A stretch of 64,000 nucleotides of DNA from Haladaptatus paucihalophilus DX253 (lineage in GTDB: Archaea > Halobacteriota > Halobacteria > Halobacteriales > Haladaptataceae), in NCBI RefSeq assembly GCF_000376445.1, contig NZ_AQXI01000005.1:1-64000 (forward strand), read 5' to 3'. This document shows, one piece after another, positions 1 to 64,000 of this stretch. Position 1 is the first letter of the stretch, and every line of letters begins with the position of its first letter. The notes below the pieces were generated by a model, which was not told the origin of the DNA, ran no database searches, and saw only the letters and a program-made list of their open reading frames with translations. The translations under genes were made by a program, and so were the position numbers.

Positions 1-963
1 AAAGCCGTACCCGAAGCGGTTGTACGGCTCGTTCTCCTGCACCCATTCCTTGCTCCACTTCTTCTGGTTCCACGGTGGGTTCGCAACGACGCGGTCGAAA
101 ACCTCCAGCTCGTCGTGCTCGGTGACGAATTTCGGTTCGGTGATGGTATCGCCCTTCGCAATCTTAGCGTCCTGCAGTTCGTGGAGCAGGACGTTCATCT
201 GGCCGATCGCCCATGTGTTCAGGTTCTTCTCCTGCCCGTAGAGCGAGATGTCATCGCGGTCGCCTCCCTCCTGCTCGACGTGCTGGGCGGAGTAAATGAG
301 CATCCCGCCGGAGCCACACGCTGGGTCATAGACGCGGTCGCCTTCCTCGGGGTCGACACAGTCAACGAGGAGCTGCACGACTTCGCGGGGCGTGTAGAAC
401 TCGCCGCCCTTCTTCCCGGCGTCGTCGGCGAACTGGCGAATGAGATACTCGTAGGCACGGCCGAAGATGTCCGGATCTTCGAGATCTTCGTTCCGATAGC
501 GGTGCTTCGTGAAATGCGTGACGAGCTCGTCGAGCGTGGCATCCGAGAGCCGGTCCTTGTCGTTGAAGTCGACGGAGGTGAGCACGCGGTCGGCGATGGC
601 GTCGTTCTCGTCCTCGACGGCTGCAAGGGCTTTGTTCAGCGTCGCACCGATGTCGGTGTCCTGTGCGGCGATGTGGTCCCAGTGCGCGCGTTCGGGCACC
701 CAGAACTCCTCGTGGAGGTCTCGGTCGTGGGCGACGGTATCCTCGTCGATACCGTACTCTTCGGCGATCTCCTCCGTTTCCTCTTCGAAGCGGTCGTTGA
801 TGCGTTTCAGAAAGAGCAGTCCGAAGATGTAATTCTTGTAGTCTGCGGCGTCAATGCTTCCGCGCAGAATATCGGCAGCTTCCCAGAGATGTGATTCGAG
901 TGTAGCGAGGTCGAGAGTTTGCTGATTCTCTACCCCAAGAAGTGTTTCCTGATTTGAATCCAT
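1..963 (-). CDS. hsdM: Type I restriction-modification DNA methyltransferase subunit M (partial, 3' end outside window)
   Basis: The N-terminal 321 codons of an N6-adenine methylase read without interruption from an ATG at 963 down to base 1. The SAM-binding motif DPACGSGGML lies near residues 211-221 and the catalytic NPPW near 293-297, the order expected for HsdM. The N-terminal helical domain has the usual 'LWxAADxLRG...YKxxIxGLLFLKR' pattern. HsdM works with HsdS (specificity) and HsdR (translocase/nuclease), which would lie beyond the left edge. A perfect palindrome sits just upstream of the start. Function is confident; completeness of the system cannot be judged here. Confidence 0.93.
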   Translation of the reverse strand, partial: MDSNQETLLGVENQQTLDLATLESHLWEAADILRGSIDAADYKNYIFGLLFLKRINDRFEEETEEIAEEYGIDEDTVAHDRDLHEEFWVPERAHWDHIAAQDTDIGATLNKALAAVEDENDAIADRVLTSVDFNDKDRLSDATLDELVTHFTKHRYRNEDLEDPDIFGRAYEYLIRQFADDAGKKGGEFYTPREVVQLLVDCVDPEEGDRVYDPACGSGGMLIYSAQHVEQEGGDRDDISLYGQEKNLNTWAIGQMNVLLHELQDAKIAKGDTITEPKFVTEHDELEVFDRVVANPPWNQKKWSKEWVQENEPYNRFGYGF

Positions 964-975
964 ATGATTTGCAGG

Positions 976-992
976 TTACACCGTCGGTGTAA
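976..992. promoter_or_regulatory. Perfect palindrome in the hsdM promoter
   Basis: TTACACCG-T-CGGTGTAA is an 8+8 bp perfect inverted repeat with a one-base centre. It lies 13-29 bases upstream of the hsdM ATG, where the TATA box of a leaderless archaeal promoter would sit. A dimeric repressor controlling the restriction genes is the natural inference; no candidate protein is adjacent. Confidence 0.55.
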
Positions 993-1084
993 ATCCTTTT
1001 CCCAGTTCGTTCAGGGCAACTTTTGGTTCATCACTACTGTTTCGATCCCTCCGATTTATCGCCTCGCAATCGCAACGCGACAGT

Positions 1085-1663
1085 ATGAGCGAAATGGGGA
1101 TGACACAACTGTCGGTCGGGGATCGCGTAATTGACACGGACGACGACAACCCAGACGAAGCAGTTGTCATCGCACGACCGCCAGCGACGACGATTGCAGA
1201 GTGGGAGTTTCCAACGGACGAGGGTCCAATGACGACCGCTGACACGAATCCTGAGTACCCAGCCGACGCGCAGTTAGTGCTGGTATCATTTCTCTCGGAT
1301 CTCAATGGCTACTGGGAAGACTGGAACGACGCTGACCCTGTTGACCTTCGCGATGGTGTTGAAGCCAATCACGTCCATCGCTACGGCTTTCCCGAGCCAC
1401 GCTTAGCACCCGCTGACCAGAGTGAAACCTCACCCGATGGGGAGACGGAGCCGGCCGATAATGAGGCCGAACCGCCGGAGCAATTCAGGCCAGTTATCGG
1501 GCGGCTTGAACAGAATGAGTTCACGGTGAGTTATGGTGCAGACGAGCAAGTAACTCGAGTCGAGAAGTTTGGAGTTGAGCACACTATTGACCAGAAGGGG
1601 ACGGTTGGCGGTGAGAGTGGCATCAAAAATCGGGTGACATCGATTGTGGATCGCTTCCTCTAA
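1085..1663 (+). CDS. Hypothetical acidic haloarchaeal protein, probably truncated by an in-frame TAA
   Basis: A 192-residue acidic soluble protein beginning MSEMGMTQLSVGDRV, with a second ATG at codon 4 or 6 also possible. The N-terminal 'VGDRVIDTDDDNPDEAVVIARP' region looks like a small beta-rich domain found in haloarchaeal accessory proteins. No catalytic motif is visible. A Pro/Glu-rich linker lies near residues 115-135. After the TAA at 1661-1663 the same frame stays open and protein-like to 1792, so the ancestral gene was probably about 235 codons. It is divergent from hsdM and may share its control region. Confidence 0.7.
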   Translation: MSEMGMTQLSVGDRVIDTDDDNPDEAVVIARPPATTIAEWEFPTDEGPMTTADTNPEYPADAQLVLVSFLSDLNGYWEDWNDADPVDLRDGVEANHVHRYGFPEPRLAPADQSETSPDGETEPADNEAEPPEQFRPVIGRLEQNEFTVSYGADEQVTRVEKFGVEHTIDQKGTVGGESGIKNRVTSIVDRFL

Positions 1664-1792
1664 AAAACCTCCCGGCAGACTGGCGCGATTGCGCCTTCGG
1701 TTGGTCGTTATTTCGCCACCCGTTACGAAGATGACTACTATGAACTCGGCTTTTCGTTCGAACACGAGAACCCGAGAGAGACAGAAACATGA
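1664..1792 (+). pseudogene. Detached C-terminal tail of the 1085 gene
   Basis: Directly after the TAA at 1661-1663 the same frame continues for 42 codons to a TGA at 1790-1792. It encodes a haloarchaeal-looking segment including 'VGRYFATRYEDDYYELG'. Codon choice and acidic composition match the upstream gene. One nonsense change (for example AAA or GAA to TAA) would explain the split. It is not expected to be translated on its own, since no start codon or promoter is evident. Confidence 0.5.
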
Positions 1793-1819
1793 TTCCGATC
1801 AAGTCAAATAGAATACCCA

Positions 1820-1968
1820 CAGGGTGTCATAGAACGGTTAGCATGGTTTTCTGCTATCGGGTGAGAGGTCTGCTATTGCCGCTTCTAAATGGCGGCAATA
1901 TTGACTGATTCTTAGACACCGTTTCTCGGGGTGCTACTGAGGTGTGTGAAGAGTTCTATGACACCCTC
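1820..1968. mobile_element. MITE-like element, 149 bp, with terminal inverted repeats and a 6-bp target duplication
   Basis: The ends carry a perfect 15-bp inverted repeat: AGGGTGTCATAGAAC at 1821-1835 and its complement at 1953-1967. Immediately outside lie identical TACCCA copies at 1814-1819 and 1969-1974, the signature of transposition. The 117-bp interior has no gene. It is too short for a transposase, so it must be mobilised in trans by an IS with matching ends; I cannot assign the parent family. Confidence 0.75.
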
Positions 1969-2194
1969 TACCCAGTGTAGCAGCCAAGTCGCAATCGTCA
2001 TGCGTAGTGCCATTTTCGTTTTCAACCGAGAACAAATGTTGTTCAAATGTCAGACAATGTTAGAATAAGGTACTAATACCGTGATAACATAGTGGTCGCT
2101 AGCCAGCGGCAAGACCCGACGCAATGTTATAGTTATACACGTATATGGGAAAGGTGTGTCTTTGTACTGAGCACGTAGAAGAGAGATGTATGTC
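1969..2194. other. Gene-free stretch between the MITE and a decayed small gene
   Basis: Short AT-rich spacer with no supported gene on either strand. A short open frame reading leftward into the MITE (from about 2010) is created by the MITE insertion and is not considered real. Confidence 0.4.
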
Positions 2195-2336
2195 CTATTC
2201 GACATGGGTGTCTAACCGTTCTACCTCGTCGCAAATCGCTTCAAACTCGTCTTCCATTAACTTGTTAATGTCTTCGCGGAGCTCAGTAGCTTCGTCGATT
2301 AGTTTTGACGAGTTCGGTATCGATATTTAATCTCAT
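2195..2336 (-). pseudogene. Frameshifted small gene (about 46 aa if repaired)
   Basis: On the minus strand an ATG at 2336 starts MRLNIDTELVK, then the protein-like frame jumps by one base at an AAAA run near 2304-2307. It continues as LIDEATELREDINKLMEDE to a TAG at 2195. Removing one A restores a coherent charged, helical protein. The 142-base span is 47 codons plus one base, as a single insertion predicts. Function is unknown. The intact IS lies about 100 bp upstream. A sequencing error in the A run is an alternative. Confidence 0.45.
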
Positions 2337-2441
2337 TTACTGTTTTTCTATATTTCACACTTGATTGAGAAGGCAAACCACATACGATTTACTGGCGATA
2401 GGCGATTATTTATTATATCCTATAAACATGATTCTTTTTGA

Positions 2442-3184
2442 GGCACTGTCTAGTTAAGCCAGTTTGAGAAGCGAGCAGTTCGTTGATTTAGTGCTTTGCT
2501 CAACCAAGAACTGCTCAGCGAGACGTTAGAGACCGCGAATCTTGAATGTTGGGAGCGTGAGCGGACGGCGACGCCTGTTAGGGCGTTCGCCGTCCGTCTC
2601 CACGCGACCGGTTGTTCACTCAGAGAAACAAAAGCAATTCTTGCGCTCTTCGGCGTAAAACGGTCGCACCAAGCGATCTTTCAATGGGTTCATCGGATAT
2701 CTGACAGCGTCTCCGACCCGCCGTCGGCAGCGCCGACGCGGGTCGCAGTGGACGAAACCGCTGTCAAAATCAACGGCGAGTGGTCTTGGGTGTACGATGC
2801 AATAGACACCGAAACAAAACTGCTGCTTGATATCGAAGTGTTTGATCGGCATGGCACTGATTCGGCAGCTGCGTTTCTGTCTGGATTGGCCGAGAAACAC
2901 GATCTCTCGGACGCCGTGTTTCTCGTTGATGGCTATGGATATCGGACTGCCCTCTTTCGAATCGGGTTGAGCGGTCGGCTCGACTACACGGAGCGAAACC
3001 TGATCGAAAAGTGGTTTCACACACTCAAACAGCGCATCGACCGCTTCTATACATCGTGGGTGGGCAGTCGGCCCAGCGTCCAGCAGTGGCTTGAACAGTT
3101 TGTGCATTACTATAATCATCAGAGACCGCATCAATCGCTCGACAACCGAACACCTGTCGAGGAGGAGCTAAACTAGACAGTGCC
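2442..3184 (+). mobile_element. Complete IS6-family insertion sequence, 743 bp
   Basis: Terminal inverted repeats GGCACTGTCTAGTT (2442-2455) and its complement (3171-3184) bracket a single transposase gene. Both ends abut an identical 8-bp direct repeat, CTTTTTGA, at 2434-2441 and 3185-3192. IS6-family elements make 8-bp duplications, so this copy is whole and arrived by one transposition event. It stands between the decayed small gene and the methylase gene. Confidence 0.92.
2496..3176 (+). CDS. IS6-family DDE transposase
   Basis: This 226-aa transposase catalyses replicative cointegrate transposition of its IS. An N-terminal helix-turn-helix ('GCSLRETKAILALFGV', about residues 37-52) precedes an RNase H-fold core. 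The DDE residues are recognisable: Asp in VAVDETAVK, Asp in VFLVDGYGY, and Glu in NLIEKWFHTLK. 'YYNHQRPHQSLDNRTP' is the typical C-terminal signature. The displayed start is TTG at 2496; translation may begin at a nearby alternative start. No disruption is seen, so the enzyme is probably active. Confidence 0.93.
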   Translation: MLNQELLSETLETANLECWERERTATPVRAFAVRLHATGCSLRETKAILALFGVKRSHQAIFQWVHRISDSVSDPPSAAPTRVAVDETAVKINGEWSWVYDAIDTETKLLLDIEVFDRHGTDSAAAFLSGLAEKHDLSDAVFLVDGYGYRTALFRIGLSGRLDYTERNLIEKWFHTLKQRIDRFYTSWVGSRPSVQQWLEQFVHYYNHQRPHQSLDNRTPVEEELN

Positions 3185-3403
3185 CTTTTTGATTTGATGG
3201 CACGATTCCGAGGTTGATGTTAGCTCCGAAGAAACGGATCCCTATTTATGAGGTCTATTTTGTGTTTGAGATTGACTGAATTTCGAAGAGTTTTTGCTGG
3301 CCGGGTTACTGATATTTAAATAAGAAAATCGGAAACCGACAGTAATTATTTAAGAGGCTAGCTACCAATTCGTACATATATCGAACATAAGAATCAATAT
3401 CAC

Positions 3404-6376
3404 ATGTCATCCTCTGGACCATCAGTCACGCTTCAAGAGTTCTGTACGGGACTTGGGTATAGCGACTCGCCCGGATTTTATATGATCTCAGAACCGGTAT
3501 CAACCCTCCCTACTTCAGTTGAAAATTCTAAGGAAAAATTAGGTGTTGATGCAGTCTATGGGACTCATCAAGCACATGGTCAACGATTCAAACCAATTGT
3601 GTATTTTAAGAAATATTCTGATGAAGATGGTGAGTCTCTGAAGCAGATATACAACAACGTGTGGAATGAGGGACAAGCAACACTCCTAATTGTTGTCTTT
3701 CCCGATCGAGCAAAGATCTACAACTGTACTCGAAAGCCAATTGAAGACCGGCAGGAAGATATTGATGAGTACCAAAGACTTCTTGACACGCTCGACCTCT
3801 ATGAGAAGAGTCTCGAAGAGACTCCTGATGTTGATTCGTATAAACGTCCAAATATTGAGAGTCGCAATTTCTGGCGAGAGCGGCGTGGTGAGTTCGATCA
3901 AGCAAACCGGGTTGATCAGCACTTACTGACTAACTTAGAGAATTTAAAGAATAATTTAACTGATGAACTATCGATAGGATACACAAACAATCTAATTATT
4001 AGATCGCTCTTCCTTCTTTATCTCCAAGATAGAGATATCATCCAAGACTCATTCTACCAGACGAGATTTAATTGCCGAGGATATAGAGAGGTTCTAGAAA
4101 ACAAAGAAGATACATACGAACTATTTGACGAAGTTAAAAGTCGTCTTAATGGGGATATCTTTCAGTATGATGAGAACGAATACGGCTCAGTAACTTCAGA
4201 ACACTTGTTAATAATCAGCCGGTTCCTGAACGGAATCAATCTCAGAACAGGCCAAACCCGATTATTCCCTTATCGTTTTGATCTTATCCCGATTGAACTA
4301 ATCAGCAGCATCTACGAGCACTTCGTTGGGGAGTCTGACACTGGTGGAACGTACTATACTCGTCCTGAGATGGCCGACTATATGATTGACGAGTTGCTGA
4401 GCGAAGACCTTCATGAGCACCAACGAATTGTTGACCCTACGTGCGGTTCCGGTGTATTTCTTGTAAATGCATTTAGTAGGCTCGTAGAGCATGAAAAGCG
4501 AAATTCAGACGCAGTTGATCTCGAAACACTTACTGAGTTTCTCACGCACCGTCTACATGGATATGACAATAATCATGAAGCTGTACAAATCACCACGTTT
4601 AGTCTCTATCTCAAACTTTTAGAATATGTTGACGACTCTATTATTTGGGATGATGGATTTGAACTTCCATCTCTTATCGGGAACTCGATCCATTGTGATG
4701 ACTTCTTTGAAGTTTCTGAAAGCGAGAAATTCGACTTAATAATCGGAAATCCTCCTTGGGGCTCGCTTTCTCAGATTCGTTCTTCAGCAAAGGAGTACTT
4801 AGACGATTCTGGACATTCTATTGGAAACAATGAGTCTGCACAAGCATTTATGTGGAAGGCTTACGAGAATTTGGATCCTGAAGGGGAAGTTTGCTTTGCT
4901 GTCCCCGCTAGAAGTATACTCTTTCATAGACAATCTACAGCCGTTCAATTTAGAGAAAAGTTTTTTGAACAAGCATCTGTCGACACAATAGCGAATCTGG
5001 CTCCTCTTCGGAGAACACTATTTGAGAACGCAACGAACCCAGCAGCGATTGTCACGTTCGGAAGAAAGGCGCTCAATGGACGAGATTCGATCCGATATCT
5101 TACTCCAAAGACATTTGATGTAGGTATTCTCCGTTCGATTCCCGTTGATGCAGACCACGACGTGAAGTTTCTTTCTTCGCATTACCAGAACTTTGAGTAC
5201 GTCTGGAAAACTGCGATGTGGGGTGGTAGTGCGGACCTCAATCTTATGATGAAACTAGAATCGTTGCCCTCCATCAATGATCTAGTAGACAGCCGTGAGT
5301 GGCTAATCGGAAATGGATTTGAAGCAGGCTCTTCGACATATGAGCAAACCCATTCACCGGAATTAGCTGAGTTGCCTCATCTTCGGACTAGCCAAGTTGA
5401 GCCATATTATGTCCCAGAAGACGGCTTAGTAGAATATGGCGCCGAACCATATTTTAAGCATCCACGTGACTTATCACTATACGAACCACCAGTCATAACA
5501 GTCCGAGCGACGGCCACACGTCGCAATAGAGAACCGGGTGCATCAAGAGGAATAAAATCAGCATTCCATGAACACTCAGTCTCATACCGGTCAAGGATTG
5601 TTGGGATTGTTGGCTTGGAAACGGATCATGATATTCTCCGAATCCTGAATCTAGTTCTTAACTCGTCACTTGCCCAGTACTGGTTATTCCTTTCTACTGT
5701 CGGGTGGGGTATTGCTAGACCAACACTCCGGCAGGAAGAAATCCTCTCTGTTCCTCTTCCGCTAGACAATCTAATCGAAAGGAAGGAGGAATTATTATCT
5801 ATCGACAGTAGAATTAGAGAACTAATCGAAAATAGTGTTCGAGACGAGCGTTACAAGGAGCATATCGAACAATTAGATAACATTCTTTTCGAGTGTTACG
5901 ACCTTTCAGAGATCGAAAAGAAGCTCATCGAATCGAGAGTAAGCACCTCGATTGATTTCTACCATGAACGAAATGACTCGAAAGCAGTAGAGGCCGCAAA
6001 TGATGAACTCCTTCGTCAGTACGGAGAAATCATCTGCGATAACGTAAACAAATTCCTTGAGTTTAGCGATGTTTCTTTGCAGCCGATCATCTACTCTTCA
6101 TCAAACCTCATCAAGCCTCTTAATCTAATTACTTTACAGTTATCCGAAGGGGAGAGTCAGCCAGAGTTAGTCGATCGTAACATTGTCCTTGAAGAAAAAC
6201 TCCAAGCCCTTGATTCAGCAGAATCAAATAATTCGCTGTATCAACGTCGAATTGTCGAAATATACCAGGAAAACTCTATTCATATAATCAAACCTAATGA
6301 AGTGAGATTTTGGAGCGTTGCTGCGGCGATTAATGACGCACCCGAAATTGTAGGTGAGTTGCTTGACCGAGCATAA
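3404..6376 (+). CDS. Large N6-adenine DNA methyltransferase of a type II (Eco57I/type IIG-like) restriction system
   Basis: A 990-residue protein with SAM motif I (DPTCGSGVFL, about residue 342) and the catalytic NPPW (about 448), defining a gamma-class N6-adenine methylase. Some 300 residues precede the methylase core and about 400 follow; the C-terminal half probably contains target recognition and helical spacer regions. I see no clear D...ExK nuclease motif in the N-terminal part. It overlaps the next gene, which carries such a motif, so cleavage and methylation appear split over two proteins. The gene is clearly more AT-rich than flanking DNA, a sign of recent transfer. BREX PglX or DISARM methylases are alternative relatives, but their partner genes are absent. 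Confidence 0.8.
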   Translation: MSSSGPSVTLQEFCTGLGYSDSPGFYMISEPVSTLPTSVENSKEKLGVDAVYGTHQAHGQRFKPIVYFKKYSDEDGESLKQIYNNVWNEGQATLLIVVFPDRAKIYNCTRKPIEDRQEDIDEYQRLLDTLDLYEKSLEETPDVDSYKRPNIESRNFWRERRGEFDQANRVDQHLLTNLENLKNNLTDELSIGYTNNLIIRSLFLLYLQDRDIIQDSFYQTRFNCRGYREVLENKEDTYELFDEVKSRLNGDIFQYDENEYGSVTSEHLLIISRFLNGINLRTGQTRLFPYRFDLIPIELISSIYEHFVGESDTGGTYYTRPEMADYMIDELLSEDLHEHQRIVDPTCGSGVFLVNAFSRLVEHEKRNSDAVDLETLTEFLTHRLHGYDNNHEAVQITTFSLYLKLLEYVDDSIIWDDGFELPSLIGNSIHCDDFFEVSESEKFDLIIGNPPWGSLSQIRSSAKEYLDDSGHSIGNNESAQAFMWKAYENLDPEGEVCFAVPARSILFHRQSTAVQFREKFFEQASVDTIANLAPLRRTLFENATNPAAIVTFGRKALNGRDSIRYLTPKTFDVGILRSIPVDADHDVKFLSSHYQNFEYVWKTAMWGGSADLNLMMKLESLPSINDLVDSREWLIGNGFEAGSSTYEQTHSPELAELPHLRTSQVEPYYVPEDGLVEYGAEPYFKHPRDLSLYEPPVITVRATATRRNREPGASRGIKSAFHEHSVSYRSRIVGIVGLETDHDILRILNLVLNSSLAQYWLFLSTVGWGIARPTLRQEEILSVPLPLDNLIERKEELLSIDSRIRELIENSVRDERYKEHIEQLDNILFECYDLSEIEKKLIESRVSTSIDFYHERNDSKAVEAANDELLRQYGEIICDNVNKFLEFSDVSLQPIIYSSSNLIKPLNLITLQLSEGESQPELVDRNIVLEEKLQALDSAESNNSLYQRRIVEIYQENSIHIIKPNEVRFWSVAAAINDAPEIVGELLDRA

Positions 6377-7007
6377 TCTGTCCCTTGCTGCCAAGGTTGA
6401 GGAGGGCTTCCGACAAGTTTGTGGCAGTCTTCTCAAACAGGCTTATGATGCGGTTCGTGACGCGAGCGAATATGATGTCTCATGGGACGAAGATGAGTTC
6501 ACCAGAGAGATTGTATATCATATGGACATGATAAACGAGGCAGATTTCGAATATCCCCTCCGTGTCACTTGGGATGAGAAGGGAAAGACTCGTAGTAACA
6601 TGGAATCTGACGATCATCCGAATACTGCACAGAGAGTTGACATCACCCTCGATCGAGTGCGGTGTTCTGGGACCACAGAATATTCGATTGAATGCAAGCG
6701 TGTTAGTGTGGATGAGTCTGCATTGGTGAGGAAATACTGGAAAAATGGAGTTCGACGGTTCGTTGACGCTGAGTACGCGGACCGGTACTCGTTTGGTGCG
6801 ATGGCAGCCTATGTCCTTCAAGGAGATTTAGACGCAAATGCCAAAGAACTTCAAAAGAGAAGTGACAACTATGAGAAAAGAATGCATCTTATCCAACAAT
6901 GGGAATTTCAGTATGAACAAAGCGGTATGAAGGTGTATTTGACTGGACACAGCAGAGATGGAGTAGAAGATATCGAACTTGACCACCATCTTCTCGATTT
7001 TACTTAG
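6354..7007 (+). CDS. Putative PD-(D/E)xK restriction nuclease partner of the upstream methylase
   Basis: 217 residues from a GTG at 6354, overlapping the end of the methylase gene by 23 bp, so the two are almost certainly translationally coupled. 'RVDITLDRV' (Asp96) followed by 'YSIECKRV' (Glu113, Lys115) matches the D...ExK active site of restriction-fold nucleases. An N-terminal helical region of about 60 residues precedes it. The substrate would be DNA unmethylated by the partner (inference). AT-rich like its neighbour. It could instead be a nicking or modification-dependent enzyme. Confidence 0.65.
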   Translation: MSCLTEHNLSLAAKVEEGFRQVCGSLLKQAYDAVRDASEYDVSWDEDEFTREIVYHMDMINEADFEYPLRVTWDEKGKTRSNMESDDHPNTAQRVDITLDRVRCSGTTEYSIECKRVSVDESALVRKYWKNGVRRFVDAEYADRYSFGAMAAYVLQGDLDANAKELQKRSDNYEKRMHLIQQWEFQYEQSGMKVYLTGHSRDGVEDIELDHHLLDFT

Positions 7008-7149
7008 TGCTTGGTAGCGGTTTGGTCAGGTGCGTCATTTTTCCCGTTCTTTGTCACGATGATGAGCGCTACAAGCGGTTATGATGTGGTTCTGATCGGT
7101 ATTCAAATCGCTCAAGATCTCTAATGAGATTTTTGCAGACCAGACAGGT

Positions 7150-7389
7150 TTATTCCCATTGATCTCTGAACGCCGGTCGGAGGTTTCGCCACCTAAAATA
7201 CATTGAGCCTCCATCGTCAAACTTAACCAAGTAATCAATATTATCGCGCTCATCACCCGTTACCTTCCCAGCATTGTCCTGATGGACCTCAATTATTCGG
7301 TCCTCCCGTCCATGATATGATTCGTGACCTGGATCTGTTTCGTCAGGAATATCGATCCGTACACGATCGTTTTTCTCAAATTGATTCAT
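7150..7389 (-). CDS. Small SH3-like beta-barrel protein, function unknown
   Basis: 79 aa from the ATG at 7389 (MNQFEKNDRVRIDI). The pattern 'DRVRIDIPD...YHGREDRIIEV...DYLVKFDDG...YFRWRNLRPA' resembles KOW/SH3-like barrels that bind nucleic acid or protein partners. The start overlaps the stop of an upstream decayed frame by four bases (ATGA), so the two once formed an operon. It converges on the methylase-nuclease pair and may be an accessory to it, but nothing proves this. Confidence 0.7.
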   Translation of the reverse strand: MNQFEKNDRVRIDIPDETDPGHESYHGREDRIIEVHQDNAGKVTGDERDNIDYLVKFDDGGSMYFRWRNLRPAFRDQWE

Positions 7390-7558
7390 ACAATTTCCTC
7401 CCAAATTTGTTGTCCATAATCGGCCAACTCATGTAATTTCTCAGGATATTTATCAACGACGGCTTCCACTATTTCTTATTCTCTGAGATCTCTATTCGAC
7501 ATAAGCTTAATGTTATTTGCGTGTTTTCACTACCTAGTGCCTGGTACCTCTCGTTCAT
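7386..7558 (-). pseudogene. Frameshifted small gene preceding the SH3-like protein
   Basis: From an ATG at 7558 the first frame reads MNERYQALGSENTQITL through ...EISENK and then stops. One base over, the frame continues EIVEAVVDKYPEKLHELADYG to a TGA that overlaps the next gene's ATG. The 173-base span is 57 codons plus two bases, fitting one indel near 7463-7470. Open reading also extends upstream of 7558 without a clear start, so the N-terminus may be lost too. Helical, function unknown. Confidence 0.45.
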
Positions 7559-7639
7559 GATTCGGGCAATGTCCCATTCTCTTATCCTCCAATCATATGT
7601 TTAATGATAAAGTATATCAGAGGGAAAATTAATGGGCAG

Positions 7640-7809
7640 CTGTGGCACGCACGCCACAGTGTCGGTCCGCACTCACGCTGGTCAGTCTTGCTCATGAGAC
7701 CACGCATTACTTCCCTGTGGGACTGACCAATGTGAGTGCGCTCCCTCTAACCCATCAGCAAACTTCAACCTACTTTCCCTCGCTCGTACAAGCGGGGGAG
7801 AGTAGGTTG
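7640..7809. repeat. Cluster of three strong hairpins, possible IS200/IS605-derived palindromic element
   Basis: Three consecutive inverted repeats: CTGTGGC/GCCACAG (7640-7659, loop 6); a 19-base arm pair at 7669-7687 and 7721-7739 differing at the GC/AA centre; and CAACCTACT/AGTAGGTTG (7766-7774 and 7801-7809), whose inner arms also pair. No credible gene is present. IS200/IS605 elements and their haloarchaeal palindrome-associated derivatives end in such subterminal hairpins, so a non-autonomous remnant is the favoured reading. A structured RNA is the alternative. Confidence 0.5.
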
Positions 7810-7924
7810 CTGTCATCCATCTCTCCAACTCAGTTCGACTCGCGTACTATAATGACGATGTGAAGTGGCAATGCAATTAACTACTTCTAATATGTATATC
7901 TACCTAGATTTATGGCTCGAAAAT

Positions 7925-8821
7925 ATGCAGAGACGACTCCTCTCTCGTCGACAGGTGCTTGCAACTAGCGGGACGCTTGGCGCAACAGCACTTGCAGGCT
8001 GCAACGCGCTCGGTGGGTCTGATCCATCCGCGATCAAAGAGATCACGAAACAAATGGCGACATTGACCGTGACGCTCCGCAGCGGCGATGCAGCCACGGC
8101 GGTCAACTTCATCAACCCAGATGGGAAGCCAGTAACCACAAAGCGGATTTCGAACGGTCAGACAACAGTACAGCTACCGCTTGTGCAGCCGGGTGATCTG
8201 TTACCGCTTCGTGCTGGCAAGTACAAGGTGGTTGCAGAGAAGGACAATGAGACGGTGGGAGAGCAGCCTGTCAACTTGACACGTTCGTATAAGATGGTTG
8301 GAACAAAGGTCGTGAATGAGATATCGGGGACTGATTTTTCGACGACAAAGAAGGTCCAGTATGCAGCGGATATTGCTGTGCAACTCAAAAATACAGGCGA
8401 TGTGCCGATCAAACTCGACTATCTTGGGGCAACAAAAGGCGTCCCGAGTCCAGTTGCGCCACCCGGAAAGGGTGGCATGGGTGATACAGCCAGTCACGTT
8501 CGCATGAACGCCGACCAGATACCCGTTAACGAGCGCGATTATATCGGCGCAGGCCAGCGGGTGCCATTCAAAACCGATGATCAAACGCTCGTCTACTACG
8601 ATATGAGCATGTCTGAGAAGATCCCATGGAAGAAATTGAAAGCCAAGCATTGCAATGGCGAGAAACGCACCGCAACGCTACTGATCAAAGGCGTTCGCGA
8701 TAGCTCACCCCAGCGCTATTCAGTGTCGATTCAGTACGGCGGCAAAGCCATTGAACGGGACGCGATACGAACGGACTGGGCCTGCGCGCAGGCGTCTGTG
8801 ACAAGGTTCTCACGAAAGTAA
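7925..8821 (+). CDS. Haloarchaeal lipoprotein with Tat-like signal, conjugation-cluster associated
   Basis: The start at 7925 (MQRRLLSRRQVL) places a twin-arginine motif before a short hydrophobic stretch and the lipobox LAGC at about residue 26. The ATG at 7865 would leave an unnatural extension. The mature protein of about 270 aa appears beta-rich ('TLTVTLRSGDAATAVNFINPDG') with repeated IgG-like strands, suggesting an extracellular, membrane-anchored binding domain. No catalytic residues are recognised. It converges on the beta-helix lipoprotein and precedes the secretion operon, so a role at the cell surface during mating or adhesion is possible (inference). Confidence 0.75.
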   Translation: MQRRLLSRRQVLATSGTLGATALAGCNALGGSDPSAIKEITKQMATLTVTLRSGDAATAVNFINPDGKPVTTKRISNGQTTVQLPLVQPGDLLPLRAGKYKVVAEKDNETVGEQPVNLTRSYKMVGTKVVNEISGTDFSTTKKVQYAADIAVQLKNTGDVPIKLDYLGATKGVPSPVAPPGKGGMGDTASHVRMNADQIPVNERDYIGAGQRVPFKTDDQTLVYYDMSMSEKIPWKKLKAKHCNGEKRTATLLIKGVRDSSPQRYSVSIQYGGKAIERDAIRTDWACAQASVTRFSRK

Positions 8822-8846
8822 CGAGCAACCAGAGGGAGACGGCAAT

Positions 8847-10193
8847 TCACGCGATAGATCGGCCATTCACACTGATATTCTTGGCGACGTCCGGCCAGCC
8901 GCGGAACAATGATGTCTTTGTCCCCTGCCAGCCCTTCGTCTGTACCGCAAATCCGTTGACTGTGCATCGGTTGACTGCATTATCAACGACTAACGCCAAT
9001 TGGGGTTGCTTGTGAATCTCGACAGAGACATTTTTGAGCGTTGCTTTCTCCATTGCGTGTTGGACGGTCACCGACCACCCTGTCGGGAGCAGCTGTTTGA
9101 TCTGAGTATTCGATACCGTACACGTCCCGCCGTCGGGCCGGAGTGGCCGCTGTTCAAAGTAGAACTCTTTCTTGTCGAAATTCGAATCCGTCACAACAGT
9201 ACAGCCCTTGATACGGCAGTCTGTACCCGAAATCCGGATATTCGAGGGGTGGCTATTTGCCGCCACACAGTTGACGATTTCTACCGTTTGCTGTGGCCCA
9301 CCAGCTAGGTAAAAACCGTTGTCAGGCCAGCCCCCACACAGCGATTGCTGCACCCGGAGATGGCCTTTTGCCTCGGGATGGGTCGTGATCCCGCTCGTTG
9401 CCCACGACCGACCCGTCTCTGTGCCACCGCCTGACCGTTCTTTGCGCGTATTAATGGTGAACTGGTAGCTCTTGCCCCCGAAGCGCAGATCAACCCCACG
9501 AACAATCGCTTTCGCGTTCGCTCCGTGGGCGTCGATTCGGAAAGGGCCTTGACAACCGAGACTATGAATCCCCTCTTGGCGAATGTTTTCGACCACCGAC
9601 GTGCCGTCTGTGTGGTGATTGAGGATCTGCATCCCCTCGTTTTTCCCTCGCCAATCGGCGATGAACCCGCCGAACACGAATTTGCCTTTGTGCGGGTTAT
9701 CAGGCACACCGATTTTGAAGTGTTGTGCCGGGCCATGATACTCACCGTTTGTCACATCGAAGCCATCAATCGCTTTCACGGTCCCGTGGGTGAGAACCGC
9801 GTTATTGCCGATAATCCCGAGGTCTTGGAGCCCAACGTGGCGGTGATTCGTATTGAGTTTGTATCGACCGGGCGGGAAATAGATGAGCGTATTGCTGTCG
9901 ATTACCTGCTCTAGCACATCGTCAATTGCCCTCTTACCCGTCTTATCCGCGCCTTGCTTAACGATATTCACCCGCTTGTCGAAGTGTTTCGCGTACTTCT
10001 GTGGGTTGATACCAGTTGGGAGACCAGCGTTTGCGTTCGACTGGTTGCCTGTTTGGGTCGGTGTTTGCGTTTGCTTGTTTGAGTCAGTCTCGTCACCAGC
10101 AAAGCACCCAGCAAGTGCAGCACTTGCAGTCGCGGCGCTTGCAGCGAGGAATCGACGTCGTGATCGGTGAGTGTTGTCGTTGGTGGAGGACAT
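8847..10193 (-). CDS. Tat-exported lipoprotein with right-handed beta-helix fold
   Basis: 448 aa. 'RSRRRFLAASAATASAALAGC' is a twin-arginine signal with lipobox (Cys at about residue 29), followed by a Thr/Gln/Asn-rich linker. The rest shows repeated short beta-turns with many Gly and Asn ('LQDLGIIGNNAVLTHG', 'VEIVNCVAANSHPSNIRISG', 'CRIKGCTVVTDSN'), typical of pectate-lyase-like solenoids. Such proteins bind or cleave polysaccharide; I see no certain catalytic set. Anchored outside the membrane, it may act on surface glycans or as an adhesin. It is downstream of a 57-aa gene on the same strand. Confidence 0.8.
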   Translation of the reverse strand: MSSTNDNTHRSRRRFLAASAATASAALAGCFAGDETDSNKQTQTPTQTGNQSNANAGLPTGINPQKYAKHFDKRVNIVKQGADKTGKRAIDDVLEQVIDSNTLIYFPPGRYKLNTNHRHVGLQDLGIIGNNAVLTHGTVKAIDGFDVTNGEYHGPAQHFKIGVPDNPHKGKFVFGGFIADWRGKNEGMQILNHHTDGTSVVENIRQEGIHSLGCQGPFRIDAHGANAKAIVRGVDLRFGGKSYQFTINTRKERSGGGTETGRSWATSGITTHPEAKGHLRVQQSLCGGWPDNGFYLAGGPQQTVEIVNCVAANSHPSNIRISGTDCRIKGCTVVTDSNFDKKEFYFEQRPLRPDGGTCTVSNTQIKQLLPTGWSVTVQHAMEKATLKNVSVEIHKQPQLALVVDNAVNRCTVNGFAVQTKGWQGTKTSLFRGWPDVAKNISVNGRSIA

Positions 10194-10231
10194 CGTAATA
10201 GCGGTGTGCGATTTGTTTATTGGTTCGAGTA

Positions 10232-10405
10232 TTATTCGTCTATTCGAGTTTTGAAAGGACTGGTGCCTTCAAGAATTTCTATGTTGATCAGTGGGCTTCT
10301 CAGTAGCTCTTCGTGGCTCTCGCTCAGTGGAGTATCGTGTTGTTTTGGGTAATATTTCACACCGCCTACAACGAGATGCGGACCGTCCACGTTTGGTTTC
10401 GGCAT
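10232..10405 (-). CDS. Small 57-aa protein, unknown function
   Basis: Reads from an ATG at 10405 to a TAA at 10232 as MPKPNVDGPHLVVGGVKYYP and on to ...FKTRIDE, with natural haloarchaeal composition. A GGAG lies about 5 bases before the ATG, a usable ribosome binding site. It is 38 bp upstream of the beta-helix lipoprotein on the same strand, so the two are likely co-transcribed. Homologues would confirm it. Confidence 0.6.
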   Translation of the reverse strand: MPKPNVDGPHLVVGGVKYYPKQHDTPLSESHEELLRSPLINIEILEGTSPFKTRIDE

Positions 10406-10530
10406 GTAATCTCCTATATGTATTAGGGGGTTAAACTTAAGTCTAATGGAGTGGTAATAACATTTGCACAGTATTGGTCAATCCTAGATAATTGGCCAAA
10501 AATAATCGAAGCCACAAGCTCGACAAAGCA
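10406..10530. promoter_or_regulatory. Divergent promoter region, small gene / secretion operon
   Basis: AT-rich intergenic stretch between two divergent starts. It contains TATA-like tracts (10433-10443 and 10454-10460) and no gene. It should hold the promoter of the eight-gene secretion operon on the plus strand and that of the 57-aa gene on the minus strand. Confidence 0.4.
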
Positions 10531-10950
10531 ATGACAACAATCACATCGGTCCTCGATACTGTCGAATCACATACGAAGACCCTCGCCCACCACTCAGTGA
10601 TCACCCTCGTCGCCTTAGCCACCACAACCGGTGTTACCCTCGCTCAACAAGGCGGTGGCAGCGTCGGGAGCGGCCTCTGTGGAACGCCACTCGCAGACAC
10701 GATCAATCAGGCTGCTCCGCTGGTCATTGGCCTCTTGATGTTCGGCGGCGCGCTGCTCTCGGTCGCACTCCACGCCGCGAGTGGCCTCGTGAAGAATCCC
10801 AACAGCAAAAAGGAGATCAAAAGCTGGCGGAACAACGCCGCGTTCACCGCGGTGACTGCCCCGCTGTTTGCGTTCATGCTCCAACTGTTCCTTGGCTTCA
10901 CGGGTGCGAACCTCGCAAACTGCATCAACCTCGTTCCGTTCTTCAACTAA
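10531..10950 (+). CDS. VirB2-like pilin / small membrane subunit of the secretion system
   Basis: 139 aa from the ATG at 10531 (MTTITSVLDTVESHT); the TTG at 10492 is a weaker choice. A signal-like hydrophobic segment (about residues 22-39) ends at a possible cleavage site before 'QQGGG'. Two further membrane segments follow (about 63-83 and 107-130) with a basic loop 'KNPNSKKEIKSW' between. Length, topology and first position in the operon fit VirB2/TrbC-type pilins; sequence identity alone would not prove it. Confidence 0.6.
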   Translation: MTTITSVLDTVESHTKTLAHHSVITLVALATTTGVTLAQQGGGSVGSGLCGTPLADTINQAAPLVIGLLMFGGALLSVALHAASGLVKNPNSKKEIKSWRNNAAFTAVTAPLFAFMLQLFLGFTGANLANCINLVPFFN

Positions 10951-10976
10951 TCCGTCCTTCCCCGCTCACTCCCGTT

Positions 10977-12191
10977 ATGACCCGAAATCGACGGTCGCGC
11001 CAAACGCGCGCACTCGTGATCCTTGCAGCAATCGCGCTAGTAAGTTCACTTGTTCTTGCGCCACTGTTCACATCGACAGCTGCCGCACAAGCGACCACAA
11101 CAACGACGAACACGACGAATTCGACGAATCAATCTGAAAGCAACCACTGGTTCGGCGGTGGCCTTGGGGTCAACCTCAGCGGCATCAGCCTCGGGGTTGG
11201 TCTCGGCGGTGGCGGTGGCAAGTACTCGAAGGTATGCGGCGGTGGCATGCAGGGAATGGTCTGTCAGGGCGTGATGACAGCCGTTTCAGAGCTTGTGAGC
11301 AGCTTTTTCGATAAGCTGCTGAAGACCCTGCAACAGGGTGCTGAAGAGCTTGTCAAAATGCTCATCAACCGCCCGGTTCCCGAACGCAACGGCAACCCAG
11401 CGTTCGCTGGACAGCCGACGAATGAGCCGATGAAAACGGCCTACAACGTCTGGCTCAACACGGGACTTGTCGGCGGCCTGATATTGTGGGCGTTCTTCAT
11501 GCTGTTGCGCTACTTCAGTATCGGAATGCCCAATGGGGCGGCTGGCACGCGAGCAGGCGCGAAAAAGCAACTCCTCAAGGGCAGCTTTGATGGGTTGAAT
11601 ATCCTCGCGTCATGGATTCTCGCCGCTATCGTGTTGCATCTCTCGGTTGGCTTCGCTCTCTGGGTTGCCCCGGAAGGACCACAGATCATCAAGAGCTTCG
11701 ACACCCTGATTGATCACGCCTCTGCAGTAGGCGTTTCAGCACTCATCCTCTGGTTTTCGTCCGGGTTCATCTTCGCTATGGCGGTGATTGTCTTCGGGCT
11801 GGGAATCGTTGCACCGTTGCTCCTTGCGCCGATGCAACCGATCTTCATCGGCCTCAGTATGACCCCTCGCGTGTGGCTGTTCAAGTACATCGCAGAGTTC
11901 GGCGAGCAAGCCCGTGGTTGGTTCGTCCCTGCTGCATTTGCTCCCGTTCCCACGGCTATGATTCTCGGCTTTGGCTATCCCATCCTGAACGCATTTCGTG
12001 GGGTGATGTCTGGACCATTCGAGAGCTTCGTTGGCGTGCCAACGTACGTTATCGGATTGGTGATAATGTGGTTTGCAGCGTTGTCTGCTCCACTGGCGCT
12101 GTTTGCCAAGAGTCGCCACGTTCGCCCACTTGCCATGGCAGGCATGGCCGCTGCCGGAGCCATGAGCGGCATTCCATGTCGAACCGATTGA
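10977..12191 (+). CDS. Polytopic membrane protein, VirB6/TrbL-like component
   Basis: 404 aa with a secretory signal (ending 'TSTAAAQA'), a Thr/Asn-rich linker, a Gly-rich segment (about 58-82) with two Cys, then at least five membrane spans from about residue 155 to the end. The last coding bases overlap the next gene's start by 16 bp. VirB6/TrbL proteins form the inner-membrane channel platform of type IV systems; the assignment rests on topology and gene order beside VirB4- and VirD4-like ATPases. Confidence 0.6.
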   Translation: MTRNRRSRQTRALVILAAIALVSSLVLAPLFTSTAAAQATTTTTNTTNSTNQSESNHWFGGGLGVNLSGISLGVGLGGGGGKYSKVCGGGMQGMVCQGVMTAVSELVSSFFDKLLKTLQQGAEELVKMLINRPVPERNGNPAFAGQPTNEPMKTAYNVWLNTGLVGGLILWAFFMLLRYFSIGMPNGAAGTRAGAKKQLLKGSFDGLNILASWILAAIVLHLSVGFALWVAPEGPQIIKSFDTLIDHASAVGVSALILWFSSGFIFAMAVIVFGLGIVAPLLLAPMQPIFIGLSMTPRVWLFKYIAEFGEQARGWFVPAAFAPVPTAMILGFGYPILNAFRGVMSGPFESFVGVPTYVIGLVIMWFAALSAPLALFAKSRHVRPLAMAGMAAAGAMSGIPCRTD

Positions 12192-12970
12192 GCGGCCTGC
12201 GAAACCGCTTCTCCTCGGTCGGTGGGAACACGACGAGCAACGCAGCCAGTTCATCCGCGACCGGGATGGGTACCGCCGCTGGGCGTGTCGATCCGATCAA
12301 AGGCAATCCGCTCGCTGGTGAGACAAGTGCCAGTGCAAGCGGGCTTGGCAGCGCGGACAGTGACGCACGGAGTGTCGGCAGTGGTACGTCGAGTGCGCTT
12401 GGCGGTGGAGCTGCTCCACCGGCTGCGAGCCAGTCGGCGAGTGGCTCTGAAACCGCAACTCCCGGCGAAGCGTCCGCTATCGGTGCCAGTGAGGCGTCTG
12501 GAACGACGACAGCCCGGACATCGAGCAGTACGACCAGTGAGACGAGCGAATCGGCCTACACGCGTGCTGGAAGTTCGGCACGTTCGACAACGACCGGAGC
12601 AGCAGGCGGGCCAGAGCGAACAACGAATGTGACCGCTGGGAGCAGCGATGACGAGAAGATCAACGTCGTTGACCGCGGTATCCACGAAGTAACAACTTCC
12701 GAAGAACTGCCGACCGGACAGGAGTATGAGGGTGGCTACGAACGCTCGGATGGCCTGTACGAAGACGCGCTGGATGGCACTCATCGGCGAAACTTCCTGC
12801 TGCAACGCTATGATTCGTTAGCGATCCACAATTTCGACGGCCCGATGCTCCTCAAAGGCGAGGAGGACGGGCAGTTCTATGACGTGACGACCGCCGTCGA
12901 AGAAGGTCGGGTTCCCAACGGGAGCGCCACACACGAAGAAAGTCAGAACGTCGTTCAGAACACCCGCTAA
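12176..12970 (+). CDS. Low-complexity Ser/Thr/Ala-rich hydrophilic protein of the secretion operon
   Basis: 264 aa from an ATG at 12176 that overlaps the preceding gene by 16 bp; the frame is open further upstream, but that part is only a shadow. Residues about 15-160 are almost entirely Ser, Thr, Ala, Gly and Glu. The C-terminal 90 residues are a compact acidic region ('ERSDGLYEDALDGTHRRNF', 'YDSLAIHNFDGPM') and probably the functional domain. No membrane span. It may be a cytoplasmic or linker subunit of the transfer machine. Confidence 0.65.
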   Translation: MSNRLSGLRNRFSSVGGNTTSNAASSSATGMGTAAGRVDPIKGNPLAGETSASASGLGSADSDARSVGSGTSSALGGGAAPPAASQSASGSETATPGEASAIGASEASGTTTARTSSSTTSETSESAYTRAGSSARSTTTGAAGGPERTTNVTAGSSDDEKINVVDRGIHEVTTSEELPTGQEYEGGYERSDGLYEDALDGTHRRNFLLQRYDSLAIHNFDGPMLLKGEEDGQFYDVTTAVEEGRVPNGSATHEESQNVVQNTR

Positions 12971-12976
12971 GCAACC

Positions 12977-14095
12977 ATGTCAGATAACACTATCACCGAC
13001 AATACGGGCCGCAGTCACCAGATTTCGCGTCGTGTCCTCGACGCGGTGGGAGCCGACGACGAAATCATGGGCGTCCAGTTGCACGTCAGCCTTGAAGACC
13101 TCAAACTGTTCGTCCCTGTCGGCTTCATCGCCGTTCTCACGTTCCTGATTATCTCGTCGCTCACCACTGATCTCGGTCAGTACGCAATCATCGGTCCGAT
13201 CATCGGCGGGATCATCGCTGTTGTGCTGCTGCTCGTCACAGCGGCGATCATCTACATCGCCCCACGAAACCTCCAAGCCCCGCACAAATGGCTTGTCAGC
13301 ATTGCGCAGTACTATCGCGCCCCCGAAACCATGACCGTCTTTAGCAACGACCCGCACCAAAACAGCGCATCGCTTACGAACGTCGGCAAGATCCGTGCCG
13401 AGAGCGCCGCTATTCAGCGCGCTGACGACCGTTCGCTCGTGGCTGGCGTGAGTGTCACGCCAGCAAATATGGCACTCGCTACGGATAGTGAGTGGAACTC
13501 GATGGCGAACAACTTCCGCGATACTCTCGATGCCATCGAGTTCCCCCTGCAAATCCATTCATCGAGTCGCGCTATCGACCCTGACCGCATTGCCGGGGTG
13601 TACACTGACCGTCTCAACGACCCGGACGTGCAAGCAATCCCTGCGTTGCAAGAGATGGTCGAAACCTACCGTGACGAACTTCCGCGAGAGTTCGAGCAGC
13701 GCGGCACGAGCATTCGCCAGTATCAGATTCTGGTTGAGGTGAGTGAGTTGGACGTTCAGATAGACAGCCACGGCCGCCTCTCCAAGCTCGCCGACCTTCC
13801 CGGTATCGGGATATTCCTTTCGGAGATTCTCGGCGTGACCAGTGGCATGTCGGCGGCCGATATTGAACGTGAGCAGGTACAGGAGTTGCGCGAGCGACTG
13901 TTGACCGTTCGCCGTGCAATCAACAGTCTCGATGGCTGCTCAGCGTCGATCTTGACCGCCGACGAACTCGCCGACCTTGTCGAAGAACACTGGTCAGGAG
14001 AACGCACGCACTACGCGGACACGGATGCAACGACCGACCGTCGATTTAACGAATTCCCGGTTGTGACGGTCGGCAGCGCCGAGCAGCGACCCTAA
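12977..14095 (+). CDS. Membrane-anchored secretion-system protein with two N-terminal spans
   Basis: 372 aa. Two adjacent membrane spans (about 43-65 and 70-97) are followed by a cytoplasmic domain of about 270 aa. The arrangement, immediately before the VirB4-like gene, resembles VirB3/PrgI-type proteins fused to a VirB4 N-terminal-like domain that docks the ATPase at the membrane. 'TIRQYQILVEV'-type strands alternate with helices. It begins 6 bp after the previous stop. Confidence 0.6.
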   Translation: MSDNTITDNTGRSHQISRRVLDAVGADDEIMGVQLHVSLEDLKLFVPVGFIAVLTFLIISSLTTDLGQYAIIGPIIGGIIAVVLLLVTAAIIYIAPRNLQAPHKWLVSIAQYYRAPETMTVFSNDPHQNSASLTNVGKIRAESAAIQRADDRSLVAGVSVTPANMALATDSEWNSMANNFRDTLDAIEFPLQIHSSSRAIDPDRIAGVYTDRLNDPDVQAIPALQEMVETYRDELPREFEQRGTSIRQYQILVEVSELDVQIDSHGRLSKLADLPGIGIFLSEILGVTSGMSAADIEREQVQELRERLLTVRRAINSLDGCSASILTADELADLVEEHWSGERTHYADTDATTDRRFNEFPVVTVGSAEQRP

Positions 14096-14128
14096 CAATC
14101 AACCCCCATCAATCCATCAGTCAGAACA

Positions 14129-16243
14129 ATGAATCTAAACCTCCCATTCACCGACGACAGCGACGACAACGAATCGGACGACGAACCGGACGGCACCGAC
14201 GAACCAGCGGTCGAACCAGACGCCGATAGCCCGGCAACCGACGCTAAAGCGGTGGCGGCCGCTGGCCTTCAGATTGAGCCCAACGCTGTGCAGATGACCG
14301 CCAGCGGCCGTTGGGCGGTTCCCCTCGTGATCACGAACTGGCCGCAGTTCGCATATCCCGGCATGCTCGAACAGTTGACGACCCACCCCAGTACGGATGT
14401 GGACTTGTCGATCCACGCCGACCCCTCCGGCACCGACAAGGCGAGACGACGGTTCGACAGTGCGATTCGGGATCTACAGGCGCTCATCCAGTCGAAAAAA
14501 GAGAATGGTGACCCCAGTATCGATCAGACCCAACGCCGCATGAACGAGCATCGAGAAGTGCTCTCAGCACTCTCGCGTGGCGAAACCTCAGCCTTCGACG
14601 TGACGGTCGTAATTACGGTGCGGGCGGACTCACACGACGCGGTACTAAGCGAGGCATCGACCGTGCGCTCTGAGCTACAAAAACAACAGATCACCGCGGA
14701 GTTCGCTACCCACAACCTGTTGACCGACGGCCTGCTCGCCGGAAGTCCACTCGTGGACGACGCGATTGACGCACCCACAACCATGCTGTCGGGCGCGGTC
14801 GGATGCCTGATGCCGTGGAGCGCCGGGACCATCTTCGAGGAACGCGGCATTCTCACGGGCTATCATGCGACGACTGACGAACCGCTCGTTGTGAATCGCT
14901 GGAACCGCTCGAACGGGTACAACATCTTCACCGCTGGACGAATTGGCGCGGGCAAGTCGTTCGGGACGAAACTGTTGAACCTCCGCGAAGTCGCCAAGGA
15001 CCCGGACACGCTCTTGGTGATGATTGACCCGCTGTCAGGGTTCAGTTCGTTGGCTGATTCGCTCAAGGCCGAGAACGTCGTCGTCGGTGGGTCAAAAGGT
15101 ATTAACCCGTTGGAAATTCGCCGGACACCCCAGCATGTCCTAGATAACAACCCGCAACTCAATCCGTTCGGTGAGCGCTTCTCCAGCGTGATGGGTTTCT
15201 TCGAATCGTTCTTCGTCCACGTCGATAGTGGCGATAACGGACTCAACAAAGGCGAACGTGCGGTCCTGGATTTGGCGCTCGGTGAAGCGTATGCGCGCCA
15301 TGGCATTACGACCGACCCGGAGACACACAGTAATCCCAGTCCGACAATCGCCGGAGAGGACGGCATTGATCAGATCCTCGGTGAGATTGCGGACGACGGG
15401 GGTGCGTTCATCCAGCGAATTCGGGAGAACGAGGGTGTCAACAGCACCGTGACTGACCTTGAGGGCGGCAAGATCGAAGAACATGCCGCCGACCTCCGGA
15501 ATGCGATGATGAGCTTTATCGGCGGCGAGTTCAGCAATCTCTCGGGAGAGAGCGACATCGACATTCGAGGGAAAGATGCGGTGTATCTTGACCTCCAACA
15601 GGGCGAGGGCAGTTCGGGCATCGGACTGATGGTGCAACTCCTGTTTGACTCGGTGTATGAGCGAGCGAAAGAGACAGATAAGAACGTGATTATGGCGATT
15701 GACGAAGCGCACTATCTGATGCAAAACCAGCAACTCGATTGGCTAGAGCTGGCCGTGCGTCACAGTCGCCATCACGACCTCTCGCTGCATTTCATCACAC
15801 AGGAAGCCAAGGACTTCTTCGTCCACGAGAAAGCCGAGACGATTGCGAACAACTGTGCAATTCGGTTCCTTCATCGCCTGCCCGACCTCTCAGAGGAGAA
15901 CCGCAAGAAACTGGATCTCACCGAACGCGAAGGCGAGTTCGTTCGTAACGCCCTGCCCGGCACGCGGTCGCGGGGGTTCTCGCATGCGCTCATGGTTGTA
16001 GACGACGAGACGGAGGTGGCGAAATATCCCACGAAGGTCTCAGCGCTAGAGAAAGAGGCCGAAATCATCGAGGACCACGAAGAGCGCGAGGAACGGTTTA
16101 AGCGGGCGAAAGCGCTTGACACGACGGGTGGCGATGACATCAACACGGCAGCGGATGCCGCCGAATCGAGCAACACGATGGTCGATGTAGAACGCTCTAA
16201 TCGGATGGCTGCGGCGACGGACGGAGGAACGATCCATGACTAA
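14129..16243 (+). CDS. VirB4/TraC-like type IV secretion ATPase
   Basis: 704 aa. An acidic N-terminus (about 1-50) leads into a VirB4-type N-domain. Then come Walker A 'GRIGAGKSFGTKLL' at about 271 and Walker B 'VIMAIDEAHYLM' at about 520, followed by 'HSRHHDLSLHFITQEAKDF', the sensor region of VirB4/HerA-FtsK ATPases. It would power pilus assembly and substrate transfer at the inner face of the membrane. The start is the ATG at 14129, 33 bp after the previous stop. Confidence 0.88.
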   Translation: MNLNLPFTDDSDDNESDDEPDGTDEPAVEPDADSPATDAKAVAAAGLQIEPNAVQMTASGRWAVPLVITNWPQFAYPGMLEQLTTHPSTDVDLSIHADPSGTDKARRRFDSAIRDLQALIQSKKENGDPSIDQTQRRMNEHREVLSALSRGETSAFDVTVVITVRADSHDAVLSEASTVRSELQKQQITAEFATHNLLTDGLLAGSPLVDDAIDAPTTMLSGAVGCLMPWSAGTIFEERGILTGYHATTDEPLVVNRWNRSNGYNIFTAGRIGAGKSFGTKLLNLREVAKDPDTLLVMIDPLSGFSSLADSLKAENVVVGGSKGINPLEIRRTPQHVLDNNPQLNPFGERFSSVMGFFESFFVHVDSGDNGLNKGERAVLDLALGEAYARHGITTDPETHSNPSPTIAGEDGIDQILGEIADDGGAFIQRIRENEGVNSTVTDLEGGKIEEHAADLRNAMMSFIGGEFSNLSGESDIDIRGKDAVYLDLQQGEGSSGIGLMVQLLFDSVYERAKETDKNVIMAIDEAHYLMQNQQLDWLELAVRHSRHHDLSLHFITQEAKDFFVHEKAETIANNCAIRFLHRLPDLSEENRKKLDLTEREGEFVRNALPGTRSRGFSHALMVVDDETEVAKYPTKVSALEKEAEIIEDHEEREERFKRAKALDTTGGDDINTAADAAESSNTMVDVERSNRMAAATDGGTIHD

Positions 16244-17387
16244 CGCCGACAACGACGGAAAGAAACACTGGAAGCGGTCCTCCGAACACCTCGGTCATCC
16301 ACCGCCGGATTTGAACCCGCGCGAACTCGATGAGGCACTCTTAGCTCGTGAGAGTACGTACTGTGAACTCTGTAACAGCCGTGTCACCCCGAAAACCCTC
16401 GATTGGATGCGGATTCAGATTGACCCAATAGACTACTCAGTAGACAATCACGCAGTCGTCTGCCGGGACTGTGTGACTGATCGAGAGATCGATCACGTTA
16501 AGCGGGCCCGCGAGCTTCGCGCACAGAACCGCCGCCCCGATTTCCCCGACACAATCCGTGGACGCATTCACGAAGGCGTGCATCGACTCGAACGCTGGTT
16601 GACCGAGCAGGCCGCGCCCCTGTTTTGGCGGCGGCTCCTCACTGTTGTCGGCGCTGCTGTTGTTGCGGTCGTGGCGCTCATCATCGCGGCAGGGTTGTTC
16701 GGCACAATTTTCGTCGATCCACAGACCGGCGCGGACTGGGTCGTCGGGATCGTTACGGGAACCAGTGATGTCCTCCATGGGGCGATCAAACCAAGCCGTC
16801 TCTGGTTACTGAGTATTGTTCTCGCACTCGGCTATACTGCCCACTGCGTCGAGCGCGAGCGAAACGACCAGACCGGGACGCGGACACAGTGGGAACCGAT
16901 GTGGTTCGTGGTCGGTCTCAGCGGCGTTGTCGGCGCCGTCGCTGCCATCTTTGTTGGCCTCGGACGCGCTGGATTACCGATCTTAATCGAACCGCTCGCA
17001 GCTGCCGTCTACCTGTTGGCCGGAGCGGTCAGCGCATATGCCATCGAACGCGCTCGAAAATGCGATGACGCATACTTTATCTGGCATCAATCGCGGTACC
17101 ACTGGACGCTCCCTATCCGGCTCGGCGCGTTACTCGGCGCTACGATCATTCTCGCCCCACCAGCTACAGTCCTCCCAATATGGTCGCCCGCACTCACGAT
17201 GTCACTGCTCGCACTTGGTCCGGTTGTCGCTGTTGCCTATGCCGTCGGGCGGACGTATGCAGCAGACCGTGTTGGTCAGACTGCTCGCGATGCGCTCGAT
17301 CAGGTGTGGTCTTTTGCCCGGAAATTTCCAGTAACGCGCTCCCAAACCATACCCAATCCAACGACCAAGAACGGTGAAAACCAATGA
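16236..17387 (+). CDS. Zinc-ribbon membrane protein of the secretion operon
   Basis: 383 aa; the ATG at 16236 overlaps the VirB4-like stop by 8 bp. 'YCELCNSRVTPK' and 'VVCRDCV' (about residues 38-75) form a CxxC...CxxC zinc-binding pair reminiscent of HNH-like knuckles but without the catalytic His. About six membrane spans follow (130-160, 190-205, 225-245, 250-270, 290-310, 315-335). The role is unknown; tight coupling to VirB4 and VirD4 homologues places it in the machine. Confidence 0.65.
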   Translation: MTNADNDGKKHWKRSSEHLGHPPPDLNPRELDEALLARESTYCELCNSRVTPKTLDWMRIQIDPIDYSVDNHAVVCRDCVTDREIDHVKRARELRAQNRRPDFPDTIRGRIHEGVHRLERWLTEQAAPLFWRRLLTVVGAAVVAVVALIIAAGLFGTIFVDPQTGADWVVGIVTGTSDVLHGAIKPSRLWLLSIVLALGYTAHCVERERNDQTGTRTQWEPMWFVVGLSGVVGAVAAIFVGLGRAGLPILIEPLAAAVYLLAGAVSAYAIERARKCDDAYFIWHQSRYHWTLPIRLGALLGATIILAPPATVLPIWSPALTMSLLALGPVVAVAYAVGRTYAADRVGQTARDALDQVWSFARKFPVTRSQTIPNPTTKNGENQ

Positions 17388-18484
17388 GCCTCTTCAGTCG
17401 TCTCAACCCCCTTTCGAACAACAGTTTCGCCCACAAAATCACGGATCGCTACCAGCAGGCTGTTGGGATCCCCAACCTGCCTGTCTTGCACATTCGACCC
17501 TTCCGTGATACACCCGGCATCGACGCCGGAACCACCCTTTTTCGGGATCTCTACCGGGACCCGAAGCACGGAACACCGCCGACCTACAGCTTTAGTCTGC
17601 TCTACGAGGAGCGTTCGGTGCGGGTGCTGATGAGTTCGCCCGAACCCGAACGCATTCGCGGTCACGTTTCTGGTACCTATCCGAATTCGACCGTGAACGA
17701 CGTCGATCCAGCCGACGCCTTCCCGACGATGCATGACGGTGAGTACGTTGCTGGAATTCGGTTCGACTTAGAGGAAGACTGTTGTTTCCCGCTCCGCCAT
17801 CAAGGGTCGAAGGTCGATCCTCTCTCTGGCGATCCCTATACGTCGCTCTTACCGAAAGTCGCCGCAACCGATGGTGAGCGTGTGATCGTACAACTGACGT
17901 TCGAGCCGGTCGGAGACAGTTGGTTCCGACGCGGGAAAGTCGGCAGTACGAGCGATGAAGTGGCCGATGCAATGCAAGATGGCCGTCTTGTCGGCGAGAT
18001 CAATCCGCATGTCGTAGAGTCAAAGCGCGACCGCCACATTGCGACCGATATTCAGAATCAGCGCGGCCGACCTGCATTCCACGCGAGTCTTCGCGTGCTT
18101 GCGGTTGGCCCAACCGCCGAGGCTGCCGAAACACGTGCCCAGTCTATCGGCGAGTTCTTCACAACGACGTTCAGCCATCCCGGCGGCCAGTCACTCGTTC
18201 CAACACCCCTCACGTCGAGTGAGGCGATACAGAATGCTATCGAGGCGATCTCAACTCGTGATCTTTGGTTACACGGCCAGCAGCCGGGCCGTGCGCGGAG
18301 TTGGTTGACCGGCACCCAGAGTGTCCTAACAGACCAAGAGTTGGCTGTACTCGTGCACATTCCCACCCAGAACGATGTTCATGCCCCGGATTTGGACTGG
18401 AACCGAATGCAGTCGGGACCGGGTGCACCCGCCGATTCAACCCAGCATGCAACCGAGACAGAAGAACAGGACGGTGCGTGGTGA
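17384..18484 (+). CDS. Conserved soluble protein of the secretion operon
   Basis: 366 aa, starting in a 4-bp ATGA overlap with the previous gene and ending in a 1-bp TGATG overlap with the VirD4-like gene. The sequence resembles the soluble N-terminal domains that accompany archaeal transfer ATPases: 'YSFSLLYEERSVRVLMSSP', 'FHASLRVLAVGPTAEAAETRA' with an A-E-x-R-A-Q helix. No membrane span or nucleotide motif. The strict coupling suggests a stoichiometric partner of the coupling protein (inference). Confidence 0.65.
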   Translation: MSLFSRLNPLSNNSFAHKITDRYQQAVGIPNLPVLHIRPFRDTPGIDAGTTLFRDLYRDPKHGTPPTYSFSLLYEERSVRVLMSSPEPERIRGHVSGTYPNSTVNDVDPADAFPTMHDGEYVAGIRFDLEEDCCFPLRHQGSKVDPLSGDPYTSLLPKVAATDGERVIVQLTFEPVGDSWFRRGKVGSTSDEVADAMQDGRLVGEINPHVVESKRDRHIATDIQNQRGRPAFHASLRVLAVGPTAEAAETRAQSIGEFFTTTFSHPGGQSLVPTPLTSSEAIQNAIEAISTRDLWLHGQQPGRARSWLTGTQSVLTDQELAVLVHIPTQNDVHAPDLDWNRMQSGPGAPADSTQHATETEEQDGAW

Positions 18485-21327
18485 TGTTCGACACAATTCG
18501 CAACGTCCTCTCGGGTGACAGCCAGCACCCCGAGACTGACGACGAAAGCGAAGATGATGACGACGAATGGCAATATGAGTACCAGCAGGATGACGTGGAG
18601 TTAGTCGAGGGCCAACCGATGATCGCTCGCGATACCGAGCAAGACGAACTGTTCGCGGGCCCGCTCTCACGAAGCATGATGGAAGGGCCACGGACGAATC
18701 CGGAGCAGCCATTGTTCGTTGGGGTTGGCACCCGTCGCGGGCGACATGCAGGCATCGAGCAGGAGGACCTGCTCAAGCACACGGTGTTGCTGGGACCGAC
18801 CGGCTACGGGAAGTCCACCCTGATGGACAATATGATTCGAGCGCAATCTGAGGCAAATTTCCCGGTCGTCTTTATTGAGCCAAAGGGTGACGATAGCCCC
18901 AAGCTCATCGACATTCTGCCTCAGCATCGTATCGACAATGGCGATTTGGTGTGGCTCGAACCGGGCGGAAATCGGACGGCCACTGTCGGGCTGAATATTC
19001 TCGATCCGGGGGTTGAGTCTGACGACCCGATGTTTGATACGGCGGTTGAAAATCTGGTCGAAGACCTCACGAAGATGATCGGGATCGACGAATATTGGGG
19101 ACCGCGTATGGACGGCATCACGAAGACGATGGTTCGGGCGACCGCCCGCCTCGACTACGAGTTCACCCTGCTCGACCTCTATTACATCCTCGCTGAGGAA
19201 GAAAACGCCCGCGAGTTCGCCAACCTCGTTGATCAGAGTGGCCTTGAGTGGCTAAATTATACGGAGAAAATCGCGGAGATGGACGACGACAACCTCGATC
19301 CGATTCGCCGTCGTCTCAAAGATTGGGTTGAAGATCCTATCGCCCGGCGTGTGATCGCGTTTCGTGATTCGACCGTCAATCTCGCCGATATCATCGAAGA
19401 GCGCAAAATCCTCGTCGTGCGAATGGGACCGGAACGCGACGAACTCAAACAAATGGTGAGTACGGCGATTATCCGAAGACTGTGGTCGCACGTTCGGGCG
19501 CGGTCTGAAATGCGGGAGAAAGACCGCATCCCCTGCAATCTCTTCATTGACGAATTCGACTATGTCGCCCATCAAGACAGTGCGTTACCGACCATGCTTT
19601 CGAAAGCCCGGTCGCTTGGGCTTGGCATTTTCATGGCGATGCAGTACCCCTCGCAGGTGCCCAGTGACGTGCAAGAGGCGATGTTTGCGAACAGCAACAC
19701 CGTTCTTTCGTTCAAAGCAGGCCATCCGAATCACGCCCGTCAGATTGCGGATGTGCTCGATATCGACTCGTCAATCCTTACGTCCGAAGCCCCCCACCAC
19801 GTGTGGATGCAGATGACGGTCGAGCGCAATGGGCGGAAAGAGACTGCTCCCAGCTTCCGGACGTACTGCCATCCACCGTATCCACCGCTGCGGAGCGAAG
19901 CCGAGCGCTGGCACATCATCGAGGATTCAGCCCGCACCTATGGCCGGACACCACGCTCGTCCGAAGAATTGCGTGAGGAACTGCTGATTGACGAAGGGAA
20001 CGGCCCGAACGACGACACGGACGATCCACTCGCCCAACCCACCCAACAGGCGGAAGCCGACGCAGCGAGTGCGTGTGAAGCGGTCTACAAGACGGTCTGG
20101 GACGAGAGTATCCAACAAGGCGATCCCGGTGGGTGGGTCGATCTGACCGACACGCGCGTGGTCGAACGACTGGCCGACTATACGCCCGGTGTTGAGTCAT
20201 TTGTCGATCACAACGACGCATGGCGGCGCGTCGTCCAGCAGGTGCCCAAAAACGATCCGTATCTCGAAGAGGACACCAGCGGCAGTGGCCATCTCTTGCA
20301 GGTTGATCCCGCGCCGGTCTACGCGGTCGGCACAAAACAAAACGACGGCGGCCCCGACCATATCGCACCGCTGCAAGACGCCTACGTTGCCTTGACGCAG
20401 CTAGGGTTTATCGTAGAGATTCCCGAGCAGACGGGTGACGCGATGCCGGACGGCCTCGTTCGCCTTGACGATATGCTGGACGTTGATCGAGACGATGACC
20501 CTGAGGCGATTGCAGATGCAATGGTTGAATTCCGTGATAACCATCCGCTCGTACATCGATTAGCAGGCACACGAGACGCCTATATTGAAACCGAGCACAC
20601 AACGGGGAGTTCGCAGCCGTCGCAGACGGTGGAGAATCTGGCACAGGCGGCGAATGCAGGCCACCGGTGCCTCTTCCTTTCGCGGGAGGAGACGGCAGAA
20701 CACGTCTATCGAACGCTTGGTGAGGGACCATTTGGCTGTTGGAGCAATCACAGTGTGGACGGTGAACGACGGTTCTACACGGGCACACAAGCACTCAGAA
20801 TTGACGGTGACGTTATCACCCGACCGGGAGCCAGCGATAACGTCTGGGTGCACGACGAGGCGACCGACGAGTACATTCTACGCGACACAGACGGGACGGT
20901 TCACGCCCGCTTTGACTCACCAGCCCGGATTTTCGAGGACAGAGATGCGTATCCTGCAGGCGGCGAACGCAACGTGAAGCCACCAATCATCCCTGAGTAT
21001 GAGATTGACGGCGACCTCGACGCAGTGGAGTGGGACGTAATGATCGTGCCAGAGCCCGAAATCAATGAAGATGGCACCAAGCAGCGGCTGACGCCAATGG
21101 ACCTACGCGTGATCGAGGACGGCCAGCAAATCTCTGTGCCGCATTTGCTACGTGACGATCCACCGACGCACTACGACACAGAAGACAAGGGCAGAGAGGG
21201 TGATACAAACGGTGGAAGTGGCGCGGCTACCGAGGAAGAGGCAACGCAAGAGAAGAGTGAGGAGCCATCGAGCAGCGGAGAGGGAGAGGAGTATCTGGCC
21301 GACGATCTCTCAAATATCTTTAACTGA
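18484..21327 (+). CDS. VirD4/TraG-like coupling ATPase with long C-terminal extension
   Basis: 947 aa from the ATG at 18484, chosen because the upstream gene's TGA overlaps it. An acidic N-terminus precedes Walker A 'GPTGYGKSTLMDN' (about 104) and Walker B 'CNLFIDEFDYV' (about 352), then 'ARSLGLGIFMAMQYPSQV', diagnostic of TraD/TraG-type proteins that recruit DNA to the channel. No obvious N-terminal membrane anchor is seen, unlike bacterial VirD4. About 400 further acidic residues with no recognised domain may bind substrate. No relaxase is visible in this window. Confidence 0.87.
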   Translation: MFDTIRNVLSGDSQHPETDDESEDDDDEWQYEYQQDDVELVEGQPMIARDTEQDELFAGPLSRSMMEGPRTNPEQPLFVGVGTRRGRHAGIEQEDLLKHTVLLGPTGYGKSTLMDNMIRAQSEANFPVVFIEPKGDDSPKLIDILPQHRIDNGDLVWLEPGGNRTATVGLNILDPGVESDDPMFDTAVENLVEDLTKMIGIDEYWGPRMDGITKTMVRATARLDYEFTLLDLYYILAEEENAREFANLVDQSGLEWLNYTEKIAEMDDDNLDPIRRRLKDWVEDPIARRVIAFRDSTVNLADIIEERKILVVRMGPERDELKQMVSTAIIRRLWSHVRARSEMREKDRIPCNLFIDEFDYVAHQDSALPTMLSKARSLGLGIFMAMQYPSQVPSDVQEAMFANSNTVLSFKAGHPNHARQIADVLDIDSSILTSEAPHHVWMQMTVERNGRKETAPSFRTYCHPPYPPLRSEAERWHIIEDSARTYGRTPRSSEELREELLIDEGNGPNDDTDDPLAQPTQQAEADAASACEAVYKTVWDESIQQGDPGGWVDLTDTRVVERLADYTPGVESFVDHNDAWRRVVQQVPKNDPYLEEDTSGSGHLLQVDPAPVYAVGTKQNDGGPDHIAPLQDAYVALTQLGFIVEIPEQTGDAMPDGLVRLDDMLDVDRDDDPEAIADAMVEFRDNHPLVHRLAGTRDAYIETEHTTGSSQPSQTVENLAQAANAGHRCLFLSREETAEHVYRTLGEGPFGCWSNHSVDGERRFYTGTQALRIDGDVITRPGASDNVWVHDEATDEYILRDTDGTVHARFDSPARIFEDRDAYPAGGERNVKPPIIPEYEIDGDLDAVEWDVMIVPEPEINEDGTKQRLTPMDLRVIEDGQQISVPHLLRDDPPTHYDTEDKGREGDTNGGSGAATEEEATQEKSEEPSSSGEGEEYLADDLSNIFN

Positions 21328-21330
21328 TTG

Positions 21331-21807
21331 CTAGTCGCTGAGCCATTCCTGTGCGGTCTCTTCTTTCACCCCGCCAGCCTTCACGGCGATCTGCACCATC
21401 GCCTCTTTCATCGTCTCAACATCGTCTCGAAGATCCGAAACGTCGGCGCGAAGCGCCTCGAAATCCTCAGGTTCAACAAGTGGATTCTCGGGGAGTTCTA
21501 ACCCATCATCACAGAACGATTCACCACGGTCTGTAAGCCGCCAGACGATCGCGTGTGAACCACGACCCGCATACTCGCGGTCCACTTCCTCGACTAGCTC
21601 CCAGCGCTGGAGCTTGGTCATGTGGTGGTTCATACTCCCACTGGGGACGCCTGCCTGCTGGCGGAGGTCCGATGTGTTGGCCGAATAATTGTCAGTTGCG
21701 TAGAGGACAGTAAGGAGGTTGCGGCGGGCCTCTCCAAGATGGGTACGCATCTCATCGAACGACGGGGGAAACTCATCAGAGGTTTCAGTTTGGTTAGCAT
21801 CGTTCAT
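21331..21807 (-). CDS. Winged-helix transcriptional regulator (MarR/ArsR-like)
   Basis: 158 aa, convergent with the coupling-ATPase gene with only 3 bp between stops. 'RRNLLTVLYATDNYSANTSDL...GVPSGSMNHHMTKLQRWELV' is a winged helix (about 28-75). A wing/dimer segment follows, then a C-terminal coiled coil ('ALRADVSDLRDDVETMKEAM'). A palindrome just upstream of its start suggests autoregulation. It is a good candidate regulator of the secretion operon or of the adjacent repeat-rich region. Confidence 0.82.
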   Translation of the reverse strand: MNDANQTETSDEFPPSFDEMRTHLGEARRNLLTVLYATDNYSANTSDLRQQAGVPSGSMNHHMTKLQRWELVEEVDREYAGRGSHAIVWRLTDRGESFCDDGLELPENPLVEPEDFEALRADVSDLRDDVETMKEAMVQIAVKAGGVKEETAQEWLSD

Positions 21808-21815
21808 GAGGCCAT

Positions 21816-21837
21816 ATTAAGGTTTGAAGGCCTTAAT
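21816..21837. promoter_or_regulatory. Inverted repeat before the winged-helix regulator gene
   Basis: ATTAAGG (21816-21822) and CCTTAAT (21831-21837) form a 7+7 bp inverted repeat with an 8-base spacer, 9-30 bases upstream of the regulator's ATG. It overlaps the likely TATA element on the minus strand. The position suits an autorepression operator. Confidence 0.45.
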
Positions 21838-21839
21838 AC

Positions 21840-23487
21840 TTATCCACTATAAAGCCTTACTAAGCGAAACGACTCACTAGTCATGGGACCAAAAAATGGG
21901 CGCGACTACAGGAATGGGAGACAGGAACAAGAATTATCAGAAAACAGATGAAGCGAAGAGTGGAAATTGAAGATGGTAACGAGAAGGCTGGCACCCTGCC
22001 AGTGCACCGCAGTGGGCGCCCGGGAAATATAACGAGAAAGATAGGATACTGAGGGTGCGCAAAAGTGGGCACCCCACCGAGTGCGAGCAGAGTCATGGGC
22101 GAGATTAGCACCCGCGACGAGAAGGGACAACAGAGTAGAGTGGGGACAGTCCACCCAGCGCGAGCACCCAGAATGATCACCAGAGATGAGACAGTGGGAC
22201 AGTCAGGCTAGCGCCGAGAACAGCGACAGAAAATGAGAGCACTAGCGCGAAGAAAACACGACCGACAAGCACGGGAAAAGATAGTCAGAAATCAGAGAAA
22301 AGAGAGGAGTGCGCGAGTGGGGCAGGTGGGGCAACGCGATCAACGACGGGAGACATCCAGCAGGAATTAGGGTCAACAACACTCACGACCACTAGTAATC
22401 TGTCAGATTTCGGGAACATATGGGACACAGGCGAAGAAGCACCGATGGCCCACGACATCGAGGGGGACAGTCAGCGAGAGCGCTGGCGTCCAGGACAGCA
22501 CGAAGACCGTGGCGATCACGGCAGGCGAGGAGGAGGGAATCACAACCTGAGAAACACGGGCAACATCAGCAGAGCCGACAATGGGAGTGGAACCACACTG
22601 GAATTCTTGCAAAACATCGCGAACAGCAGCACCCCAGAGACAGAGTGATGACCACGAGAAAGAACGTAGCACGAGCATGCAGGACAGTCACTGGGCGTGA
22701 CAAAGCCGGACAGTCCACTTCTGGCCGGACAGGTCCGACAGAACGCTGTGCGTCTAGTTTGGGGGTGCCACCTCTGCACCCGAACAGAGGGGGTACCGAC
22801 GAGCGACACATCTCTACTCACAGCCTGAGCAATGGCCGGGTGCCACCACCACCACGCTTCATCTGGGTTCCGATGTGACGACCTGATCTGGGTGCCGACC
22901 CGAGCGCACCAGTGGGGTGCCAACGTGGGCGACACACCACAGTTTCAGTGAGCGCACCACGCGAGGAGAGGCGACAACAGCGGACAGCACCGCCAGCACG
23001 AGGGACTGTCCACCAGCGACAGACTGCGGTGTCCGCCGGCCACCGACAAAGGGGACTGTCAAATCAGGCGACCAGTACGCCGAGCCTCTAGCTAGTTGCG
23101 GCGTCGACGGCGCATTGCACCGAGTATGAACCATCACGCACAGCAGGGCCGACTGTCCACCGGGCGAGACATTGAACTCACTGAGCTCGAGCAGCACTAG
23201 ACTGTCAGCCCAGCACGACCCAAAGGGGACTGTCACCCAGAGCGAAGCAAGATGGACCGGAGAGGGACGAGGACTGCTGAAGACGGCCAAATTACTCCGG
23301 AAATGTGGTGTCCTCTCTCCGAGAAAACGGACTGTCCACCGGCTAGGACAATCTGACTGTCCCACCCGCGTTAGCAGTGGCGGTCTGGTCGGTCGAGGCG
23401 ATCTGCTGCCGTGCGTTCGGTTCGGCACATTCATTCGCTTGCCATCGCGCATCATTCGCCACCCCCAACGTTGAACTAAACACAGAG
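21840..23487 (+). other. Long gene-free, T-poor region with repeated palindromes
   Basis: No convincing gene occurs on either strand for about 1.6 kb. The plus strand is very poor in T; 60-base lines at 22201, 22261 and 22501 hold only 4, 5 and 4 T. That is why long but non-protein-like frames appear (Arg/Gly/His-rich, no domain). Repeats of GACWGTC (12 copies) and of GGTGCC/GGCACC run through it. It lies between the secretion operon's regulator and a lipoprotein. Candidate roles are a transfer origin, partition site or long non-coding RNA; none is proven. Confidence 0.7.
22145..23361 (+). repeat. Twelve dispersed GACWGTC palindromes, central base switching from A to T
   Basis: GACAGTC occurs at 22145, 22198, 22466, 22683 and 22709. 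GACTGTC occurs at 23004, 23054, 23151, 23200, 23228, 23330 and 23355. Many copies have GGG before and CCACC after, in the same direction in both halves. So the flanks keep orientation while the central base flips. The changeover falls at about 22.75-23.0 kb, where GGTGCC motifs cluster (22765, 22839, 22890, 22916). Confidence 0.75.
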
Positions 23488-24198
23488 ATGACCACCAGTA
23501 TGCATCGCTCCCTCCCTATGCTCGGACTTGTCCTACTCGTTGTCCTCGCAGGCTGTCTCGGCAGTCTTGGACTCGGCGGTAGTAGCGACGATCCCACAAC
23601 CACACCGAGCAGCACAGAGCCGACGCAGACGGCAACCAACACGCCGTCAATGACGACAACCGAGGCAACAGTCACAACCACTTCACCGACCACAACAGCC
23701 ACGCAGACAGCCAGCACAACCACAGCAGCAACAACGTCACCGAACAGCACGGCAACCCAAGCAACGACAGTACCGACACAGACCACCGCACGAATCGACG
23801 CACCGAGCGGCAGCCAGCGCTTCGAAGCACGGGTGACGAAAATCGTCGATCCGACAACCATCAAAATTGAACGCAACGGCAAGACCCAGACGATTGATCT
23901 GATCGGTGTACGCGTCCCGAAGAGTGGTCTGTACCACAAACGAGCGCTCCAGACTACCAAAGCACAGCTTGAGTACAGCACCGTCACACTCGTCACAGAC
24001 CCACAAGTGGGAAGCAGCAGTGACGGCCATCCACAAATGTACGTCTATACGGGGGAGTGGCTGTACAATACGCAGTTGCTCCGATCAGGCTATGCACGAG
24101 TGGCAGACGGGGAGTTCAGTAAACGGGCGGAGTTTGAGCGAAAGCAGCAAGAGGCCAAGCACGGCGGCTATGGCCTGTGGAAGAACACGAGCGCGTGA
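23488..24198 (+). CDS. Lipoprotein with staphylococcal-nuclease-like (thermonuclease) domain, catalytic residues missing
   Basis: 236 aa from the ATG at 23488 (an ATG at 23500 is equally possible). Signal plus lipobox LAGC is followed by a Thr/Ser-rich wall-spanning linker of about 70 residues. The C-terminal domain (about 110-235) matches SNase: 'ARVTKIVDPTTIKIERNGK', 'IDLIGVRVPK', 'NTQLLRSGYARV'. The conserved Glu region after 'VRVPK' and the Arg of the usual 'DRYGRxLAYV' segment are replaced ('DGHPQMYVY'), so nuclease activity is doubtful. It may bind DNA at the cell surface. Confidence 0.8.
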   Translation: MTTSMHRSLPMLGLVLLVVLAGCLGSLGLGGSSDDPTTTPSSTEPTQTATNTPSMTTTEATVTTTSPTTTATQTASTTTAATTSPNSTATQATTVPTQTTARIDAPSGSQRFEARVTKIVDPTTIKIERNGKTQTIDLIGVRVPKSGLYHKRALQTTKAQLEYSTVTLVTDPQVGSSSDGHPQMYVYTGEWLYNTQLLRSGYARVADGEFSKRAEFERKQQEAKHGGYGLWKNTSA

Positions 24199-24227
24199 GC
24201 CAGGGAATAACAGCATAGAAATGTTTA

Positions 24228-24235
24228 TTTTATAA
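24228..24235 (+). promoter_or_regulatory. TATA box of the small membrane protein gene
   Basis: TTTATAAG ends 19 bases before the GTG at 24254, the spacing of a leaderless archaeal promoter. This supports GTG 24254 as the true start. Confidence 0.5.
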
Positions 24236-24253
24236 GATTTATATTGTTGGATT

Positions 24254-24469
24254 GTGTATTTACGTTATCGCTTTTTGGTCGGGATTTATTTGATTTGGAT
24301 CATAGCAGGAATATTGCTTATCTGTGCCAAAATAGGGCTCATACCTCTCTATGAGATCGTCGAACAAACCGTCATCGTTGGTGCGATAATTTTGATGGCT
24401 ATTGGAACAATACAGATCCTCGTCCGTGGTGTCACCCGACTTCGAACACTTATCGAGAATCATCAGTAG
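24254..24469 (+). CDS. Small two-span membrane protein
   Basis: 71 aa with hydrophobic spans at about residues 7-27 and 36-58, separated by a short loop, and a basic C-terminus. The GTG start is favoured by a TATA-like box at leaderless spacing. Function is unknown. AT-rich like the following genes. It begins the Ccm/redox island but shows no domain linking it to haem. Confidence 0.5.
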   Translation: MYLRYRFLVGIYLIWIIAGILLICAKIGLIPLYEIVEQTVIVGAIILMAIGTIQILVRGVTRLRTLIENHQ

Positions 24470-24727
24470 CATCGGTTTCATTGTTGATGGAAACGCTATA
24501 CGGGTGATCTGCGGGATTCTCGTAGCTCTCGTTGGAGACATCGATAACTCCGGACCCACTGCCTCATGTTGCACTAAGCAGAACTAGGAGAGTCTGGCAA
24601 GCGTGTCGAATTGTATAATATTTGTAGTTTCAACCAGTGCGTTCCCCGTTCTTCCGAGTGGAATCTGTCAATAACATTAAATTGGCCGTTGTCGTGAGTT
24701 TGACGAGCGTTTATTGTGAAAGGCGAC

Positions 24728-25330
24728 TCAAAACAAATTCCACAACCGAAATCCAGGGTTAAGGACGAGATAGATAATTCCGAGCATAATTAATGCTTCG
24801 AATATACCTGCCACTAGAATTTTCTTTTCAATTGACTTGAGAAGCGTTAAATCAGGATTCGGTGCTTTCCCCTCAAAATATACGGTCAAGTGCATTCGGT
24901 TAGAGACAAACAGACCGAATAACCACAATATCCAACCGAGAACAAACACACGTAGCATCCAGGGGCTATCGGCATGTAATAGACCGAACTGGTCTGCAAG
25001 AAGGCTTCCAGAAAGTACAGTCATAAAGCTCACTGCAAGCATGAAGAGGACTATTTTGGGAATCGTTTTCCGAATAAATTGATTTACAGTAGTGGGATCT
25101 ATAAAGCCAAGATAAAGGATTAGAACCGCTGGAACGATAATTGCCATTCCAAACCAGATTATGCCACTCAAAATATGAATATACAACAGAGTACTGGGGT
25201 TCTTATTGAGAGATACTAGTCCTAGGAAAAATATCGGCACTAAGATGACACTTCCAAGAAATGAGATCGAGGGTTCTTTACCGACTTCCACCATCTGATT
25301 GGCGAATTTTGGAATAGTAGAATTGTTCAT
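24728..25330 (-). CDS. Polytopic membrane protein, CopD/DUF2269-like
   Basis: 200 aa with about five spans (27-42, 47-72, 90-112, 127-142, 170-192). 'LLYIHILSGIIWFGMAIIVPAVLILYL' in span 2 resembles the His-containing helix of CopD-like and DUF2269 proteins, a family often found beside cytochrome or copper genes. Start at 25330. It may bind haem or assist electron transfer, but only the topology is clear. Confidence 0.6.
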   Translation of the reverse strand: MNNSTIPKFANQMVEVGKEPSISFLGSVILVPIFFLGLVSLNKNPSTLLYIHILSGIIWFGMAIIVPAVLILYLGFIDPTTVNQFIRKTIPKIVLFMLAVSFMTVLSGSLLADQFGLLHADSPWMLRVFVLGWILWLFGLFVSNRMHLTVYFEGKAPNPDLTLLKSIEKKILVAGIFEALIMLGIIYLVLNPGFRLWNLF

Positions 25331-25789
25331 GGATTTTATACGTGAATAATTGAGTAATGTCCATAGAGTACTTAACAGTATCGACTCAGTTTAGCAACTG
25401 AAAAAGTTTCATTCTCTGTAGTCAATTGATAACGATACATACTGATTAATTCGAAATACTTCATAACTCCATTCTACCTCTTATTTTCACAGCTTATGAG
25501 TTGAATCTGTATTTATCACTAGTCTTTATAGACGACCACATGGATGAAAATGCATTATAATGTTGGAATTCAAAGAATTAGTGTGTCTCTCAATATTGGG
25601 AATAATTCCCAAAAGCATAAAGGCCGTGAGTACGCAGTATCGTATCAAAGATGATGGCATCTGAGTATTAGATTGATACAAAACCATCACAAGAATTAAA
25701 AATAAAAGGCTGAAACAGAACATACACAACTACAATCGATATACTGATTAGGATTGGACGTAACATGATCGAAATACACTTTCCATAGA
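25331..25789. other. AT-rich divergent intergenic region, no supported gene
   Basis: 459 bp between the membrane protein and ccmE. Strongly AT-rich with several TATA-like runs; a short hydrophobic minus-strand frame (25526-25729) lacks a credible start and is not called. It probably contains both divergent promoters. Confidence 0.4.
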
Positions 25790-26170
25790 ATGAAACAAAG
25801 AAACAAACTGCTATTCGGGGGTATTGGGATTTTACTTCTCTTTCTCGTTCTTGCAGCAACGACAATGAACGCAACAACAACATTCGTATCACCTACGAGT
25901 ATCCAAGACGGGAACTACGAAGGAGAATGGGTCAACTTAGAAGGTCGCGTTACTAATCTACACCAGTCAAACGGGCAAGTTGCTTTCGATGTGGTTGACA
26001 ATAACACATCGGTGAGTGTTTCATATGAAAAGACAATGCCAGAAACAATGCAGAACGGGCGTGTGGTCGTAGCGAAGGGTGTTCTCCAGGATGGCCATCT
26101 TGATGCTCGCAAACTTTCAGTCCGCGCTCACGAGGGAAGCAAGCGACCCAATAAATCGATGCAATCGTAG
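25790..26170 (+). CDS. ccmE: CcmE-like periplasmic haem chaperone
   Basis: CcmE receives haem from CcmABCD and passes it to CcmF for attachment to apocytochrome c. 126 aa: an N-terminal membrane anchor (about 7-25), then an OB-fold with 'VNLEGRVTNL', 'VSVSYEKTMPETMQNGRVVVAKGVL' and 'LDARKLSVRAHEG'. These are CcmE landmarks; the final His aligns with the haem-binding His of bacterial CcmE, while the following conserved Tyr is not evident. First gene of the ccmE-ccmA-ccmB unit. Confidence 0.82.
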   Translation: MKQRNKLLFGGIGILLLFLVLAATTMNATTTFVSPTSIQDGNYEGEWVNLEGRVTNLHQSNGQVAFDVVDNNTSVSVSYEKTMPETMQNGRVVVAKGVLQDGHLDARKLSVRAHEGSKRPNKSMQS

Positions 26171-26227
26171 TCGTTCTAAGAGAGATGTATATTGCTCGCA
26201 GAAAGACGCCATTGGAAGATAGCAAAA

Positions 26228-26932
26228 ATGACACTGATAGAAGTCGATAATTTGACGAAGCGTTTCGGTCGTCTTACAGCAATTCATGATGTGAGCTTTC
26301 AGGTTGGGGACGGGGAACGTATTGGGTTGTTTGGACCAAATGGTGCGGGAAAGACAACTGTTCTCCGCATCCTTGCAACACTTTCTACCCCAACAAGTGG
26401 ACGGGTTTTCATTGACGGGCGAGAACTTACTAGAGATAGAGCAGCCGTTCGACAACAAATTGGGGTTCTCTCTCACGAGACAATGCTTTATGATGGGCTG
26501 ACAGCACGTGAGAATCTTCAATTACATGCCCGTATCCACCATATTGATATAGATCGCTGTGACCGTGTATTAGAATTAGTGGGGCTTAGATCAGATGGTG
26601 AACGTGACCCGAGCACCTTCTCTCATGGGATGCGAAAACGTCTTTCACTCGCTCGAGCCTTGTTGCACGAGCCAGCCGTGTTACTACTTGATGAACCATA
26701 TTCCGGCCTTGACCGGCGTTCCATGGTTGATTTCGACCAAATCCTGGACGCAGTTGGTGTAGGAACGGTCATAATGGTGACTCACGATTTCAAACGAGGG
26801 TTTGATTTCTGTGACCGTGCACTAATTCTCGATGCAGGTACTGTCTCCCGTGATGTTTCACTACGAAGCCTTACCTCACCGTCAGCGTTCATAAACCAAT
26901 ATCAGACTGCTATCGGACTAGAGGACAACTGA
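26228..26932 (+). CDS. ccmA: CcmA, ABC transporter ATPase for haem handling
   Basis: 234 aa from the ATG at 26228 (MTLIEVDNLTKRF); the earlier ATG only adds non-homologous residues. Walker A GPNGAGKTT (about 35), Q-loop, signature 'FSHGMRKRLSLARALL' and Walker B 'VLLLDEPYSGLD' are intact. With CcmB it releases holo-CcmE from the haem-loading complex at the expense of ATP. It lies between ccmE and ccmB, 2 bp from ccmB. Confidence 0.88.
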   Translation: MTLIEVDNLTKRFGRLTAIHDVSFQVGDGERIGLFGPNGAGKTTVLRILATLSTPTSGRVFIDGRELTRDRAAVRQQIGVLSHETMLYDGLTARENLQLHARIHHIDIDRCDRVLELVGLRSDGERDPSTFSHGMRKRLSLARALLHEPAVLLLDEPYSGLDRRSMVDFDQILDAVGVGTVIMVTHDFKRGFDFCDRALILDAGTVSRDVSLRSLTSPSAFINQYQTAIGLEDN

Positions 26933-26934
26933 CG

Positions 26935-27609
26935 ATGGGTATATATCTACGGGTTGCCATAGAAATATTTCGGAAAGATTTGCAAATAGAAGCCCGTTCG
27001 AAGCGTATCTTCAACACAGCCGCTATTTTCTCTTTACTCGTTATTGTCGTCTTTGCGTTCAGCTTCGCCCAAACGTTCGTTGATCTTACCGTTATTGGAA
27101 GCGGTGCACTTTGGGTCTCATTCGTCTTTGCCGGCACATTCAGCGTTATCCAAGGTGCCGCCAGTGAAGAGCAGGACGCTGCACTCGACGGACTGTTGCT
27201 CGCACCTGTTGATCGATCGGCTATATATGCTGGGAAAGTCGCGAGTTCGACAGTATTTATTGCAACCGTCGAACTTCTCACGTTAGGGTTCGTCGTAGTG
27301 TTTCTTGATTACGCCCCTCCCGTTGCGATGTTTCCTGCGTTCGTCGGGGTCATCATCGCTGCGTCCTTCGGTTTCTCCGCCGTTGGTGTCTCACTATCGT
27401 TGTTAACCGTGAAATCACAACTTCGGGAGCTACTACTTCCGATGCTATTGATTCCACTCGTTATCCCAGTGCTTCTGGCCGGAATCTCGCTCACACGAAG
27501 TCTTACGACCGGCAGCAGCTCCCACTCGTGGATAATTCTGTTGCTCGCGTATGATGGAATCTTGTTTCTCTCCGGCTTTATGACATTCGAATATATCGTT
27601 GAGGGCTAG
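26935..27609 (+). CDS. ccmB: CcmB, haem exporter permease
   Basis: 224 aa with six membrane spans and typical CcmB features: 'KDLQIEARSK' near the N-terminus, 'FAGTFSVIQGAASEEQDAALDGLLLAPVDRS' after span 2, and 'LLLPMLLIPLVIPVLLAG'. It partners with the ATPase encoded immediately upstream. It converges with the secreted Ig-like protein gene, 11 bp from its stop. Confidence 0.9.
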   Translation: MGIYLRVAIEIFRKDLQIEARSKRIFNTAAIFSLLVIVVFAFSFAQTFVDLTVIGSGALWVSFVFAGTFSVIQGAASEEQDAALDGLLLAPVDRSAIYAGKVASSTVFIATVELLTLGFVVVFLDYAPPVAMFPAFVGVIIAASFGFSAVGVSLSLLTVKSQLRELLLPMLLIPLVIPVLLAGISLTRSLTTGSSSHSWIILLLAYDGILFLSGFMTFEYIVEG

Positions 27610-27620
27610 GCAAATGGTAA

Positions 27621-28817
27621 TTAAAGCACCCGATACAGTAGTATCCCACCGATTACGATACTCAAGAAAGAGAGACCTAAGATGGTAACTGGAAAGTCAG
27701 AGCCATTACTGCCGCCGTCATCATCAACTGACTGGTTGTTTGCCATCTGACGTGCGTTCTTCGGGACGTTGATATGTATTTCGTTCCCGCTCTGGATCGG
27801 GGCTTGATTCGTTAACATAGAAATCGGGGCCGATCCAGGTCGAAGATTTGAAGAGTGTGATATCTGTGAAAGATTATAGCCCTGTAAAACGGCTGCGACG
27901 CGATCGGTGTCGTGACTGAGCGACTTTCGAATTTCTCGGCCCTTGAGATTGTAAGCGACGCCGATCTGAGCTGTATCGTTTGCCGCAATAGTCGCATTGA
28001 CATCAATACCATTATCATGACGTGTGAATGTCGTTTGACGATTGCGGAACATTGCGCCTGTCGGCGTCGCATTTTCCGGAAGCGCGATGTGAACCGGTCC
28101 GACGAAAGGTTGGTTACCGGTATTGTTGATCGAAAGCGTCTCGACAACGCTCAGCCCAGACCCGTTTTGTCGTGGTGATACCTGTATTACGTGACTGGCT
28201 GGATCTCCCCCGGAAACGGTCAAGTTGGTTTCCTTGCCTGTCGGTTCTCGTTTCACAAAGTGAACGTTTGTCGCATTCGCACCGGTCGTGATCGTCTTTT
28301 TGTACGGAACACCTGCAATTCGCATCCAGAGCGTGTAGGTTGTGTTTGATTCTACTGGTCCAAATTCAAACGTGCCGTTTTTAGATGCATTCACCTGCCC
28401 GACGGGCGGTCCGGTCGGACTTGCGACGAGCAATTGTGCGTTCGGAACAGCTGATTCGTTCTCAGTCACGACGCGTCCCGAAATGGTTGGTCCCAAGTCA
28501 AACGAAAGGCCGTCAGTGTTCTGCGTTAATACATAGTGGGCGAGGTCACCGTGGGAAAGTCGAACGTAGTACAGTGGAGCTTTCGTAACGTTGTCTGCGT
28601 TGAACGACCCGTCAGAGACTGTCGTATTTACCGAGTCACCTACGCGTCGGTAATTCTCATCTAACGGTGTTACCGTTATCGTGTCGCCATTCGCGGTTCC
28701 ATTTGTGACTGTTACGTTTCCTGAGACCGATACTGTCGTGTTGTCCGCTCCGTTCGCAAGCGGTATGGTCGAGACGCAAGCGAGTAGGATGACGAGCAAA
28801 ACTACTAATCTATTCAT
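27621..28817 (-). CDS. Secreted Ig-like/carboxypeptidase-regulatory-like protein with C-terminal anchor
   Basis: 398 aa from the ATG at 28817, where a clear signal peptide begins (MNRLVVLLVILLACVSTIPLANG). Two beta-sandwich units are likely: 'VSVSGNVTVTNGTANGDTITVTPLD' and 'ISGRVVTENESAVPNAQLLVASPTG' are carboxypeptidase regulatory-like repeats. A C-terminal membrane helix (about 377-397) anchors it with the bulk outside. It follows ccmF on the same strand after 22 bp, so it is probably part of that operon. It may stabilise cytochrome assembly at the cell surface. Confidence 0.75.
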   Translation of the reverse strand: MNRLVVLLVILLACVSTIPLANGADNTTVSVSGNVTVTNGTANGDTITVTPLDENYRRVGDSVNTTVSDGSFNADNVTKAPLYYVRLSHGDLAHYVLTQNTDGLSFDLGPTISGRVVTENESAVPNAQLLVASPTGPPVGQVNASKNGTFEFGPVESNTTYTLWMRIAGVPYKKTITTGANATNVHFVKREPTGKETNLTVSGGDPASHVIQVSPRQNGSGLSVVETLSINNTGNQPFVGPVHIALPENATPTGAMFRNRQTTFTRHDNGIDVNATIAANDTAQIGVAYNLKGREIRKSLSHDTDRVAAVLQGYNLSQISHSSNLRPGSAPISMLTNQAPIQSGNEIHINVPKNARQMANNQSVDDDGGSNGSDFPVTILGLSFLSIVIGGILLYRVL

Positions 28818-28839
28818 GGGTATTGTAATTGAATTATTG

Positions 28840-31227
28840 TCAATCGGACGTCGTTGGTTCGTTTTTCGATACGGTGGTACGTGATCGATGTGATTCTGCG
28901 GTGAGTCCGTGGATCGGATCAAAGAGGAGAACGAGAATCATTCCCACAAGTAAGAACAGAACGCCGATTCGAATTGGTGTCATCAGCGGGATGCGCTTGA
29001 TTGTGAGCGATGCTGTCCCGTCATTGAGTGCGGCGATAACGTAGGTATCCTGGGTGAGTCCGCGGTTAATGAGCACGTCGCGTACCTGCATCCCACCTTG
29101 TTTGATATACCGGCTCTGTCCAACGTTTCCAGCCGCAATTTGGTTGCCATCCCGATAGATTCGGAGGTCCATTGATTGTTTTTCAACGCGAGTCAGGTTG
29201 ATCGCTGGCGGTGGGTTCGATACTGGACCAACATTCCGTGCATCGGTGACCACGACGGCATCGGCTTGTGGAACGTAATTCCACATCACTGCTCCTCTCG
29301 CAACAATTTCACGACCACGTGAAAGGCTAGTTGATGACTGGTTTTCCCCGGTCAATCCAATCCAGACGCCCGAGTTGTCAAGTTGTGCGACAGTCGCTCG
29401 TGGCCCACGCTTGATTGCTGTGATGGTCCCATGAACGGCTTTGATTGTGCCGTTTAGCGAACTTCCTTTCGAGAGTACTTGCTGGCTCGATAGGGCAATT
29501 CGACGAGGGTCTGGGTTTCTTGGTTTCGTCGTCTCGGAGTAGTTAGCAGCTTGGACAGAGTATGACGATTCAGGTACGTGGTGAATAGCCTCATCATTAC
29601 GTGCGTCTTGGATAATGACGGACGACTGGGCGGTGAAGAGGTAGGTGAACGCCAATGAAACGACAAGTATCGCAACACCGAGATGGATGAGTGTGATACC
29701 AAACTCTTTGAGTTGTCCTCGGCGAGAAATATTGGGAATTCGTTCGAATGCTCGCTTGATGATGGCGATACAGACGTATGTGGCAGGGGGAACGACGGAG
29801 AGTACACTTGCATTCCCAACGATGCGATAAAAAGCAGTGTCAGTACTGGATACTGAAGCCAATTGCCATGCTGATGATGGCTTGATGAACGCTGCCCCTA
29901 TTGTGAGGGCAGTGAAGATCCCAAGTGCGATACGGCTTCGTTCGTGCCCTTCAACGTCGAAATCCATGTAGAATCCAAGCAATAATAGAATGAGGAGTAC
30001 GATCGGGTAGCTCCACAAATTATAGTATTTAGCGTTGACTTCTACTTCGATACCAGTTGTCAAGTCGCGCAAAAGTGGGAACGTGAGTCCCCAAATGGAA
30101 ATAAACGCAAGCGTTCCAAGTCCAAGGACAGCGAGGTGAAGTAGGTTTGATCGTGTGATCCACTTACTGTCTTGTGTAACACCTTCTCCATCTTGTCCAA
30201 ACCAGTAGATGAGTGGAAGGAGTACACCAAGAAATGCTGTAATCGCCATCAAGATGAGCAACGATAGTCCGATTCCCTCGTTTGCAAATGAATGGACACT
30301 ACGAAAAACGCCGCTTCGAACGATCGACGTAGTGTAAATCGCAAGGGCAAATACCGTTGAAGTCATCGCAGGTGCAAGTACTGTATAGTTGCGTCCGGGA
30401 CGATAGTTTGTAACTGCGTGTAACGTCGCCGTCAAAAATAGCCACGGGATGAAAATCGCTGTTTCGACGGGGTCCCAGGCCCAAATCCCACCCCATCCTA
30501 ACACGGTATACGACCAGAGCGCGCCAAGAGCGACTGCAGCAGTTAGAAACAACCACGAGATTCGAAGCCAGCGGAGCACGCTGCCGTACCACTTCTTGAA
30601 GAGTCCCTGTTGCCCACGGTGTAGCGAGATGAAATGGGCCGAGCCAATGGCGAATGGGACCGTTAACAGTGCATACGAAACGAACATGACTGGAGGATGA
30701 ATCGCCATATACGGGTCTACGAGCAGTGGGTTGAGACCACGACCGGTGGCTGGGACAAATCCAGGTACAGCTTGTGGAAATTCTTGAGTGATAGTGTTGA
30801 AAGGACTTTGGATGACCAGCATCACACTGAAGAATGACACGATACCCATTGTGATCCCCTGCACAAGCTTTCGGTTTTGGCCACTGACGCCCCGCATACG
30901 CGCTGCCCAGAAAGCGACAATCGAGGCGAGCGTAGCCCATAATAACACGGATCCTTCGTTACCTGCATACACACCCGTTATTCGGTACAGTAGGGGGAGA
31001 TAGTCTGTTGTGTTGTTCCAGACGTAAGCATTCGAATAATCCGTCGTGACGAACTGATACGTGAGATAAATCAGGGCAGTCGTCAAAAGCCCCGCTGTCA
31101 ACCCAACCAGTGTAGGGATGTACTTTGAGTATTTCTCTGCATCCTTAACATAATCTCGTCCCAGTAAGATTATAGTAGCCAAACTCACACTCAATGCAAG
31201 GTAGAGGAGAATATGACCCGGAGTCAC
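28840..31227 (-). CDS. ccmF: CcmF, cytochrome c haem lyase
   Basis: 795 aa, about 14 spans. The tryptophan-rich haem-handling loop 'GWGGIWAWDPVETAIFIPWL' (WWD domain) and the conserved 'YAGNEGSVLLWA' and 'PPVMFVSYALLTVPFAIGS' are diagnostic. A large extracytoplasmic domain near the C-terminus (about 540-760) is usual. CcmF ligates haem from CcmE to the CxxCH of apocytochrome. GTG start at 31227 overlaps the thioredoxin gene's stop (GTGA). Confidence 0.93.
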   Translation of the reverse strand: MTPGHILLYLALSVSLATIILLGRDYVKDAEKYSKYIPTLVGLTAGLLTTALIYLTYQFVTTDYSNAYVWNNTTDYLPLLYRITGVYAGNEGSVLLWATLASIVAFWAARMRGVSGQNRKLVQGITMGIVSFFSVMLVIQSPFNTITQEFPQAVPGFVPATGRGLNPLLVDPYMAIHPPVMFVSYALLTVPFAIGSAHFISLHRGQQGLFKKWYGSVLRWLRISWLFLTAAVALGALWSYTVLGWGGIWAWDPVETAIFIPWLFLTATLHAVTNYRPGRNYTVLAPAMTSTVFALAIYTTSIVRSGVFRSVHSFANEGIGLSLLILMAITAFLGVLLPLIYWFGQDGEGVTQDSKWITRSNLLHLAVLGLGTLAFISIWGLTFPLLRDLTTGIEVEVNAKYYNLWSYPIVLLILLLLGFYMDFDVEGHERSRIALGIFTALTIGAAFIKPSSAWQLASVSSTDTAFYRIVGNASVLSVVPPATYVCIAIIKRAFERIPNISRRGQLKEFGITLIHLGVAILVVSLAFTYLFTAQSSVIIQDARNDEAIHHVPESSYSVQAANYSETTKPRNPDPRRIALSSQQVLSKGSSLNGTIKAVHGTITAIKRGPRATVAQLDNSGVWIGLTGENQSSTSLSRGREIVARGAVMWNYVPQADAVVVTDARNVGPVSNPPPAINLTRVEKQSMDLRIYRDGNQIAAGNVGQSRYIKQGGMQVRDVLINRGLTQDTYVIAALNDGTASLTIKRIPLMTPIRIGVLFLLVGMILVLLFDPIHGLTAESHRSRTTVSKNEPTTSD

Positions 31228-31694
31228 TGGTTAGCCCTCCGTTGTGCTCGTTCGAGATAGTCAATGAACGCTTTTTTCTTCGCGTAACCATTTATTTTCG
31301 CGAGCTGCTGTCCCTGTTGTGTGATTGCGACGTGCTGTGGAGGATATGTAGCTCCGTACTGTTGCTTCAATCTTGACGCTTCGGGACTATTATTGTCGAG
31401 ATTCACTGCAACAAGGACGAAATCATCAAGGTGAGCTCGTACTGCTGGATCTGAATAGACGTTTTGATTATAATCTTCACAGTATGTACACCATGTCGTC
31501 CAAAAGTAGACTAGTATCGGTTTGTCTTGATTTACTGCAACAGCACGTGCGCTAGAGAAGTTTGTATGCCACTTCGTTTCCCCATGATATGAATACGACT
31601 GATCACTCAGAACGGGGGCTGCATTCATTGATTGATAGCCGATGCCTAAGAGAGCGGCTAAAAATACTATTGTGAGTATTTTCCGTGGGGACAT
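31224..31694 (-). CDS. Membrane-anchored thioredoxin, CcmG/ResA-like or DsbD-gamma-like
   Basis: 156 aa. An N-terminal signal anchor is followed by a thioredoxin fold with active site WCTYC (about residues 68-72) in 'LVYFWTTWCTYCEDYNQNV'. cis-Pro lies in 'YPPQHVAIT'. The role is to reduce apocytochrome cysteines before haem attachment, receiving electrons through CcdA. It is co-transcribed with ccmF, overlapping it by 4 bp. Confidence 0.87.
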   Translation of the reverse strand: MSPRKILTIVFLAALLGIGYQSMNAAPVLSDQSYSYHGETKWHTNFSSARAVAVNQDKPILVYFWTTWCTYCEDYNQNVYSDPAVRAHLDDFVLVAVNLDNNSPEASRLKQQYGATYPPQHVAITQQGQQLAKINGYAKKKAFIDYLERAQRRANQ

Positions 31695-31982
31695 TCAGCT
31701 ACTCATTGTTAGGAGTGATCCCGGTTAAATATTGTGTGTTCTTGTAGATACCATCCTCAATCTCATGTGGTGGACCATAGTCAGTTTCTCTAATGAGCCA
31801 TGTCTTATTGGATTCTATTTTGCGATCTCCTTGTGCAAATCCCATTGTATTTATTCACCATTACAAACGTTTAATACCCCGGGAGAGATACATGGAGAAC
31901 ACAATACTACAGTTATGGATGCAACGAACATGACGGGGGGACGATTCCCCCTACAAACAACAATCTGCTGGAAGAGGTGCTT

Positions 31983-33215
31983 ATGAATCGCCGGATCGCA
32001 ACAGCAACGGTTGCGTTCACGCTTATTTTGGCAGGTTGTACTGCCCCGATGTTGTTCCGAGAAGACACTAGCCAAAAAGGTGAGCTCAAACTACCCGGTC
32101 AATGGAGTGGTTTCGACTGGATGGAAAAAGATCTACGAGAGGGACAAGCTGGTGACCATATGCGGTATCGGAATGAGACCGCCGGAAAAAATGTTGCATT
32201 TGTTCCAAAAAAGATGAATAATTCAACATTACCCGAAAATGAACACCGCCGTGAACTTGTCAAATATGGACGGCAACTGTTTGCCAATACATCTGGTATG
32301 ATTCCGAATAAGACGGGATCAAGTCGGATGTCGTGTGCCAACTGTCACGGTGGCGGATCACTTCCCAGCGCAAATGGTATGGTCGGCCAGGAAATCACTA
32401 TGATTCCACTTGTTGGAACAGCCGCTGGATATCCGGAATGGACAGGACGGACAAGCAGAATGCGGGACATGCGTCAGCGTATTCAGGGATGTTTCCTCCG
32501 AAGCATGAACACGGATCCGAAGAACATCCCTGCGTATGATAGCCGTGAAATACAGGCGATGGAGTCATATCTTGTCTGGTTGGCAAAGGGTACACCAGTT
32601 CAAAAAGTTCCATACTGGCGGCACATTCGCAAACCAGAAGGTAGTGAAGAGATACCTGTTCCGAATATCAACCCTGTGCGTGGCGCAAAATTGTATCTTG
32701 AAAACTGTGCTTCGTGTCATGGGAAAGATGGGCAAGGTTCAAAAGGACAATACCCACCGCTCTGGGGTCCAGATTCGTATAACGACGGTGCCGGTATGGG
32801 TCGAGTCTACACTGCGGCCGGTTTCATTCGTGAAGCGATGCCGTACGGTTCACCCCACCAAGTAAGCGACTGGCGCGATGTCCAGGATATTGCTGGATTC
32901 GTCAACGGGCATGATCGGCCGCATCTTGACCGACAGAACAAAGACTGGTCGGCAGATGGACCACCGGACGAAGCGGTCTATTATAAGCGTGTCCAAGACC
33001 GGTTCGGTTATAATATGAATCCAATGCGCAAGAAGCTCCTCATGGCAGGAATTCCTGTCGGCACAGAGCCGCTTAACAAAGGCGATATCCCAGACAACGT
33101 TAGACGATATCGAAACCCACTGAATGAAACGTCAATAAATGGCACCGCGAATACGAGTAGTCGTGTCGCGATCGGTGCCACATTTAGTGGTTCAAATCAA
33201 CGACGAGCATCCTAA
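31983..33215 (+). CDS. tsdA: TsdA-like dihaem cytochrome c lipoprotein (thiosulfate dehydrogenase/tetrathionate reductase family)
   Basis: 410 aa from the ATG at 31983, giving signal plus lipobox LAGC at about 18-21. Two haem-binding motifs, CANCH (about 117) and CASCH (about 243). Between them is 'RIQGCFLRSMN...DSREIQAMESYLVWLAKG', a hallmark of TsdA. The Cys of 'RIQGCF' is about 48 residues after the first CxxCH, plausibly the Cys haem ligand seen in TsdA. The enzyme couples two thiosulfates to tetrathionate (or the reverse) outside the cell. It starts a probable operon with ccdA, ccmC and ccmD. A generic dihaem cytochrome is the alternative. Confidence 0.72.
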   Translation: MNRRIATATVAFTLILAGCTAPMLFREDTSQKGELKLPGQWSGFDWMEKDLREGQAGDHMRYRNETAGKNVAFVPKKMNNSTLPENEHRRELVKYGRQLFANTSGMIPNKTGSSRMSCANCHGGGSLPSANGMVGQEITMIPLVGTAAGYPEWTGRTSRMRDMRQRIQGCFLRSMNTDPKNIPAYDSREIQAMESYLVWLAKGTPVQKVPYWRHIRKPEGSEEIPVPNINPVRGAKLYLENCASCHGKDGQGSKGQYPPLWGPDSYNDGAGMGRVYTAAGFIREAMPYGSPHQVSDWRDVQDIAGFVNGHDRPHLDRQNKDWSADGPPDEAVYYKRVQDRFGYNMNPMRKKLLMAGIPVGTEPLNKGDIPDNVRRYRNPLNETSINGTANTSSRVAIGATFSGSNQRRAS

Positions 33216-33263
33216 CGCAAACATATCTCAATACAGACTCTATTGAGAATTTGAGGGGAAGAG

Positions 33264-33947
33264 ATGGTTGAAGCACCAAGTACAGTTGCGGTCTTTGTAG
33301 CTGGAGTACTCACTATCCTAACACCATGTTGTCTCCCAATGTTGCCACCAATGGTTGCTGGAAGTGTTGGTCACCGATTCCGTCCTCTGGCAATAGTGGT
33401 AGGTAGCATAGGTTCGTTTACAGCTCTTGGTGTTGCAACTGGAATTGTCGGTCAGATCTCACCGGATTCCCTTCGAGCGCCTCTGATGATTATTATGATT
33501 GCGTTCGGCGCTACTATGGCTGATGACGAGATCCACGAGTTATATTCGAAGTATACCTCGAAAATCGCTGGTCGCGCAACCGAGACAACGACAATCATTG
33601 ATGAAGAGTCCCATCCTATTGCTAGTGCTCTTGTGCTTGGTCTTCTCCTAGGAGTTGTATGGCTTCCATGCGTCGGCCCAATTCTTGGTGGTGTCTTGGC
33701 ATATGTCGGGACGACGGGCGATGTCACTCGAAGCAGTTCGCTCTTATTTGTGTATGGTCTCGGCTTTTCTCTCCCCCTGCTCGCAGTTTCTTATGGGGGT
33801 AAGCAAGGCGGACGTGCCCTAGTCAATATACTGTTGCAGGGACAACGACCAGAAAATCTTCGTAAAGCGTCGGGATATGTTCTCATCATAACTGGGATCG
33901 CGATGTTATTTGATATTGATAAGCTCATAATGTCGTTGATCATATGA
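33264..33947 (+). CDS. ccdA: CcdA, transmembrane thiol-electron transporter
   Basis: 227 aa with six spans. The two functional Cys regions are present: 'LTPCCLPMLPPM' in span 1 and 'VWLPCVGPILGGVL' in span 4. CcdA moves reducing equivalents from cytoplasmic thioredoxin to exported thiol proteins such as the CcmG-like thioredoxin upstream. It lies 48 bp after the TsdA-like gene. Confidence 0.9.
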   Translation: MVEAPSTVAVFVAGVLTILTPCCLPMLPPMVAGSVGHRFRPLAIVVGSIGSFTALGVATGIVGQISPDSLRAPLMIIMIAFGATMADDEIHELYSKYTSKIAGRATETTTIIDEESHPIASALVLGLLLGVVWLPCVGPILGGVLAYVGTTGDVTRSSSLLFVYGLGFSLPLLAVSYGGKQGGRALVNILLQGQRPENLRKASGYVLIITGIAMLFDIDKLIMSLII

Positions 33948-34009
33948 CTCTCATTTAGGGAACGAAATTGATTAGTTAACGGAGGAGAAAATGGGTATAG
34001 AATAGGGAT

Positions 34010-34735
34010 ATGCGTGCAATATCATCTGGGTTAAGTCGCTTAGTCCGGCTTCTTGACCGGGTCATGTGGAGCGGAGTTGTAAGATGGGGAACGCTCCTCA
34101 CTGGGATGGTCTCAATTATTCTCGTTTTTGGGCATGCCTCAAGTACAATGTATGGTATCGACCATGGTGCAAATCTAATTGCATATTGGCACATTGCACT
34201 AGCGTGGACTAGTTCTCTTGCACTTGCTACGACGTTTCTTGGGAGTCTTCTTTATCTGCGGTACAATGGGCGTTTTTGGAATCGTCTGGCACACAGTGCA
34301 GGAGAAATCGGATTTCTATTTGCAACATTAACACTGATTACGGGTAGCATCTGGGGGAAAGTTGTTTGGAACTCTTGGTGGGAGTGGAGCGATGTCCGAC
34401 TCGTCACGTTTCTCATTGTCTGGCTCGTTTATGCTGGGTACCTCGTTGTTTACTCCTCCACCGAGAATAGTGATGACGAGAAGTATGCATCCGTTTATGG
34501 GGTCATCGGGTTTGTAACCGTCCCCATTTCCTATACCGCAACGCGCCTTTGGACGCCGACGTTTCACGAGGCAACCCTTGGAAACGAAAACGTCAGTGCA
34601 AATATTGATCCTCTCACGCTTGTCGTGTCGATCATCGCTGTCACATTTTTGTATGCATACTTGATGGGGGTTCGAATCAAACTGCACGAACTAGAAGACA
34701 AGGTTCTTTGGGAAACAATACAAAACCAGAGATAA
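34010..34735 (+). CDS. ccmC: CcmC, haem delivery protein
   Basis: 241 aa, six spans, with the WWD segment 'GSIWGKVVWNSWWEWSDVRL' between spans 3 and 4 and conserved His in 'AYWHIALAW'. CcmC presents haem to CcmE. It has a C-terminal coiled tail 'VRIKLHELEDKVLWETI'. The small ccmD-like gene follows after 2 bp. Confidence 0.9.
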   Translation: MRAISSGLSRLVRLLDRVMWSGVVRWGTLLTGMVSIILVFGHASSTMYGIDHGANLIAYWHIALAWTSSLALATTFLGSLLYLRYNGRFWNRLAHSAGEIGFLFATLTLITGSIWGKVVWNSWWEWSDVRLVTFLIVWLVYAGYLVVYSSTENSDDEKYASVYGVIGFVTVPISYTATRLWTPTFHEATLGNENVSANIDPLTLVVSIIAVTFLYAYLMGVRIKLHELEDKVLWETIQNQR

Positions 34736-34737
34736 TC

Positions 34738-34854
34738 ATGGAGCCACTACTCATCGCCGGTTACAGTGCCATATTCCTTACAATATTTGGATACGTGTTT
34801 CGACTCCAGCGTCGGCTTCTCTCGCTCGAAAGTCAACTTACTGATCAACACTAA
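34738..34854 (+). CDS. ccmD: CcmD-like mini membrane protein, 38 aa
   Basis: Reads MEPLLIAGYSAIFLTIFGYV..., one membrane span followed by a basic/heptad tail (RLQRRLLSLESQL) and stop at 34852-34854. CcmD proteins are tiny single-span partners of CcmC with exactly this arrangement, usually right after ccmC, as here (2-bp gap). Sequence conservation is too low for certainty, but position and topology are persuasive. Confidence 0.75.
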   Translation: MEPLLIAGYSAIFLTIFGYVFRLQRRLLSLESQLTDQH

Positions 34855-35094
34855 GCTATATACAGCAAAAATCATTTTCCAATTTTCGCATATGATTAGA
34901 TGTGTTAGATAACAGGCTGCATTTTATGCAGTTTAGTGTGCTTGGCAAGATACTAATAAGTGACATCTCTACTCGTCTATCTTTTCGTTCAACCCCATCT
35001 AGCTGTGATTTACACTTAAATGCACTGCAGTGTTTGCTGCGTTTGAAACTGATTGCAAGGCTCATCTCATAACGGGATCAACCCATTCAACGCA

Positions 35095-36192
35095 ATGAGT
35101 CTAGAGACGATCACTCGTATCGGAACTGAACGAAGAACATTTCTTAAAACCGCAGGAGCTGCAGGACTAACTGCCGCCGGTTTCAGCAGTACTGGAAGCG
35201 CAGATCAACCCGATGACTCTTGTTTTGAGACACCCAAACAAGACGCGGATATGTACGTAACAGTTCTTGGATCCGGTGCATCGGCACTGAAGAATGGACG
35301 TTCATCGGTCGGCTATATCGTACACATTGATGGCGAGCCGAGACTATTGGTAGATGCTGGCGGTGGTACCGCATCAGCTATTAGTGAAACAAATATTGAT
35401 ATCACAAAATTAGACCTCACACTGTTCACACACCTTCACGTCGATCACTCAGTTGCGTTCCCTGCGATTCTCAAAGCATCCTATCAGCAAGGACGAGATA
35501 GTCGGCCATGGGAGATCTATGGCCCATCTGGTAAAGGTATCCGTCCTGGGACAAAGGAATGGATCTCCAAAATGTTTGATGGAAATGATGGTGCTTATAG
35601 CTATCTTCAGGAATTCGTGGGACAGTACCTTGGAACGGATGTACGTCTCGAGGCACACGACATCAACGCACCAACTGACAACTCTGGTAAGATTCAGAAG
35701 GTGTACTCGAAAGACGGTCTGACCGTTGATGCGGCTCCGACGAAGCATGGTGCAATGCCATCACTTGCATACCGTGTCTCATACCAGGGTACCTCGTTTA
35801 CCTTCACGGGAGATTACAGTTCCAAGCTTGGAAATGTCCCGAAACTGGCGAAGGGAACTGAAGTGATGATTCAGAATCGGTTACTCAAACCTGAATCGAA
35901 AATGGATGGTAGTGAACCAAAACGCGTGCTTCACTCAACATCAAGCGAAATTGGGATGAATGCACAAAAAGCAGGGGCAGGCATACTTGTTCTCTCACAT
36001 ATTAGTCGGGATACAGTCACCGATCTGAGTGAAGAACTAAGCATCATCACCGACAAATATGATGGTCCAATTGCTATTGCGAACGATCTCGTCGATGTAT
36101 ATCCTGACGGGCGTATTCTTAAAACGAAGATGAATGATGAAAGTGGAACTTCTGGGGCTAGCGGTGATGGTCTCATGTTTATTCCACAGTAA
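35095..36192 (+). CDS. Tat-exported metallo-beta-lactamase-fold hydrolase
   Basis: 365 aa from the ATG at 35095 (MSLETITRIG); a twin-arginine motif RRTFLKTAGAAG lies at about 14-25 without a lipobox. The MBL motif HLHVDHS (about 114) and later His/Asp residues ('TKHGAMPSLAYRV', 'FTGDYSS', 'LSHISRDT') give a full metal site of the RNase Z/arylsulfatase-like subgroup. Substrate unknown; extracytoplasmic location next to sulfur and thiol genes hints at a sulfur ester or persulfide, but this is inference. Confidence 0.8.
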   Translation: MSLETITRIGTERRTFLKTAGAAGLTAAGFSSTGSADQPDDSCFETPKQDADMYVTVLGSGASALKNGRSSVGYIVHIDGEPRLLVDAGGGTASAISETNIDITKLDLTLFTHLHVDHSVAFPAILKASYQQGRDSRPWEIYGPSGKGIRPGTKEWISKMFDGNDGAYSYLQEFVGQYLGTDVRLEAHDINAPTDNSGKIQKVYSKDGLTVDAAPTKHGAMPSLAYRVSYQGTSFTFTGDYSSKLGNVPKLAKGTEVMIQNRLLKPESKMDGSEPKRVLHSTSSEIGMNAQKAGAGILVLSHISRDTVTDLSEELSIITDKYDGPIAIANDLVDVYPDGRILKTKMNDESGTSGASGDGLMFIPQ

Positions 36193-36260
36193 AGCAAGTC
36201 AAGCAGGGACAACCATATAGAATGGAGAGAAAAAGCTACTCCTCATAGTCTTCACCGTAT

Positions 36261-37067
36261 CTATTTTTTGTCAGCAATCGCTTGTTTGAGTTGATTCTCT
36301 GTATCGCCAGCATCGACAGTCGGCGCTGTTTTGCTCTTCCCAACCACAACTCTCGGAACGGCTCCGAGTTCTAGCTCATGAACTTTTTGCATCGTTGCCT
36401 TGATTTCTTGCTGGTAAGTTCGATTCTTGATATCCTGACGAATTTTGCTACTATTCGAAACACCAGCTGCTTTGGCGATTTGAATTAGCCGATCAGTTGT
36501 TGCCCATGATTCAGTTGTGCTTTGTTGGTTAGCGAACATAAGGGCGAAAAATGACCAGTATACTCCTGGTGAATGGTTCCAGACGGACAGTCCGGCATGA
36601 GCAGCAGTGAGTTCATCAGGTCCATGGAATGGTTCACCCTCATCATATGCGACTTCTCGGAAGGCAAGGCGAACATCTCCGGGACGGACGAATTTTTCAA
36701 TTATCGTTTGAAGATACTCTTCTACGAATTCCTGCGTATACGGGCACTTCCAACTTCCATAAACAGTTGCTGTTACTGGTGCATCGTTTGACCCCATCTG
36801 CGCATACGTGTATTGCGCAGGTTGATTTGGAGTCGAGACTTGGTTGACAATACCAGCTGGTCTCTGAACTTCTTGTTTTTCTCTTGTTGTTGTAGTGTCT
36901 GATATCTCTAAATCGGGTGTTTGTTGTGTTTCCGTTGATTGTTCATTGGTTGTCGTGGATGTCGTAGTTGTCGTGTTACTTTGTCCGAAGAGACTTGTGC
37001 ATCCACTTGATGATGCGACCGCGGTCGACCCTATTACTTGGAAGAATTTGCGCCGTGATTTGTTCAT
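36261..37067 (-). CDS. DsbA-like thioredoxin-fold lipoprotein with a single active-site cysteine (CPYT)
   Basis: 268 aa from the ATG at 37067; signal with lipobox SSGC and a Thr/Ser-rich linker. The DsbA/Thioredoxin_4 core has 'YGSWKCPYTQEFVEEYL', where the second Cys of CxxC is Thr, so a disulfide exchange cycle is not possible in the usual way. 'GAVPRVVVGK' supplies the cis-Pro loop. It may act as a monothiol isomerase or binding protein. It is convergent with the MBL gene and first of three related lipoproteins. Confidence 0.8.
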   Translation of the reverse strand: MNKSRRKFFQVIGSTAVASSSGCTSLFGQSNTTTTTSTTTNEQSTETQQTPDLEISDTTTTREKQEVQRPAGIVNQVSTPNQPAQYTYAQMGSNDAPVTATVYGSWKCPYTQEFVEEYLQTIIEKFVRPGDVRLAFREVAYDEGEPFHGPDELTAAHAGLSVWNHSPGVYWSFFALMFANQQSTTESWATTDRLIQIAKAAGVSNSSKIRQDIKNRTYQQEIKATMQKVHELELGAVPRVVVGKSKTAPTVDAGDTENQLKQAIADKK

Positions 37068-37287
37068 GGTTGGAATATTACTTCGACCATTTGTCGGTGT
37101 GGAATGTCCTGTATTTAACTCTTGACAGCAATCTAAATAAATCCGGATGAGTAGTTGCACAGCGAGAAATTAGTCGAGGTTTTTTAAAGAGAAAGCTGCA
37201 ACTCTAACACCACTGTTTTACCATCATAGATATAGAAAGAACTTCTCTAGAACTATCTCAGCCGCCCAGTATTAATGGTGGTCGATA

Positions 37288-38061
37288 TTATGCGTTATCG
37301 ACCTTTTTAAAAGCCTTTTTAAACAATGAGTATGGCTGTGCGCCAACGAGTTTACCTGCCTTCGTTGACTTGCGATCAACGATAATGAACGCGGGCGTTC
37401 CCCGAATCCCATTGGTTTCAGATGCCTTTATATCGTCATCAATACTTGCTCGCACAGCATCTTTATTCCTTTTCATACAAGATGCAACCGCAGTAGCATC
37501 AACACCTTGAACGGTATCGGTTATCTCTAATAGGTTCGACCGCTGGGCCCACCTCGAGTTTTCTTTTCCCTGTTTATCAAACATAGTCGAATGCCATCGC
37601 TTGAATGCATCCGGATTCTCATTGCGTACTGTTCGCCACACACATTTTGCCATCTGAGCTGCTGTTTCTGATGCTTGACCTATGTAGGGTTTCTCAAGGA
37701 CTACGATTCTGACGTCGCTTGACTTCACATAGTTATTAAGTATTTTATCGAAAGTGTTTTGCTCGAATTTTTGGCAAAAGGGGCACTGATAGTCACTCCA
37801 ATAGTACAAATCGAGCGGTGCATCTGCTGCCCCGATAACTGGATTGCCTTGTAAATCGATACCGAATTTTGTTGTCTTCTCTGTCGCATACAGCAGGGAA
37901 GTTGAGTTACGATTTGAACTGTGGTTACTGGTGGTACCCCCAGTATCTGAATCATTGCTAGACGACGGCAGGATGCTCGTACAGCCAGCTATCGCAGATA
38001 GGGACCCAGCCACGGTTCCAAGAAATAGACGTCGGGACTTTAATCCATTGACATCACGCAT
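37288..38061 (-). CDS. DsbA-like thiol:disulfide oxidoreductase lipoprotein (CPFC)
   Basis: 257 aa. 'SRRLFLGTVAGSLSAIAGC' is a Tat-like signal with lipobox. The active site YWSDYQCPFCQKFEQ (about 97-111) and cis-Pro 'GIRGTPAFIIV' are complete. Extra Cys in 'MAKCVW' and 'VASCMK' may form a structural bond. It should oxidise or isomerise disulfides in exported proteins. Highly similar in layout to the gene at 38706, implying duplication. Confidence 0.87.
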   Translation of the reverse strand: MRDVNGLKSRRLFLGTVAGSLSAIAGCTSILPSSSNDSDTGGTTSNHSSNRNSTSLLYATEKTTKFGIDLQGNPVIGAADAPLDLYYWSDYQCPFCQKFEQNTFDKILNNYVKSSDVRIVVLEKPYIGQASETAAQMAKCVWRTVRNENPDAFKRWHSTMFDKQGKENSRWAQRSNLLEITDTVQGVDATAVASCMKRNKDAVRASIDDDIKASETNGIRGTPAFIIVDRKSTKAGKLVGAQPYSLFKKAFKKVDNA

Positions 38062-38172
38062 TGTGATCCTTCTCTGCGCGTCCTGTTTCGCAGTGCCGTT
38101 CGCTTGTTTTCTGGATCAGACGCCAATTTCTATGAGTTCGTCTGTGTGTAGAGCAGTGCATGCTGAATTCGT

Positions 38173-38709
38173 TCATATATTAAGTCGGCATTCACGCGGG
38201 TCGCCTGCACGGGCAAGGAATGTTAGGAGGAGAATGATCCCACCAACCCGGAGCAAATCACCATGAAATGGCATTGCGGCCATGGCACCAGCAAATCCAA
38301 GGAATCCAAGCAATCCAGCACCGCAACTGGCGCACCCTGATGCAACGAGCCCCGGCAGTACTCCTATCAGATCAGACAGGCTGGATATACCAGTCACACT
38401 TATTTGCGCTACAACATTGACGATGGCAACACCAGTTAGCACTGCGTACGAGATAATAAGGGCGAGACCGAACCATCCATTGGTCGCCAACACGTTTTCA
38501 GTCAGTAGAATCATCGTGTCATCGAACCATTGCAGCCCTGCACCCAGCATTTGTATCGACATTTCCGGAAAGGTTGAGAGTATCAGCAATACATACGTCA
38601 CAATCGCAATAAGGATGGCACTGATGACTCGCGAAATCGAGGTTATTGGGTATGCAAGTGCGCTTTGTAGATCTGCACCCCATCGGTGAACTCGGGTTTG
38701 TTCGCTCAT
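38173..38709 (-). CDS. Four-span membrane protein with conserved CxxCG, partner of DsbA-like proteins
   Basis: 178 aa with spans at about 28-50, 75-97, 105-135 (containing 'LVASGCASCGAGLLGFLGFAG') and 148-168. The intramembrane GCASCG pair could cycle between dithiol and disulfide, as DsbB or VKOR do for DsbA, though this is not either family by sequence. It overlaps the downstream-numbered DsbA gene by 4 bp (ATGA) and follows it in the operon. Another possibility is metal binding. Confidence 0.7.
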   Translation of the reverse strand: MSEQTRVHRWGADLQSALAYPITSISRVISAILIAIVTYVLLILSTFPEMSIQMLGAGLQWFDDTMILLTENVLATNGWFGLALIISYAVLTGVAIVNVVAQISVTGISSLSDLIGVLPGLVASGCASCGAGLLGFLGFAGAMAAMPFHGDLLRVGGIILLLTFLARAGDPRECRLNI

Positions 38710-39551
38710 TTCATTACCTCTTTAATTGTTGCTTCAAAACGAGGATATGGTTGTGCACCTTGAATGGACGAGGGCATCCCGTTCGACGTAGAATTGTCAA
38801 AAATAAACGTCGGAGTTACATTGACACCCTTATCCTTCCCAGCTTGTTTGTCGGCAGCAACGCTTGCTGATAAAGACTGTTTATTTTTTGGTAAGCATGA
38901 CTCGACTGCGTTAGCATCAACGCCTTTCACCCCTTCTGTAATCTTAAGCAGATTTTGCTTTATTGCCCAACCTGAGTTTGGTTTCTTCTGCGCGTCGAAT
39001 ATTGAAGCATGCCAGCGTTTGAATGCATCCGGATTCTCTTCCTGTACCTGTCGCCAGACACATTTCGCCATACGAGCTGCTGTCTTTGAGGCGTCTCCAA
39101 TGGTTACATATTCGAGAATGACGAGACGCACCTTCCCTGGTTTAATATACTCTTCAAGGAGTTTTGGGAAGGTATCTTGTTCGAATCGATTGCAAAATGG
39201 GCATTGATAGTCACTCCAGTAATAGAGATCGACGGGCGCATTAGGTGATCCCATTAGAGGGTTATCCTTCAGGTTGATCCCGAAATCGGTTGTTTCTGTG
39301 CTCGCATACACCAACGATTGCGGTTTAGAGGCGGTAGTGCTAGTTGTATCCTCTTGTGTACTGGTTTCGGTTGTCGTTTCAGAGTACGTATTGGATGTAG
39401 CCCTCGTACTATCCGTGGTAGTGTTCTGCTTTGTTGTAGTTTTATTGTCAGTTTCGGTATTGGTACTCGTACAGCCTGCTAGTCCTGTGATCAATATCCC
39501 AGCAGTTCCAAGGAATGCTCTGCGGCTATTTTTATCGATACTGTCGGACAT
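38706..39551 (-). CDS. DsbA-like thiol:disulfide oxidoreductase lipoprotein (CPFC), operon leader
   Basis: 281 aa from the ATG at 39551 (MSDSIDKNSRRAF). Tat-like signal with lipobox LAGC, a Thr-rich linker of about 50 residues, then 'YYWSDYQCPFCNRFEQ' and 'GVNVTPTFIFD' (cis-Pro). It is the first gene of a unit with the CxxCG membrane protein; the second DsbA may be read from the same transcript. It is divergent from an HTH gene at 39658, which may regulate it. Confidence 0.87.
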   Translation of the reverse strand: MSDSIDKNSRRAFLGTAGILITGLAGCTSTNTETDNKTTTKQNTTTDSTRATSNTYSETTTETSTQEDTTSTTASKPQSLVYASTETTDFGINLKDNPLMGSPNAPVDLYYWSDYQCPFCNRFEQDTFPKLLEEYIKPGKVRLVILEYVTIGDASKTAARMAKCVWRQVQEENPDAFKRWHASIFDAQKKPNSGWAIKQNLLKITEGVKGVDANAVESCLPKNKQSLSASVAADKQAGKDKGVNVTPTFIFDNSTSNGMPSSIQGAQPYPRFEATIKEVMK

Positions 39552-39657
39552 GATCGTTATCTCAAGCAAGACTCGGAGAGGTCATAACCTCCCTGCTCGT
39601 TTTCTGGGTTGGAAACCACTGGACATCCTTTAAATAACGCCCATCCCTAATCCGTGT

Positions 39658-40008
39658 GTGAGTGAGGATCTGGATCCAGCCGAGTTGTTCAGCTTGCTGG
39701 ATGATGATTACGCCCGTTCGATTCTCACTAAAACAAGCAAACAACCGATGTCAGCCCAGACCCTTAGTACTGAATGTGATGCGTCGCTTCCGACCATCTA
39801 CCGCCGGCTAAACAATCTCGAAGACGCGGAGTTGGTCGAAAAACGAACTCAGTTGGAGGCAGACGGTAATCATCGGGCAGTTTACAAGGCGAACGTCGAA
39901 CACGTTGAAATCAGTATTGCCGACGGTGACCTTTCCATACGCATTACCGAGCAGGATACTGCTGACCGATTTACGCAGGTATGGGGAGACATGAGGGGGG
40001 ATCGATAA
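39658..40008 (+). CDS. ArsR-like winged-helix regulator (copy A)
   Basis: 116 aa starting at GTG 39658, probably leaderless. 'ELFSLLDDDYARSIL...MSAQTLSTECDASLPTIYRRLNNLEDAELV' is the winged helix; an acidic beta-rich tail follows. It overlaps the downstream membrane protein start (TAATG). A paralogous HTH plus membrane protein pair occurs at 46298-46953. It may sense a membrane or redox signal via its partner. Confidence 0.8.
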   Translation: MSEDLDPAELFSLLDDDYARSILTKTSKQPMSAQTLSTECDASLPTIYRRLNNLEDAELVEKRTQLEADGNHRAVYKANVEHVEISIADGDLSIRITEQDTADRFTQVWGDMRGDR

Positions 40009-40271
40009 TGCGTATTGAACTGTTCGTGGGGAAATTGCTTGTAATGGCACTTGGACTTCTCATTGCATATCAGGGATTTCGTGGCTACCGTCGTAACCAG
40101 AGTGAGCCAATGCTATTCGTTGCAATCGGTTTTATTTTCCTTACTATTGGTGGAACGATGGGATGCTCGCTCATCCAATCACTAAATATCTCACCTGCGA
40201 TCTTTGGAGCTGCTCAAACCGTGCTAGTTGCTGTAGGAATGGGGTGTGTCCTATACTCGTTGTATGGATGA
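40008..40271 (+). CDS. Three-span membrane protein paired with the HTH regulator (copy A)
   Basis: 87 aa from the ATG at 40008, which shares one base with the HTH stop codon. Spans lie at about 6-22, 35-58 and 65-84; 'YQGFRGYRRNQSEPML' is the cytosolic loop. The same architecture and 'A(F/Y)RxYRR..xPSM' loop recurs at 46672. Such HTH-membrane pairs are common in haloarchaea; the signal is unknown. Confidence 0.7.
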   Translation: MRIELFVGKLLVMALGLLIAYQGFRGYRRNQSEPMLFVAIGFIFLTIGGTMGCSLIQSLNISPAIFGAAQTVLVAVGMGCVLYSLYG

Positions 40272-40574
40272 TGTTTGGTAGACACTGTTTAGATACTCTC
40301 CTAAGCTATCGTTTGTCCGTCGAGCAACTGATGCGCTATCAATCGATTGTGGTAATGAGTTGATAGCGCAAGACACCCATTCGGCTTTCTCTCTGACCTT
40401 GGCCAGAATAAGGGCTCGATTGGTTATCTCTTAAGTATTGACATAGTATCCTGCGGAGGGTTTCGTAGTTCGATATATATTGAACCGAGTATTGTCCATC
40501 TGTATTTAAATGTTGTCGCCTTTGGCGCTGGCCAAATGAATTCCTAACTATGTCTATTGAGATAAATAACGTGT
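40272..40574. other. Intergenic region with stem-loop and AGTATTG motifs
   Basis: No gene in 303 bp. It holds a perfect 11-bp inverted repeat (40332-40370), two AGTATTG copies (40434 and 40488), and a TATA-like 'TATTTAAAT' at 40503-40511, about 65 bp before the rhodanese ATG. Confidence 0.45.
40332..40370 (+). terminator. Perfect 11-bp stem-loop after the HTH-membrane pair
   Basis: TGCGCTATCAA (40332-40342) pairs exactly with TTGATAGCGCA (40360-40370) around a 17-base loop. It lies 60 bp after the stop of the membrane protein. No long T run follows, so a terminator is only one reading; an operator or RNA structure is possible. Confidence 0.35.
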
Positions 40575-41474
40575 ATGAGCGAAAACACCAGTGACTACGC
40601 GAATGACGCTCTTGTCACAGCAGAATGGTTAGATGACAACCTTGCCAAGTTCAGTCGTGAGGATCCTGAATATCGTCTGATTGAAGCAGATATTGACTAT
40701 GATGAGTCATATGGCAATGAACACATTCCAAACGCAATTGGCTTTCGCTGGGGAACCCATCTTCAGGATTCAACTCAGCGTGATATTCTCAAACAAGATC
40801 AGTTTGCTGAGATCATGGGAAATGCGGGAATTACAGAAGACTCGACAGTCGTGTTATACGGCGATGAGTCGAACCAGTGGGCTGCGTACACTTATTGGCA
40901 ATTCAAATATTATGGACACAGTGAAGTCTATCTGCTCGACGGCGGTCGAGCTTTCTGGGAAGCCAATGATTACCCACTGACGACCGAAGAACCAGAACTT
41001 CAAGCACGGGACTACACTGCCAGTGGGCCATTCGATAATATTCGCATTTACCGTGAGGGTGTTGATGATGCGCTTGAAATCGGGGTTCCTCTTGTCGATG
41101 TGCGTAGTGCTGAGGAATATCGCGGTGAAAAAATTGCTCCAGAAGGAAGTCCTGAGACGGCACAACGTGCTGGGCATATCCCTGGTGCAAACAACATCAA
41201 TTGGAGTGAAAATCTTCGAGATGACGGACGGTTCAAAAGTAAAGAGGAGTTAGAAAAGATGTACGAGGACTACAACATTACCGGAGATAGCGGTATTATC
41301 ACCTATTGTCGTATCGGTGAACGCTCGTCGATCACTTGGTTCTCGCTTCACGAACTACTAGGGTATGAGGATGTCCGAAACTACGATGGGTCATGGACCG
41401 AGTGGGGTAACCTCATTCGTTCGCCTGTTGAAGTTGAAACCGACAATTCTGCGACCCGAGCGAATGAAGGATAG
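40575..41474 (+). CDS. Two-domain sulfurtransferase (thiosulfate/mercaptopyruvate rhodanese type)
   Basis: 299 aa. The N-terminal rhodanese domain (about 10-140) lacks the catalytic Cys, while the C-terminal domain has 'TYCRIGERSSITWF' with Cys at about 247 as persulfide carrier. 'HIPGANNINW' and 'YDGSWTEWGN' are classical. It transfers sulfane sulfur from thiosulfate or 3-mercaptopyruvate to an acceptor. A paralogue is encoded at 57791-58672. Two AGTATTG motifs lie upstream. Confidence 0.93.
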   Translation: MSENTSDYANDALVTAEWLDDNLAKFSREDPEYRLIEADIDYDESYGNEHIPNAIGFRWGTHLQDSTQRDILKQDQFAEIMGNAGITEDSTVVLYGDESNQWAAYTYWQFKYYGHSEVYLLDGGRAFWEANDYPLTTEEPELQARDYTASGPFDNIRIYREGVDDALEIGVPLVDVRSAEEYRGEKIAPEGSPETAQRAGHIPGANNINWSENLRDDGRFKSKEELEKMYEDYNITGDSGIITYCRIGERSSITWFSLHELLGYEDVRNYDGSWTEWGNLIRSPVEVETDNSATRANEG

Positions 41475-41522
41475 ATCTACTCTATTGGACTACACAAGTC
41501 GGTTTCGAGCAGCATTAAGCTC

Positions 41523-41809
41523 TTGACAGTTACGATACCCAAGGACGTCAGCCGCGACGACGCAGGGCGGACATTCGAGATCGAGGTGTCCACGGATGAG
41601 ATGATCCTCGCGGCCGCGCGCTGCGAGGGTGTCTGGCTACCGGCCGACTGTCAGCAGGGGTGGTGTACGACCTGCGCAGGTCGTGTCGTCGACGGGGAAG
41701 TCGCCCATCCACACGCCGCCGCTACCACGACGAAGACCGTGAGGCTGGCTTCGCACTACTCTGCACGGCGAGACCCCGGTCGGACGTCACCGTCTCGTTC
41801 GATGGCTGA
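41523..41809 (+). pseudogene. 2Fe-2S ferredoxin, frameshifted
   Basis: The first frame encodes a plant-type ferredoxin with 'CQQGWCTTCAGRVVDGE', three of the four cluster cysteines. After about base 41705 it turns into nonsense. Another frame then supplies the expected end: 'RRYHDEDREAGFALLC' (fourth Cys) and 'SDVTVSFDG' to a TGA at 41807-41809. One indel separates the halves, so an intact cluster cannot form unless frameshifting or a sequencing error is involved. Start codon TTG at 41523 is uncertain. Confidence 0.75.
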
Positions 41810-41833
41810 TCGAATGATAGACATTACAGATCG

Positions 41834-42121
41834 TCACGACGTGTCCTGTCCGTCTGAACTACTCAATGCTATCCACTGTTGAATGAGCTGATTCACGTTA
41901 TAGAAGACGATACCGACTGACGCGAGCGTTGTGATGAAGTAGACGATGAGACCTGGTGGTCCTCCGATTGACGTCCCTATGATGCCTCCAACGAGTCCGA
42001 CAAGTGTGAGTTCGACCCACGTTACGACAATCCGTGATGCAAGCTGTGGTTTCGTTTTGGAGTGAGATTGGGAATTCATTCGTGGTTCATCAAGTTCGAC
42101 GGTTTTGCTGGTGAGCCCCAA
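41834..42121 (-). CDS. Small two-span membrane protein next to cydAB
   Basis: 95 aa (or 81 from the internal ATG at 42079). Spans lie at about 34-55 and 58-78. It follows cydB on the same strand after 36 bp and is probably co-transcribed. Small subunits of bd oxidase exist in other organisms, so an auxiliary role is possible, but no homology is recognised. Confidence 0.55.
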   Translation of the reverse strand: MGLTSKTVELDEPRMNSQSHSKTKPQLASRIVVTWVELTLVGLVGGIIGTSIGGPPGLIVYFITTLASVGIVFYNVNQLIQQWIALSSSDGQDTS

Positions 42122-42157
42122 GGATGATTTGACTTGCCTGTGGGGTTCTTCTGTAGA

Positions 42158-43162
42158 TCATCTGTACGTTTCCTCGCTTTCGATTGGACCGCTGAACGCG
42201 GAATAGAGCACGACAAAATACCCGAATACTAGGGGGAGTAGCACACTCGCCATGATCGTCATGAGGTTGAGCGGCAGCGTCGAGATGATGGCGTCGCGAA
42301 TCGTTAGCTCAGCCGCTCGATCGACGACCGGGAACATGAGTCCTGCAAGCAGTGTGACGAGTGCAAAGACGAGCCCGGCCGCGATTACGAAGGTCAGATG
42401 ATATCGCTGCGTACGGAACGCGAGGATGTACCCCGCGACGAGACCTCCGGTCAGGAGGACGAGACCGACGATGGCAGGTGATTGGAACGAGGGGCGTAGG
42501 CTTGGGGTAGTACTATACACGAGTCCTAGCGTGAGGCCAGTTAGTACGAGATAGCCAATGGCTGCCCGTACGCCATACGTTCGTGCGTCATCTCGGAGCG
42601 CCCCCCGCGTTTTCAATCCGAGGAACGCCGCGCCATCGACGACGGTTAGTGCTACAACTGCAAGGCCAGCGAGCACGCCCTGTAGACTGATGAGTGCGGA
42701 TGCACCAAGGAGCCAGTTCATCACGAACATTCCGAGCAGGAACGGCGTCGTCGTACTGCCGATGATGAACGCGTATCCCCAAAACCGTCGCCACTGGGTG
42801 TCTTCACGTTCTTCGTACATCTCCGGTGCAAGCCCCCGAAATCCGAGTGCGGCGAGGATCGCGAACATCAGCAGATAGTACCGGCTAAAGAGGTTTGCAT
42901 ATACTGCGGGGAAGGCGGCGAACAGGGTCCCCCCAAAGACGACGAGCCAGACCTCATTACCGTCCCAGAAGGGACCGACAGCTGCGAGTAGTTGCTCTTG
43001 TTCGTGCTCGTCGTCACGGGTAGCGAAGAGAATGCCGACACCGAAGTCGAAGCCATCGAGAAAGAGGAACATCGCGAAAATGAAAAACAAGAGCGCGAAC
43101 CAGAGTTCTGGGAGTGGAAGTCCAAACAGCGGCTCGCTTGCGAGCGATCCAATCTCAGTCAC
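42158..43162 (-). CDS. cydB: Cytochrome bd oxidase subunit II
   Basis: 334 aa with eight to nine spans. 'LPELWFALLFFIFAMFLFLDGFDFGVGIL', 'PFWDGNEVWLVVFGGTLFAAFP' and 'RGLAPEMYEER' are diagnostic for CydB. With CydA it forms the quinol oxidase that reduces O2 with high affinity. It overlaps the cydA stop by 8 bp. Confidence 0.95.
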   Translation of the reverse strand: MTEIGSLASEPLFGLPLPELWFALLFFIFAMFLFLDGFDFGVGILFATRDDEHEQEQLLAAVGPFWDGNEVWLVVFGGTLFAAFPAVYANLFSRYYLLMFAILAALGFRGLAPEMYEEREDTQWRRFWGYAFIIGSTTTPFLLGMFVMNWLLGASALISLQGVLAGLAVVALTVVDGAAFLGLKTRGALRDDARTYGVRAAIGYLVLTGLTLGLVYSTTPSLRPSFQSPAIVGLVLLTGGLVAGYILAFRTQRYHLTFVIAAGLVFALVTLLAGLMFPVVDRAAELTIRDAIISTLPLNLMTIMASVLLPLVFGYFVVLYSAFSGPIESEETYR

Positions 43163-44591
43163 TCGTGGTCACCTCTGATTCCGTCGCTGTCGAATCCGCG
43201 CTGCTCTGCAGGTCCTCATCTGCTGGTGGCCCTGCCCGAATGAGGCGACTGACGACGTAGGTGTACAGCCCCAGTAGCAGTGCGTAGCCGGTGACGAATC
43301 CGAGCAGTGTGAACGTTGCTTCTGCACCCGTTAATCCAGGTGAGACGCCGGCTTCGGTCTTCATAACGCCCTGAATGACCCATGGTTGGCGGCCGACTTC
43401 GGTGACAATCCAGCCGACCTCGACGGCGACGAAGCCAAGCAGTGACGACCCCATCAACGCCTTATGGAGGAGGTCGTCCTCGAAGAGTTCCCCGCGCCAC
43501 CAGCGATACGCACCCCAGAATGCTAACAAGATGAACCAGAAGCCGAGCGCGACCATAATGCGGAACGCCCAGAAGACGATTGCGACTGGTGGTGCCTGTG
43601 TGTCGAAGGACTCGAGCCCGCGTATCGTTGCCTGTGGATCACCACCGCTTGCAAGCCACGATGCGCCACCTGGTATCCCGATGCCGAAGAGGTCCTTGGT
43701 CCGGGGATCCAATAGGTCGTTGACGTCTGTCGGGAACGCAACGATGTACTCTGGGACATACGATTCAGTCTCCCAGACTGCCTCCATCGCGGCGAACTTC
43801 TGTGGCTGGGTTTCGTAGACGTGACGGGCGTATGCGTCACCGTGGAGTACCTGGAGTGGGGCTGTGATGAGTAACGCGACGAGCGCAATCTTGAGCGTTT
43901 TTTCCCAGAACCCGATGTGTTCGATCGGATAGCCCCAGACGTGGTGGCGGAACACGTAGTAGGCGGCGACGCCAGCCATGAAGAGCGCGACTGACTCGAC
44001 GGCTGAATTCTGCATGTGGACGAACATATACGGGAATCGTGGGTTGAGATACGCTGCTAATGGATCGGTGAGTTTCACGACACGGTGGCCGTTCTCGACG
44101 ACGACCTCGAATCCACGGGGTGTTTGCATCCAAGAGTTCGCGATGAGGATCCAGACAGCCGACAGCCACGTCCCAAGGCCGACAGCGATACTCGAGAGGA
44201 AGTAGAGTCGGTCGGACACTCGTTCGCGGCCAAAGACGAAGATGCCGAGGAATGTCGCCTCGAGCATGAATGCCATCATCCCTTCAAGAGCGAGTGGGCC
44301 GCCGAATAGTTCGCCAGCGGTCGTTGAGAAGGCGGCAAAGTTCGTCCCGAACTCGAACTCCAAGACGAGACCGGTGACGGTTCCGACGACGAAACTCACT
44401 GCGAAGATACGGGTCCAGAACCGACGAAGTTGCTCGTAGATTGGTTGTTCTGATCGAACTTCTTTCCACGTGAAGTAGATGAGGAAGGGTGCAAGTCCCA
44501 TGCTCATCACGGGGAAGATGATGTGGACGATAGTGGTAATCGCAAACTGGAGTCGACTTGCGATGACGGGATCAACCACTAAAATCACCAC
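43155..44591 (-). CDS. cydA: Cytochrome bd oxidase subunit I
   Basis: 478 aa, nine spans. Haem ligands are recognisable: His in 'TTIVHIIFPVM', His in 'PYMFVHMQNSAVES', and Met in the 'GWIVTEVGRQPWVIQGVM' region. The quinol-binding Q-loop is short. GTG start at 44591. It oxidises menaquinol and reduces oxygen in the membrane; in this island it is a plausible electron sink for sulfide oxidation. Confidence 0.95.
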   Translation of the reverse strand: MVILVVDPVIASRLQFAITTIVHIIFPVMSMGLAPFLIYFTWKEVRSEQPIYEQLRRFWTRIFAVSFVVGTVTGLVLEFEFGTNFAAFSTTAGELFGGPLALEGMMAFMLEATFLGIFVFGRERVSDRLYFLSSIAVGLGTWLSAVWILIANSWMQTPRGFEVVVENGHRVVKLTDPLAAYLNPRFPYMFVHMQNSAVESVALFMAGVAAYYVFRHHVWGYPIEHIGFWEKTLKIALVALLITAPLQVLHGDAYARHVYETQPQKFAAMEAVWETESYVPEYIVAFPTDVNDLLDPRTKDLFGIGIPGGASWLASGGDPQATIRGLESFDTQAPPVAIVFWAFRIMVALGFWFILLAFWGAYRWWRGELFEDDLLHKALMGSSLLGFVAVEVGWIVTEVGRQPWVIQGVMKTEAGVSPGLTGAEATFTLLGFVTGYALLLGLYTYVVSRLIRAGPPADEDLQSSADSTATESEVTTSD

Positions 44592-44757
44592 CTCGTGTAT
44601 CCCGCTGGAGACGGCATATTGCGTATCTGAGAGACGTATCTACCTTGGATCGACGGCTCAACCCTGTTCGTTGATTGTTCTTCGGAGAGAGGATGAAGGG
44701 GAACGCGTTGGGTTGGCATCAATAGTATTTCGCGATGGACGCAAATCAACGGGCGTC

Positions 44758-44780
44758 GGATTCCCATCGAATGGGAATCC
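44758..44780. promoter_or_regulatory. Perfect 10-bp palindrome upstream of the TFB gene
   Basis: GGATTCCCAT (44758-44767) and ATGGGAATCC (44771-44780) are exact inverted repeats with a 3-base centre. It lies between the divergent cydA and TFB starts, 84 bp before the TFB ATG. A dimeric regulator site or cruciform is likely. Confidence 0.5.
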
Positions 44781-44863
44781 GCCATCTATTCATCCCTGAT
44801 CACTTCGATAGCTTTGCTAGAGAGACTCAGTCGACGGCCAAGATCAGCATCTCACAGACCCAC

Positions 44864-45829
44864 ATGACGAACACAGTACTCAACACCGAAATCGATCGCA
44901 GTAGTACCGGTGAGCAGACTGCCGAATCGCAGTCGCTTACTACCTGTCCGGAATGTCAGGGACGAATCGTTCGCGATGACGAGCACGGTGAGACACGCTG
45001 CGAAGACTGTGGGCTGATTTGCGAAGACAGGGCACTCGATCACGGTCCCGAGTGGCGTTCTTTCGATACTGAGGAGCAGGACGAAAAGAGTCGCGTCGGC
45101 GCTCCAACGACGCAGTTGATGCATGATAAGGGTCTCAGCACGACGATCGGCTGGCAGAATACCGATGCCTCTGGACGGGCCGTTCCAACGGAGAAACGTG
45201 CTCGCTTAGAGCGGCTCAGAACATGGGACGAACGGTTCCGGACGAAAGATGCCCAGGAGCGAAACCTCAAGCAAGCACTTGGTGAGATCCAGCGGATGGG
45301 TTCCGCGCTGGGGCTCCCCGAGCCGGTTCGCGAAACGGCCGGAGTCCTGTACCGCCGCGCCGTCGAATCGGATTTACTCCCCGGTCGGTCTATCGAAGGG
45401 ATGGCGACCGCCTCACTGTATGCCGCTGCACGGCAACAGCATTTCCCACGGCCGCTGACCACGTTTGCAGACGTCAGTCGCGTCGAGAAAATCCGCATCC
45501 AACGAGCGTACCGTTATCTCTCTCGCGAGCTTGGCCTACAAATTGAGCCCGAGGATCCGTCGACGTACATTCCCCAATTCGCGTCAACCCTAGAAATCAG
45601 TGATGAAGCTGAACGAACGGCACGAGAGCTACTTGACGTAGCAAAGAATACCGGCACTCACAGCGGAAAGAGCCCTGCGGGATTAGCCGCAGCCGCCCTC
45701 TATGCAGCGACTCACTTGACTAACGAACAGCTCACCCAGGCAACAGTGAGTAACGCCGCGGATGTGAGTATGGTCACGATTCGGAATCGCTACCAAGAAC
45801 TCCTCGAAGTCTACGCGGAGCAACTGTAA
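44864..45829 (+). CDS. tfb: Transcription initiation factor TFB
   Basis: 321 aa from the ATG at 44864. The earlier in-frame ATG at 44735 would add an atypical leader that covers the upstream palindrome. The zinc ribbon 'CPECQGRIVRDDEHGETRCEDCG' is followed by the B-finger/linker 'DHGPEWRSFDTEEQ' and two cyclin repeats ending 'VSMVTIRNRYQELLEVY'. Haloarchaea use several TFBs to direct alternative promoters. A nonsense-interrupted relative is at 60732-61685. Confidence 0.95.
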   Translation: MTNTVLNTEIDRSSTGEQTAESQSLTTCPECQGRIVRDDEHGETRCEDCGLICEDRALDHGPEWRSFDTEEQDEKSRVGAPTTQLMHDKGLSTTIGWQNTDASGRAVPTEKRARLERLRTWDERFRTKDAQERNLKQALGEIQRMGSALGLPEPVRETAGVLYRRAVESDLLPGRSIEGMATASLYAAARQQHFPRPLTTFADVSRVEKIRIQRAYRYLSRELGLQIEPEDPSTYIPQFASTLEISDEAERTARELLDVAKNTGTHSGKSPAGLAAAALYAATHLTNEQLTQATVSNAADVSMVTIRNRYQELLEVYAEQL

Positions 45830-45902
45830 GTCTGGACGGGGCCTGAAGCAACCAACTCATGATACAGCGTACTATCTACCGATGTACGAACCGAACCGAG
45901 AT

Positions 45903-46130
45903 ATGAGTACGTTCGAGCACAAGACGGATGCAGAAATTCTAGAGACACTCCTTGAGCACGCTCCAGTCCACGTCACGGATCTCGCTATGGCAACAGACAC
46001 GCATGCGATAACAGTCGATCAAACTTGTTCGCGGCTATACCAGCAAGGATTAATCTATCCTCTCGGTCGAGGGTGCTACAAAGTGACAGACGCCGGAAGA
46101 CGGCTGGTGGAGACTGAATGCGATTTGTGA
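45903..46130 (+). CDS. Small winged-helix protein (PhiH1-repressor-like)
   Basis: 75 aa from the ATG at 45903. 'DAEILETLLEHAPVHVTDLAMATDTHAITVDQTCSRLYQQGLI' is a winged helix followed by the short wing 'GRGCYKVTDAGRRLVE'. This pattern matches short haloarchaeal HTH proteins. Target unknown; it lies between the TFB gene and the HTH pair. Confidence 0.75.
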   Translation: MSTFEHKTDAEILETLLEHAPVHVTDLAMATDTHAITVDQTCSRLYQQGLIYPLGRGCYKVTDAGRRLVETECDL

Positions 46131-46297
46131 GTATAAGGATGTCCATCTCTCATGTCGATTCCTATACCTAGTAGCGTCTCCTTGAAACATGTCTCAGACG
46201 GTTTCGTTACCTGTGTGGCCACTTCGACCGTCTTTCGTGAGAGTTCACCTGCACACCAATCGAATGTCATATTCCGGAGCATCTCTTAACTCAGATA

Positions 46298-46675
46298 ATG
46301 GTGCGCGATTCAGCGTCGTCCGAGGACTCCCCATCCTTGCAGAACGTCCTGGACGCGCTGGACGACCCCGACTGCCGAGCCATTCTCAGAGTTACAACTG
46401 AACCCATGACCGCAAACGAACTTACGGACACCTGTGACATCCCCACATCGACGTTGTACCGGAAACTGGAGCTTCTCAGTAACGCCTCGCTCGTTCGCGA
46501 GCAAGACACGATCAATCCCGGAGGTGGCCGCACGACTCGATATAAGCGAGATTTCGACGACGTAACGATCTCGATGACTGAGGAAGACGATTTTTCGGTG
46601 ACGGTCGAACGACCGCCCCGGAAGGCCGACGAACGGCTCGCTGATATCTGGTCGACAATGGGTGACGAACTATGA
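46298..46675 (+). CDS. ArsR-like winged-helix regulator (copy B)
   Basis: 125 aa. 'NVLDALDDPDCRAILRV...MTANELTDTCDIPTSTLYRKLELLSNASLVRE' matches the HTH of copy A at 39658. It overlaps the next gene by 4 bp (ATGA). The tail 'YKRDFDDVTISMTEEDDFSV' parallels that of copy A. Confidence 0.82.
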   Translation: MVRDSASSEDSPSLQNVLDALDDPDCRAILRVTTEPMTANELTDTCDIPTSTLYRKLELLSNASLVREQDTINPGGGRTTRYKRDFDDVTISMTEEDDFSVTVERPPRKADERLADIWSTMGDEL

Positions 46676-46953
46676 CTTGGATGGGGACGGCGATCGTCGT
46701 CGTAAAGACGGTGATTCTGCTCTTGGGGAGTGGAATCACCTACATTGCATTCAAAGCGTATCGTCGGACTGGAGCCCCATCGATGCGGGCTCTTGGCATC
46801 GGGTTTGGGACTATCACCCTCGGAGCACTTCTCGCTGGAATTGCTAATCAACTGCTCTCTGTTTCGCTTGAAGCCGGCGTTTTGATCAACAGCGTCCTCG
46901 TTGCAATCGGGTTTGCGATAATCATGTATTCACTCTATCTCGAACGTGGGTGA
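46672..46953 (+). CDS. Three-span membrane protein paired with HTH regulator (copy B)
   Basis: 93 aa with spans at about 7-25, 40-62 and 68-88. 'YIAFKAYRRTGAPSMRALGIGFG' corresponds to the loop of copy A. It is translationally coupled to the HTH gene. It probably modulates that regulator from the membrane (inference). Confidence 0.72.
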   Translation: MTWMGTAIVVVKTVILLLGSGITYIAFKAYRRTGAPSMRALGIGFGTITLGALLAGIANQLLSVSLEAGVLINSVLVAIGFAIIMYSLYLERG

Positions 46954-47007
46954 TCTCTGCGTTCGCCTCCGAAGGTTCGAAGTCGAAGTCGGTTTGTATA
47001 GCAATCC

Positions 47008-47025
47008 CAATACTCCCACGTATTG
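47008..47025. promoter_or_regulatory. Inverted repeat CAATAC/GTATTG abutting the DUF2270 start
   Basis: CAATAC (47008-47013) and GTATTG (47020-47025) with a 6-base spacer end exactly at the ATG at 47026. The same half-site recurs at the tusA start and upstream of both rhodanese-type genes. Confidence 0.4.
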
Positions 47026-47727
47026 ATGACCGACAGCTCAGACAATGCTGACGAAGAGGCTCGCTCCTTCCGAGAGATTGGTAAAGGACTGTTAGACGAA
47101 GAGATGGGGCCGAGTTCTTCGATGGCACACCTGTATCGGGGGGAAATTCATCGGATGAAATTCTGGCGTGAACGCCTCGACCGAACGACGAACTGGGCCG
47201 TCATCATGATGGCGGCGATCCTCACGTGGGCCTTTTCGAGCCGAACGAATCCCCATTACGTGATTCTCGTCGGCTGGGCTGCACTGACGGTCTTTCTCGT
47301 CGTCGAAGCGCGCCGTTATCGGGGGTACGACATCTGGCGCTCCCGCGTCCGAACGCTCCAGCGAAACGTGTTTGCACTGGGACTAGATCCGTCTCGCGAA
47401 CTTGCTGACCCTGATTGGCGGTACAAGTTGGCCGACGACTACGACCAGCCGACACTCAAAATCACGATGGAGGAAGCGATTACACACCGGCTGCGGCGGA
47501 TCTATCTCCCGCTGTTCGCAGTCCTACTTGCTGCGTGGGTCATTCGTGTCACAGCGTTCGTCGAGCAACCGTGGCCATCGAGTGCTGCAATCGGTCAGAT
47601 TCCTGGCGAATTCGTGACGGTCATCGTCTCTCTGTATGCACTCATACTCGGAGTTATTGCCTGTCGCCCCCGAACATGGTACGCGGAAGAAGAACTGCGG
47701 ACGAGTGATTTTCGAAGGGATCAGTGA
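47026..47727 (+). CDS. DUF2270 membrane protein
   Basis: 233 aa from the ATG at 47026. 'MAHLYRGEIHRMKFWRERLDRTTNWAVIM' is the DUF2270 signature, followed by spans at about 58-75 and 80-95 and two more near the C-terminus (about 165-185 and 205-225). Common in haloarchaea; function unknown. Confidence 0.88.
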   Translation: MTDSSDNADEEARSFREIGKGLLDEEMGPSSSMAHLYRGEIHRMKFWRERLDRTTNWAVIMMAAILTWAFSSRTNPHYVILVGWAALTVFLVVEARRYRGYDIWRSRVRTLQRNVFALGLDPSRELADPDWRYKLADDYDQPTLKITMEEAITHRLRRIYLPLFAVLLAAWVIRVTAFVEQPWPSSAAIGQIPGEFVTVIVSLYALILGVIACRPRTWYAEEELRTSDFRRDQ

Positions 47728-47821
47728 ACTACTAAATTGAGTTGCCCCACTGGATCGGTATTGATTCGAAATCAGCCGCAATAGTGACCTACTCGATCAG
47801 GACCAATAGGTCCGTTGTAGC

Positions 47822-48424
47822 TTAGATGAGGAGTTGAATGTCCGATTCCGCCATGTCCTGGATTGCGGTCGCAGCGCCGACACCGGTCGTCACGCCGTCG
47901 TAAAAGTCGGCCTCGTCATAGTCCATCAGGTCAATGGTCATCTGACACGCTTGGAACTCGACGCCCATCTCCAGTGATGTCTCGATGAGTTCCTCGATGG
48001 TCGCGGTATCGTTGTCCTTAATTTGCTTTTCCATCATCTTTGTCGTCACGCGGTCCATACCGGGGAGTGCACCAACGACGTTCGGAACGGGCATGTTGGG
48101 GTTGCCCACCGAACTGAGCTTGAGCTTTTTCGACCGCTCCTCGTGGAGAATATCCAGACCCCAGAACGTGTGGAATACAGTTACTTCGTAGCCGAAGGCA
48201 GCCGCCGTGCTCGCGAGGATGAGCGGCGGGTACGCCATGTCGAGCGTCCCTTTCGTCGCGATGATCGACATTTTCTGTTGGTCATCACCCGTCGTATTCT
48301 CGACAGTAGCGAGTCGAGTTTCGAGCTGTTCGATGCGTGCTTGGAGCTCCTCTCGACTGAGTGTGTCTGTCGTCTCTCCCGTTTCAGTCGACGTCTGGGT
48401 TCCGTCGTTTGTTTCGGTGCTCAT
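47822..48424 (-). CDS. DsrE/DsrF-like (DsrE2) sulfur-relay protein
   Basis: 200 aa: an acidic N-terminus with a short coiled coil (about 22-45), then a DsrE2-type domain 'MSIIATKGTLDMAYPPLILASTAAAFGYEV' with a candidate sulfur-carrying Cys in 'EFQACQMTIDLM'. DsrE-type proteins accept persulfide from TusA or rhodanese. It lies 3 bp after tusA, clearly an operon. Confidence 0.9.
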   Translation of the reverse strand: MSTETNDGTQTSTETGETTDTLSREELQARIEQLETRLATVENTTGDDQQKMSIIATKGTLDMAYPPLILASTAAAFGYEVTVFHTFWGLDILHEERSKKLKLSSVGNPNMPVPNVVGALPGMDRVTTKMMEKQIKDNDTATIEELIETSLEMGVEFQACQMTIDLMDYDEADFYDGVTTGVGAATAIQDMAESDIQLLI

Positions 48425-48427
48425 TCG

Positions 48428-48670
48428 TTACTCGGTCTTGCGAACGTAGTGTTTGTACACGTCATCGCCTTCTTCTTGGTCGAGGAGCTCGACCCCATCG
48501 GTCGTCTCGGCCCATCCAGCGAGGTCGCTCATACTCCCCGGGTCGGTTGCGAGGACTTCGAGAACGTCATCGGTAGCGAGCTGGTCGACAGCCTGTTTGG
48601 TCTTGACGACGGGCATGGGGCAATTCTGTCCTTTGACATCGAGGCTCTCTGCGATTTCGTCTTCCATCAT
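48428..48670 (-). CDS. tusA: TusA/SirA-like sulfur carrier
   Basis: 80 aa from the ATG at 48670 (the ATG at 48667 is also usable). 'LDVKGQNCPMPVVKTKQAV' carries the CPxP sulfur-binding Cys. TusA moves sulfane sulfur from a sulfurtransferase to DsrE-type acceptors, and its partner DsrE follows directly. Confidence 0.92.
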   Translation of the reverse strand: MMEDEIAESLDVKGQNCPMPVVKTKQAVDQLATDDVLEVLATDPGSMSDLAGWAETTDGVELLDQEEGDDVYKHYVRKTE

Positions 48671-48695
48671 AGTATTGACTTCGACACCCAATACT
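48671..48695. promoter_or_regulatory. Inverted repeat AGTATTG/CAATACT at the tusA start
   Basis: AGTATTG (48671-48677) and CAATACT (48689-48695) have an 11-base spacer and begin immediately next to the tusA start codon. Further copies of the half-site lie in the same divergent region (CCAATACC near 48729, AGTATTG at 48808), before the rhodanese-MBL gene. Confidence 0.45.
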
Positions 48696-48875
48696 GGACA
48701 CGGCAGTAAAAGTGTATCGATGGCAATTCCAATACCTCACATTACCATAGGGGTTATTATGTAGAAAAGCGGCGTGGTATAGCTATGAGCGTAAAAATTG
48801 GGGCTATAGTATTGTTCGATATTTGGTTTTCTATGCGAATCTTTATTGGCGTGTGGCTGGTAGCAGTGGGTGACG

Positions 48876-50054
48876 ATGACCGAAGCGACTCCAGAGACTG
48901 ATGGAGCGGTCGAATCGATTACGCCCACAGAATTGAAAGCACGAATCGACGACGGTGAAGACGTGTTCCTCCTCGACGCCCGCTCGGAAGGAGACTATGC
49001 GGAGTGGCATATCGATGGGGAGACCGTCGACATCGTGAACTATCCGTATTTCCAGCTCCTCGACGGGATCCCGGAGGACTTGCTCGCCGATCTCCCAAGG
49101 GATCAGACGGTTACCGTCCTCTGTGCGAAAGGCGGGTCAAGCGAGATGATCGCCGAGTCGCTCGAAGCCGAGGGCTACGACGTCAACCATCTCGAACACG
49201 GTATGAAGGGCTGGGCGCGCATCTACGAATACACGGAACTCGACGTTGATATCGACGCCACAGTCGCCCAGTACCAGCGTCCATCCAGTGGGTGCCTCGC
49301 GTATCTCGTTGCTTCGGACGGTGAAGCGGCTCTTATCGATCCACTTCGCGCGTTCACTGACCAGTATCTTCAGGACCTCCGACTGTTCGGGGCTGACCTC
49401 AAATACGCTCTAGATACGCACATCCACGCGGATCACATCTCTGGGATTCGCGAACTCGCTACGGAGACCGGGGCGTCCGCGGTTCTCCCCACGCCCGCAG
49501 CTGACCGCGGTGTCGGCTACGACCTCGAGTACGAAACTATCGGTGACGGCCAGAGACTCACCGTTGGAAATGTCGAACTCGAAGCGATCCACACGCCCGG
49601 GCACACGACCGGCATGACTGCCTACCGGGTCGGAGACGTGCTGTTCACCGGCGATGGCCTCTTCACCGAAAGTGTTGCCCGTCCGGACCTGGAGGACCCG
49701 GAGGCTGCGAGGAACGCCGCTCGGACGCTGTACGAAAGTCTCCACGAGAAGGTCCTCCCCCTCCCTGACGAGACGGTCATCGCACCTGCACACTTCAGCG
49801 ATGCAGCGACACCGACCGACGATGGTACCTACACAGCTACACTCGGCGACCTCCGCGAACGCATGGACGCTCTTTCGATGAGCGAAGAAGCGTTCGTCGA
49901 GTTCATCGTCGCCGACATGCCACCCCGGCCGGCCAACTACGAGGAGATCATTGCGACGAACCTCGGTCAGGCGGCACCGGACGACGATCGAGCGTTCGAA
50001 CTCGAGCTCGGTCCGAACAACTGTGCGGCCAGCGACGAGGCGCTCACCAACTGA
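48876..50054 (+). CDS. Rhodanese-metallo-beta-lactamase fusion (persulfide dioxygenase-like)
   Basis: 392 aa from the ATG at 48876 (GTG at 48870 possible). The rhodanese domain (about 12-105) has active-site 'LCAKGGSS'. The MBL domain has THIHADHISG, 'HTPGHTTG', 'FTGDGLF' and 'PAHF', giving the single-iron ligand set of ETHE1-type persulfide dioxygenases. It would oxidise persulfide to sulfite outside tusA/dsrE flow. Its stop shares a base with the next start, and the sulfite exporter-like gene lies downstream. Confidence 0.9.
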   Translation: MTEATPETDGAVESITPTELKARIDDGEDVFLLDARSEGDYAEWHIDGETVDIVNYPYFQLLDGIPEDLLADLPRDQTVTVLCAKGGSSEMIAESLEAEGYDVNHLEHGMKGWARIYEYTELDVDIDATVAQYQRPSSGCLAYLVASDGEAALIDPLRAFTDQYLQDLRLFGADLKYALDTHIHADHISGIRELATETGASAVLPTPAADRGVGYDLEYETIGDGQRLTVGNVELEAIHTPGHTTGMTAYRVGDVLFTGDGLFTESVARPDLEDPEAARNAARTLYESLHEKVLPLPDETVIAPAHFSDAATPTDDGTYTATLGDLRERMDALSMSEEAFVEFIVADMPPRPANYEEIIATNLGQAAPDDDRAFELELGPNNCAASDEALTN

Positions 50055-50551
50055 TGATGGAGTCAATCATACCACTGCTCGCGGTCGGTGAACTCTTCCC
50101 CCGAGGAATCACGCCGTATCTCCTCGGTGGACTGCTCGTTGGACTCGGAGCCGCGATCATCTACCTTGCCACGGGCATCATCGCGGGTGCGAGTACGTTT
50201 CTCGAGTCGACGCTATCGTACGTCTCGGACGTGCCGCGGTTCAATCGCTTCAAATACGTCCAGTCGCGCGGGTGGCGGCTGGTATTCACCGCCGGTATCA
50301 TCAGCGGTGCGGCGATCTGGGGGCTCGTGTTGCACCCCGGTATCTGGACGACCGATGTCCAGTGGTGGCGACTGCTCGGCGGGGGTTTCCTCGTCGGCGT
50401 CGGCACCCGCCTCGGAAAGGGGTGTACCTCCGGGCACGGTGTTTGCGGCGTCGGATCGCTATCTAATACGTCACTCGTGAACGTCGCCACCTTCCTTGTC
50501 GTCGCCATCGGGACGGCACAGCTAGTCCAAGCCCTGGGGGTGTCGCCGTAA
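50054..50551 (+). CDS. YeeE/YedE-family sulfur transporter, first half
   Basis: 165 aa, four spans. The signature 'RLGKGCTSGHGVCG' contains the two cysteines that relay thiosulfate-type sulfur through YeeE. It is coupled to the preceding gene (1-bp overlap; a second ATG follows) and to the next gene (TAATG). The family imports thiosulfate or sulfur compounds. Confidence 0.9.
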   Translation: MMESIIPLLAVGELFPRGITPYLLGGLLVGLGAAIIYLATGIIAGASTFLESTLSYVSDVPRFNRFKYVQSRGWRLVFTAGIISGAAIWGLVLHPGIWTTDVQWWRLLGGGFLVGVGTRLGKGCTSGHGVCGVGSLSNTSLVNVATFLVVAIGTAQLVQALGVSP

Positions 50552-51021
50552 TGGCTGAGACCGTGCGCAGTCCGTGGTTTCTCCCCGTCATCTACGTCGG
50601 TGGGCTCGTCTTCGGGCTCGGGTTGGCAATCAGCGGGATGGCCCGCCCCGAAGTCGTGCTCGATTTCCTCCAGTTCGAGGATTTCGGTCTACTCTTCGTG
50701 ATGGGCGGAGCCGCAGTCGTGACCGGGATTACGTTCGCAATTGCGACACGCTCGCTCAACCGCGCGCCGCTGACCGGAAGCGAGTACACGCGCCGTCTCA
50801 AGGACTTCGATCGCAACGTCCTCGTCGGTGGTGGTATCTTCGGCGTTGGCTGGGGCCTCTCCGGCATCTGTCCTGGGGCCGCATACGCAAGTATCGGTAT
50901 CGGGAACTACCCCATCCTCTGGTCCATCGTCGGCATGTTCCTCGGTGCGTACGCACAGGGCTACTGGCGGACGCTCCGTGCCGGAGATGCCGCTGACGGG
51001 GTTGAATCGACGGCTGATTGA
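50551..51021 (+). CDS. YeeE/YedE-family sulfur transporter, second half
   Basis: 156 aa, four spans. 'GLAISGMARPEVVLDFL' and 'GVGWGLSGICPGAAYASIG' mark the other half of a YeeE transporter, so the two genes probably form one heterodimeric channel. Cys in 'SGICPG' matches the sulfur-relay position. Confidence 0.9.
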   Translation: MAETVRSPWFLPVIYVGGLVFGLGLAISGMARPEVVLDFLQFEDFGLLFVMGGAAVVTGITFAIATRSLNRAPLTGSEYTRRLKDFDRNVLVGGGIFGVGWGLSGICPGAAYASIGIGNYPILWSIVGMFLGAYAQGYWRTLRAGDAADGVESTAD

Positions 51022-51114
51022 ATATCATGTTCAAACTGAATCACCCATCACACCTACAGCAATGGTATAGCGTCAAAATGACTCGATCACACAAAACTCT
51101 AGGTGGCAAGTGAA

Positions 51115-51264
51115 ATGTTCGGTATCGAAACGCTGAGCAGTACCTCACAGGCAGCGGCACAAATCGGTCTCGTCCTCGCCGAGTCGATTGTGCTGTACGT
51201 GGGCTACGGCGCGCTCACGCAAGCGGTCGGTCCGACGGTACTCGATACACTCGGTGGTGAGTAA
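51115..51264 (+). CDS. Small single-span membrane protein, 49 aa
   Basis: Reads MFGIETLSSTSQAAAQIGLV... with one hydrophobic span and a short acidic end (TLGGE). It stops 2 bp before the TauE gene, so it is co-transcribed. I recall small proteins of this type beside haloarchaeal sulfite exporters, possibly a helper subunit. Confidence 0.7.
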   Translation: MFGIETLSSTSQAAAQIGLVLAESIVLYVGYGALTQAVGPTVLDTLGGE

Positions 51265-51266
51265 TA

Positions 51267-52259
51267 ATGGACGTGTTCGGAATGAGCCTCCTGTTGATTC
51301 TCGCGTTCGTCGGCTTCGGCCTGATGATCGGGACGCTCTTCGGCTTCTTCGGTATGGGTGGATCGTTCCTTGTTACGCCGGCGCTGTTGGTCATTGGCTA
51401 CCCGGCCGAGGTCGCCGTCGGAAGCGGCCTTGCGTTCGTCTTCGGGACGAGCGTCATCGGTGCGATCAAACATCGCGACCACGGGCACGTTGATTACAAA
51501 CTCGCGGCCATCATGACTGTCGCCATGACGATCGGCATCGAGGCTGGGAAGTACGTGGTTCTCTTCCTCAAAGCGACGGGCCAGGCGGATCTGATCATCA
51601 GTATCGCGTACGTCGGTCTACTGGCCATCGTCGGTCTGTTCACCCTCCGGGACGCTCGTTCGACGGATGACGAATCCAGCGTCGATCTGTCCGAAACGGT
51701 ACAGGGAATCGAGCTTCCACCGATAGTCACCTTACGCGGTGACATCCAGGTGTCAGGTGTCATCATCTTCGCCGTAGGGCTGGCTGTCGGTGTCCTCTCC
51801 GGATTCCTCGGTGTCGGAGGCGGCTTCTTGTTGATGCCCGCCATGATGTATGGCCTCGGTGTTCCAGCTGCAGTCGCCGTCGGAACGGATATCCTACAGA
51901 TCACCATCTCAGGAGCGTACGGTGCGTTCTCGTATGCACAGGCCGACGCCGTCGCACTTCCCGTCGTCGGTGCGATGCTGATCGGGAGCGCCCTCGGTGC
52001 TCGCATCGGTGCCGGCGCGACGGATCTCGTCGACGAAGATGACATCAAGGGCTACTTCGCCGCGATGTTGCTCGCGGGGAGCCTCGCTGTCAGTGCGAAG
52101 CAACTCGGCACCGCGTACGGAATTGAGGCGCTGAACACCGTGAGTATCGTGCTCATCTTCGGTGCAGCGCTACTCGTGAGCAGTGCTGTCGTCCTCGCCG
52201 CGATCTGTCGGCTCCGAGGGGATGCTACCGGAACGTGGTGCCGGCTGACCACATCGTAG
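51267..52259 (+). CDS. TauE/SafE-family sulfite/anion exporter
   Basis: 330 aa, eight spans, two repeats of the family: 'FGFFGMGGSFLVTPALLVIGYPAEVAVGSGL' and 'SGFLGVGGGFLLMPAMMYGLGVPAAVAVGTDI'. It probably exports sulfite made by the persulfide dioxygenase (inference from context). Confidence 0.92.
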   Translation: MDVFGMSLLLILAFVGFGLMIGTLFGFFGMGGSFLVTPALLVIGYPAEVAVGSGLAFVFGTSVIGAIKHRDHGHVDYKLAAIMTVAMTIGIEAGKYVVLFLKATGQADLIISIAYVGLLAIVGLFTLRDARSTDDESSVDLSETVQGIELPPIVTLRGDIQVSGVIIFAVGLAVGVLSGFLGVGGGFLLMPAMMYGLGVPAAVAVGTDILQITISGAYGAFSYAQADAVALPVVGAMLIGSALGARIGAGATDLVDEDDIKGYFAAMLLAGSLAVSAKQLGTAYGIEALNTVSIVLIFGAALLVSSAVVLAAICRLRGDATGTWCRLTTS

Positions 52260-52323
52260 CGTACAGTCTTGTACCGACTATACAAACGTTTTTACGAACT
52301 AGGGACGTACACTCGAGTATCGT

Positions 52324-52728
52324 ATGACCGATTCGATGAGTGAAATGCTCCGCCAGGACATGACCTGTGAGGGCCTGCTGGAGTGTTTCCACGGGACGAA
52401 GGAACTCGACAAGGACGTGTTCGGATTGCTTGTAGAGAGTTCTGAGCCCCTCACTGTCGACGAAATCGCCGAGCGTATCGACCGTGAGCGGTCGACGGCG
52501 TATCGGGCCGTCCAACGACTTATGCAGGCCGGGTTCGTCCAGAAAGAACAGATCAACTACGATCAGGGCGGCTACTATCACGTCTACCGACCGACTGACC
52601 CCGACAAAATCGCTGACGACATGCAGCGGATGCTCAACGACTGGTACGCGAAAATGGGGCAACTAATCGGCGAGTTCCGCGAGAAGTACGACCAGCAGAT
52701 GGCCGATCCGGTCGCGGCCGAACAGTGA
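52324..52728 (+). CDS. TrmB-like winged-helix regulator
   Basis: 134 aa. 'DVFGLLVESSEPLTVDEIAERIDRERSTAYRAVQRLMQAGFVQKEQ' is a TrmB-type winged helix (about 35-80). 'MTCEGLLECFHGTKELD' precedes it and contains a Cys; a helical C-terminus may dimerise. Position at the end of the sulfur operon suggests a regulator of these genes. Confidence 0.82.
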   Translation: MTDSMSEMLRQDMTCEGLLECFHGTKELDKDVFGLLVESSEPLTVDEIAERIDRERSTAYRAVQRLMQAGFVQKEQINYDQGGYYHVYRPTDPDKIADDMQRMLNDWYAKMGQLIGEFREKYDQQMADPVAAEQ

Positions 52729-52798
52729 CGCTACACGAAGTCTTGCTGACGTTCCGTATTCCCCTCTTGAGACGGATCGACCACCCAGTATAGCAGGT

Positions 52799-53431
52799 AT
52801 GGCCGAAGATTCTCCCACCCACCCCCTTTTCGCAGCTCTCTACGATCCGGTAACGGCAGTCGCCGAACGAACGGTTCTCCGTCCCCATCGAGAGTATCTT
52901 GTTCGTAACCTTACGGGGCGTGTACTTGACCTGGGTGCTGGGACCGGTGCGATGTTCCCGTACTTTTCAAACTCCGAGGCTGCCTCCTTGCACGCGATCG
53001 AACCTGACCCCCATATGCGAAAACAGGCCGAATCGAAGGCGAGCGAGCTTGACTTAGAGATCGATATCGGCGACGCGAGTGCCGAGTCGTTACCGTACGG
53101 AGACGACCAGTTCGACACCGTGGTCGCCTCGATGGTGTTCTGTACGATCACCGACGTGGAAGCGGCTCTCGCGGAAGTTCATCGGGTCCTGAAGCCGGGC
53201 GGTGAGTTCCGGTTTCTCGAACACGTCCACGCTGACGGATGGCGAGCTACTGTCCAGAACGTACTGGCACCGCTGTGGCGGCGAATCGCGGGGGGGTGCC
53301 ATCTGAACCGACAGACGATCTCTCAGTTCACGGCCACCCCAGAATTCGATACTCTCGAGATCGAACGCCTCGATGTCGGGATGACGCCGGTCTGGCCGTT
53401 CGTCCGCGGTCGCCTCCGAAAACGCGAGTGA
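52799..53431 (+). CDS. Class I SAM-dependent methyltransferase (UbiE/Methyltransf_11 type)
   Basis: 210 aa with motif I 'RVLDLGAGTGAMFPYF', 'IEPDPHMRKQ', and motif IV/post 'FDTVVASMVFCTITDVEAALAEVHRVLKPGGEFRFLEHV'. It methylates a small molecule or quinone. Family level is certain, substrate unknown. Confidence 0.88.
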   Translation: MAEDSPTHPLFAALYDPVTAVAERTVLRPHREYLVRNLTGRVLDLGAGTGAMFPYFSNSEAASLHAIEPDPHMRKQAESKASELDLEIDIGDASAESLPYGDDQFDTVVASMVFCTITDVEAALAEVHRVLKPGGEFRFLEHVHADGWRATVQNVLAPLWRRIAGGCHLNRQTISQFTATPEFDTLEIERLDVGMTPVWPFVRGRLRKRE

Positions 53432-53527
53432 TTGAAGTTCAACTAGGTTATAGTACCGCTCTCGGGTCGATAGCTGTATCCAGCTGTGCTTTTTGCCCAA
53501 CTCTGAGAACGGACGTCGTCTCTTGAA

Positions 53528-54007
53528 CTAATCCGTTTCAGTCGTCGTCGAAGATGTCGACGCCGCTGGCATCATTCCTCGGCGGACAGTCATGATGACG
53601 CCGCTAGCGAGCATCAGGACGGCGATAGCGACCATCCCGCCGTCGACGGTCGCCACTCCGGACGCCATACCGCCGTTCATTCCCGATCCCATCCCGGAAT
53701 CCATCCCACTTCCCATGGGATCCCGCGTCAGCATGAGTCCCTGATTCAACAGCATTAGCACCGCGTACCCGATCATAAGTGGTCCGCTCGCCGTGCCGAG
53801 CCGAGTGGCTACCGGAGTGAGGAGGACGACACCGTGGATCACGACGACGACACCGAGTGCCAGCATGAACCAGGCACTGCCCGACATTCCACTCCCGGCC
53901 GTCGACAGGTACACCGAATAACTCCCCGATATAAAAGCGATGAGACTCCCGTAGAGCCGCATCGTCGATATCGGTGATGTGGGCTCTCCCATGTCCGCCA
54001 CTATCAT
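53528..54007 (-). CDS. Four-span membrane protein with Met/Gly-rich loop
   Basis: 159 aa from the ATG at 54007, which overlaps the upstream stop (ATGA). Spans lie at about 15-35, 45-68, 78-95 and 122-142. The loop after span 3 is 'MGSGMDSGMGSGMNGGM', a methionine repeat of the kind that binds Cu(I) or Ag(I). No known family recognised. Confidence 0.65.
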   Translation of the reverse strand: MIVADMGEPTSPISTMRLYGSLIAFISGSYSVYLSTAGSGMSGSAWFMLALGVVVVIHGVVLLTPVATRLGTASGPLMIGYAVLMLLNQGLMLTRDPMGSGMDSGMGSGMNGGMASGVATVDGGMVAIAVLMLASGVIMTVRRGMMPAASTSSTTTETD

Positions 54008-54237
54008 TTGTCGTACGTGTTTATCCCGGCCACTTGGTTTGCGGGGCACTTCTGCGTCGTTCCAGTAATAACGAAGATCGCGCCAGCGACGAGGATGAGT
54101 GCTGTCACGGCCAGTCCGACAGTCCCCGCAAGTCCGATATCGAGATAGCCAGCGAGGAGTGCGACACCGATCGCGACGAGGATAGGTCCGCCAATGAGTC
54201 GTGCTGTCCGGTCGAGGCCGCCGACATTCTTTTCCAT
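54004..54237 (-). CDS. DUF2892 (YgaP-type) two-span membrane protein
   Basis: 77 aa: 'NVGGLDRTARLIGGPILVAIGV' and 'VTGTTQKCPANQVAGINTY'-like end are typical for the DUF2892 module usually fused to rhodanese in YgaP. It may help handle persulfide or sulfide at the membrane. It forms an operon with the following gene. Confidence 0.85.
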   Translation of the reverse strand: MEKNVGGLDRTARLIGGPILVAIGVALLAGYLDIGLAGTVGLAVTALILVAGAIFVITGTTQKCPANQVAGINTYDK

Positions 54238-54357
54238 ACTGATTTCAGTTAGGCAGGTGGTCTATTAACAGTTTGGCAATAGTGTACAATACCCGCCCGG
54301 CAGAACCGAGTCTCTAACTGAAATTGATATTTGAACTCATCTGAATATTCGAGAGTA

Positions 54358-54918
54358 CTACGTTCGAATACCGACGATGACGAACGTCTCTGGGCGAGTT
54401 GATTCGGACTGAATATCGAACCCGCCCTCACGAAGCGCTGTTGCCGCTTCTTCTACGGTAAATCGCTCCTCGAGAGGTGGACCGCTCTCTCCTCCCCCAT
54501 GGGCAGACCAGTCGGCGATGACAATGCGACTGCCCGATGCGAGCACCCGTTTCAGTTCCTGTATCGCGTCACCGCTCGTGAATTCGTGGTACGTCATCGT
54601 CGAGAACGCCGCATCGAGCTGTCCATCCTCGAACGGGAGGTCTTCGACACCGCTCGTGATGAGTTCGACGTTGTCCGGAACGCCCTTCTCATGATAGTAG
54701 TCGTGCATGGCATCCTGTACGTCGACACCGTAGAGATGATCGACGTGAGGAGCGACGTCGTCGGTGTAGAATCCCGTTCCACTTCCGAGATCGGCAATAA
54801 CGTCACCACCGGTCGTGGAGAGTGCAGCGACCAACTCTTCCGCTGAGAGGTATCGGTACCGCTGACTGGCATCTTCTAGCTTATCAGCTCGGTCAGGGTC
54901 GAAAGTATGATGGCCCAT
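54358..54918 (-). CDS. Class I SAM-dependent methyltransferase
   Basis: 186 aa with motif I 'VIADLGSGTGFYTDDVA', acidic 'YGVDVQDAM', and 'FSTMTYHEFTSGDAIQELKRVL'. Similar in layout to the gene at 52799 but not an obvious recent duplicate. Substrate unknown. Confidence 0.88.
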   Translation of the reverse strand: MGHHTFDPDRADKLEDASQRYRYLSAEELVAALSTTGGDVIADLGSGTGFYTDDVAPHVDHLYGVDVQDAMHDYYHEKGVPDNVELITSGVEDLPFEDGQLDAAFSTMTYHEFTSGDAIQELKRVLASGSRIVIADWSAHGGGESGPPLEERFTVEEAATALREGGFDIQSESTRPETFVIVGIRT

Positions 54919-55080
54919 CTATGCGAATAGTTGTGCACACTCTGTGAAATATTCTCTGTTTGAGTTTCCTCCCTTCTAACCGTCTAGCCCCGTTCGTCTA
55001 ATACGGCTTATCTATCCGAATTTTGGCGTTGTCGTAGGCCAACCTCATTTTCACTGTCTTACAGCGCGAGTACTATTCAC

Positions 55081-56832
55081 ATGGCCATCTCAGCCCAGAT
55101 TACGCTTACAGTCCTGATGGGGGTGTTTCTCCTCATTGTCGTTGCGTGGCTTGCTCGCGTCGAGGATTGGCGTACCTATACTCCGCTCACAAGTGGTGGA
55201 AGTCCTGGACACGAACGGGAACAGGTTACCGCGGAGAAGCCGAGTGGACTCATTCGATGGCTGACGACAGTTGATCACAAGGATATCGGCATTCTTTATG
55301 GTTTGTTCAGTCTCGTCGTCCTGTTTTGGGCTGGCACAGCGGCGCTGTTGATGCGAGCGGAACTGACAACACCAGAAACGACGCTGATAGGGGCAGACCT
55401 CTACAACGGGTTAATGACGACCCACGGAACGACGATGCTTCTCGTCTTTGGCACGCCAGTTCTCGCTGCGTTCGCGAACTACCTCATCCCGCTGTTGATC
55501 GACGCGGACGACATGGCATTCCCTCGCGTCAATGCGATCGCATTCTGGCTATTACCTCCTGCGACCCTGCTCGTTTGGGCAGGATTCTTTCTTGCTCCCC
55601 TCGGCATTGGAGTCGAGCCATCAACGACGAGCTGGACGATGTACACGCCATTATCGGCGCAGTTACCGAATCCGGGCGTGGATCTATTTCTTCTCGGGCT
55701 TCACCTTATCGGGCTCAGCGGGACGATGGGGGCGATCAATTTTATCGCGACAATCTTTACCGAGCGAGGCGAAAACGTCGGCTGGGCCGAGCTCGATATC
55801 TTTTCGTGGACCGTTCTTGTACAATCCGGGTTGATCCTGTTCTCCTTCCCCGTGCTTGGATCTGCGATCGTTATGCTGTTACTCGATCGTAACTTCGGAA
55901 CAGTATTTTTCGCTGTTGAAGGTGGAAGTCCGATTCTCTATCAGCACTTATTCTGGTTCTTCGGACATCCTGAAGTATACATTCTCATTCTCCCCCCGAT
56001 GGGGATGCTCAGTTTAATCATTCCCCGTTTCTCTGGGAGGAAATTATTCGGGTTCAAATTTGTCGTTTACTCGACGTTGGCAATTGGTGTCCTCTCATTT
56101 GGAGTGTGGGCCCACCATATGTTCGCGACCGGTATAGATCCGCGAATACGCGGAAGCTTCATGGCCGTCTCGCTGGCGATTGCTGTCCCCAGTGCAGTGA
56201 AAACCTTCAATTGGATCACCACGATGTGGAACGGACGAATTCGGCTCACTGCTCCGATGTTGTTCTGTATCGGGTTCATCTCGAACTTCATCATCGGTGG
56301 TGTCACAGGAGTTTTCCTCGCATCGATTCCGGTTGATTTGATTGTCCATGATACGTATTACGTGGTGGGACACTTCCACTACCTCTTCGCCGGAGGACTG
56401 CTCTTTGCTGTGTTCGCAGGCATTTATTATTGGTTCCCAGTGTTCACAGGGAAAATGTATCAGCGACAGCTGGCAAAGTGGCACTTCTGGTTGATGATGA
56501 TCGGCGTCAACGTGACGTTCTTTGCGATGCTCCTACTGGGATATGACGGGATGCCTCGTCGATACGCCACGTATCTCCCCCGATTTGTTACTTTGCATCA
56601 GATCACTTCGGTGGGGGCCTTCATACTCGGTGTAGGGATGATTATCTTCCTTTGGAACGTGGTCCAGTCAGCGATCGAAGGGCCGGACGTGAACGACGCA
56701 GACCCGTGGGATTTGGAAGAAGAAGGACTGCTCACGCACGAGTGGGAGTGGTTCAGGCGCAAGCGAGAAGCGGTCCTCGCAGACGGAGGAGACGACACAT
56801 CTGCCGACGCAAAAACAGACACGGACGAGTGA
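55081..56832 (+). CDS. Haem-copper oxidase subunit I (type A)
   Basis: 583 aa, about 13 spans including an N-terminal extra helix. Low-spin haem His in 'TTHGTTMLLVF', CuB ligands in 'FGHPEVYILILP' (His, with crosslinked Tyr) and 'WAHHMFATG', and haem a3/a ligands in 'VVGHFHYLFAGG'. The GHPEVY form marks the A1 type. It pumps protons while reducing O2. No subunit II or III gene is visible nearby, apart from a small two-span protein. Confidence 0.94.
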   Translation: MAISAQITLTVLMGVFLLIVVAWLARVEDWRTYTPLTSGGSPGHEREQVTAEKPSGLIRWLTTVDHKDIGILYGLFSLVVLFWAGTAALLMRAELTTPETTLIGADLYNGLMTTHGTTMLLVFGTPVLAAFANYLIPLLIDADDMAFPRVNAIAFWLLPPATLLVWAGFFLAPLGIGVEPSTTSWTMYTPLSAQLPNPGVDLFLLGLHLIGLSGTMGAINFIATIFTERGENVGWAELDIFSWTVLVQSGLILFSFPVLGSAIVMLLLDRNFGTVFFAVEGGSPILYQHLFWFFGHPEVYILILPPMGMLSLIIPRFSGRKLFGFKFVVYSTLAIGVLSFGVWAHHMFATGIDPRIRGSFMAVSLAIAVPSAVKTFNWITTMWNGRIRLTAPMLFCIGFISNFIIGGVTGVFLASIPVDLIVHDTYYVVGHFHYLFAGGLLFAVFAGIYYWFPVFTGKMYQRQLAKWHFWLMMIGVNVTFFAMLLLGYDGMPRRYATYLPRFVTLHQITSVGAFILGVGMIIFLWNVVQSAIEGPDVNDADPWDLEEEGLLTHEWEWFRRKREAVLADGGDDTSADAKTDTDE

Positions 56833-56837
56833 TTATT

Positions 56838-57068
56838 ATGTGCGCCTGGCAGCTCAACCGCGAAACAGTTCTCGACCTCTCTGTGAATATTATCCCGTTA
56901 GGGATTCTTCTCTTCTTTAGCATCCTATTTATGATCGTGAATCCATGGGGGTGGGATCCATTTCCCATCGTTCTCACTCACTTCCTGACCCTCTTCCCGT
57001 TCGTCCTCCTCGCTATCCTCAGTTATATCGCTGGTCTGAAAATCCAATCAGAGGAGCAAGGAGAGTAA
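56838..57068 (+). CDS. Small two-span protein accompanying the oxidase
   Basis: 76 aa from the ATG at 56838, 5 bp after the oxidase stop. Spans at about 14-35 and 45-66 flank 'NPWGWDPFPI'. It is a plausible small subunit (subunit-IV-like) or assembly aid; no sequence family is certain. Confidence 0.7.
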   Translation: MCAWQLNRETVLDLSVNIIPLGILLFFSILFMIVNPWGWDPFPIVLTHFLTLFPFVLLAILSYIAGLKIQSEEQGE

Positions 57069-57114
57069 ATTACGGACCGCAGAAATCACGCGTAGATAAT
57101 GCAGATCAGTACCG

Positions 57115-57708
57115 TCACGAATCAAGGCCTGAGTCTCGAAACTCATCGTTTCGGTCGCGAAGAACGACACCAGCGTTAGGATGCTGGTCGGCGTCTTCGG
57201 CTATTTCCCCTTGTTCACGGAGCTCTTGAAGCTGAGCTTTCACGTCATCGCGGTCGACATGCCCCACAACAGCGACGACATCAAGGAGCGGTTGTTCGGG
57301 GATTCCAGGGCCAGCCCCGCCGCGACCGAGATCGTCTTTGAACTCCGGGGCTTCATCTTGTAGAAACGCGATGTACTCGCGGATGTCAGCCGTCTCACCG
57401 AGACGATCGTGCCATGCTTCCGGATAGCGACTGATTCGTCCCGAAGCCAGCTCATAGATGGCTTCCTTCCCAGCCCATGTATGTGAGTCTGTAAGCTGTG
57501 TGTTCAGTTTTTCATGGAAGGTTTCGATATTGAATTGATCGTCACGGCTCTCTGAGAGTGTCTCCGCATAGGACTCAATTGTCTCGCGTGAGATCCCTGG
57601 CTGTTCGTGGGGATGATGACGCTCAATGAGCAAGAGTAGATCCTCAAGAAGGAGAGACTCTCCCTTGTGTCGAATTTCTCGGAGGGCATCCTCATCGATT
57701 TGTGCCAT
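57115..57708 (-). CDS. Hypothetical haloarchaeal protein, helical
   Basis: 197 aa, acidic, soluble. 'ALREIRHKGESLLLEDLLLLIERHHPH' suggests a helical domain; the C-terminal 'VVAVVGHVDRDDVKAQLQELREQGEIAED' resembles a winged-helix-like element. No membrane span or catalytic motif. It converges on the oxidase genes. Confidence 0.65.
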   Translation of the reverse strand: MAQIDEDALREIRHKGESLLLEDLLLLIERHHPHEQPGISRETIESYAETLSESRDDQFNIETFHEKLNTQLTDSHTWAGKEAIYELASGRISRYPEAWHDRLGETADIREYIAFLQDEAPEFKDDLGRGGAGPGIPEQPLLDVVAVVGHVDRDDVKAQLQELREQGEIAEDADQHPNAGVVLRDRNDEFRDSGLDS

Positions 57709-57790
57709 ATCGAAGATACAACGACGAGATCAATAATTGCGTTGGCTACTCTTCACTGAGCTCGCTTCCGTTATAACTTACTCAACTGTT

Positions 57791-58672
57791 TTACGACTGG
57801 GGAGATGGCTTCGCGTCTGCGTATCTCCCTTGTTCGATCGGTGCACCGACAGTGTTCCCCCACTCGACCCACGAACCGTAGTAATGTCGGACGCATTCAT
57901 ACCCGAGCAATTCGTGCAGAACTACCCAGGCAAGTGCTGACCGCTCACCGATTCGGCAGTACACTATCGTTTCTGCGCCTGTGTCTGTGATCGATTTGTA
58001 TACCGCTTGGAGTTCACTCAGGGACTTGAACTGTCCATCCTCTCTAACGACTTGATTCCACGGGATATTGATCGCACCAGGGATGTGCCCGCCGCGCTGG
58101 ACCCCCTCGTTCCACCCCGGTGGAGCCAACACTTCGCCTCGATATTCCTCCGGAGAGCGGACGTCGACGATCGACACATCACCGTTGAGTGCGTCTCTGA
58201 CGGTCTCCCTATCGACACGAATCTCATCATTCACGTCAGTCACTGTGTACGTCCGTTCAGCGACAGACGGACGCTCTGTGCTTAGGGGGAAGGATTGCTT
58301 GATCCAGTACTCTCTCCCGCCATTGACGAGCCTGACGTCCTCGTGCCCGTAATACTTCAACAACCAGTAGGCGTAGGCAGCAAACCAGTTCTTCATATCG
58401 CCGTATAGAATCACAGTCGTATCGGGGGTTACACCGTACGATCCGAGCAAGGTTTCGAAGTCGTCCCGGGGTGGAACGTCGAAGGTTTTTGGATCTTGTA
58501 ACTTGATGTTCCAATCGAGGGCGAATGCACCAGGAATATGGCCTTCTGCATATACATCGGTGTCAACGCTGACTTCAAACAGTCGCAAAGCTGGATCATC
58601 ATCTCGAATATCGTCAAGTCGGTTCTTAACCCACTCGGGAGAGACAAGAATATCGTTTGTGTACGCCACCAT
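57791..58672 (-). CDS. Two-domain sulfurtransferase (rhodanese), second copy
   Basis: 293 aa from the ATG at 58672 (MVAYTNDILVSPEW). The inactive N-domain and the active C-domain 'VYCRIGERSALAWV' mirror the protein at 40575, as do 'HIPGAINIPW' and 'YGSWVEWGN'. It is a diverged paralogue. The upstream in-frame ATG at 58747 adds a non-homologous leader and was rejected. Confidence 0.92.
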   Translation of the reverse strand: MVAYTNDILVSPEWVKNRLDDIRDDDPALRLFEVSVDTDVYAEGHIPGAFALDWNIKLQDPKTFDVPPRDDFETLLGSYGVTPDTTVILYGDMKNWFAAYAYWLLKYYGHEDVRLVNGGREYWIKQSFPLSTERPSVAERTYTVTDVNDEIRVDRETVRDALNGDVSIVDVRSPEEYRGEVLAPPGWNEGVQRGGHIPGAINIPWNQVVREDGQFKSLSELQAVYKSITDTGAETIVYCRIGERSALAWVVLHELLGYECVRHYYGSWVEWGNTVGAPIEQGRYADAKPSPQS

Positions 58673-58817
58673 TCTTGATACGGATTCTTTCTGGAAGTGC
58701 TTTAAACTCGTGTTGTAGTCCGCCAACGGGAGAGGTATGTAATCCAAACACGGCTACCTGCCATAGCCTTCTAACGGTTAGGACAAGATGTGAAAGGTAC
58801 TTATCGGGGAACGATAC

Positions 58818-59177
58818 CTACAGATAAAGGGCAACTCCCCAAGCTATGGCAAGTGCGATTCCCGAACCTACAAGGGTTCCTAGAGCATTTCCTATCGCTT
58901 GCGGACGCCTACCGATCTCCCAAAGTCGAACTGTCTCAACGGAAAATGACGAGAAGGTCGTAAACGACCCACACATACCGGTTCCAAGCAGAAGTGCGAC
59001 CGAATTATCCAGATTGACAAATGTAATGAGACCAAGAACGAAACTGCCGAGGACATTGACGATGAATGTCCCCACTGGAATCTCTTCAGTTTCGACCCAT
59101 TAGCTGACTGCTGTTCGCAATAGTGCACCAAGCGCACCGCCCGTCCCAACGATGTGGGCTGGATCAAACACAACCAT
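58818..59177 (-). pseudogene. crcB: CrcB fluoride channel, second copy, interrupted by an in-frame TAA
   Basis: From the ATG at 59177 the frame reads MVVFDPAHIVGTGGALGALL to a TAA at 59100-59102 (codon 26). It then continues in frame with 'WVETEEIPVGTFIVNVLGSF' and 'CGSFTTFSSFSVE' to 58818. All CrcB landmarks are present except for the nonsense codon. Internal GTG initiation at 59075 would lose the first helix. CrcB genes in haloarchaea often come as pairs; this copy is probably dead. It shares one base with the upstream crcB stop. Confidence 0.8.
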
Positions 59178-59569
59178 TAGGACCACCTCCAATCGACGTG
59201 CCGTGCTAGTGACCGTCCGAGAAAGACACCTGAAAATCCGAGAGTATAGTTTGCTATGACGTTCAGTGCTAACCATATTGGCGCTGCCTGCGCCGACTGG
59301 AGAACGAACGTACTGTACGTGGTAAACGACGAGAGAAATCCTGTCGAGACTACTGCTCGCGTTTCATTTGCAAGTACCCCCGAATAGAGCGTCTCGTACA
59401 AGACGAATCCAAGGACAAAACTACCGATAGCATTTACGATCAGTATTCCGTGCATCCCACCGAAGAGCGATTCGGTGAAATAGCGGAGATTCGAGCCGGC
59501 GAGTCCTCCAATTGCTATCAATACAATTGATTCGACACGAGCGAGCGGATGAGTCTCTTTGCCTGCCAT
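59177..59569 (-). CDS. crcB: CrcB/Fluc fluoride channel, intact copy
   Basis: 130 aa from the ATG at 59569 (MAGKETHPLARVES). Four spans with 'AIGGLAGSNLRYF', 'ILIVNAIGSFVLGF' and 'STGFLSSFTTYSTFV', the pore Phe/Asn/Ser signature of Fluc channels. It expels fluoride from the cell. A fluoride riboswitch lies 18 bp upstream of its start. Confidence 0.9.
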   Translation of the reverse strand: MAGKETHPLARVESIVLIAIGGLAGSNLRYFTESLFGGMHGILIVNAIGSFVLGFVLYETLYSGVLANETRAVVSTGFLSSFTTYSTFVLQSAQAAPIWLALNVIANYTLGFSGVFLGRSLARHVDWRWS

Positions 59570-59587
59570 GAGTATCTTCTTTGAAAA

Positions 59588-59641
59588 GGAGTCATCACCC
59601 GACGAATTCGGCGGTTGTATCAGGCAGACTCCATTGCCCTT
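59588..59641 (-). promoter_or_regulatory. Fluoride riboswitch (crcB RNA motif)
   Basis: On the minus strand GGGCA-ATGGAGTC-TGCC is followed by 'ATACAACC', a CCGA/TCGG hairpin, then 'TGATGACTCC'. This matches the crcB motif: P1 (GGCA/TGCC), loop GGAGT pairing with ACTCC as the pseudoknot, and the conserved TGATG. A TATA-like element near 59668 would start transcription close to its 5' end. A short T run follows it. It lies directly before crcB, the classical target. Confidence 0.85.
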
Positions 59642-59816
59642 CACAATAATCAAGACGGGACATTGTTATACAACCTCCAAAATTGTTTACAGATAGATAA
59701 GGAAGGAATTTATATATTATACTGTAATCTTCAATTTCTATGATGGTGAATTTCGAAGCGTCTCGAGTCACTTGCTCTCTAGCAGATCACTAGGTGACGT
59801 ACATGGGTTAGTACGA

Positions 59817-60542
59817 CTAATCCTCGACAGACTCTCCGATATACCCCCGAGCAAGCTTCGCTTCGGCTTGTCGAAGTCGATACGAGAGCGTCGAGCGGGG
59901 CATGTCCAGCTGGTCGGCGAGGTCGTCAAGTTTGATCTGCCGGGGTGTTTCGTAGTATCCGTTCTCGATTGCTACTTTCAGTGCTGCCCGTTGTGAGGTA
60001 GGGAGCGACACCGCTGCAAGTGTATCCTGTTGCCAGCCCTCCGCGTCACGAAGATGGCCCATTCGGAACGTGAGACTTGACCGCAGTGCCGCCCCGAGTG
60101 AGTCGTAAAGCATTCCAACCTTCTCGTCAGACCGCATTAGAATGCGCCAGTCGTGTCGATCTTCCTGGCGGTGGGTTTCAAAAATTAGGCCTGATGGCAA
60201 ATATCGCCCTGCGAGGGTGTGGACTGATTCACAGCCACTAATGCCCTCGAGGTACGTGTACAATACCCGTTCGTTGTTCGTTCGTTTGAGTACATCGTGA
60301 TGACGTGTTGCCGTACAATCTATTTCAGTTATCGATTCACCACAGATCGTATCGTCGAATCGGAGTTCTTCGATACGGTTCAGTGCCGCTGTCGGTCCGG
60401 TAATGCGTTCAATACGCCAAAATTGGTCTTCGGTGACACAACTATCGAGCGAGTGAGCGGTCATCTCCGGGTTTTCGATGAACACCTCCATCACAGGGTC
60501 GGCAGTTGCGTCGTACTCGATGCCGAACGTGAATTCGCGCAT
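59817..60542 (-). CDS. Bat-type HTH-10 transcriptional regulator
   Basis: 241 aa from the ATG at 60542 (MREFTFGIEYDATADP), the usual N-terminus of this family; an upstream ATG at 60695 would add an unrelated leader. The C-terminal HTH_10 domain 'LPTSQRAALKVAIENGYYETPRQIKLDDLADQLDMPRSTLSYRLRQAEAK' is unmistakable. Regulates unknown targets; divergent from the TFB pseudogene. Confidence 0.9.
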   Translation of the reverse strand: MREFTFGIEYDATADPVMEVFIENPEMTAHSLDSCVTEDQFWRIERITGPTAALNRIEELRFDDTICGESITEIDCTATRHHDVLKRTNNERVLYTYLEGISGCESVHTLAGRYLPSGLIFETHRQEDRHDWRILMRSDEKVGMLYDSLGAALRSSLTFRMGHLRDAEGWQQDTLAAVSLPTSQRAALKVAIENGYYETPRQIKLDDLADQLDMPRSTLSYRLRQAEAKLARGYIGESVED

Positions 60543-60731
60543 TATCCCCCTCCTCGAATCGTAGCCAGCGAGAAGTTTTGTCCTTTCGAGTTCCACTGAA
60601 GATACCTCTTCATGGATAGTCGATGGGATTGTGATCTCAGGTCCGGCATGCTCCAAACTAAGAAGTTCAACATAAAAAGTGTTGTCGTACGCCAAACACA
60701 GATCTACAGTTGCTCAACCTAATTGTACTGT

Positions 60732-61685
60732 ATGCATGGGCAGTCGAATGTGGCCGTCCAACTCACCCACAATTCAGAGACGGAAACTACAGGTGAGTCA
60801 ACGTGTCCTGAATGTGGTGCCTTGCTCCGGCAGGATGAGGAACACGGTGAAACGGCGTGCTCCGAATGTGGGCTCGTCGTCCAAGAGGACGAACTCGATC
60901 ACGGGCCGGAGTGGCGAGCATTCGACGCCGCCGAAAAAAAGAATCGTTCACGGGTCGGGGCGCCGACAACAAAGTTGTTACATGACGATGGATTGAGCAC
61001 GGTGATCGATTGGCAAGACACCGATGCAAACGGCAACGCGCTTTCCTCAAAGAAGCGCCAACAGATGCAACGGTTGCGGACATGGGACGAGCGATTCCGC
61101 TCGAAGGATTCCCAAGAACGAAATCTCAAACAAGCACTCGGGGAGATCGACCGGATGGCGAGTGCACTTGGTCTCCCGAAAGCCATTAGAGAAACAGCAA
61201 GTGTTATTTATCGACAGGCTCTCGACGCTGACCTCCTTCGGGGTCGATCGATCGAGGGCGTTGCAAGTGCTAGTCTCTATGCCGGTGCGCGACAGATGGG
61301 AACTCCTCGAAGTCTTCAGGAGGTGGCGACCGTGTCTCGGGTAGAAAAACTCCGTATCCAACGCGCCTAACGCTATATCGCTCAGGAACTCAGTCTCGGA
61401 GTTGAACTGGCCGATCCTCATAGCTATATCACCCGGTTCGTCTCTAATCTTGACGTCACACATGAGGTCGAGCAGATCGGACACGAACTCCTCGATGCAG
61501 GGCAGGCTCAGAACGTCCACAGCGGAAAAAGTCCGGTGGGACTCGCTGCGGCGTCGGTCTACGCTGCTTCCCGGCTCGCAAACCAACGGGTCACCCAAGA
61601 GAACGTAGCGGCTGCGACAGATGTGAGTATGGTGACGATCCGGAATCGGTATCAGGAGTTGCTCACGGCCTATGAGAATAGGTGA
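60732..61685 (+). pseudogene. tfb: Transcription factor TFB interrupted by an in-frame TAA
   Basis: A full-length TFB (317 codons) from the ATG at 60732 to the TGA at 61683-61685. The zinc ribbon 'CPECGALLRQDEEHGETACSECG' and both cyclin repeats are conserved. The codon after 'LRIQRA' is TAA (61368-61370), where the intact TFB at 44864 has Tyr; the frame then continues to 'VSMVTIRNRYQELLTAY'. TAT or TAC to TAA is a single change. The truncated product would lack the second cyclin repeat. Confidence 0.85.
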
Positions 61686-61697
61686 GTGCTGGAGTCT

Positions 61698-61967
61698 CTA
61701 CCCCTCTGGCATTTCTTGCAGCTCCTTTGCTCGCTGAATACCTTCATTGGCCACACCTTCGATCGAACGGTCGTTGTGCTTTGCAAGAATCTGAATGAGG
61801 TGGGCTAAAAATAGGCCATAGTCGGCGCTACTTGATTCTCGACAGCCGCTCAACATCACTGGACCATCTTCCATTGCGGTGAATAGCTGAAAATACTCGA
61901 CTTCCTCGCTATCAAGGAGAATCATTGCTCCCTCCCGCTGTCGTTCGAAGTCTGATGGTTCGTTCAT
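61698..61967 (-). CDS. Small haloarchaeal protein, unknown
   Basis: 89 aa, acidic: 'FERQREGAMILLDSEEVEYFQLFTAMEDGPVMLSGC' looks like a small alpha/beta fold, with a helical C-terminus. It contains one Cys. No recognised family. It stands alone between the TFB pseudogene and the DUF1641 gene. Confidence 0.65.
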   Translation of the reverse strand: MNEPSDFERQREGAMILLDSEEVEYFQLFTAMEDGPVMLSGCRESSSADYGLFLAHLIQILAKHNDRSIEGVANEGIQRAKELQEMPEG

Positions 61968-62044
61968 TATGTATCTGCCTTAGTTCGCAGTAGGCTAGAG
62001 TTTAGCCAGTGGATCTCGGGAAGGGAGAAGCCCGTTAGCCCGAG

Positions 62045-62875
62045 TTAGTCGCCCTTCTGTGCCTGGCCCATCCGTCGGAGGAACTCTACGAGGGTCCCAA
62101 ACCCTCGCTGGACATCATTGTCTCGAAGAGCGTTGAGTAATCCCCAGACGCTTGTTCGTTCCGTTGTTCGGTCATCCGTGAATGCACTCAGTCCAGCGTC
62201 GACCGAATTGATGAGGTTGGGGTCGCCGAGTCGTTCGGTCAGCGAGAGCATATTCCCGAGGTTCTGCCCCATCTCGTACGGTTCGAGTTCCCGATCGCCA
62301 CGGGCATCCGAGAAGCCCGCTGCAACCATTCGGAGTTGTTCGAAGGAACTCCGTGAGTCAGCGGCAGCAGCCTTCAACTCGGGCGTCAGATCGGTCACTA
62401 ACCCCTCGGTTGCCTCCAAGATGTCAAGGAGTTCGATGAATGTGTCTGTGTTCTCACCGAGTTTCTGGAGCAGGACGAGAGGTTCCTGCCCTTCGAACGC
62501 GACCCGGAGTTCTTCAAGCGGTTCGCGGGCATCAGTGGCGACGGTTTTGACCTCCGGCACGAGGTCGTCCGCGAGCGATTTCGTCGCATCCAATAGCTCA
62601 AGCAGTTCAGTGAGTGTCTCCGCGTTTTCTCCAACCGTCTGGAGAAGTACCAGCGTTTCCTCCCGTTCGAGCGCCAGTCGGAGTTGTTCGAGTGACTCAC
62701 GCGATTCGGCGGTTGCAGTTTTGAGTTCCGGCGCGAGGTCGTCACCGAGTCGCTTTGTCGCTAGCAGGAGATCGAGGAGTTCAACGAACTCATCCGCGTT
62801 CGCTTCGACGCGCGTGACCAGTTCGTCCATTTCGGACTCTGATGGGGCTATCGTCCCCTCAACGTTGCTCGTCAT
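62045..62875 (-). CDS. DUF1641 helical repeat protein
   Basis: 276 aa. Three tandem repeats of about 58 residues share 'ELL(D/E)LL(D/L)ATKxLxDDLxPE(L/V)KT' and '(S/P)LE(Q/E)LRxAxExxE(T/P)LVLLQ'. A C-terminal domain contains 'LGNMLSLTERLGDPNLINSV'. DUF1641 proteins accompany sulfide:quinone oxidoreductases and formate-type enzymes. It lies 4 bp after the SQR-like gene on the same strand, so it is probably its partner. Confidence 0.88.
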   Translation of the reverse strand: MTSNVEGTIAPSESEMDELVTRVEANADEFVELLDLLLATKRLGDDLAPELKTATAESRESLEQLRLALEREETLVLLQTVGENAETLTELLELLDATKSLADDLVPEVKTVATDAREPLEELRVAFEGQEPLVLLQKLGENTDTFIELLDILEATEGLVTDLTPELKAAAADSRSSFEQLRMVAAGFSDARGDRELEPYEMGQNLGNMLSLTERLGDPNLINSVDAGLSAFTDDRTTERTSVWGLLNALRDNDVQRGFGTLVEFLRRMGQAQKGD

Positions 62876-62879
62876 CAGT

Positions 62880-64000
62880 TTACACCGGGGCAGGGTCGTA
62901 CCCCTTCATCCACATGTTCCAGTAGGTCGCGGGCAATACGTTGACGTCGAGAACCCAGTTGGCGCGGCTCTCGACGGGAGCAGAGAGCGCGTCCTCGTAG
63001 TCGAACTCCGCGATAACCGCTTTCCCCTTCTGAGTGAGGAGCGGACAGGCCGCGTACCCGTCGTAGTGGCCGCGCATGGGCTCACCCTCCATGTGTGCGA
63101 TGAGATTCTTGGCGACGACAGGTGCTTGTTTGCGCGCTGCTGACGCCGTCCGGGATTTGGGAGCGCTGTCACAGTCTCCAAGCGCGAACACGTTGTCGTA
63201 CTCGGTGTGCTGGAGCGTATGTTGGTCGACCGTGACGTACTGCGGTGGTCGCTGTGGGTCACCGGAGTAGATCCCCTCCTGCTTGTCGAACGTAACGGGG
63301 TCACCACCCTCGGTCAGTGGTGAGTTCTCCGCGATTGAGTCAGCCCCATACTGCGGCGAAACCGGCGCATACATGTCGTACTCGATTTCGTCACCGTCCG
63401 TCGAGCGGACGACCCGGTTCTCGTGGTCGACTTCCGCGACGGAGAAGTTCGGGACGAACTCAATGTCGCGGTCGGCCCAGATCTCCTCCATCTTGCTTTT
63501 GTACGGTTCCACGCCGAAGACCGCCTCTCCGGGCTTGGTCATAATGACCCGTGAATCCTCCCGAATACCCGTACGGGACATGTAGTCTTCCATCAGCATC
63601 GACATCTTCAGCGGTGCGCCCGCGCACTTAATCGGCGTATCGGGAACGGTCACGAGGAAGGTTCCGCCATCGAACTCGTCGACGGCGTCACTCATGTCAG
63701 TCGCGGCGTCGTAGTGGTAGTACGGGAACACCTCGTCCGTTTCCTGCCATCCCTCGGTCATCCCTGGAACCGTCTCCGGTTCAAGTACGTGACCGGAAAC
63801 CACGATGAGGTAGTCGTACTCAACGTTTTCGCCCGCACACTCGACGACCTGCTCGTCAGGATCGACGCCAGTCACTTCGTCCTGGTGGAAGTCAATTCCC
63901 GGTTTCAAAAGGTCATCTACCGGCCGCATCTGTGCCTCCGGCATCATATAGTCGAACGGAAGGAGGTAGTACGACGGCTGGTAGTAGTGCGTGTCGCTCT
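62880..64000 (-). CDS. Sulfide:quinone oxidoreductase-like flavoprotein (5' end outside window)
   Basis: The gene enters from the right edge; reading from 64000 gives '...THYYQPSYYLLPFDYMMPEAQMRPVDD'. FAD-binding 'DYLIVVSGHVLEPE' and 'NVFALGDCDSAP' are present. Cys in 'PIKCAGAPLKM' and in 'YAACPLLTQKG' match the paired redox cysteines of SQR. It would oxidise sulfide to sulfane sulfur with reduction of menaquinone at the membrane. 373 codons are visible. Confidence 0.85.
   Translation of the reverse strand, partial: SDTHYYQPSYYLLPFDYMMPEAQMRPVDDLLKPGIDFHQDEVTGVDPDEQVVECAGENVEYDYLIVVSGHVLEPETVPGMTEGWQETDEVFPYYHYDAATDMSDAVDEFDGGTFLVTVPDTPIKCAGAPLKMSMLMEDYMSRTGIREDSRVIMTKPGEAVFGVEPYKSKMEEIWADRDIEFVPNFSVAEVDHENRVVRSTDGDEIEYDMYAPVSPQYGADSIAENSPLTEGGDPVTFDKQEGIYSGDPQRPPQYVTVDQHTLQHTEYDNVFALGDCDSAPKSRTASAARKQAPVVAKNLIAHMEGEPMRGHYDGYAACPLLTQKGKAVIAEFDYEDALSAPVESRANWVLDVNVLPATYWNMWMKGYDPAPV

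Follow-up and report, generated by a model that had tools for sequence, protein, structure and literature searches.

A conserved non-coding element with interleaved arrays of complementary motifs adjoins conjugation-type genes of haloarchaea

The window analysed here, a stretch of 64,000 nucleotides from Haladaptatus paucihalophilus DX253, carries genes for VirB4-like and TraG/VirD4-like ATPases, the latter lying tail-to-tail with the gene of a winged-helix (wHTH) regulator (Table 1). The predicted structure of this regulator (pLDDT 77) found its best Foldseek matches in the MarR family. Between the wHTH gene and that of an SNase-fold protein, which is also readable from a GTG at 23377, lies a 1.5-kb non-coding element that is real, conserved and not due to chance. 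Elsewhere in the window, an Eco57I-type large N6-adenine DNA methylase is encoded at 3404-6376, about 15 kb to the left of the element, and the plasmid cargo at 26192-56832 comprises genes for cytochrome c maturation, cytochrome bd and haem-copper oxidase together with rhodanese, TauE exporter and metallo-beta-lactamase-fold genes, so that it looks like a respiratory or sulfur-metabolism island.

Table 1. Positions of the element, its motifs and the adjoining genes within the window
Feature	Start	End	Strand	Remark
VirB4-like ATPase	14129	16243	+	weak AAA_10 match; homologues at matching places in 12 loci
TraG/VirD4-like coupling ATPase	18265	21327	+	Pfam TraG-D_C, TrwB_AAD_bind
Winged-helix regulator, MarR/PadR-like fold, divergent from the element	21331	21807	-	Pfam wHTH matches
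Inverted repeat, candidate wHTH operator	21817	21836		TTAAGG-TTTGAAGG-CCTTAA (N8 spacer)
AT-rich TATA-like box between wHTH gene and element	21832	21843		putative divergent promoter
Proposed U-poor non-coding RNA	21866	23420	+	approximate extent; T step at left end; last motif ends at 23361
b motif 1, GGCACC	21990	21995	+	
b motif 2, GGCACC	22068	22073	+	
a motif, GACAGTC	22145	22151	+	
a motif, GACAGTC	22198	22204	+	GTGGGACAGTCAG, exact 13-nt complement of 23353-23365
a motif, GACAGTC	22466	22472	+	
a motif, GACAGTC	22683	22689	+	
a motif, GACAGTC	22709	22715	+	final one ahead of the turning point
B motif, GGTGCC	22764	22769	+	
B motif, GGTGCC	22839	22844	+	
B motif, GGTGCC	22891	22896	+	
B motif, GGTGCC	22916	22921	+	
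A motif, GACTGTC	23004	23010	+	
A motif, GACTGTC	23054	23060	+	
A motif, GACTGTC	23151	23157	+	
A motif, GACTGTC	23200	23206	+	
A motif, GACTGTC	23228	23234	+	
A motif, GACTGTC	23330	23336	+	
A motif, GACTGTC	23355	23361	+	last of the array
Lipoprotein-like SNase-fold protein, directly downstream	23500	24198	+	Pfam SNase 3.5e-06

A first-pass annotation of this DNA had reported twelve GACWGTC palindromes in the interval, and all of them were found where it had placed them, five A-centred copies on the left and seven T-centred copies on the right. In the composition-matched comparison that it had proposed, 1000 dinucleotide shuffles of the region 21808-23497 (1690 nt) contained on average 0.39 such sites and at most four. 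K-mer enrichment over 20 loci yielded the complementary pairs GACAGTC/GACTGTC and GGCACCC/GGGTGCC, so that two complementary motif pairs are distinguished, a (GACAGTC) with A (GACTGTC) and b (GGCACCCCA) with B (TGGGGTGCC). When their order was analysed with the letter code b = GGCACC, a = GACAGTC, B = GGTGCC and A = GACTGTC, a fixed interleaved order b-a-B-A emerged, nearly all loci spelling bb-aaaaa-BBBB-AAAAAA, apart from a small number of b copies that stray to the extreme right end. The segment CATCATTCGSCACCCCCAACGTTGAACTAA at 23438-23490, just ahead of the SNase gene, is highly conserved, with a b-like GGCACCCCC in some relatives. Over 37 loci, a single left-right split of a and A is broken by 5 of 412 motifs, and the unique sites comprise 155 a and no A on the left versus 211 A and two a on the right. 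The change of orientation noticed earlier near 22.75 kb was also found in the window, where GGCACC is confined to the left and GGTGCC to the right. The gaps between motifs cluster at 25.8, 50.9, 75.6, 98.9 and 125.2 nt, a quantisation of about 25 nt, and the gap vector length is 0.64 near 25 nt versus 0.10 at 10.5; thus, no 10.5-bp helical phasing was detected in the gaps of the 37 loci.

The interval had also been described as free of genes, and no credible gene was found in it. Open reading frames of 152 and 198 aa do occur within the region, since T is rare and they therefore stay open, which would be the point in favour of a degraded coding region or of chance composition. Against coding, substitutions by codon position were near uniform versus two of three homologues (41/32/30 and 45/40/37) and 72/59/38 versus the third, a periodicity that is not consistent, and 1-nt indels were present in two of the three comparisons. 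The degraded coding region that the first-pass annotation had named as its own refuting case was therefore not upheld by the homologues, and the region is non-coding; contradicted also by the shuffle counts and by an anatomy kept in 37 loci, the degraded-coding or chance reading has a negligible probability.

The element occurs in at least 37 well-resolved loci of the genera Haladaptatus, Natrinema and Halocatena, which belong to three archaeal families, and the suggested comparison with related plasmids thus found it recurrent rather than missing from homologues. All nine Haladaptatus genomes carry it: a DNA search located the region in seven of the eight others, and the eighth, G003, has an array as well. 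A Haladaptatus genome often has several copies, which lie for the most part on contigs of plasmid size and occasionally on the chromosome, as on the chromosome-sized contigs G006:C1 and G002:C1. Two copies of the element region on G006:C1, L022 and L023, near 1.648 and 2.200 Mb, share hits and motif spacing. A scan of 392 genomes of the order with the spaced-repeat pattern revealed more arrays, both in Haladaptatus and in a single genus from another family, which was taken as Natrinema through DNA similarity to L032, and a Natrinema zhouii plasmid carries the element. A search with the TraG-like family led to an array on a plasmid of Halocatena halophila (listed under the name Actinarchaeum), and two further elements with the b-a-B-A order and spacing were found in another Halocatena genome. 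In L088, L232 and L235, whose DNA has no detectable resemblance to that of the window, the anatomy is kept. As the Halocatena elements cannot be aligned and yet retain the same order and spacing, it is the order and the grid that are conserved and not the linker sequence.

Outside these genera, TraG relatives in Halorubrum, Haloarcula and Halococcus had no arrays downstream. A T-poor stretch follows the TraG relatives of Halorubrum in L096, L099 and L102, and where such a stretch follows TraG in some relatives from these three genera, it is probably acidic coding sequence. Scattered GGACTGTC is plentiful in the genome (158 copies, the reversed pattern having 63), but apart from the two elements no array was seen there. 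A viral origin was considered and discarded, the array pattern giving, among the matches listed, almost only single chance-like matches in viral contigs; of the viral contigs among them, L118 alone had two GGACAGTC-pair matches, which are separated by 745 nt. No record of the phage collection was similar to the element.

The proposed link to a conjugation-type operon was supported by the gene neighbourhood. Of about 40 loci, 26 have a member of the TraG/VirD4-like family close to the element and 14 an SNase-fold protein, and both VirB4-like proteins and proteins with multiple membrane spans are recurrent neighbours. The element, the wHTH gene and a multi-membrane-span protein are also present in L024, L029, L066 and L069, where no TraG gene was found nearby; these loci are possibly mobilisable or reduced forms. 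Neither the Pfam matches of 30 ORFs of the window nor those recurring neighbours that were examined included a relaxase, and no ParA/ParM-like neighbour was recognised in Pfam scans of the genes examined. The most constant neighbour is the wHTH protein, with a homologue at the same position in 27 of about 40 loci. Arrays that adjoin so constant a small DNA-binding protein and are mostly plasmid-borne could represent a partition centromere or stability locus bound by the wHTH or another protein. This reading is very improbable in view of the copies on chromosome-sized contigs, the lack of a ParA-like gene among the neighbours examined and a likely wHTH operator that differs in sequence from the arrays. 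The form TTAAGG-N8-CCTTAA is retained in W, L014, L022 and L026, and in the window subtype this repeat in the wHTH promoter is probably the operator of the wHTH. As judged from this operator, the wHTH would probably regulate itself, and perhaps also the element, rather than bind GACWGTC; the earlier idea that the regulator encoded from 21331 binds the palindromes thus gained no support.

The base composition of the element changes abruptly at its left boundary. Just beyond the TATA-like box, plus-strand T falls from 0.27 to 0.13 with no drop in A, in 24 of 24 loci. T makes up 14% of the whole region and 11% of its motif-free left half, which agrees with the earlier description of a T-poor interval; nevertheless, the depletion is mostly a trait of the left half (0.10-0.15 on the left versus 0.13-0.25 on the right across loci). 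In finer detail, the T fraction is 0.10-0.15 between the left end of the element and its last a motif, 0.13-0.20 over the B array and the first part of the A array, and close to 0.25 past the end. Avoidance of U runs was rejected as the cause, since TT shows no particular depletion (odds 0.85) and T runs are no fewer than expected. In homologues, a TATA-like block is often present about 37-41 nt ahead of a conserved CCCGA or ACCGA. The block also stands approximately where the promoter of a leaderless wHTH mRNA, transcribed in the opposite direction, would be expected, so that a two-way promoter is suggested, although the box may serve the wHTH gene alone.

The sequences flanking the motifs gave two different answers. 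Those of GACWGTC (155 left and 211 right sites) match on the same strand (+0.55 bits versus -0.72 when mirrored), and A is therefore not simply a turned round, whereas those of GGCACC/GGTGCC are mirrored (+1.76 versus -6.0 bits), by which their complementarity reaches nine bases. Hence, the claim that the flanks keep one direction applies to the former motif and not to the latter. Together, the T step, the same-strand a/A flanks and the mirrored b/B flanks favour a single-stranded agent, either RNA or ssDNA. Strand bias and complementary arrays would fit ssDNA equally, for instance a transferred or displaced strand that folds into a single-strand origin or a protein-loading site during transfer, and the mating pili of archaea are believed to carry ssDNA (PMC9905601). 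Such an element is improbable, since the T loss starts at a promoter-like box and no relaxase or Rep gene was recognised alongside in the scans done.

Mirrored b/B flanks are also what one double-stranded site in two orientations would give, and a double-stranded cis-acting transfer locus has to be weighed, acting either like clt or as a site of directional loading. The TraG-like ATPase, a partner or some other protein of the plasmid would bind arrays of short sites that point one way up to about 22.75 kb and the other way beyond it, and would start relaxase-free DNA transfer. Short oriented repeats do adjoin the coupling ATPase, the motifs have the same sequence in all genera with no compensating changes, no relaxase can be recognised on archaeal conjugative plasmids (PMC9905601) and clt acts through 8-bp repeats (PMC4170104). 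On the other hand, the a/A flanks keep one strand, the spacing has no helical phasing, the order b-a-B-A is not a mirror image and some loci have no TraG nearby, while it would be left unexplained why one strand loses T from a promoter-like box onward. Among the three readings that the first-pass annotation had offered, namely a transfer origin, a centromere and a structured long RNA, the last fits best, because of the T step at the promoter-like box, the strand-specific a/A flanks and the missing 10.5-bp phasing.

A conventionally folded RNA was not supported. No compensatory variation was found, the complementarity of flanks being 3.53 within loci versus 3.54 between loci, and variants of the motifs did not correspond to one another inside a locus (p 0.40 and 0.95). 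Specific cognate pairs of individual a and A copies were rejected, since stretches of 13-16 bp exist but complementarity within a locus is no better than between loci, as were local hairpins around the motifs, for which flank covariation is absent. A consensus fold of the core (28 sequences) was weak and not convincing. Folding z-scores were mostly modest (-0.4 for the window and about -4 for two relatives), with no consistently unusual stability at full length or by half. Rfam provided no family match, its only hit, SNORD17 with an E of 0.87, falling short of the threshold and lying within the wHTH gene. Given the lack of compensation, the weak folding and the invariant words, the double-stranded transfer locus, although unlikely, retains about a quarter of the probability.

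On balance, the region probably, if by a small measure, encodes a long non-coding RNA that is poor in U, has arrays able to pair in the order of a pseudoknot and would act with the archaeal conjugation apparatus, a reading drawn from sequence. To the motif content, order, spacing, composition step, conservation and gene context that are observed, it adds transcription, pairing, protein binding and a role in transfer. The RNA, of about 1.4-1.6 kb, would be transcribed rightward from the divergent promoter shared with the wHTH gene and controlled by the wHTH. Its 5' half would be U-poor and bear the b and a arrays, and their complements B and A would occupy the 3' half. Numerous helices of 7-9 bp could form on a flexible 25-nt grid, between b (GGCACCCCA) and B (TGGGGTGCC) and likewise between a (GGACAGUCC) and A (GGACUGUCC). 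With the order b-a-B-A, the b:B and a:A sets would cross, resembling a giant pseudoknot, without zipping into one hairpin, and U-poor linkers would limit mispairing. In the window, the 18-nt stretches at 22892-22909 and 23411-23428 are 89% complementary, which would link the B array to the 3' end. Because the motifs show no compensated drift and are identical across three families, a protein probably also reads them. The resulting RNP would work with the archaeal type IV secretion/conjugation machinery encoded next to it, possibly as a scaffold for the TraG-like ATPase or as a regulator of transfer. More tentatively, and short of what we would call probable, the element may stand for a new class of long archaeal conjugation-associated RNA, in which interleaved complementary words of 7-9 nt on a 25-nt grid build a woven, pseudoknot-ordered scaffold or molecule linker without conventional local hairpins and act with the T4SS.

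How archaea choose and begin conjugative DNA transfer without recognisable relaxases is an open question (PMC9905601). The element described here is a constant non-coding feature of a haloarchaeal transfer region. Like the oriT of T4SS plasmids, it is non-coding and lies within the transfer region; unlike these, it has no relaxase gene recognised in the scans done, and a typical oriT differs from it in size and array layout. In the type III toxin-antitoxin system ToxIN, a repeated pseudoknot-forming RNA precedes a nuclease gene. In contrast to ToxI, which consists of one tandem direct repeat, the present element has complementary motifs with unrelated linkers; tandem direct repeats before a ToxN-type gene are absent, and the nuclease downstream is a lipoprotein-like SNase in only 14 of about 40 loci. 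The Streptomyces clt locus contains 8-bp TRS repeats that are recognised by a DNA-translocating ATPase, with no classical T4SS-type relaxase step (PMC4170104). An array of short repeats beside a translocase gene is common to both. However, clt has one type of 8-bp repeat and the FtsK-like TraB, whereas here two complementary pairs in an interleaved fixed order occupy a 25-nt grid over 1.4 kb with strand-specific T depletion, and the neighbour matches TraG-D_C and TrwB_AAD_bind, as in the TraG/VirD4 type. GOLLD, ROOL and OLE are long bacterial RNAs that form RNA-RNA complexes (PMC12286853), and a long RNA is likewise proposed here, from a promoter-like box and a T step. Those RNAs were found by conserved secondary structure with covariation, unlike the present element, in which covariation was not found and which matches no Rfam family. 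As the first-pass annotation had surmised, the literature searched describes nothing similar, in agreement with Rfam and the phage collection, and the element, which could function in the manner of clt or of the large ornate RNAs but lacks a defining feature of each, is so far an undescribed one. If it is an RNA, it would represent a large RNA class defined by a grammar of words and their spacing instead of conserved stems, a class that covariation-based searches would miss.
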